Source: a virus. Taken from it: 21,188 nt of DNA. Below, piece by piece: positions 1 through 21,188 of the stretch. The stretch's first letter is position 1. The number at the start of each line of letters is the position of its first letter. The notes under the pieces were generated by a model. That model was not told the origin of the DNA and made no database searches. It saw only the letters and a program-made list of their open reading frames with translations. The position numbers were made by a program, and so were the translations under genes. The stretch spans positions 1 through 21,188 of IMG/VR virus record IMGVR_UViG_3300045950_000091; one strand, 5' to 3'.

Positions 1-104
1 TCCATACGGATGACTTTGCGACCGCAGCGTTGTCGCCAGTTCGGGATGACGCCATCGAGCAGACTAAAACCCTGTAAGATTTGTTGTTCGTATTTGAGGC
101 GCAT
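1..104 (-). CDS. Phage hypothetical protein, N-terminal fragment (cut by window edge)
   Basis: Reading leftward from an ATG at 104, the frame stays open to the window edge and gives 34 codons beginning MRLKYEQQILQGFSLLD and continuing GVIPNW. I know this general pattern from small uncharacterised phage proteins that start with a helix and an L-L-D-x-x-x-P-x-W motif, so the family resemblance is suggestive only. The ATG lies 19 bases beyond the stop of the 136-aa gene at 124-534 and is preceded by a weak purine stretch (GGTTATAGA). It is probably the next cistron of the leftward accessory operon. The C-terminus lies outside the window, so no function is assigned. Confidence 0.6.
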   Translation of the reverse strand, partial: MRLKYEQQILQGFSLLDGVIPNWRQRCGRKVIRM

Positions 105-123
105 TCTATAACCAATTTTAGTT

Positions 124-534
124 TTACATTCTTGTACGTATCATAATGCCTTCTTGCTGGATGGCCTCGGTAAGACGATCAATGGCAGCTATGATGGCCG
201 TGAGTGCGTCTACGATGTCATTAAGTTTTTCGTTCTGTTCTGTTTTGCTTTTATCCTCTGTCATTCTACCCTCCGTAAGCGACGGCGTGGTTACTTTGGT
301 GTCAGTCTTAAATTCCTTGGGTTCTAGTGGTTCGGGGATTGGACCCAACCAAAAATATTTAAACCAAGTAACCGGCATAGACCTCTCAGAGCCGTGGAAA
401 AACAATTCACCATTATTGAGTTTAACGAGACGAAGACCCTGGCTGGCCTTATCGCTATAGCCATCCGTAAACCAGTAGTAGCCATTAAACTTCGGTGTGG
501 TCTTAGACCATTCTGGATACGTTACGTCAATCAT
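124..534 (-). CDS. Phage hypothetical protein with C-terminal coiled coil
   Basis: This is a 136-aa protein. Residues 1-70 are aromatic-rich (GYYWFTDG, then FKYFWLGPIPEP). The YYW start and the F-W-x-G-P-I-P-x-P ending match the layout of many small uncharacterised phage proteins related to DUF551, whose role is unknown. Residues 71-95 are a charged linker. Residues 100-128 (LNDIVDALTAIIAAIDRL) form an amphipathic helix likely to self-associate. The start is supported by GAGGT about 8 bases upstream of the ATG at 534. It is preceded on the same strand by a stable hairpin at 559-585 and the 158-aa gene. The antisense frame at 146-460 has no comparable features. Real gene, unknown function. Confidence 0.75.
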   Translation of the reverse strand: MIDVTYPEWSKTTPKFNGYYWFTDGYSDKASQGLRLVKLNNGELFFHGSERSMPVTWFKYFWLGPIPEPLEPKEFKTDTKVTTPSLTEGRMTEDKSKTEQNEKLNDIVDALTAIIAAIDRLTEAIQQEGIMIRTRM

Positions 535-558
535 CTTTTGAACCTCATAATCCCAACC

Positions 559-585
559 GGGGCAGTGGCACCTTGCCGCTACCCC
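559..585 (-). other. Intergenic hairpin between two leftward genes
   Basis: The 27 bases form a stem of 12 paired positions with a 3-base loop. GGGG at 559-562 pairs with CCCC at 582-585, and GGCA at 567-570 pairs with TGCC around 574-577. One position is mismatched and one is a G-T wobble. It sits in the 93-base gap between the 158-aa and 136-aa genes. No T-run follows the stem on the minus strand, so it is not a classic Rho-independent terminator. It could attenuate, process or stabilise the leftward transcript. The structure is seen directly; the role is inference. Confidence 0.45.
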
Positions 586-627
586 GAAAAGTGAGTAACC
601 GATGGGGATTAAGCCATGCTCGCTAAA

Positions 628-1104
628 TTATGGTGCGCGAGGTTGCCGGGAGTTCATGGTCGCGTCGCCATAGCTGGCCTCGTTTAACTTCCAACAGCTC
701 CACTCGTCCGGCAACAGAGCGATACTCTCGCATAGCACGGTGCCCGTGGGCAAATCCTGCATTGTCAAATAGCTACTGAAACCTCTGAACCAAAGGGCAT
801 AAGAATCGCCATTCGTTTTATTAGACTGTTCACCGGCCAGGATGCCGACCGCAGAAAATACTCTCAGTTCCACGGTCCTGTGGGAGGTGGTCCTGACAAA
901 CAGCGCCGCGGACTTGGCGTCACGAAAAGCTGCTAACCATCCGCACTCCGGACGCCGATGCGTGATCTTGCCATATCCATAGTTTTCGCTGTAAAAAGCT
1001 ACGGCAGAGCGTAACTCACCCCCTGTGTTTAATGAGCATACTTTAAAAACTGGTATCAGTTCTGTCATAGACCGGCACTCGATAAAATCGGTGCTATCCG
1101 GCAT
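628..1104 (-). CDS. Phage hypothetical protein, V-L-x-x-x-[IV]-x-L-L C-terminal motif family
   Basis: This is a 158-aa protein. The N-terminal half (FKVCSL, SAVAFYSENYGYGK) is followed by FRDAKSAALFVR, which resembles the common 'F.d...A..F' segment of uncharacterised phage proteins. The end of the domain, LPTGTVLCESIALLPDEW (residues about 118-135), matches the usual 'P-x-G-T-V-L-x-x-x-[IV]-x-L-L' ending of that family. The last 20 residues are extra and basic. The family has no known function. A shorter, diverged copy of the C-terminal motif is encoded directly upstream at 1094-1186, and its stop codon overlaps this gene's start. Translational coupling is therefore plausible. The gene belongs to the leftward accessory operon. 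Confidence 0.75.
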   Translation of the reverse strand: MPDSTDFIECRSMTELIPVFKVCSLNTGGELRSAVAFYSENYGYGKITHRRPECGWLAAFRDAKSAALFVRTTSHRTVELRVFSAVGILAGEQSNKTNGDSYALWFRGFSSYLTMQDLPTGTVLCESIALLPDEWSCWKLNEASYGDATMNSRQPRAP

Positions 1105-1186
1105 GATTCAGGCTCCACATGCACCAGTTCTCCGGCAACAAGGCAATGGCTTCGCAGAGAACCGTGCCCTCAGGCAAGCTCTCCAT
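1094..1186 (-). pseudogene. Truncated duplicate of the 158-aa gene's C-terminal motif (30 codons)
   Basis: From an ATG at 1186 the minus strand encodes 30 residues and stops at 1094. The core, LPEGTVLCEAIALLPENW, aligns with LPTGTVLCESIALLPDEW near the end of the adjacent 158-aa protein. The DNA copies clearly differ, mostly at third codon positions, so the duplication is not recent. A stop codon (TGA) immediately precedes the ATG, so no longer N-terminal part remains in frame. The stop overlaps the start of the 158-aa gene. It may be a decayed paralogue or a small peptide in its own right. No good ribosome site was seen, which favours a remnant. Confidence 0.5.
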
Positions 1187-1202
1187 TCAGGAGTGGTCAT
1201 TA

Positions 1203-1352
1203 TTATGACTGAATCTGTCTCGCGCGCTGGAGCCTAAGCAAGTCATCCAGTATAGCGGCAAACGCTATATAGCGAAGCTCGGGATTTTTTATCATCTTCG
1301 TGGCCTCTAGTGCTTTCGCCACGAGTTCTTTGTACATTTTTGGTTTATTCAT
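1203..1352 (-). CDS. Small hypothetical protein (49 aa), helical
   Basis: The ORF begins at an ATG at 1352 inside the last codons of the DUF5131 gene (8-base overlap, a typical translational-coupling arrangement) and ends with three nearby stops at about 1198-1205. The product begins MNKPKMYKELVAKALEATK and then has IKNPELRYIAFAAILDDLL, i.e. two amphipathic helices with a basic end (LQRARQIQS). I do not recognise the family. Its position and coupled start support a real gene. It fills what would otherwise be an empty stretch between the DUF5131 gene and the gene remnant. A perfect 12-base palindrome (CGCTATATAGCG, 1263-1274) lies inside it. Confidence 0.6.
   Translation of the reverse strand: MNKPKMYKELVAKALEATKMIKNPELRYIAFAAILDDLLRLQRARQIQS
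1251..1274. repeat. Perfect palindrome with an alternative hairpin
   Basis: CGCTATATAGCG (1263-1274) is a perfect 12-base palindrome. The block TATAGCG occurs at 1251-1257 and again at 1268-1274, and its reverse complement CGCTATA lies between at 1263-1269. A 7-base stem (1251-1257 with 1263-1269, loop GCAAA) can therefore compete with the palindrome. It lies inside the 49-aa gene and encodes LRYIAFAAI there. A regulatory role is uncertain. Confidence 0.4.
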
Positions 1353-2244
1353 GCTGGTTTTCATAGCCTGTTCGATCTTGTAGTTTTGGCCATTGCCTTA
1401 CCTTCAATTCCTCTGGCCAGTGCTGCTCCGCGGCTCGCTTCCTCCAACGGCGTATACGAATCCAACCTGGGTCGCTAAGGTCGACGAGGTTATCCTTTCG
1501 GTTCGTTGATCCGCATAATAACGGCCCATCGGCATAGGGAACCAATCGCCCGTCGGTATGGAAGAAATGACTGACCATGTAACGCTCGGCGGGCGCCCAT
1601 ATACCCCCTTGCTTCCAAAAAAACGGTATATCGCTGGCTCGGCAAGCGCTCAGAATAGGCCGAACCCAATCTATATGCATCGGGCGCGCCCGCGGACCGC
1701 TCTCTCCGCCCACGATGACCCAATGCATGCCAGACAGATCGAGATCACTCAACGGGCCGAATAACGGCTCCAGCGACAGGAACCGCACCGTCGCCGGCAC
1801 CTTCCGAAGGTGCTCGGCCCGCCAGAGGTACTTGGTGGTCTCAATCGACACGCCCATCCACACGTTCGGAGGCCAAGTCAAGTCAAGAGCGAGCTCGGTC
1901 AGTCGCTCCGACCGCTTGGTGAGTATCTGGAAGGTGTGCCAATGGGCCTTCTCCATCGTGCGGAAAACTCTCTGGATGAAATCGAGAGGGACCTTCTCGT
2001 GGAAGAGGTCGCTCATGCTATTCACGAAGATCATCCGAGGCTTCTTCCAAGCCAAGGGAAGCTCAAGACGGTTCGGCCAGAGGCGAAGGTCAAAACCCTG
2101 TTCGTAAGGATGTCCGTGGACGCCGCGCCAGCGCTCGGCGAAAGTTTCCGCATAACAATTCTGGCAGCCCGGGCTCACCTTGGTACAGCCGGTAATCGGG
2201 TTCCAAGTGGCGTCGGTCCATTCGATGGTGGTGCTCTCGCTCAT
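1345..2244 (-). CDS. DUF5131 / phage Gp37-Gp68 family protein
   Basis: This 299-aa protein has the family hallmarks in order: T-x-W-x-P-x-x-G-C near the start, the cysteine motif C20-x6-C27-x2-C30 (GCTKVSPGCQNCYAE), NSMSDLFH (about 75-82), QILTKRSERL, WMGVSIET, LSLEPLFGPL, WVIVGGESGPRARPM, and FFWKQGG near residue 210. In the family this cysteine cluster resembles that of radical-SAM enzymes, but the reaction is not established. It is widespread in phages and near mobile genes. The length is normal and all three cysteines are intact. It follows the unknown 368-aa gene with a 19-base gap and overlaps the 49-aa gene, so the three are probably co-transcribed. No strong ribosome site precedes the ATG. 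The long antisense frames here are shadows. Confidence 0.92.
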   Translation of the reverse strand: MSESTTIEWTDATWNPITGCTKVSPGCQNCYAETFAERWRGVHGHPYEQGFDLRLWPNRLELPLAWKKPRMIFVNSMSDLFHEKVPLDFIQRVFRTMEKAHWHTFQILTKRSERLTELALDLTWPPNVWMGVSIETTKYLWRAEHLRKVPATVRFLSLEPLFGPLSDLDLSGMHWVIVGGESGPRARPMHIDWVRPILSACRASDIPFFWKQGGIWAPAERYMVSHFFHTDGRLVPYADGPLLCGSTNRKDNLVDLSDPGWIRIRRWRKRAAEQHWPEELKVRQWPKLQDRTGYENQHE

Positions 2245-2263
2245 GGCGTGTTAGTCGTTTCTT

Positions 2264-3370
2264 CTATGCTTTCGGTGGAACTAGCGGTAATAGATGTACG
2301 ATGTCCCTGGCGACGGACAGTACCGAGTTGGATGCACCACTCATAATCTCCGGGAAGTTCAAACGGGGGCGCCCGCTGTAGGGCGACACTTGCACGAAAT
2401 CCGGCTGGCAGTTGTAGTGTACCAACAGACATCTAGCAAACGAGAACATGTCATTACAAGCGATTTGATCACTGGCACTTTCAAATCCCCGTGAGTGCAC
2501 GGACTCTGAGGAATCCTGAATCAGAAAACCGACTTTAATTCCTAGTTCTTGCAGGGCTTTAGTCATTCTGCGGCAATGGACAAAGTACGGCCGGTCAAAA
2601 GGCGAGTCGTAGCTGGAATGCCAGATATTCGGCCGCATGTTGCGATCAAACTCAACCTCATCCGGGAAGTGACCATTAGTGTCTTTGTAGGCCCTGACCC
2701 AGCGATTTACCATTTCAAATGCTCTATCATAGCGGTCCAAAATCTGATGACTACGAAGATCGCTACCGTAGTCAACCAAGTCCGTAATGTCCGGTACGAT
2801 GGCCTCTCCCATACTGAGTTTTATGGCCGGAAACATGGCTTTAATGTAACCAAAGAAAGTCGCGCTTTGTTGACAGATGTGGTTCATTACCCTTGAGCTA
2901 TGGTTGTGGATTCCATCATAGACCAAATACTGAATGACGGAATCGTAGAAAACGCTATGTACGATGTCTTTATCCACATCAGCCATCGCGCAGTAATTGG
3001 ATAAATTCGTCCACATGGTTTTGAAAGATGACGTTGGGTTCTGCTCCCATTCGAGGTCGGCACGGTACAGCAAGCGATCACTTTTTTCTCCCTCTGGCAG
3101 CGAGTACAAGTAACGGCCAAAGGTAGAGATGATGGATATTTTTATCTGGTATTGTTGGCAGAAGTTGAGGATGTCTACCCAGGTCGCCGCGGACATTCCG
3201 TAAAATGGAATCACATCCGCGGGCAGCAACGCGAGGTCCATGAGGTAAATGACCTTAGTAGCCTTGCGGACGGTGGGCCATTGGTCGGCCAAGGCTGGGG
3301 AGAACAACATGATGAAGTCGGATTCTAGTCCTTCGAGGGGGACTTGTGGTTGCAGGCGAAATTCATTCAT
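2264..3370 (-). CDS. Protein of unknown function, first gene of the leftward operon
   Basis: This is a 368-aa soluble-looking protein that I do not recognise with certainty. It has alternating hydrophobic strands and helices: KVIYLMDLALL (39-49), TWVDILNFCQQYQIKISIIS (63-82), PAIKLSMGEAIVPDITDL (181-198), ALQELGIKVGFLIQDSSES (272-290) and PDFVQVSPYSGRP (323-335). This spacing resembles a TIM barrel, with E189 and D286 at strand ends, where such folds place catalytic residues. A glycoside-hydrolase-like barrel is one possibility, but it is inference only. There is no signal peptide, and cysteines are scattered. GAGG about 10 bases upstream supports the ATG at 3370. It is transcribed from the divergent promoter at 3425-3453 and lies directly upstream of DUF5131, so it may work with it. 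Confidence 0.8.
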   Translation of the reverse strand: MNEFRLQPQVPLEGLESDFIMLFSPALADQWPTVRKATKVIYLMDLALLPADVIPFYGMSAATWVDILNFCQQYQIKISIISTFGRYLYSLPEGEKSDRLLYRADLEWEQNPTSSFKTMWTNLSNYCAMADVDKDIVHSVFYDSVIQYLVYDGIHNHSSRVMNHICQQSATFFGYIKAMFPAIKLSMGEAIVPDITDLVDYGSDLRSHQILDRYDRAFEMVNRWVRAYKDTNGHFPDEVEFDRNMRPNIWHSSYDSPFDRPYFVHCRRMTKALQELGIKVGFLIQDSSESVHSRGFESASDQIACNDMFSFARCLLVHYNCQPDFVQVSPYSGRPRLNFPEIMSGASNSVLSVARDIVHLLPLVPPKA

Positions 3371-3397
3371 AGGTCTTGAGCCTCTAATTAATTATCC

Positions 3398-3427
3398 TTG
3401 ACAACGACTCATGATTAAGCTTATACT
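3398..3427 (+). promoter_or_regulatory. Rightward sigma70 promoter for the regulator and morphogenesis genes
   Basis: A perfect -35 box TTGACA (3398-3403) is separated by 18 bases from TATACT (3422-3427), which matches the -10 consensus in five of six positions. The expected start is near 3434, giving a leader of about 29 bases before the regulator ATG at 3463. The leader contains AAGGA around 3452-3456 as ribosome site. The -10 box overlaps the first TTAAGCTTA copy and the -10 box of the leftward promoter. Confidence 0.75.
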
Positions 3428-3445
3428 ATATCAGAGTTAAGCTTA
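3415..3445. promoter_or_regulatory. Paired operator-like repeats TTAAGCTTA
   Basis: TTAAGCTTA occurs at 3415-3423 and again at 3437-3445, exactly 22 bases apart, or about two helical turns. Each copy contains the perfect 8-base palindrome TAAGCTTA, so each could bind a dimer. Each lies in the spacer of one promoter and at the initial transcribed region of the other. A dimeric XRE regulator encoded at 3463 is the natural candidate to bind. The repeats are seen directly; the binding is inference. Confidence 0.65.
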
Positions 3446-3453
3446 GTAGTCAA
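3425..3453 (-). promoter_or_regulatory. Leftward sigma70 promoter for the accessory operon
   Basis: On the minus strand TTGACT (3453-3448) is followed after 17 bases by TATAGT (3430-3425). Each box matches consensus at five of six positions. The expected start is near 3418, about 48 bases before the 368-aa gene's ATG at 3370. The -10 box overlaps that of the rightward promoter at 3425-3427, so RNA polymerase should not be able to occupy both at once. Confidence 0.7.
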
Positions 3454-3462
3454 GGAAAAGTT

Positions 3463-3816
3463 ATGAAAAAAATTCATCGCATGATCCGTCAGGCTAGGAT
3501 GGATATGGGCTATAGTCGTTCTGCCTTGGCGCAGAAATTAGGTATCAGTGTAACCCATATGTGCGACTTGGAGAAGGGCTTAAAGGTTCCGTCCACGCAG
3601 TTGCTATGCAAGCTTGAGCGTGCACTTGGCGCTGGTCAGGGGACGTTATTGTCCTGTAATGGTAAAGCTCTGCCACTGGCTATGCGGCGGTTGTTGAAAG
3701 TTAACCAGGGCATGATCACAGAGATTGTGTTAAGGTTGGTGGAGATGCCAGAGGAGATGGTGTGGATACGCGATGGTCTGCGTCAGCAGTATTTGGCATT
3801 GCAGAAAACCCCATAA
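3463..3816 (+). CDS. XRE-family helix-turn-helix transcriptional regulator
   Basis: This is a 117-aa DNA-binding protein. Residues 1-60 form a Cro/CI-type domain: IRQARMDMGYSRSALAQKLG, then ISVTHMCDLEKGLKVPS, with the turn around 26-31 and the recognition helix about 29-38. Residues 61-117 are a short helical tail, probably for dimerisation. There is no Ser-Lys protease domain, so RecA-driven cleavage as in lambda CI is not expected. AAGGA 6-10 bases upstream supports the start. It is the first rightward gene after the divergent promoters and the TTAAGCTTA pair, so it probably regulates itself and the leftward operon. Being co-directional with the virion genes, it may also set their expression. 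Confidence 0.88.
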   Translation: MKKIHRMIRQARMDMGYSRSALAQKLGISVTHMCDLEKGLKVPSTQLLCKLERALGAGQGTLLSCNGKALPLAMRRLLKVNQGMITEIVLRLVEMPEEMVWIRDGLRQQYLALQKTP

Positions 3817-3834
3817 TGATGGAGTATAAAACCT

Positions 3835-4167
3835 ATGTTCTCAGTCGGTATATTCAATTGGAACAAAACGGCGTTGATTAATTGGGAACAGTTATCACGG
3901 TTGGAATATGGACGGCTGGAGGAGCAGCCGGAATTTGGTTGGGTGGTGTGGGGAGTTTATGTCAGTGGCTTATCGGCAGCCCCTGCTAGGGAAATTCTCG
4001 TAAGAGGTCTAGCCTCGGAGGACGAAGCCAAGCAGAAATTAGAGGAGTTCGGACAAGTCATTAACCGGTCTATTAACATACAAGTCGTCTTGCCACCGCC
4101 GCCGCAACAACTGCGGCTTGACCCACATGCTATATTTCCTGAATTTTCGCCGGGAGGCCGGGGGTGA
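3835..4167 (+). CDS. Hypothetical protein (110 aa)
   Basis: I do not recognise this protein. It starts MFSVGIFNWNKTALINWEQL, continues with a beta-like segment GWVVWGVYVSGLS (35-47), a helix rich in Glu and Lys (SEDEAKQKLEEFGQVI, about 61-76), and a proline-rich tail (VLPPPPQQL). The compact strand-helix layout suggests a small soluble alpha/beta domain. GGAG at 3821-3824, ten bases before the ATG, supports the start. It lies 18 bases after the regulator and ends one base before the DUF2235 start, so it belongs to the same transcript. It has no signal peptide or membrane segment. Function unknown. Confidence 0.7.
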   Translation: MFSVGIFNWNKTALINWEQLSRLEYGRLEEQPEFGWVVWGVYVSGLSAAPAREILVRGLASEDEAKQKLEEFGQVINRSINIQVVLPPPPQQLRLDPHAIFPEFSPGGRG

Positions 4168-4168
4168 T

Positions 4169-4963
4169 ATGTTGGTTGCGTTTGATGGCACCTGGGCGAA
4201 GAACGAACCTGATGATGCTTTTGATACGAATGTAATAAAGTTTACAGAAGTATACGACCAGGATGAGCTTATCGCCTATTGGTCGGGCCCGGGCACGCGT
4301 GTAGGTTGGGTCGGGAAGATTCTTGGTGGAGGGTTTGGTGCCGGTGGCAAACAACGTATTAATGAAGCCATCCGACAGATAAAGAACAATCTTGGGGCAC
4401 GGCCACTTGACGTTGTTGGTTTCAGTCGGGGGGCGGCGATGGCGGTTGATTTGTGTAACCAGCTATCCAAGCTAAAAATAAAGATAAATGTTCGCTTCCT
4501 GGGCTTATTTGACATGGTGGGGTCTTTTGGTATACCGTGGAACCTCTGGAATATGGGTTATGATCTGAAGTTGCCGTTGAATGTGCATGTAGCGGCGCAT
4601 GCAATGGCCGCGCATGAAAAGCGGCTGGCGTTTAAGTTAGTGCGGTTGGAGTGGCATACTCAGGACCGTGGGCGTGCACAGTGGTCAAAGAATAAGATTA
4701 TTGAGTGTTGGTTTCGTGGAGTCCATAGTGACATTGGTGGCGGTAATGGTAATATAGCCTTGTCGTGTTTTCCTTTATATTGGATGTGCCAGCAGGCTAT
4801 GATAGCTGGGGTAAAACTAAAACTGGATGTGATGGAGCGGTGTCGGCCTAATCGGGATCATGCAGTAGCCCATATCTCTGAAACCGTCGGCTTGAAAACG
4901 GCACCAAGGTTGATTCTGGCAACAGATCATATTCATGAATCCGTCCAGTTGGATAAAGTATGA
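4169..4963 (+). CDS. DUF2235 (Tle1-like) alpha/beta hydrolase
   Basis: From ATG 4169 the protein has 264 aa. It opens with the family's LVAFDGTWAKNEPDD (usual form 'FDGTWN'). The nucleophile elbow G-F-S-R-G-A (84-89) gives Ser86; LGLFDMVGSFG (111-121) supplies Asp115; and RGVHSDIGGG (183-192) supplies His186. All three expected catalytic residues are present. DUF2235 is the catalytic domain of type VI secretion phospholipase effectors of the Tle1 group, so lipid or ester hydrolysis is likely. This copy is near minimal length and has no signal peptide. An in-frame TTG at 4118 would add 17 residues, but 4169 follows GGGGGTGAT and fits the family N-terminus. Lying between a regulator and terminase genes is unusual; lysis, envelope damage or host takeover are possible roles. 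Confidence 0.88.
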   Translation: MLVAFDGTWAKNEPDDAFDTNVIKFTEVYDQDELIAYWSGPGTRVGWVGKILGGGFGAGGKQRINEAIRQIKNNLGARPLDVVGFSRGAAMAVDLCNQLSKLKIKINVRFLGLFDMVGSFGIPWNLWNMGYDLKLPLNVHVAAHAMAAHEKRLAFKLVRLEWHTQDRGRAQWSKNKIIECWFRGVHSDIGGGNGNIALSCFPLYWMCQQAMIAGVKLKLDVMERCRPNRDHAVAHISETVGLKTAPRLILATDHIHESVQLDKV

Positions 4964-5640
4964 GCATGCGTGGGCGACCACCTGGTAATAGTTTGACGGC
5001 TAAAATGGCAGTGTTGGCCCGCAGTCAGCGCAGCTACAAAACGCTGATTGAAACCATGAAGTTGTTGCTGACGGAGCAAGATGGCACGAAATTTCACCGT
5101 GCTATGATGCGGTTGGATAACGGCGAGGCTAATCAGTTTATTGAGTTGCTTAAGCAAGCCCGTGAATTTCTGCAACTGGAAATACTGATTAACTATGGCT
5201 TACCCGTTGTTTTTGAAATGATGACCGATGTGTATGCCGACTATAGCAAGGCGAAGCAAAAAGGGTTCAAAAACAAAGTTGATAGAATGCAGTTGATTGA
5301 CTGCTATACGAAGCTGCTTAAGGTCGTTGGTCAAGTCAATCTAACGCAGATGAGCGTTAATACGTTGATTAACAACACCCCGGAAGAACATTATGTCGTT
5401 ATGCACGACATGCGACAAGAGATTATTAAGATGTTTGGCGACATCGCTAATAAAAACGTCACGGTTGATGTCAAACCGGAGGACAACACTTATGGCATGG
5501 AACTGGAAAAAAGTAACGGAGGGAGCCTTGCTCATCGGGACGACGGTGGGGGCTCCTCTAGCGGCGGAATATCTTCAACAGAATCCAAAATGGGCGATAG
5601 CGGCGCAAACAGCGGCGGTGCTCACGGCGTGGTTGCGTAA
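4960..5640 (+). CDS. Putative terminase small subunit with overprinted C-terminus
   Basis: This is a 226-aa protein starting at an ATG that overlaps the hydrolase stop (ATGA). The N-terminus carries RGRPPG, an AT-hook-like DNA-binding patch. Residues 20-160 are almost all helical (AREFLQLEILINYGL, VDRMQLIDCYTKLLKVVGQV). Position directly before the large terminase and the helical, basic character suggest the DNA-recognition subunit of the packaging motor, but no definite family motif was seen. From about residue 177 the sequence becomes low complexity, rich in Gly, Ser and Asp (DDGGGSSSGG). Exactly there the next gene (5492) begins in the +1 frame with a strong ribosome site, so the tail is probably an overprinted extension. 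Confidence 0.6.
   Translation: MSMRGRPPGNSLTAKMAVLARSQRSYKTLIETMKLLLTEQDGTKFHRAMMRLDNGEANQFIELLKQAREFLQLEILINYGLPVVFEMMTDVYADYSKAKQKGFKNKVDRMQLIDCYTKLLKVVGQVNLTQMSVNTLINNTPEEHYVVMHDMRQEIIKMFGDIANKNVTVDVKPEDNTYGMELEKSNGGSLAHRDDGGGSSSGGISSTESKMGDSGANSGGAHGVVA
5478..5482 (+). promoter_or_regulatory. Strong ribosome-binding site inside the putative small terminase gene
   Basis: GGAGG at 5478-5482 lies nine bases before the ATG at 5492. It is an optimal Shine-Dalgarno sequence within the coding region of the preceding gene. It is the main reason to accept the overlapping ORF 5492-5704 as a translated gene and to reject the longer start at 5393. Confidence 0.7.
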
Positions 5641-5704
5641 CTCGCCGATGCCATCCGAGCCGCCGAGCGTTAAGCCCGGTAGCTCCGGCTTGAAAAAAGT
5701 GTGA
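5492..5704 (+). CDS. Small membrane-type protein overlapping the small terminase gene
   Basis: This is a 70-aa product beginning MAWNWKKVTEGALLIG. Residues about 9-26 (EGALLIGTTVGAPLAAEY) and 31-47 (KWAIAAQTAAVLTAWL) form two modestly hydrophobic helices. The C-terminus is rich in Pro, Ser and Lys (MPSEPPSVKPGSSGLKKV). The layout resembles small phage membrane proteins, including two-helix holins, although no family can be assigned. The start is fixed by GGAGG nine bases upstream. It overlaps the preceding gene by 149 bases in the +1 frame and its stop overlaps the large terminase's GTG. Its sequence looks like the conserved partner, whereas the other frame is low complexity. Confidence 0.65.
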   Translation: MAWNWKKVTEGALLIGTTVGAPLAAEYLQQNPKWAIAAQTAAVLTAWLRNSPMPSEPPSVKPGSSGLKKV

Positions 5705-7320
5705 ACGGCATTTTTGATTTTGGTGTTGATAAAGCCGATAATCTCTACCTCACGGACTTTCTTGCCTTTCTGAAGACCTCTCCCGAACCCACGGACGACG
5801 ACATCTTTCAATACGTGCGTCGTGTGGCGGTAAGCGACACTTACTTTTTGGGTAAGTACATTCTGCAATACGACCGCTTGCGGTCGCATCTACATCGGGC
5901 CTTGTGTTCATGGGTGGATGAGCACGAACGTGATTACTTTTATTTCATCTATCCTGGACAGCACTATAAAACGACGGTTGGCAAGAGTTATCTTCTGCGC
6001 CGCATTATTAAGAATCCTAATATCCGGATTCTGCTGGGTTCGTCTTCGGAAGATAACTCCATGCGGATCATGCAGGAGATTCAGCAGCATTTCCAAAAGA
6101 ATCCACGTTTCCGCACGTTCTTCCCGGAGTTGATCCCAAAGTCTTTTGACTACAATTGGGGCAAAGAGCGCATGTTGGTGCCCAGGGACCGCATCTATAG
6201 CGAGATGACGATGGAGATATGCGGGATTGATACGAAGTTGACCTCGCGGCATTACGATCTAGTGTTTCTGACCGATATTATTGAGCAGCGCATGGCGGCA
6301 TCGGTGTCCTTGATGGAATACGCCAGGGAGTGGTTTGGACTCCTAAGACGTATTGTGGATCAAGAAGGCGGCCAGATCGCGGGTGAGAGTAATCGTTGGG
6401 CCGAAGACGACGTTGCAGGAGAGATTATCGCCACGGATTGTAAGCAGTACATTAACTTAAGCACGGGTGAGACCTTTGGTGATCCCAAAGGTAGGTTTTA
6501 TGTTCTGGAACGACAAGCCCGCGAGAAAGATAAGGACAACAACTGGAAGCCTATTCTACCGGAGGTCTATACCAATGAGTTTTATGACTTCATGGAGAAG
6601 AACTATCCAACGATCTATGATTGCCAGTACATGAATGAGCCGAAGATCAAAGAAGGTAAGTCACTGAAGAAAGACTGGCTACGTTACTGGCGTCCAGGGG
6701 ATGAGGGACCGTATTTTCTGGATGGTGAGTTTATTTGCCACTGGCATGAACTCGTGCATGATCAATTATGTGATCCCGCGCAATCCAAGCGCAAACAGGC
6801 TTCACGGGCGGCGATTATAGTAACGGCGATTGTGCCTAGACTTCGTTTGGTACTGGTACGTAAGGCTTGGGCCGGGCGAGTGGAACCCAGCGAATTAGTT
6901 TCTATGCTGTTGGATAACCAACTACGGTATCGGATACGTACGACGGCGATTGAGCAAGCTGGCAATCAGAGCTTATCTCATTGGACAGAGGTAATGTGTA
7001 AAGAAAAGAAACTGCGGATGAATGTTCAACAAGTAACTCCTTCCAATGTTCAGAAAGAGGTCCGTATCGTTAGTTATCTGGAGCCGTATTTCTCATCGGG
7101 GCGTATTTTGTTTGGGTCCGATATGGGCGATCTCGAAAGCGAGTATTTGAGTGTGTCATCTACCGAACGTAAGAGAAAGCAAGGCCGTAGTCTCGATCTT
7201 ATGGACGCTTTGGCCTATGGGCCGGAGATATGGGAGTTCCCGGCGGTGTACACTGGTAGTGACCTCTATGAAGAATACGTAGATCAAATTACTGGTAGGG
7301 ACCCGGTGACAGGATATTAA
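5701..7320 (+). CDS. terL: Terminase large subunit (packaging ATPase/nuclease)
   Basis: This 539-aa motor protein pumps DNA into the prohead and cuts it. The ATPase half has a variant Walker A, YPGQHYKTT (residues 84-92, Lys90), of the 'P-x-x-H-x-K-[ST]' kind common in podophage terminases, and a Walker B-like strand YDLVFLTDII (185-194, Asp192). GGQIAGES (223-230) may be the coupling motif. The nuclease half is RNase-H-like: CDPA (Asp358), IEQAGNQ (Glu418) and LMDALAYG (Asp502) supply acidic metal ligands. Length is normal. It starts with GTG inside the stop of the 70-aa gene (GTGA overlap), so coupled translation is likely. The next genes follow after a 50-base gap that holds a possible promoter. 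Confidence 0.93.
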   Translation: MNGIFDFGVDKADNLYLTDFLAFLKTSPEPTDDDIFQYVRRVAVSDTYFLGKYILQYDRLRSHLHRALCSWVDEHERDYFYFIYPGQHYKTTVGKSYLLRRIIKNPNIRILLGSSSEDNSMRIMQEIQQHFQKNPRFRTFFPELIPKSFDYNWGKERMLVPRDRIYSEMTMEICGIDTKLTSRHYDLVFLTDIIEQRMAASVSLMEYAREWFGLLRRIVDQEGGQIAGESNRWAEDDVAGEIIATDCKQYINLSTGETFGDPKGRFYVLERQAREKDKDNNWKPILPEVYTNEFYDFMEKNYPTIYDCQYMNEPKIKEGKSLKKDWLRYWRPGDEGPYFLDGEFICHWHELVHDQLCDPAQSKRKQASRAAIIVTAIVPRLRLVLVRKAWAGRVEPSELVSMLLDNQLRYRIRTTAIEQAGNQSLSHWTEVMCKEKKLRMNVQQVTPSNVQKEVRIVSYLEPYFSSGRILFGSDMGDLESEYLSVSSTERKRKQGRSLDLMDALAYGPEIWEFPAVYTGSDLYEEYVDQITGRDPVTGY

Positions 7321-7323
7321 TAG

Positions 7324-7352
7324 TTGACATCAGCAAGCTATTGTGGCATAGA
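7324..7352 (+). promoter_or_regulatory. Candidate internal promoter after the large terminase
   Basis: A perfect TTGACA (7324-7329) is followed after 17 bases by CATAGA (7347-7352). That -10 box is poor (three of six), but TGG immediately before it gives an extended -10 element. It sits in one of the few gaps of this operon, 20-50 bases ahead of the small basic gene cluster. Moderate to weak evidence. Confidence 0.35.
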
Positions 7353-7370
7353 TGGTTAGGGAATGAGATT

Positions 7371-7535
7371 ATGGCGGTAATCACTAGAGCGCAGTTCCCA
7401 AACCTAAGTAACAGAAGTTTCCTGTTGCTGAACCGCGTAGGCAAGGTGCGCTCGGTGCGTGGCCGGGCGCGCCTGCCTAAATTAACGGCGAAGCGCAGTC
7501 GGCGCTTACGCGTTAGGGTAGGGAGTGATGCCTAA
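7371..7535 (+). CDS. Small Arg-rich protein with a major-capsid-like N-terminus
   Basis: This is a 54-aa protein. Its first 12 residues, MAVITRAQFPNL, match the first 12 of the major capsid protein encoded at 12419 (MATITRAQFPNL) at 11 positions. The remainder is unlike capsid and strongly basic: 15 of 54 residues are Arg or Lys (for example SVRGRARLPKLTAKRSRRLR), which suggests nucleic-acid binding. The DNA of the shared stretch differs at 10 of 36 bases, mostly third positions, so the peptide has been kept by selection. A longer start at 7341 is possible, but 7371 aligns with the capsid start and follows a GGGAATGAG stretch. It overlaps the next gene by 8 bases. It may be a minor head or DNA-organising protein. 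Confidence 0.6.
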   Translation: MAVITRAQFPNLSNRSFLLLNRVGKVRSVRGRARLPKLTAKRSRRLRVRVGSDA

Positions 7536-7662
7536 ACGTCACATACGTAAACTCAACTTCTATATGCGTGGTAAGCCAGAGAAGAAGACCAGGGGTCTAC
7601 GTAGGGTCTCTGATCGAATAAGAAAAGTGAAATTACCTGAACGTGAGTACGAGTACTATTGA
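7528..7662 (+). CDS. Small basic protein (44 aa)
   Basis: The ORF starts at an ATG overlapping the previous stop, behind an AGGGAG ribosome site a few bases upstream. It begins MPKRHIRKLNFYMRGKPEKK, continues with RGLRRVSDRIRKVKL, and ends with acidic/aromatic EREYEYY. Sixteen of 44 residues are Lys or Arg. It probably binds nucleic acid or another virion component. I know no family. It is the second of four tiny basic genes in a row, all with good ribosome sites, between the large terminase and the portal. That shared context and the coupled start make a real gene likely. Confidence 0.6.
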   Translation: MPKRHIRKLNFYMRGKPEKKTRGLRRVSDRIRKVKLPEREYEYY

Positions 7663-7670
7663 GGTGCATT

Positions 7671-7730
7671 ATGGCAAAGCCGAAGAAGACCACGAAGAAA
7701 AAGAAAACCGGCAAGCTGTTCGGGTACTGA
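7671..7730 (+). CDS. Lys-rich 19-aa micropeptide
   Basis: A 19-codon ORF starts at 7671 after GAGGTG (7661-7666) and ends with TGA at 7728-7730. The peptide begins MAKPKKTTKKKKTGK and ends LFGY, with eight lysines. The ribosome site is well placed, and the ORF fits exactly between its neighbours (8-9-base gaps on both sides), which supports translation. It resembles protamine- or histone-tail-like peptides in composition only. It is too short for standard gene finders and would usually be missed. Confidence 0.5.
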   Translation: MAKPKKTTKKKKTGKLFGY

Positions 7731-7739
7731 GGTAGATGT

Positions 7740-7952
7740 ATGCCAACCGCTGGTAGTCGGGCCAAACGACAAGCTCGCAAAACCAAACTACGGGGGCCCA
7801 AAGAACGTAATAAAATGGCTACTGTGATGCGGGAGTTTCACCACGGTGCGTTGTATTCTTCCAGTGGTCAAAAAGTAACGGACCCGGCTCAAGCCGCGGC
7901 GATTGGTTACTCGGAAGTAAAGGCCAAGCGACAGCGGAAAAAGAAGGCATGA
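7740..7952 (+). CDS. Small basic phage protein, DUF6496-like
   Basis: This is a 70-aa protein with a basic N-terminus (GSRAKRQARKTKLRGPKERN), a central segment VMREFHHGALYSSSGQKVTD (29-48) and AAAIGYSEVKAK, ending KRQRKKKA. The central pattern 'V-M-x-E-F-x-x-G-x-L-x-S-x-x-G-x-K-V', followed by an A-I-x-S-E helix, is that of the DUF6496 family found in many phages and bacteria. Its function is unknown. Here it has extra basic flanks. GAGGT about nine bases upstream supports the start. It is the fourth in the cluster of tiny basic genes. Confidence 0.75.
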   Translation: MPTAGSRAKRQARKTKLRGPKERNKMATVMREFHHGALYSSSGQKVTDPAQAAAIGYSEVKAKRQRKKKA

Positions 7953-7958
7953 TGTGGA

Positions 7959-8204
7959 GTGGCAGAGAAAAAAGAACCCTTACCTTGGATAATGATTATA
8001 CAAACGCTGATTTCTGTAGTAACCATTGTCGGCGCATTCCTTGTGGGGTGGATGAATCTGCGGGATTCCGTTACCATCCTAAAGGTGGAACAGAGTAACT
8101 TGACGGATCGGATTAAGGAAATGAAGGCGGAGATTGATAGGTTGCAAACCGAACTCCGTCGGGTAGAGATGGAGCGAGAGCAGTTGCGGCGCGATGGGAG
8201 ATAG
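7959..8204 (+). CDS. Small inner-membrane protein with coiled coil
   Basis: This is an 81-aa protein with GTG start. Residues 8-31 (LPWIMIIQTLISVVTIVGAF) form one transmembrane helix after a short charged N-terminus. Residues 36-79 form a heptad-like coiled coil (DRIKEMKAEIDRLQTELRRV). One membrane helix followed by a charged coiled coil is also the layout of inner-membrane spanins and some small holin-associated proteins. No endolysin is nearby, so lysis is only one option. GAAGG 11 bases upstream supports the GTG. It is paired with the next gene, which has the same architecture. Confidence 0.7.
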   Translation: MAEKKEPLPWIMIIQTLISVVTIVGAFLVGWMNLRDSVTILKVEQSNLTDRIKEMKAEIDRLQTELRRVEMEREQLRRDGR

Positions 8205-8209
8205 CAGAA

Positions 8210-8482
8210 GTGAGCCGTTATGGGCCGATAGTAGTTCAGTCTCTAATTAACTGCGTTCTCACTATTGTCGCCTGTTGGTACTTGACTCAATATATCAGGG
8301 AGTCATTTGTCGTAATTCAGGATACGATTGGTGTGTTTTCGGAAAGTGTTATTGAGTTCAAAAAGGTCAATGCGCTATATTACGGTTTAATTACCGAGCA
8401 ACGGCAAATGCTCGTTGAAAACAACCGTTTGATTAAAGAAACTAAGGCGCAGATTAAAGCAGACTACAAAGCACAACGTTAA
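8210..8482 (+). CDS. Small inner-membrane protein, partner of the previous gene
   Basis: This is a 90-aa protein with GTG start, GGGAG about 9-12 bases upstream. Residues 6-28 (PIVVQSLINCVLTIVACWYL) are a transmembrane helix. Residues 40-88 are charged and helical (IEFKKVNALYYGLI, then NNRLIKETKAQIKADYKAQR). It is separated by five bases from the preceding membrane protein and its TAA overlaps the portal ATG, so the three genes are coupled. The two membrane proteins share layout but little sequence, so they may form a hetero-complex. Lysis, prohead docking at the membrane, or DNA ejection are possible roles. Confidence 0.7.
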   Translation: MSRYGPIVVQSLINCVLTIVACWYLTQYIRESFVVIQDTIGVFSESVIEFKKVNALYYGLITEQRQMLVENNRLIKETKAQIKADYKAQR

Positions 8483-10434
8483 TGCCACCCAATGACTTAC
8501 CAATTGATGCCGAAGTGGAACGCCTGGGCCAATGGCTCCAGGATCAGATTACACGTGCCAGGGGTCATCGTGAGGATGAGGAGCGCAAATGGAAACAGTT
8601 TGACCGTTATTATGAGTCCAAGCCGGATGTTGATAAGAAAGACTTCCCGTGGCCCGATGCGTCAAATGTATTCATTCCGATAACCCGCATTCACTCTGAT
8701 CTGATATTCTCTCGTATCTTAGCCTCGCTCTGGACGCAACAAGACGTGTGGATCGTCAAGTCGTACAACAAGCGCTACAAGGACTATGTTAGTGGTATTC
8801 AGCGTTTGTTGAACTGGACGGCGAAAGAGCGCATGCAAGCCAATAAGACCAGCAAACCCGCGGTCAAGCAGATCGTTAAACGTGGAACGAGTATATTCAA
8901 GCTCTATTGGAGACGGCTGGTAAAACCGGTGTTTATGGTAGATGATGCCGGGGAACTGCAAAAAGACACACAGTTGTTTTATGACGCTCCGGCATTGGAT
9001 TGGGTGCGGGTGGAGGACTTTCTTATTCCTGATCCTAACCTTACCAAGCGCGATCAGCACATATGGCAGGCGGAGGAGATACGGCTAACTTGGACACAGC
9101 TTAATGAATTGGCGTTTAATGGCTTCTTTGATAGTAACCGCTTGGAAGAGTTCAAGCCGTATCTTACTACTCATTGGAACCAATACCAGTCCAGTACTGA
9201 GGAGCTACACGGCATCAATCGTGTGGAAAATGCTATTATCCCTATTTACGAAACCTATGCCTGGTTGGATATAAATAACGACAATCTAGCGGAACCGGTA
9301 ATTATCTGGGTAGAGCGCTACAGCGGTAAAGTGCTGAAAATGGCCTACAACGATGATCCCTTGGGGCGCTCACCGTATCTTCCTATTCAGTTCATGCCGA
9401 GAGAGGATTGGTTTTATGGCATTGGGGTGCCGGAGATGTTGGAACACCTCAATCGTGAAATCAATACCATGCATAACCAGCGCAGAGATAACGCCACGAT
9501 TGCCAATATACGCCAACCCATAGTGCGGACGGGATCGGATTGCACGCTTAAGCCCGGTGTAAGGATGTTTCCTGGATTGCCGATCTTTACCGAAGACCCT
9601 GCTAGGGATTTGAGTTTGTTGCAGTTGGGTGATGTGTACCCATCGGCGAGTTCAGATGAGATATTGGATTTGCAATATTGCGAACGTACCACTGGCGTTA
9701 CGGACCCGATGGTGGGGCGTTTAGGAAGTGGTATGGGCACTCGTACCCCGGCGGCATTGGGTATATCGTTGATGCAGCAATCCGCATCCCGTATGCAGAT
9801 CGGTATAGACGACATCCGTGAAACGTTTGAAGAGATCGGCTATCGCACGTTGGAACTCTACGGCCGTTACAAAGACTCTGCGGAGGGCATTATCGGTAAG
9901 TTGTTCGACGGCGAGCCGGAGACCATTAATAAAGTCATGGAAGTATTGTCACTCCCGGTGACAGAACTCCGTGAGCATTTTGTAATGGATATGTCGGTGG
10001 TGTCGCAGACGATCAACCGTGAAGTTGCTCAGCAGATGCATCAAGCCAAGATTCAGATGAAGATGAATATAGGTCAGCAGATGATGCAGTTGGGGCAAAT
10101 GCTAATCAATCCGCAAATGCCACCGGAGTTCAAAAAGCCTCTGGGGGATTTGGCGATTAAGCTCGTTAAGGACCTCGATAAGGACCTTGTGCGTTGGCAG
10201 GAGTTGTTTGACGAACGTGACCCGACGCAATATGCGCCGATGTTAGAGGAGGTGCAGCAATATGGCATGGGTGGAGGAGGACTACCTGGATCAGTTCCGC
10301 CAGGTGATAGCGAGGCCGGAATTGCTGGAGCGCTACCTGAGCCGGGTTTTGGCGGTAATGGTCTCGCTGGTCCGCAGCCGGGTGTGGGAGGCGGCGGACT
10401 ACCCGGATTACAGGGGCCTCCAGCAAGAGTTTAA
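8482..10434 (+). CDS. Portal protein (head-to-tail connector)
   Basis: This is a 650-aa protein of the podophage/P22-type portal class, the dodecameric ring through which DNA is packaged and ejected. Typical features include FPWPDASNVFIPITRIHSD (about 55-73), IVKRGTSIFKLYW, DWVRVEDFLIPDPNL, the middle strand WFYGIGVPEMLEHLNREIN (310-328) followed by NQRRDNATIAN, and GVTDPMVGRLGSGMGTRTP (410-428), which precedes the helical crown region (QMHQAKIQMKMNIGQQMMQ). From residue about 593 the C-terminus is Gly/Pro-rich. That stretch is entirely overlapped by the next gene in the +1 frame, so it is probably an overprinted extension. The start overlaps the upstream stop (TAATG). Confidence 0.9.
   Translation: MPPNDLPIDAEVERLGQWLQDQITRARGHREDEERKWKQFDRYYESKPDVDKKDFPWPDASNVFIPITRIHSDLIFSRILASLWTQQDVWIVKSYNKRYKDYVSGIQRLLNWTAKERMQANKTSKPAVKQIVKRGTSIFKLYWRRLVKPVFMVDDAGELQKDTQLFYDAPALDWVRVEDFLIPDPNLTKRDQHIWQAEEIRLTWTQLNELAFNGFFDSNRLEEFKPYLTTHWNQYQSSTEELHGINRVENAIIPIYETYAWLDINNDNLAEPVIIWVERYSGKVLKMAYNDDPLGRSPYLPIQFMPREDWFYGIGVPEMLEHLNREINTMHNQRRDNATIANIRQPIVRTGSDCTLKPGVRMFPGLPIFTEDPARDLSLLQLGDVYPSASSDEILDLQYCERTTGVTDPMVGRLGSGMGTRTPAALGISLMQQSASRMQIGIDDIRETFEEIGYRTLELYGRYKDSAEGIIGKLFDGEPETINKVMEVLSLPVTELREHFVMDMSVVSQTINREVAQQMHQAKIQMKMNIGQQMMQLGQMLINPQMPPEFKKPLGDLAIKLVKDLDKDLVRWQELFDERDPTQYAPMLEEVQQYGMGGGGLPGSVPPGDSEAGIAGALPEPGFGGNGLAGPQPGVGGGGLPGLQGPPARV
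10246..10254 (+). promoter_or_regulatory. Strong ribosome-binding site inside the portal gene
   Basis: GAGGAGGTG at 10246-10254 is a near-perfect Shine-Dalgarno sequence placed seven bases before ATG 10262. It lies within the portal coding sequence and directs translation of the overlapping 87-aa gene. Confidence 0.75.
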
Positions 10435-10525
10435 GGCTTATGAGCGCATCTTTCGCATTTTGCCAACTAGCGTTTTAAATGAACGCGCGACGGAAGAGGC
10501 AGAAAATAATATATTGACAAGCTAA
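10262..10525 (+). CDS. Helical 87-aa protein overlapping the portal gene
   Basis: The protein begins MAWVEEDYLDQFRQVIARPE and is helical throughout (LLERYLSRVLAVMVSLVRSR, then DYRGLQQEFKAYERIFRIL), with a mixed-charge tail. The composition is that of a normal soluble protein, unlike the Gly/Pro-rich portal tail that shares its DNA. A GAGGAGGTG ribosome site supports the start. It overlaps the portal by 173 bases in the +1 frame. I do not recognise the family. A position between portal and scaffold suggests a head assembly factor or minor virion protein. The end of the gene contains the -35 element of a candidate promoter for the scaffold. Confidence 0.7.
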   Translation: MAWVEEDYLDQFRQVIARPELLERYLSRVLAVMVSLVRSRVWEAADYPDYRGLQQEFKAYERIFRILPTSVLNERATEEAENNILTS

Positions 10526-10542
10526 GTCCTTTGTGATATTTG
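10514..10542 (+). promoter_or_regulatory. Candidate promoter ahead of the scaffold and capsid genes
   Basis: TTGACA (10514-10519) is followed after 17 bases by TATTTG (10537-10542), and TGA directly before it makes an extended -10 element. It lies just ahead of the scaffold gene (ATG 10564, ribosome site GGGGG at 10555-10559). The design matches the candidate promoter at 7324-7352. It would give extra transcription of the capsid genes. Confidence 0.42.
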
Positions 10543-10563
10543 GTTTAATCTGAAGGGGGCTTT

Positions 10564-11421
10564 ATGGCTGATGCTGTAAATGACCAACAGCCACAACCAA
10601 AATCTAGTATTCTGGAAACCCGCCTGGATGACCCTACTATCCCCGAAGAGTTGCGGGGGAAAACCACTAAAGAACTCATAGAAGCCTTCCAAACGGCACA
10701 AACCCAAAATAAGGAATATCAGAAAGCTTGGGACGGACTCGCAGCTTATGGCGAGCATTTGACACGTCAAGCCAAGACGGAACCCCAACGAGAAAATCAA
10801 CCCCCTGCTGCCGATCAGATTCTAAAAGAGCGTCTAGGTGAAGACGGCTACCAGGCTCTTGAGGAAGCCACCCGTAAGCGCTATGCGCCACTAGCGGTTA
10901 CATTATCACTGCGGGCGGTGCAAAGTGAACTCGCGGCGGTGAAGGAAGATACTGTTAAGCGCTATGGTGCTGAGGCCGTAGGTCCTTTGGTGGATGAATG
11001 GGAAAAGCAAATAAATTATGAGCTGGCTAATAATCCCTCGGCGCTAGATACATTCGTCGTGCCAGGGACTCTGCGCCGTGCGATGGATATGAAGCTCGGA
11101 GCCAACTTGGATAAGATTCGCAGCGCTCAAGAGAAGGAATCAGAAAAACGTCGCCAGCAGGAAAAAGAAGACGAACAAAGAACCGAGCCCAAAGAGACCG
11201 AGCGGTATACGCGTCAAACTGCTTTATCCCCCGGAATCGCTTCTCCACGTGTAGCGGAGGTACGCCCACGTAGGTATGACCAAGATGAGACGGATACCGC
11301 TCGGTTTTTCGGTTTTGAGCCGAAACAACTAGATGAGGATTTAGGTGAGTTTGGTGAAGGTCCGATAGACGTGTTTGCGTATCAGCGTTGGCGGAACGAA
11401 AAGAAAGCGGCAAAGAAGTAA
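10564..11421 (+). CDS. Capsid scaffolding protein
   Basis: This is a 285-aa, highly charged, mostly helical protein with a Gln/Pro-rich start, directly upstream of the head genes. PTIPEELRGKTTKELIEAFQ (24-43) resembles the N-terminal helix of phage scaffolds of the type 'P-x-x-l-r-G-K-t-x-x-E-L-i'. A long charged helix follows (QEKESEKRRQQEKEDEQR, about 190-210). The last residues, FAYQRWRNEKKAAKK, form a basic helix, as in scaffolds that bind capsid through their C-terminus. It would guide prohead assembly and then leave or be cleaved; no protease gene is seen nearby. An antisense frame at 11027-11779 is a shadow. Start supported by AGGGGG. Confidence 0.82.
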   Translation: MADAVNDQQPQPKSSILETRLDDPTIPEELRGKTTKELIEAFQTAQTQNKEYQKAWDGLAAYGEHLTRQAKTEPQRENQPPAADQILKERLGEDGYQALEEATRKRYAPLAVTLSLRAVQSELAAVKEDTVKRYGAEAVGPLVDEWEKQINYELANNPSALDTFVVPGTLRRAMDMKLGANLDKIRSAQEKESEKRRQQEKEDEQRTEPKETERYTRQTALSPGIASPRVAEVRPRRYDQDETDTARFFGFEPKQLDEDLGEFGEGPIDVFAYQRWRNEKKAAKK

Positions 11422-11422
11422 T

Positions 11423-11860
11423 ATGCAGGTATTTGGTGATTTGGGTAAAGTTGCGGTTGATATTTTGGACCATCTGGACCGTAAAGACCCCGCGTTTAAG
11501 CACGTGATGCTTACCGACACGGAGAAAAGCAATATCTATCATTTCATTATGAATGGCTATGTGCCGATGCGCGATGATGAAGTGATGAAGACGTTGGATT
11601 TGGCCGTGGACGGTTTGCATCGGGTGGGCGATGCGGTTATTTATAAAGTCCCAATTGAGCGTTGGATGGAAATTCAGGAATATTACCGCCAACAAGACTA
11701 CGATATTCGTGTTGGCATCCGTGAGAACGCGCCGCGGATTGCCGGTGGCGGGAACCCAGAGATGGCCGAGGCATTTCACGGCAAACCGGAAGGCGAACCG
11801 CAGACGATAACGTTACCGAAAACAGTACGAGGTCCGGGACGACCCCCTAAAGAAGTGTGA
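11423..11860 (+). CDS. Hypothetical head-module protein with AT-hook-like tail
   Basis: From ATG 11423, one base past the scaffold stop, the protein has 145 aa. An upstream start at 11375 would overlap the scaffold by 47 bases and adds an unlikely basic leader. It begins MQVFGDLGKVAVDILDHLDR and is helical to about residue 95 (IERWMEIQEYYRQQDYDI). The tail is Pro/Gly-rich and ends RGPGRPPKEV, where the G-R-P core resembles an AT-hook. I do not know the family. Its place between scaffold and capsid suggests a role in head assembly or DNA contact. The ribosome site is weak, so translation may depend on coupling with the scaffold gene. Confidence 0.7.
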   Translation: MQVFGDLGKVAVDILDHLDRKDPAFKHVMLTDTEKSNIYHFIMNGYVPMRDDEVMKTLDLAVDGLHRVGDAVIYKVPIERWMEIQEYYRQQDYDIRVGIRENAPRIAGGGNPEMAEAFHGKPEGEPQTITLPKTVRGPGRPPKEV

Positions 11861-11869
11861 GGACTCATT

Positions 11870-12400
11870 ATGGCGACTATTCAGATTGCATCATTTGGTA
11901 GACTATTAACTGGGACGGTAGAACCCAGCCGGGAATATCTGGAGCTTAATGCCGGTACTAGCGCTTATCCTAATCCTCCCTATCCCAATGCGACAGCGGC
12001 CAGTTTACCGTTTCTACCGATGAAGATAGATACGGGAACTGGCCGACTGATCCCGATGACGGCGAACGAAAACGCCCGTTGTGTAGGTTTTACACGTAAT
12101 GGCTTGTCGTTTGCAACAACCGGCAACGCGCGGACTTGCCAAGTAACGCTAGCGCTTAAAGACTGCGTGTTTCAAGCGAATTTGAAAAGTGGACAAAGCA
12201 TTGCTCAAGTAGATCAACTAGTGGCTTACGGATTTGACATTGTGGACCCCGGTGCAGGAACACGAATGTTTGTAGTAGACAAGGCGCAGACGGGTGCGGC
12301 GGCAAGATTAATTATTGTTGACTTTATTGATCCCGTAGGTGAGGCGCAGGGACGTGTGGCTTTTGTCTTCTTGGATGCTAACTTAGCACTCAATCAGTAA
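11870..12400 (+). CDS. Putative capsid decoration protein
   Basis: This is a 176-aa, beta-rich protein starting MATIQIASFGRLLTG, with no signal peptide. Strands alternate with small polar turns (ARCVGFTRNGLSFATTGNAR, FDIVDPGAGTRMFVV, ARLIIVDFIDPVGEAQG). It lies 18 bases before the major capsid gene. In many phages this slot holds a small beta protein that coats the capsid lattice, often at equal copy number with the capsid protein. The assignment rests on position and predicted beta content and not on a recognised motif. A ribosome site (GAGGAC) lies about 8 bases upstream. Confidence 0.65.
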   Translation: MATIQIASFGRLLTGTVEPSREYLELNAGTSAYPNPPYPNATAASLPFLPMKIDTGTGRLIPMTANENARCVGFTRNGLSFATTGNARTCQVTLALKDCVFQANLKSGQSIAQVDQLVAYGFDIVDPGAGTRMFVVDKAQTGAAARLIIVDFIDPVGEAQGRVAFVFLDANLALNQ

Positions 12401-12418
12401 TCAACCTAGAGGTAGTAT

Positions 12419-13390
12419 ATGGCTACAATTACCAGAGCACAGTTTCCTAATCTTGTCATGGCGGCGAAATCCATCCGCAAGATATTTCTCGATGAGATGG
12501 GCGACCATCAGTATATCTTTGAGAAGTTCTACAATGTGGAAACTGCGGATGGCAGCTATACTACGGACTACAGTGCGGCGGGTTTTACCTTACCGGTGAA
12601 GAGAAACGACAATGATCCGGTGACGTATGATACTCCCCAAGCTGTCGGCGAGGTCCGTTACAACTACGCGGAGTTCGCCTTGGGCTTTCGTACCGCGAAG
12701 AACATGATTCGTGATGAGAAACATGGCTTCATTGCGAAGTTGTCAAAGAACCTTGCTAAGGTCATGAAGTACCGGGCCGAGGTAGAGGCGGCGGCAGTTT
12801 TTAATAACGCTTTTGCCGCCTTTGGTGCCGGACATTGGGGCACGGTGACGATTGGCTCTGGTTCTACTACGGTTCCACTCAGTTACATTGCGGCGGGGGT
12901 AACATTTGATGGGTTGTCGATATTCAACACGGCTCACGTGGTAAAACGCGGTACGACGTACAGCAACACCGGCGCGATTGATCTGGGGTATACTGGATTT
13001 GCGGCGATGAATACCTCTTTTCGCAAGACTCCGACGGAAGGTAATCTCATCATGCCCGGGGAGATTGCTTATTTGATTGTGCCAGTGGAGTTGGAACTAC
13101 GTGGAGAAGAGTTGTTAAACAGTAGCTATAAGCCGTTTACCGCGAATAATGAGGAAAACATTATAAAGAAACGCGGAATTGGATTGTGCCCGTGGCCGCA
13201 ATTAACCAGTGCCACACGTTGGTTTGGTTTGGGTCAGAAGGGTTATCACGCGTTTAACTGGTTCTGGCGACAAGGGATTGAGTTTGACCAAGAGACCGAG
13301 TTCCAGACAAAGAGTGTGTTGAGTGACGCTAATATGAGGTTGGCTTGTGGAGCCTCCGACTGGCGTTACAGTTACGGCGGAAATCCATAG
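12419..13390 (+). CDS. Major capsid protein (HK97-type fold expected)
   Basis: This 323-aa protein forms the icosahedral shell. Its N-terminal helix, AAKSIRKIFLDEMGDHQYIF, and VRYNYAEFALGFRTAKNMIR (83-102) match the usual order of Mu gpT-related and podophage capsid proteins. The segment DGLSIFNTAHVVKRG (about 162-176) corresponds to the family's 'D-G-x-x-[LI]-F-x-x-x-H' motif. YLIVPVELELRGEELLNS follows in the P-domain. TRWFGLGQKGYHAFNWFW and the ending GASDWRYSYGG fit the last strands. The first 12 residues (MATITRAQFPNL) recur at the start of the small protein encoded at 7371. GAGGTAG about 6 bases upstream gives a strong start. Confidence 0.88.
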   Translation: MATITRAQFPNLVMAAKSIRKIFLDEMGDHQYIFEKFYNVETADGSYTTDYSAAGFTLPVKRNDNDPVTYDTPQAVGEVRYNYAEFALGFRTAKNMIRDEKHGFIAKLSKNLAKVMKYRAEVEAAAVFNNAFAAFGAGHWGTVTIGSGSTTVPLSYIAAGVTFDGLSIFNTAHVVKRGTTYSNTGAIDLGYTGFAAMNTSFRKTPTEGNLIMPGEIAYLIVPVELELRGEELLNSSYKPFTANNEENIIKKRGIGLCPWPQLTSATRWFGLGQKGYHAFNWFWRQGIEFDQETEFQTKSVLSDANMRLACGASDWRYSYGGNP

Positions 13391-13399
13391 GGTCTAATT

Positions 13400-13891
13400 A
13401 TGGTTACAATTTATCACGGTGGCGTATCTGGCGGTTTGTTCTTTTTCCCTTTTGCCCTTGTTACTGTGACCACTGCACCGCAGGCTGAAACTGTGGTACT
13501 AAATATGCCACGGTTATCCGTGCCTGCGCGTTGTCGATTTTTAGCAGCAATGGCGAATCATACAGCACAGAGTGGAACACCACAATATTCTGTGGTGGAT
13601 GGAGTCGGTGCACCATCGGCTACTAACCGTGTTATTCCTTTAGTCAATGTACCGACCACATCAGATACACCTGGAATAACGTATGCCACGCCAGATACAG
13701 CGGGGAACTTAGAAGAAGAGCAGTTTGATATTCGTATTGATGGTGTTTTGGTTAAACCGTCGTTTATCTTATCCACTGATTTGCTGTCTTTACGAGTGGT
13801 GTTAGATGCTGGTGAATCAGTGACTAACTTCCAAGTTACTCTAGTTGGTTTCGTTGACTTGGCAGAAAAAGACGCCGCGCCGGTTGGATAG
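13400..13891 (+). CDS. Hypothetical virion protein, beta-rich (163 aa)
   Basis: This protein starts MVTIYHGGVSGGLFFFPFAL and has a beta-sandwich-like pattern (QAETVVLNMPRLSVPARCRF, QFDIRIDGVLVKP, LRVVLDAGESVTNFQVTLVG). The early hydrophobic run GGLFFFPFALVTV could be mistaken for a membrane helix, but it contains Pro and begins without a basic n-region, so a buried strand is more likely. It immediately follows the capsid gene with a nine-base gap. The setting suggests a head surface or connector protein. I do not recognise the family. Start chosen because only 'ggtctaatt' separates it from the capsid stop. Confidence 0.65.
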   Translation: MVTIYHGGVSGGLFFFPFALVTVTTAPQAETVVLNMPRLSVPARCRFLAAMANHTAQSGTPQYSVVDGVGAPSATNRVIPLVNVPTTSDTPGITYATPDTAGNLEEEQFDIRIDGVLVKPSFILSTDLLSLRVVLDAGESVTNFQVTLVGFVDLAEKDAAPVG

Positions 13892-13896
13892 GACCT

Positions 13897-14274
13897 ATGC
13901 GAGCACAGTACGCTACACGGGCCGGTATCTATGAGCGGCAAGTTATTACCAACCAAACTGGCGTATCGACGGCGACACCGACCGATGCGACTTACGCGCC
14001 GTGGATATTCGTGGGTGATTTGGAATCCATCAATATTCACGTCCGGGGGATTACATCGGGTGACGTCGTGAGAGTGTTCGGGCATGGATTGCCGGGAGCA
14101 AATAAGCCCTCGGATGCGTTGCCATCACAGGGGGCCCAACTTGGCGGCGATATAACGGTAGATGAGCAGATGGTAAGCATTGTCGATCCCGCGGTGAAGT
14201 GGTTACGAGTAGTGAAAACGGCAGCGGTGGGGGGTGGCTCAACAAATGCCTACGTGGTTGGGCAAATAAGATGA
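13897..14274 (+). CDS. Hypothetical virion protein, beta-rich (125 aa)
   Basis: This is a short protein of alternating strands (GIYERQVITNQTGVS, PWIFVGDLESINIHVRGITS, SGDVVRVFGHG, WLRVVKTAAVGGGSTNAYVV). The 'D-[LI]-E-x-[IL]-x-[IV]-x-x-R-G-I' stretch followed by 'V-x-V-x-G' looks like the small beta-sandwich proteins that occur in podophage head-to-tail modules as decoration or spike components. There are no cysteines and no signal peptide. AGGACCT directly before the ATG is a usable ribosome site. It is six bases after the preceding stop and four before the next gene, so it lies well inside the operon. Function unknown. Confidence 0.62.
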   Translation: MRAQYATRAGIYERQVITNQTGVSTATPTDATYAPWIFVGDLESINIHVRGITSGDVVRVFGHGLPGANKPSDALPSQGAQLGGDITVDEQMVSIVDPAVKWLRVVKTAAVGGGSTNAYVVGQIR

Positions 14275-14278
14275 CGTC

Positions 14279-15277
14279 ATGGCTCAACGGACCTATGCAA
14301 AGTTCCTGATTCTGTTCTTCATTTCTCTCCTCCTTACCCTGGTAGTATCCTCCCAAACTCAGTGGTTGGGCGACCTGCAAATCACAGGTCGCCTTAGCAA
14401 CGGCACGTGGACCGGTGCACGGCCCACCCGTCGTTTTCTGGTCGCGGAGACGGATGCCGCGAACAGTCCAACCTTAACCAGAGGGGCCTCGGCAGTGGAT
14501 ACTACTATAGGTGCTGGCTTTCGTGGGGCGTATGACGCCTTGCTGGTAACGATGGATAGCTCGGCTCCTCCCGATAACGGTCAAGGCGCTGATAATGAAG
14601 GTGGCCTATACATCGGGAGTGCGATTGCGCGGGATGGTATGTCGATATTCGGCATGCACTTCGATGTACGGACAACGGGGACACGGGAAGGCAATATTTA
14701 TGGGTTTGAGGTTGATCTTTCCCGTAAGGCGACGGCGACCGCAGGAAAGGAAATGTTTGGCATCGTGGTGGCTAACGCGCCGGTTGCAGAAGACCCCGGA
14801 ACAGCCCGCAAACCGGATTATGGTTTGTCGATTGGCGCTAATACGTTTTCACCGGGCGCGCCTAATTTTGTCCAAGCGGTGCGGTTGGCGGACTATGACA
14901 ATGGAATCTTACTGGTTTCTGATAATCCCGGTATTCAACTGCGGGCGAGTACGGCGGTTACAACCAATCCTAATAATATTCTTCTGAATGTACGGAACTC
15001 GGCAGATACCGCCAACCATTTAGAGATCGCCAAGCAAGGCTGGATTCTTGTTGGCACGAAAAAGATCGGGGAGACGATCAGTACGCCGAGTACGAGTAAA
15101 GTAGTCACATTTGCCAGCGCCGGGTTGGAAAACCAAGCTAATAATAGTTATATGATTTATTGCACGCCGTCATGGGTAAGTGGCTGCGCGGTTACGGCGA
15201 AAACCACCTCACAATTCCAACTAAATTATACCGACCCCGGCTCCGCGCAGACTATTGACTGGATTTTATTCCGTTAG
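14279..15277 (+). CDS. Fibre-like protein with an N-terminal signal peptide
   Basis: This is a 332-aa protein. Residues 1-26 have the three parts of a Sec signal: basic n-region (MAQRTYAK), hydrophobic core (FLILFFISLLLTLVV) and a small-residue end (SSQTQ) where cleavage is plausible. The rest is beta-rich with Gly, Ser and Thr repeats (LQITGRLSNGTW, DYDNGILLVSDNPGIQLR) and ends NYTDPGSAQTIDWILF, a C-terminal beta domain like those of tail fibres. An export signal is unexpected for a virion protein assembled in the cytoplasm. It may be a membrane-anchored or exported host-surface protein, or the N-terminus may insert into the membrane at infection. The ribosome site is weak. Confidence 0.7.
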   Translation: MAQRTYAKFLILFFISLLLTLVVSSQTQWLGDLQITGRLSNGTWTGARPTRRFLVAETDAANSPTLTRGASAVDTTIGAGFRGAYDALLVTMDSSAPPDNGQGADNEGGLYIGSAIARDGMSIFGMHFDVRTTGTREGNIYGFEVDLSRKATATAGKEMFGIVVANAPVAEDPGTARKPDYGLSIGANTFSPGAPNFVQAVRLADYDNGILLVSDNPGIQLRASTAVTTNPNNILLNVRNSADTANHLEIAKQGWILVGTKKIGETISTPSTSKVVTFASAGLENQANNSYMIYCTPSWVSGCAVTAKTTSQFQLNYTDPGSAQTIDWILFR

Positions 15278-15301
15278 TCGCCTTCCTATTTCTGGCATTT
15301 T

Positions 15302-16201
15302 ATGACCTTTGCGGAATTTAAAGCATGGATAAAGCTCTGTACGGGCAACCGTAGTGATGTCAATACGGAGATTATTCAAGCCCTTAACCTAGCGATGATT
15401 GATCTGTCGGGTATACTGAAATTAGTAGACGAAAAGGGCAACAGCAAAAATGTAGTGTTGGATTTGCCGGAACTGGATATTCGCCGCGTGAGCACTATAG
15501 AGACCGTTGTCTTGGATACCGTTGGAACCGTAGCCGTGACGCAGAACAGCACGACGGTAACGGGGACCGGTACGCTGTGGTCGGGGCGCATACGCCAATA
15601 CGACATATTTACGACGGATAGTGGAGTGACGAACTATACCGTACAAGCGGTCTCCGGTGATACCGGCATAACGCTAGCGACGGCTTATACCGGAGCAACG
15701 GCGAGTGGGATAGGTTATCGCTTGAGTGGTTTTTCCGACCTACTGAGTCTACCGGCGGATACGGTTTTTATCAAGTCATTGTTCATCAGGGATAAAAACA
15801 AACGCTTGATCCGCAGCAGCGGACACTGGATCGATGATCAGGGCTTTGCGGCGCGGGGCGAGCCATCGCATTATGTCCGTATCGGCACTAATCTTTTGTT
15901 GTTCCCGGCACCCAGCCAAGCCTTTAATATGCGGTTGTTTATGCGGCGTTTTCCGCCGTTGTTTACTAGCTCTAGTCTAGCTGACAGCACGACTTTAATA
16001 GGGCTGAGTTGGCATGAAGTCCTCGCGGATATGGCGGCCTATAAACTATTGGGGTTGTTGAAGTACTATGATGAGGCCGAGCAGATATACCGTGGTAGGG
16101 TTTATCCGGCGATCATTCGCAAGATCGGTGTTGTCGATGCCGAAAGCACCTATGAGCCCGCTCAGGGCATTATGCCGCACGAGGACTGGATAACGCCGTG
16201 A
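15302..16201 (+). CDS. Head-to-tail adaptor-like protein with inserted beta domain
   Basis: This is a 299-aa protein. The N-terminal 50 residues are helical (EFKAWIKLCTGN, IIQALNLAMIDLSGIL) and the C-terminal 80 are helical too (WHEVLADMAAYKLLGLLKYY, DEAEQIYRGRVYPAIIRKIG). This is the layout of adaptors that bind under the portal of podophages. Residues 75-144 form an inserted beta domain (GTVAVTQNSTTVTGTGTLW to YRLSGF). Related segments occur twice in the 713-aa tail protein. In the family, such adaptors join the portal to the tail nozzle. The gap before it is only 24 bases and no promoter was seen there. It overlaps the next gene by four bases. Confidence 0.68.
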   Translation: MTFAEFKAWIKLCTGNRSDVNTEIIQALNLAMIDLSGILKLVDEKGNSKNVVLDLPELDIRRVSTIETVVLDTVGTVAVTQNSTTVTGTGTLWSGRIRQYDIFTTDSGVTNYTVQAVSGDTGITLATAYTGATASGIGYRLSGFSDLLSLPADTVFIKSLFIRDKNKRLIRSSGHWIDDQGFAARGEPSHYVRIGTNLLLFPAPSQAFNMRLFMRRFPPLFTSSSLADSTTLIGLSWHEVLADMAAYKLLGLLKYYDEAEQIYRGRVYPAIIRKIGVVDAESTYEPAQGIMPHEDWITP

Positions 16202-16623
16202 AGAAAACCGTTATCAAAGTTAGTCCGTTGGTGGCGGCGTCCGGGATAGTGGTCTTTAATCTTGGTGTCGAGAGTCCTTATGCGTTGCTCACTAAGATAG
16301 TGGTTAGCACATTAAATACGGCGGTGTTGAAGTTTGACTGTAGGATATTGAAAGATTACAACGACAACGCGTCCTCGGTACATACTTTCTCCGGGACCCT
16401 AGCTACGGAAACCTCTACTATTGCTTATAGCAACAATGTGCCTTATAAGCTCTATGAGAATCTTTATATTCAACCTCTGATCGCGATTTATCTGAAGAAC
16501 ACGACGGCGTTGAATAACGGCCAGTGGTCGGTGAGTTTGGATTATGAGCCTTTATTTGCTGATCCACACACCGCTGTATTTACCGCTAGTAGTAAAGTGA
16601 TTAACCAGTGGACGGATGAATAG
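16198..16623 (+). CDS. Hypothetical virion protein (141 aa)
   Basis: The gene starts with GTG inside the adaptor stop (GTGA overlap), so coupled translation is likely. The protein begins MKKTVIKVSPLVAASGIVVF and has beta strands throughout (LLTKIVVSTLNTAVLKFDCR, NLYIQPLIAIYLKN, GQWSVSLDYEPLF), with no helical domain. A single small beta domain next to an adaptor suggests a tail ring, a tail-completion component or a small fibre base. I do not recognise a family. It has no signal peptide or membrane segment; the first 20 residues are only moderately hydrophobic. Confidence 0.62.
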   Translation: MKKTVIKVSPLVAASGIVVFNLGVESPYALLTKIVVSTLNTAVLKFDCRILKDYNDNASSVHTFSGTLATETSTIAYSNNVPYKLYENLYIQPLIAIYLKNTTALNNGQWSVSLDYEPLFADPHTAVFTASSKVINQWTDE

Positions 16624-16626
16624 CTT

Positions 16627-17322
16627 ATGCCAGCTACGCGTGCATGGGATGATACACAACCCCCCGGTACACAAGGTCTGAGTCTGGGTGACGACCGCAT
16701 TCGGGATGGGCGTGAGGACACCCGTGAGCGGATGGAATTAGAGCACTTCTGGAAGGTTAATACTACCGCGGACGGCCGGCATAAAAAAGGCTCTGCCCGT
16801 ATTGACTCCGGGAGCGATGGCAGTCGTCTTGATGTGGTTATTGACACCTCGGCGCAACACGTAGACCGTGGGCGGTTGTGGTATACGACGGATAGCAAGC
16901 GACTATGGTACATTGACGACGCCGACACGTGGATTGACCTCGGCTTCCGCACCGGCAAGCGGGTTCTGCTTTTTGTTATTCGTAACGCCTTAGTAGTCGG
17001 CAGTAGTAAGGTTCATCTCTATGCGCCGTCCGGCGGGACGTGGGTGCAGATTCGTGGCGCGGTGGATGTAGCACCCGCGGGAGCAGATATTAAGATCAAT
17101 GTTCTACACGGACCTACGGTAGGCGGCGAGGGTACGATATTTGGCGGTTCGCGTCGGTTGGTAATAACGGCTGGCACCAAAACCGGGAGTATTACGGTGG
17201 ACTCCGCACAAGGCGATAATCCCACGGTTACGGCTGATAACTTTGTGACGGTGGCTGTGGATCAAGTGGGGAGTACGACGGCGGGGGCCGAGCTCGTTGT
17301 GCAATGCGAATACAATGACTGA
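16627..17322 (+). CDS. Phage fibre protein with N-terminal virion-binding motif
   Basis: This is a 231-aa protein. Residues 6-38 carry the pattern 'W-D-D-T-x-P-x-G-T-Q-x-x-S-x-G-D-D-R-I-R' followed by 'R-E-D-x-R-E-R-M-E-x-E-H'. I know this from the start of many head- or tail-fibre proteins that dock on the particle. RGRLWYTTDSKRLWYIDD (about 80-97) is the short Trp/Tyr repeat that follows in these proteins. The C-terminal half (KVHLYAPSGGTWVQIRGAVD onward) is a beta-sandwich likely to bind a surface ligand. It is three bases after the previous gene and two bases before the next, with GGATGA as ribosome site. Receptor binding is inference. Confidence 0.75.
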   Translation: MPATRAWDDTQPPGTQGLSLGDDRIRDGREDTRERMELEHFWKVNTTADGRHKKGSARIDSGSDGSRLDVVIDTSAQHVDRGRLWYTTDSKRLWYIDDADTWIDLGFRTGKRVLLFVIRNALVVGSSKVHLYAPSGGTWVQIRGAVDVAPAGADIKINVLHGPTVGGEGTIFGGSRRLVITAGTKTGSITVDSAQGDNPTVTADNFVTVAVDQVGSTTAGAELVVQCEYND

Positions 17323-17324
17323 TT

Positions 17325-17903
17325 ATGCCAACAGCTTACCAGCTTTATTTACAGAACACCGTCAGCGATGTAGCGGCTCACAAGAAAATGATGGAGTCGG
17401 CGCAAGCCGCCGCGTGCTTTACTACCGACATTCCATCGCAAACGGGTCAACAGTATGAACTAGGTCGATTCATCACGGAGCCAACGTTTCCCAATGGCTT
17501 GTTACTACGCAGTGTTACGTTTACGGTATTTTGGGTTTGTGACGGTCCCACGGGGTATCCGTGTCGATTGCTGGTGGGGTTAAACAGGTATTCGCCGGAT
17601 ACGCAGGTATTTGAACAAATTGTTATTGCCGATTTAGGATCGCAAATTGTACCGCTTAATGTGCTTCTATGTGCGGCTCCGGTTCCGTCAGGTCTCGGAC
17701 CCCTCAACGTCGTATCCGGTTTGGCTACTACATTTCGGGTGGTAACGGCCGCATTGCCGGCGCAGCGGTTTCAGCTGAACCTACAAGTAAGGGATGAACG
17801 CGCCGCGCCTAGTAGCCACAGTAAGATAGCGTTGTTTGTAGGCAATCAAACCAGACTAACGGCTACGTTCGATGACCCCGAAACTTATTTAGCGTTTATT
17901 TGA
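17325..17903 (+). CDS. Hypothetical virion protein (192 aa)
   Basis: This protein begins MPTAYQLYLQNTVSDVAAHK, a helical start, then turns beta-rich (LLLRSVTFTVFWVCDGPTGY, FEQIVIADLGSQIVPLNVLL, RFQLNLQVRDERAAPSSHSK). The short N-terminal helix followed by a beta sandwich is the usual layout of small tail or fibre components, but no named family was recognised. It has three cysteines, which is more than its neighbours; they might help stabilise the domain after release. The start lies two bases after the fibre stop and has almost no ribosome site, so coupled translation is likely. Confidence 0.62.
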   Translation: MPTAYQLYLQNTVSDVAAHKKMMESAQAAACFTTDIPSQTGQQYELGRFITEPTFPNGLLLRSVTFTVFWVCDGPTGYPCRLLVGLNRYSPDTQVFEQIVIADLGSQIVPLNVLLCAAPVPSGLGPLNVVSGLATTFRVVTAALPAQRFQLNLQVRDERAAPSSHSKIALFVGNQTRLTATFDDPETYLAFI

Positions 17904-17905
17904 TT

Positions 17906-20041
17906 ATGCCTGTATACGTAATGCCGATTGACCGCATTATTCCCTATCTCGGTCGCAACTTGTTTCTACCCGCTAATGCTCTGGGGCCGGAATACTGCCA
18001 GGAAGCGCTGAATGTTACCTTGAAAGACGGCACTATTCGCAAACGCGACGGCACCACCAAGCTCGCACCCGATGAAGTATATCCCGTCCTGGGCCTGTTT
18101 GACTTCCAGTTTTCTAATGATTTAAGCCGTAACCTCTGCAAGATGACAAACCTTGACTTCAAGGTTTATGACGCCGGGGCGGATGCTTGGGTGAAGCGGA
18201 CACCGAGAACGACGGAAGGTAATGTCAACGTTCTGACTCCCAATATTGTTGATAAGAACACAGGAACCGCATGGACGGCTAGTGACGTAAGGGTAGGGGA
18301 TCGTTTCTTTACTACCAGCGGCACGGGATCAGGGACAGAATACCGTGTGGCTTCCGTAACTATTGGCGGCGGCGCGCAAAATCTTGGCCGGATAACTATT
18401 GAACCCAACTGGAACGGCGCTTTTCCTACGAACCCGGTTACTTATCAAATAGATCAGCTGTTTAATGGTGGATTGGACGCCGGCCAGGGAATCAACCCGA
18501 CGCTCGGTGGCAATCTTCACCAGCTCTATAGTGCTACGGTGTTTTCGGACACGTTAGCCGTTGGCTCTTACCAGGACTTTCTCATATTCTCTAATGGTGC
18601 CGATGGTTTATTTAGCTGGCAAGCCGCCCCAACGCTGCAACCCGCGGCGGTGAAGATAAGCAGTGCTAATGCGTTCCCATCTCGTTACGTAGAGGCGTTC
18701 GCGGGAAGAGTATTCTCGGCCTTTACCTTGGAAGGCGGCATCAGCATCCCGCAACGGTTGCGGCATTCGGTGTTTAACAACCACAGGGACTGGACGTCAA
18801 CCGGTAGTGGCTTCCGTGATCTGGCCGATACGCCGGATGAAATTGCCAATATAAAAACGCTCAGTACCGTATTGGCGATTTACAAACGGACCTCGATCTA
18901 TCACGGCATTGCGACAGGACTCGTACTCGATCCCCTGCGTGAGCAGCTACGTGTAGAAAACAAGGGATTGTTGGCACCGTTCAGTTTGGCCTCATTTGGC
19001 GATTTCCATATGCTGATGTCGCAGGACGGCATCTATCGTCACAGTCCAGGCGAGTTCAGGCGGTTTGAAGCCGCCGTAGATGCCTACAAAGAAATACGGG
19101 CTAGAATCAATTATAACCGCTTAAATAAAGTCTTCGGCTTTGCCAATACCTTTGAAAACGAATACTGGCTAGCGATTCCAGTAGGAACCAGTGACAACAA
19201 CAACGTCGTTTATGTGTTTTCATTGCGCGAGGGCAAAAACTTCTTTGTAAACTCCAGCCACGCCATCAACTACGCAACCATGTTCAGAGGCGGCACCATC
19301 CGCACGTGGTCGGGTTATACAACGGGAACTGTAACCGTGACGAATGGATCAACTACCGTTACCGGTGCAGGTACTTCGTGGACAACGGCAATGGTAGGTC
19401 GGAAGTTTCACGTAGAATCCGGGCAGACCGGGGTCAGTGGCGGCGGTGTTGAATACACCATTGCTAGTGTGGCGAGTGCCACTAGCTTAACGCTAACCGC
19501 GGCGTGGACCGGTAGCACTTCTGCCGGAGTCAGCTACGGCATTAGTGATTACGGCACTTGGGACCAGCAAAGCGGGACTTGGGATGAACAAGAACCTGTA
19601 GGAGCACCGATTGCCGTTTTCGGCACACAAACCGGTTTAGTGACGAAAGTTGATCCGTTGTCGCTAAGTGACCGCGGCAGTAATATCGAGGTTAGAGTTA
19701 CCTTGCGCGCGGACCAATTAGCGGAAGTCGTCAAACGCTCACTACGGGACAAGCTGAAAACCGTAACACGGTTAATTGTAACGGTGAAATTTGGCAGTCC
19801 GTTTACCTTAGAAGTCTGGGCGTCCACCTCGCAGGGTGTGGACTGGCAACTACGCAGCATCAACACCATAACCGAACCTCCGGCGGGGACCGTAGCCGGA
19901 GCGTTTATGGATGTCTACGTGGACTTTGTTTTAACCGGCAGGGACATAACGCTACGCTTTCTCAATACCTCCAGCAACGAGCAGTTTGAGATAGTGTCAT
20001 ATCGTATAGAAGCCATCGAAGCCGGGAAAGCGGCGGCCTGA
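17906..20041 (+). CDS. Large tail protein (nozzle/stabilisation type)
   Basis: This is about 711 aa from ATG 17906; an upstream TTG at 17900 would add two residues and is less likely. The start, IIPYLGRNLFLPANALGPEY then CQEALNVTLKDGTIRKRDGT, matches the opening of podophage tail nozzle/stabilisation proteins ('l-P-x-x-l-x-x-x-x-x-x-A-x-N-v-x-x-x-d-G-x-x-r-x-R-x-G'). VLGLFDFQF, FKVYD and AWVKRTP fit the first blades of their beta-propeller. Two beta segments, residues about 107-187 and 474-552, resemble each other and the insert in the adaptor. Later pieces (LLMSQDGIYRHS, DNNNVVYVFSLREGKNFF) continue the propeller pattern. This protein would close the short tail. It overlaps no downstream gene; the gap is one base. 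Confidence 0.75.
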   Translation: MPVYVMPIDRIIPYLGRNLFLPANALGPEYCQEALNVTLKDGTIRKRDGTTKLAPDEVYPVLGLFDFQFSNDLSRNLCKMTNLDFKVYDAGADAWVKRTPRTTEGNVNVLTPNIVDKNTGTAWTASDVRVGDRFFTTSGTGSGTEYRVASVTIGGGAQNLGRITIEPNWNGAFPTNPVTYQIDQLFNGGLDAGQGINPTLGGNLHQLYSATVFSDTLAVGSYQDFLIFSNGADGLFSWQAAPTLQPAAVKISSANAFPSRYVEAFAGRVFSAFTLEGGISIPQRLRHSVFNNHRDWTSTGSGFRDLADTPDEIANIKTLSTVLAIYKRTSIYHGIATGLVLDPLREQLRVENKGLLAPFSLASFGDFHMLMSQDGIYRHSPGEFRRFEAAVDAYKEIRARINYNRLNKVFGFANTFENEYWLAIPVGTSDNNNVVYVFSLREGKNFFVNSSHAINYATMFRGGTIRTWSGYTTGTVTVTNGSTTVTGAGTSWTTAMVGRKFHVESGQTGVSGGGVEYTIASVASATSLTLTAAWTGSTSAGVSYGISDYGTWDQQSGTWDEQEPVGAPIAVFGTQTGLVTKVDPLSLSDRGSNIEVRVTLRADQLAEVVKRSLRDKLKTVTRLIVTVKFGSPFTLEVWASTSQGVDWQLRSINTITEPPAGTVAGAFMDVYVDFVLTGRDITLRFLNTSSNEQFEIVSYRIEAIEAGKAAA

Positions 20042-20042
20042 T

Positions 20043-20597
20043 ATGCCTCCAATTTCAACGCAGTTGTTGGCTCCACCGTATGGGCTGAAATTAGACCGTA
20101 TTCAGATTGCGGACTGGAAAGAACTGGTTCATTCGATCTATTCGCAGCGCGATGACTTGACAAAGTTGAAAGATTGGGCGGATTTGACCATTCAACAACT
20201 TAACGACAAGTTTCTGGCTTTCATGGACTACTACAATCTGCTGTCATCCATGTTGATCCCGGACTATAGCAATAATCTTGACGCCGTGTTAAACAATATT
20301 ACGAATGCCAAATCAGTATCCAGTCGATTTCTGGATGTGAAAAACGCCGGGAAAAGCGCGGCGCAAAGCGCGGCGACCGCGACCGATGTGGATTTAGCGG
20401 TGACGTTTACGTATCCAATGACCGCCGCGCCGACGAATATTTTATTAGGGATTCAGGAGCTAAGTGATCCCGTGGCTCAGATTGTTTCCGTTTCGGCGAA
20501 TAACCCCACCAACACGGGTTTTACGGCTCATTGCAAGGTTATTGTCGCCGTAGGCGGTGCTACCTTTAGATTCTCCTGGATACCATTGGGTCTATGA
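20043..20597 (+). CDS. Putative tail fibre tip or spike protein (184 aa)
   Basis: Residues 1-80 are helical (IQIADWKELVHSIYSQRDDL, LTIQQLNDKFLAFMDYYNLL) and could trimerise; residues 110-184 form a beta sandwich (DVDLAVTFTYPMTAAPTNIL, GFTAHCKVIVAVGG, FRFSWIPLGL). A helical stalk plus C-terminal beta sandwich is typical of small receptor-binding proteins at a tail end. The C-terminal domain looks a little like H-type lectin domains, but this is a guess. It begins one base after the 713-aa gene and overlaps the co-chaperonin ATG by four bases (ATGA). The first residues (MPPISTQLLAPPYGL) have no signal character. Confidence 0.65.
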   Translation: MPPISTQLLAPPYGLKLDRIQIADWKELVHSIYSQRDDLTKLKDWADLTIQQLNDKFLAFMDYYNLLSSMLIPDYSNNLDAVLNNITNAKSVSSRFLDVKNAGKSAAQSAATATDVDLAVTFTYPMTAAPTNILLGIQELSDPVAQIVSVSANNPTNTGFTAHCKVIVAVGGATFRFSWIPLGL

Positions 20598-21034
20598 AAA
20601 CGCTAACCTATAACTGCTCGGAATGCGATGAAGTCCACAAACTCTACGAGTCCTGTAACAGCTACGTGGCTAAGTTCATTGACTGGTTGGACGATGCTTG
20701 GCTGGAGCCGTTGCCGTATAAGCTGGTTATACTTCCCGATCCAGAGAAGGGCAAGGTCGGTGGCATCATTCATCTGCCGGACAAGTACCAGGACATACCT
20801 TCGATGGGGACCGTTATTGCGTGTGGAGAGAATGTCAAACAAGTTAAAGTCGGTGATCGGGTGCTCTATGGCAAATACGCCGGTATTGGTTACGAGACCG
20901 GCAGCTTGTTCTCGCTCAAGCTCATTAAAGAAGACGAGATTATATGCCTGTTAGTGCCGCAAGTGAACTACGAGAAGAGATTGATGCTCGAAACGGTCAT
21001 CAAGAAAAGGTTACCATCATTGATGGCGTCGTAG
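20594..21034 (+). CDS. GroES-like co-chaperonin with Cys-rich N-terminal extension
   Basis: This is a 146-aa protein. Residues 38-120 follow the Cpn10 pattern: LEPLPYKLVILPDPEKGKVG, GGIIHLPDK (the mobile loop that binds GroEL), GTVIACGENVKQVKVGDRVL, YGKYAGIGYE and the closing strand EDEIICLL. Phage co-chaperonins such as T4 gp31 replace or assist host GroES in folding capsid protein; no GroEL partner is in the window. The first 37 residues are extra and hold C8-x2-C11-x3-H15-x5-C21, which could bind zinc. Residues 121-146 lie past the normal Cpn10 end, and that stretch overlaps the next gene. The start overlaps the previous stop (ATGA). Confidence 0.85.
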   Translation: MKTLTYNCSECDEVHKLYESCNSYVAKFIDWLDDAWLEPLPYKLVILPDPEKGKVGGIIHLPDKYQDIPSMGTVIACGENVKQVKVGDRVLYGKYAGIGYETGSLFSLKLIKEDEIICLLVPQVNYEKRLMLETVIKKRLPSLMAS

Positions 21035-21188
21035 ATATTAAGCCGTTTGATGGCCGTCCCAAACTCTATGAGCTTATCAAACGTGAAATCTACTCTCGGC
21101 GGCACCTTCTTTTGGAAGACACCGACTTAAATGATGACCGTTGGTTTGATCGTTGGCTCTACCCGGAGCTATTCGGGCAAAAACCGGC
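20944..21188 (+). CDS. Unidentified protein, N-terminal fragment (cut by window edge)
   Basis: From ATG 20944 the frame is open to the window end (81 codons). A stop in the same frame lies at 20926-20928, so this ATG is the first possible start. The product begins MPVSAASELREEIDARNGHQ, then VTIIDGVVDIKPFDGRPKLY, and continues with a charged, aromatic stretch (DDRWFDRWLYPELFGQKP). I do not recognise it. The first 91 bases overlap the end of the co-chaperonin gene in the +2 frame. The upstream sequence AAGAAGACGAG is purine-rich but not a strong ribosome site. Length and function are unknown because the gene runs off the edge. Confidence 0.6.
   Translation, partial: MPVSAASELREEIDARNGHQEKVTIIDGVVDIKPFDGRPKLYELIKREIYSRRHLLLEDTDLNDDRWFDRWLYPELFGQKP

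Follow-up and report, generated by a model that had tools for sequence, protein, structure and literature searches.

Bidirectional promoters in which the opposing -10 elements share bases are widespread in prokaryotes, with divergent start sites 7-25 bp apart and most often 18 bp apart (PMC10268837, PMC12825309). PacrA/acrR, one such promoter of E. coli, is repressed in both directions by its autorepressor AcrR, and the five natural E. coli bidirectional promoters that were tested had a basal activity too low for polymerase competition (PMC12825309). In the tet operon, the promoters of tetA and tetR overlap, and repressor bound at two operators controls both genes (PMC3037858). Overlapping divergent promoters are also found in the Kpn2I restriction-modification system (PMC6237814) and at Pc/Pr of pLS20, which is under the control of the Xre-family protein RcoLS20 (PMC4207663). 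In addition, the C protein of P2 recognises two direct repeats of 8 bp, 22 bp from centre to centre, that flank the -10 box of the Pe promoter (PMC4752584).

The DNA studied here (the window) is an entire IMG/VR record, 21,188 bases long and of the linear class, and represents a fragment of an uncultured phage. The start codons of two divergent genes in this window lie 92 bp apart, and the gap between them contains a predicted pair of opposed promoters, two copies of a short repeat and the Shine-Dalgarno sequence of an XRE-type regulator gene (Table 1). The reading that we favour, at about even confidence, is that this gap is an autoregulated bidirectional promoter, with the XRE protein repressing both directions through both repeats. 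The GC skew of the window is near zero or negative to the left of ~3 kb and positive rightwards, a turn that is consistent with divergent transcription. Searches for tRNAs and against Rfam matched nothing.

Table 1. Features of the control region and of the flanking genes, with positions in the window.
Feature	Position	Strand	Description
Control region	3371-3462		intergenic, 92 bp, between divergent genes; 34% GC against 50% in the window
Rightward sigma70-type promoter	3398-3427	+	TTGACA (3398-3403), 18-bp spacer, TATACT (3422-3427); 11/12 consensus; predicted start ~3433-3435
Leftward sigma70-type promoter	3425-3453	-	TTGACT (3453-3448), 17-bp spacer, TATAGT (3430-3425); 10/12 consensus; extended -10 via TG (TGA); predicted start ~3415-3420
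Bases common to both -10 boxes	3425-3427		TATACTATA; three bases
Site 1, TTAAGCTTA	3415-3423		palindromic core 3416-3423; overlaps rightward -10 and predicted leftward start
Site 2, TTAAGCTTA	3437-3445		palindromic core 3438-3445; in leftward spacer, just past predicted rightward start
Shine-Dalgarno of XRE gene, AAGGAAAAG (AAGGA)	3452-3460	+	direct reading; overlaps the complement of the leftward -35
XRE/HTH_3 regulator	3463-3816	+	117 aa; first rightward cistron; ATG at 3463; HTH residues ~3-57
Rightward block after XRE	3835-7320	+	110-aa ORF, Tle1-like hydrolase, 226-aa ORF, 103-aa ORF, terminase
Tle1-like hydrolase	4169-4963	+	between XRE and terminase in the operon
226-aa ORF	4960-5640	+	in the rightward block
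Terminase large subunit	5701-7320	+	end of the first rightward block
First leftward cistron	2264-3370	-	368 aa, without known relatives
Second leftward cistron	1345-2244	-	DUF5131, phrog_2045

Scored against the sigma70 consensus, which may not be the sigma preference of the host, the rightward promoter is the sole 11/12 match in the window, and the leftward promoter is one of three 10/12 matches, the other two being antisense within genes near the right end. There is no second rightward match of at least 10/12 across the 21 kb, which leaves the rightward promoter at the gap as the one strong sigma70 candidate to serve the rightward genes. The predicted 5' leaders, of ~29 and 46 nt, are of plausible length. 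As the two -10 boxes share three bases, only one polymerase at a time can open the region. The initial annotation had described this promoter pair with its shared bases and proposed that the two polymerases exclude each other; every coordinate of the pair was exact on re-reading, and the shared -10 bases support the proposed exclusion. Two separate promoters would hardly fit into a gap of 92 bp, so compactness alone accounts for part of the overlap.

Because the gap is AT-rich, 20,000 dinucleotide shuffles of the gap itself served as the null model. A promoter of at least 11/12 arose in 39 of these shuffles, and no shuffle yielded overlapping outward promoters with a summed score of at least 21; a repeated exact 9-mer was present in 253 shuffles and a repeated 8-bp palindrome in 25. 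Taken together, the features of the gap are not plausible as accidents, although these tests are post hoc. In our judgement, both promoters probably work.

Alternatively, the rightward promoter alone may be functional, with the leftward hexamers mirroring it by coincidence and the leftward genes relying on a different promoter or sigma factor. The -10 boxes of the TATA type have some symmetry of their own, and among 2.9 million viral contigs the strict mirrored pair was found in 13, against 17, in either of two orientations, for a fair control in which the forward promoter was intact and the reverse -35 box was displaced by 8 bp. Mirrored -35 boxes can thus also arise by chance beside real promoters. 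A looser pattern was matched in at least 119 viral contigs, and a control pattern in which neither spacing was right in 26; given the result of the fair control, this excess mainly reflects ordinary one-way promoters, and the genes flanking the loose matches are seldom HTH regulators. With no clear excess of the strict pair over its control, the idea that mirrored promoters form a widespread viral class was dropped. At the gap, however, the leftward promoter is a 10/12 match with an extended -10, a divergent gene has its start codon ~55 bp away from this -10 box, and no better leftward candidate was found within the gap. These points favour a functional leftward promoter, and we consider a coincidental mirror very unlikely.

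The two copies of TTAAGCTTA are direct repeats with an offset of 22 bp, or about two helical turns, which puts both on one face of the helix. Each contains an 8-bp palindromic core (TAAGCTTA), in which TAAG and CTTA abut with 0 bp between them, and the repeated 9-mer extends one base beyond the palindrome. The initial annotation regarded these copies as twin palindromic operators, placed once in each promoter spacer and 22 bases apart within a mirror-image layout. The 8-bp palindromes, the spacing and the position of site 2 in the leftward spacer stand; however, no clear dyad symmetry extends outside the 8 bp, so that twin operators are just one reading, and the last two bases of site 1 are the first two of the rightward -10 box, so that this copy is not strictly within a spacer. 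Similarly, the promoters do mirror each other, about 3425.5-3427.5, but the repeats are centred at 3430.5, off the promoter axis. Since site 1 falls on the rightward -10 box and site 2 in the leftward spacer, the effects of binding should differ by direction. The mirrored CCTTGAC (3396-3402) and GTCAAGG (3449-3455), also pointed out in that annotation, lie where it placed them; they consist mostly of the two -35 hexamers, with the GG coming from the Shine-Dalgarno sequence of the XRE gene, and are therefore no independent evidence for operators.

As for the suggestion to look for the repeat elsewhere in the genome, TAAGCTTA occurs exactly twice in the 21 kb, both times in the gap, against an expected 0.29, and none of 100 shuffles reached two copies. 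The hexamer TTAAGC was also considered, as the window contains more copies than expected (22 against 11), but this is unexceptional, since 42 of 2065 hexamers are equally enriched. No evidently relevant description of TAAGCTTA as an operator came up in the literature; the sequence contains a HindIII site, which is common in primers. The exact twin TTAAGCTTA pattern was found in six viral contigs, none of which has a mirrored promoter pair. In two of these, L003 (471-501) and L005 (574-604), the twin copies belong to longer tandem arrays with units of 22 and 11 bp and are unrelated to the promoter described here. With the XRE protein and the 368-aa protein as queries, no homologous locus was found in the viral or genomic collections, and the relatives of the terminase, at 23-29% identity, are too distant to carry the locus.

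The first rightward cistron had been read as an XRE regulator gene, an assignment borne out by a match to the Pfam domain HTH_3 (PF01381, 4.3e-8, 33.5 bits against a curated cut-off of 23) and by a PHROG match to transcriptional regulators. The structure model shows a SinR/DdrO/C-protein-like fold for residues 1-63, and residues 1-62 superpose on SinR, DdrO, P22 c2 and C.AhdI with Z ~10; the overall pLDDT is 59, which is low, and the model beyond the HTH domain is of low confidence. Judged by sequence and modelled fold, residues 1-60 belong with the Cro/C1-type HTH domains (SinR, DdrO, ClgR, P22 c2, C proteins). Searches for relatives in viral contigs, genome contigs, annotated phages and plasmids returned generic HTH matches only.

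Palindromic repeats that adjoin the gene of an HTH protein and are absent elsewhere in the fragment are typical of autoregulation. This arrangement speaks against the possibility that the promoters are constitutive or otherwise timed, with the repeats serving a host factor or a phage protein encoded outside the fragment and the XRE regulator acting elsewhere. The link between XRE and the repeats is not direct, and the record covers only 21 kb of the phage, which leaves room for such a binder; we nevertheless find it distinctly unlikely, and consider binding of the TTAAGCTTA repeats by XRE rather likely. Whether XRE represses both directions is, in our estimate, evenly balanced. Against the favoured reading, the 8-bp palindrome is shorter than the usual XRE dimer site, in which ~10 bp separate the half-sites from each other, as in CTAAG-N5-CTTAG, the site of C.Csp231I (PMC4321490).

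Under autoregulation in both directions, XRE would bind both TTAAGCTTA sites as a dimer or a pair of dimers and block both promoters, so that expression would take the form of a two-way burst that limits itself while XRE builds up. Below saturation, occupancy of a single site would bias the direction: site 1, when occupied, would block rightward opening, whereas site 2 would block the leftward polymerase and form a roadblock for rightward transcription. Polymerase competition would contribute mutual exclusion and thereby sharpen the choice. Such competition is not automatic, as the tested E. coli bidirectional promoters were too weak (PMC12825309); unlike those promoters with their low basal activity, both -35 boxes here are near consensus, which would make competition more likely at this locus.

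A different mode of action is suggested by the comparison with P2. Both operators annotated in P2, O1 and O2, read GTTTAGAT. Counted from the first base of the -10 box, their centres fall at -9.5 and +12.5, and those of the two sites here at -11.5 and +10.5 relative to the leftward promoter, so that in both cases repeats 22 bp apart from centre to centre flank a -10 box (P2: PMC4752584). The regulators are both small HTH proteins (99 aa in P2, 117 aa here), and in both cases the repeat-flanked promoter is divergent from the regulator gene and drives genes pointing away from it. One XRE dimer might therefore bridge the TTAAGCTTA copies and bend the DNA, chiefly silencing the leftward promoter and affecting its own promoter less or oppositely, as a directional switch; the copies may act as direct-repeat half-sites that each take a single subunit, as with P2 C, and the ninth matching base, beyond the palindrome, fits direct repeats. 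However, the P2 half-site is not palindromic, whereas TAAGCTTA is, and Pc of P2 stands apart from Pe, face to face with it, and the two have no common -10. The two proteins are also only weakly similar: a pairwise blastp gave 26% identity over 34 residues, with an E value of 0.005 against the single subject, which is marginal. P2 C was absent from the PDB sequence matches of XRE at E<=10, and its absence from the structural and sequence matches listed for XRE excludes nothing. Furthermore, the genes around the P2 operator are int and cox, in contrast to the terminase here. We regard a switch of the P2 type as doubtful. A combined form, in which a P2 C-type repeat pair sits within a strong, near-consensus bidirectional promoter and a single XRE dimer serves both to block polymerase and to set its direction between the packaging and accessory operons, with real competition, appears unlikely.

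From XRE to the terminase, all gaps are at most 18 nt, and this tight packing upholds the earlier proposal of a rightward operon leading towards the virion genes. Past the terminase, a 204-nt gap and small ORFs are followed by an SU10-type portal, a capsid-like protein and an SU10-type adaptor. The portal (8482-10434, +) and the adaptor (15302-16201, +) match families of phage SU10, which suggests a podovirus with an SU10-like type of virion. On the leftward side, the accessory cluster comprises the 368-aa protein, DUF5131 and small ORFs. The 368-aa protein had no match in Pfam or among annotated phages, and no confirmed relative in the viral and genome contigs; any PHROG match was weak at best, and its structure model (pLDDT 35) was unusable.

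Several other genes of the fragment deserve description. The Tle1-like hydrolase contains the catalytic domain of Tle1-like phospholipases (PF09994, 5e-34) with a GFSRGA serine motif, and had no PHROG match. The 103-aa ORF (5393-5704, +) lies in a different frame from the 226-aa ORF, with whose end it shares 248 nt, and extends to the start of the terminase; by eye, its C-terminal part looks membrane-associated. The adaptor (aa 74-141) and a large virion protein encoded at 17900-20041 (aa 472-548) each contain a domain matching the same tail-fibre PHROGs (2712, 1980, 17834, 28473 and others), a domain that has apparently been inserted in both proteins. A GroES-like co-chaperonin (20594-21034, +; Cpn10, 7.7e-9; phrog_3188) is encoded downstream of the virion genes.

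An XRE protein together with divergent promoters in a phage is also reminiscent of a classical lysis-lysogeny immunity switch, in which XRE would be a Cro- or CI-type protein. In phage lambda, OR and OL are two clusters of three operators with separate promoters, and the present locus resembles them in having an HTH regulator between divergent phage promoters. However, XRE heads a packaging operon, away from early or immunity genes; there is a single operator pair instead of two clusters; and no integrase was found among the ORFs searched in this linear 21-kb fragment. These observations make an immunity switch improbable.

If the favoured reading of an autoregulated bidirectional promoter is true, the locus would be a compact, natural and strong bidirectional promoter with its own autoregulator within 92 bp, in which polymerase competition and regulator-set direction could be addressed in one 92-bp fragment, and an XRE protein may time the packaging operon in an uncultured podovirus.

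Among the systems described, a close likeness is to PacrA/acrR, with divergent sigma70 promoters that have common -10 bases, steric exclusion of polymerases and an adjacent regulator gene. The PacrA/acrR autorepressor represses both ways, a role that we infer for XRE here, but the present locus is a phage locus and has an XRE regulator instead of one of the TetR family. As in the bidirectional promoters of Warman and Grainger, the opposite -10 elements overlap, here by three bases, and the predicted start distance of ~16 bp, derived from the hexamer positions, falls within the defining 7-25 bp, where 18 is usual. With the tet operon the locus shares overlapping promoters and two operators, which are candidates here; tet differs in its TetR-family repressor, its drug inducer, its two tetR promoters and the lack of evident cooperativity between operators (PMC3037858). 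The C proteins of restriction-modification systems (C.Csp231I, C.Kpn2I) are likewise small HTH_3 proteins with paired dyads near their own promoter, and the Csp231I half-sites CTAAG/CTTAG resemble the TAAG/CTTA core (PMC4321490); however, the Csp231I half-sites are 5 bp apart and the dyads 33 bp from centre to centre, compared with 0 and 22 here, and no restriction endonuclease or methyltransferase genes were found among the neighbouring ORFs searched. The pLS20 system has eleven motifs, two operators and a DNA loop, in contrast to the two sites here. The initial annotation set the compact layout apart from that of lambda. This contrast is fair, but PacrA/acrR, tet and P2 C are precedents for such a layout, and it is therefore not new. 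Thus, the arrangement is real but combines known parts, and its interpretation is plausible and less novel than first suggested; as an architecture, the locus mostly confirms principles already known from these systems.

Follow-up and report, generated by a model that had tools for sequence, protein, structure and literature searches.

A tiny basic phage protein that shares its N-terminal peptide with a Mu gpT-like major capsid protein: a candidate docking tag

The internal proteins of phage T4 (IPI-III) are small and basic, are believed to enter the head by means of a short conserved N-terminal sequence and to contact DNA through their lysines (PMC3012670). In the gpT-type capsid of phage JBD30, the N-arm of the major capsid protein (MCP) is helical in the procapsid (residues 6-25) and forms a hook over the neighbouring capsomer, and the tip of the arm (residues 2-14) turns back and refolds at the portal (PMC11445458). 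The scaffold contacts an N-arm helix in the proheads of other phages, where SaPI1 CpmB, a satellite capsid size redirection protein, apparently competes with the scaffold of phage 80alpha (PMC12749128).

The window, that is the whole stretch of DNA analysed here, is a 21,188-base IMG/VR virus record. It encodes a tiny and extremely basic protein (pI 12.0, with 15 Lys and Arg residues and a single Asp or Glu) whose start is nearly that of the MCP of the same record (Table 1). The MCP start (MATITRAQFPNLVMAAKS) and the start of the tiny protein are identical at 11 of 12 residues, MA[V/T]ITRAQFPNL, and similarity is not evident past residue 12 or 5' of the two start codons, which bears out an earlier note that the two proteins share their start and are otherwise dissimilar. 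That note also had 10 of the 36 bases differing, mostly silently, and the count holds: there are 8 silent one-base codon changes, and the other 2 bases lie in one replaced codon (GTA Val, ACA Thr). Its further claim, that the peptide is under selection, is supported at the protein level by the predominance of silent changes, and the recurrence of such a peptide in other phages shows that the case is not a one-off.

Table 1. Features of the window, with positions counted from its first base.
Feature	Position	Strand	Sequence	Remarks
Terminase large subunit gene (terL), upstream neighbour	5701..7320	+		tblastn matches to annotated terminases
Ribosome-binding-like AGGGA	7358..7362	+		8 bases 5' of the ATG; read from the sequence
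Tiny basic protein gene	7371..7535	+	MAVITRAQFPNLSNRSFLLLNRVGKVRSVRGRARLPKLTAKRSRRLRVRVGSDA	54 aa, ATG start; N-arm-tip copy, then Arg-rich tail
Coding stretch of the shared 12-residue peptide	7371..7406	+	MAVITRAQFPNL	26 of 36 bases as in the MCP start; 8 silent codon changes, 1 replaced codon
Basic tail	7407..7532	+	SNRSFLLLNRVGKVRSVRGRARLPKLTAKRSRRLRVRVGSDA	without similarity to MCP; 33% Lys + Arg
Second Lys-rich mini-ORF	7671..7730	+	MAKPKKTTKKKKTGKLFGY	19 aa; 300 bases after the tiny gene start
Portal protein gene, downstream landmark	8482..10434	+		Pfam SU10_portal, 3e-14
MCP gene (Mu gpT-like, HK97 fold)	12419..13390	+		323 aa; PHROG, profile and Foldseek matches
Coding stretch of the MCP N-arm tip	12419..12454	+	MATITRAQFPNL	aligned to family N-termini; residues 1-13 disordered in the model

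The match between the two peptides scores 50 over residues 2-12, against 21 for the next best of the 1207 candidate ORF starts in the window, and in 1000 shuffles of the MCP peptide the best score over the same starts reached a maximum of 31 and never 50. A chance match is ruled out by this shuffle test and by the interval test in relatives described below. Exact-pattern scans of 2.9 million viral contigs in IMG/VR likewise rule out a peptide common among phage proteins: ITRAQFPN had one other match, within a 1174-aa ORF that is unrelated and has a Ser codon in place of Arg, and MAxxTRxQFPxL had none. Reading the sequence also rules out a decayed duplicate of the MCP, as MCP-like residues follow the peptide in no frame. 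As a possible third carrier of the peptide, the 176-aa protein encoded before the MCP (MATIQIASFGRLLTG) scores 21 against a shuffle median of 16.

The tiny gene overlaps the next ORF (ATG at 7528) by 8 bases, a pattern of translated operons. An in-frame TTG at 7341 would give an alternative 64-aa form; the ATG is preferred. Single-sequence AlphaFold2 prediction of the tiny protein alone returned a poor and uninformative model (pLDDT 57).

The MCP of the window is Mu gpT-like with an HK97 fold. It matches PHROG 371 (phrog_371, major head protein), its match to Pfam Phage_capsid_4 lies below the family cut-off, and a profile that combines it with six distant relatives has matches to solved capsids of the gpT type, 8rkc among them. 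Its AlphaFold2 model (mean pLDDT 75) has a Foldseek match to HK97-fold capsids, with pLDDT below 50 at residues 1-13 and a helix at residues 10-29. From the alignment of the MCP profile with a gpT-type capsid, we infer that the shared peptide corresponds to the N-arm tip of JBD30-type capsids. MCPs with no more than 25-29% overall identity to that of the window also have the motif T-R-x-x-F-x-x-L at their N-terminus.

Other small genes lie near the tiny gene. Lys-rich mini-ORFs similar to the second mini-ORF of Table 1 follow the tiny gene directly in other contigs (L084, L056 and L088), namely MAKGKGKGCGKGGKRY (G038), MAKGKGKGGCGKGGKRY (L056) and MACNSSKMGNRKTERLPPKGGKKY (G041), and this second mini-ORF may represent another conserved mini-protein. 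Two more small basic ORFs lie between terL and portal in the window, one of 44 aa (7528-7662, +) and one of 70 aa (7740-7952, +), the latter with a weak match to DUF6496. Between these basic genes and the portal gene are short proteins at 7959-8204 and 8210-8482 (+), the first with weak matches to PHROG 739 (Rz-like spanin) and PHROG 3671; the two are possible lysis genes in the head module. Upstream of terL, the ORF at 4118-4963 (+) carries a T6SS Tle1-like phospholipase catalytic domain (PF09994, E = 5e-34), which is unusual in a phage head region, and a GroES/Cpn10 gene (PF00166) at 20594-21034 (+) lies far downstream here and just before the capsid genes in many relatives.

Queries with the MCP and the tiny protein in IMG/VR, and with the MCP in GTDB contigs, returned no close relatives of the window. 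Distant relatives of the MCP came from tblastn in INPHARED and from scans of IMG/VR with two degenerate patterns. One pattern, on an internal MCP motif, gave contigs G017, G020, G022, G024, G026, G027 and G030, and the other, on the MCP N-terminus, added G035, G038, G040, G041 and L056. L056, a short contig without an MCP, came to light by way of its tiny gene and is not independent evidence. When 38 genomes and contigs were screened for ORFs starting like their own MCP, the best matches after that of the window were three tiny basic ORFs with p = 0.003-0.005 each (G041, MQTRGTYPEITVPRPKPRPKPKRGK; G027, MTQTSGTFPALSDGRKKPSKPKKGKR; and gp50 of HTVC023P, MAITRGQISKQVEGKLRGARDEKKKKKRVEIAIKRKKNPLSRTFTA), and a fourth in G040 (MSQTTGVFPALTDGVRKSPRPPRRPRPTKKG) had p = 0.014; these values are per genome, uncorrected for the 38 genomes, and taken alone are suggestive only. 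In the same screen no tiny gene rose above chance in G002, DSL-LC04, CRP-902, 023Pt, Pag-Yong1 or HTVC027P; the match in Pag-Yong1 (p = 0.019) lies far from the head genes and its tail is not basic in the same way. The start of the 339-aa HTVC027P_gp82 (L080 39165), MAISRMQQPRQQYGLG, recalls the MCP start of the same phage, MAISRGQLVKEL, at a level not above chance (p = 0.445). Searched by tblastn in INPHARED, the tiny proteins had no match except that of HTVC023P gp50 to itself, and INPHARED contained no tiny gene like that of G035 and no portal like that of G038 at the limits used. One MAG has a QTRGTF MCP, and the genomes of its phylum yielded no further contig with the tiny gene.

The position of the gene is also conserved. 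Nine of the 11 related MCP-bearing contigs with a terL-portal interval, which was defined without reference to the MCP, carry a tiny gene there, those of G027, G040 and G041 on the same strand as the MCP; L056 carries one as well, giving ten other contigs in all, and none was found in the intervals of G030 and G017, which also have an MCP. Combined over the 11 contigs without the window, the interval test gave p of about 7e-13, a value that overstates independence as the contigs are related; alone, G038 (0.07), G020 (0.14) and G024 (0.31) were not significant. The interval search added members that start a few residues upstream of the peptide, in G022 (MTHTRHVQTGGQFPQLQIPKPPRKGGKHGKKGC), G024, G026 and G035. 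HTVC023P gp50 does not lie between terL and portal and is only a candidate member. Across 1.03 Mb, a search for the motif followed by a basic tail gave 14 matches, 11 of them terL-portal genes, against 2 in reversed and 0-5 in shuffled sequence. Pfam finds a terminase and SU10_portal in the sampled contigs, with two different terminase types.

The tiny proteins of the other contigs are 22-33 aa long with pI 10-12, and consist of an N-terminal QTxGTFPxL followed by a Lys/Arg tail; all members are very basic (pI 10.3-12.0). Their peptide resembles the QTRGTFxEL at the N-terminus of their own MCPs, and between the tiny genes of G038 and G020 the codons of the peptide show 3 silent changes and no replacement. 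Pfam and PHROG profiles gave no meaningful match to ten members, the only one at any level being phrog_30176 (unknown function, E = 0.09) to one of them. Three tiny proteins end in a cysteine, in G026 (KKKC), G022 (KKGC) and G024 (GKKC) (L071 2781, L035 1596 and L069 42). We propose that the gene of the window is a member of an undescribed family of 22-54 aa proteins, each a putative copy of the MCP N-arm tip with a Lys/Arg-rich tail, whose genes lie between those for terminase and portal in phages that have gpT-like MCPs.

The N-terminus of the tiny protein may in part follow that of the MCP in the same genome. Own pairs of tiny protein and MCP score above permuted pairings over 11 pairs (p = 8e-5) and within the related clade (p = 0.009), in a test that ignores relatedness. 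On the MCP tree a long branch separates the window from the other carriers, which form a well-supported clade; the two peptides therefore differ together across this split, with ITRAQFPNL in both proteins of the window and QTxGTFPxL and QTRGTFxEL in the tiny protein and MCP of the other clade. In G022 a Gln stands in place of the usual Thr in the MCP (RGQFPEL) and likewise in the tiny protein (GGQFPQL). The tracking is not strict, however, because the MCPs of G024 and G026 have changed (TAAEF and TVAEF) and their tiny proteins keep TFP (TFPAI and TFPEL). The expectation of the earlier note that the N-terminus of the small gene would track that of the capsid in each genome is thus partly supported, by the recurrence in ten contigs and by the joint difference across the deep split, but it fails in these two.

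The reading we favour, at a little short of an even chance, is that the copied N-arm tip serves the tiny protein as a docking tag, by which a DNA-binding tail is brought into the prohead or to the portal vertex. We infer a docking site, a presence in proheads and DNA binding as follows: during head assembly the N-terminal peptide would dock at the site of the MCP's own N-arm tip, for which a neighbouring subunit, the scaffold or unpaired sites beside the portal are candidates. This would leave the basic tail in the head interior or at the portal, in a position to bind DNA. JBD30 speaks for this reading in that the equivalent MCP residues hook onto the adjoining capsomer and change their fold at the portal, and so does the contact of the scaffold with an N-arm helix in proheads of other phages (PMC12749128). 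The missing gene in G030 and G017, the tiny peptides of G024 and G026 that do not follow their MCPs, and the interval tests that are not significant alone count against it. A fuller version, which we hold more loosely, is that phages carry a free copy of the N-arm tip that is fused to a DNA-binding tail and co-evolves with the MCP. By taking up N-arm sites, perhaps those left unpaired around the portal, it would tether packaged DNA to the shell, and cargo loading or completion of the portal vertex would proceed by self-mimicry.

Alternatively, the tiny protein may be an assembly regulator or gap filler. Its peptide would compete with the MCP N-arm or take its place at defined sites, chiefly around the portal, where the hexamers have no partner for the N-arm, and would control nucleation or capsid size in this way, with the tail of secondary importance. 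The tiny gene always lies directly before the portal region, the JBD30 MCP N-terminus changes conformation at the portal (PMC11445458), and the apparent competition of CpmB with the 80alpha scaffold at the N-arm helix offers a precedent (PMC12749128); however, CpmB is a different kind of protein, likened by its action only, and this alternative leaves the Lys/Arg tail of every member unexplained, such that we consider it unlikely. Somewhat less probable again is a shared client tag, with one third party (a phage GroES with host GroEL, a protease or a host factor) recognising both N-termini and the tiny protein acting as co-client or decoy. While the window encodes Cpn10/GroES and many relatives have GroES beside their capsid genes, the GroES carriers DSL-LC04, CRP-902 and Pag-Yong1 are without a tiny gene above chance, and the conserved place adjoins terL and portal rather than GroES.

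The tiny ORF could also lack a protein function, being either an inherited start-of-gene module or an ORF that serves only to couple translation from terL to the downstream genes. In several contigs it does overlap or adjoin a neighbour, either terL or the ORF that follows, but the DNA of the peptide has changed mostly at silent sites with the residues kept, the distance from tiny gene to portal gene varies from about 40 to 1600 bases, and the basic tail is kept in every member, all of which make this improbable. Host defence systems that sense capsid protein exist, and a soluble copy of the MCP N-terminus might titrate one of them, but head-module position, basic tail and deep conservation are more in keeping with a structural role and we know of no sensor of an MCP N-arm, so a host-defence decoy is very improbable.

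The docking reading suggests a way, so far unrecognised, of attaching a DNA-binding peptide to a capsid under assembly. Gene callers easily overlook genes of 22-33 codons, yet in uncultured phages this one turns up repeatedly at the same position within the head module. Should docking on the capsid hold true, the peptide would offer a compact natural tag with which to load basic peptides into gpT-type heads, and it would point to the MCP N-arm tip as a site of recognition during assembly.

A literature search of open-licence papers, mostly by titles and abstracts, found no description of such a protein. SaPI1 CpmB is alike in its small size and in its presumed action on the N-arm of an MCP with the HK97 fold, but it is satellite-encoded and competes with scaffold, and copying of the MCP N-terminus is not reported for it (PMC12749128). 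The N-arm hook of the Mu gpT-like MCP of JBD30 would be what corresponds structurally, within the MCP, to the shared peptide; the portions of that study drawn on here make no mention of a free copy of the hook. The likeness to T4 IPI-III, made without a claim of homology, lies in small basic proteins with a short conserved N-terminal peptide; the T4 tag, in contrast, is common to the internal proteins, which it targets to the scaffolding core, while here the putative tag is a copy of the MCP's own N-terminus and its carrier is only 22-54 aa long. A targeting peptide for head cargo is known, and what appears to be new is a free mini-protein that would take its tag from the N-terminus of the MCP itself.
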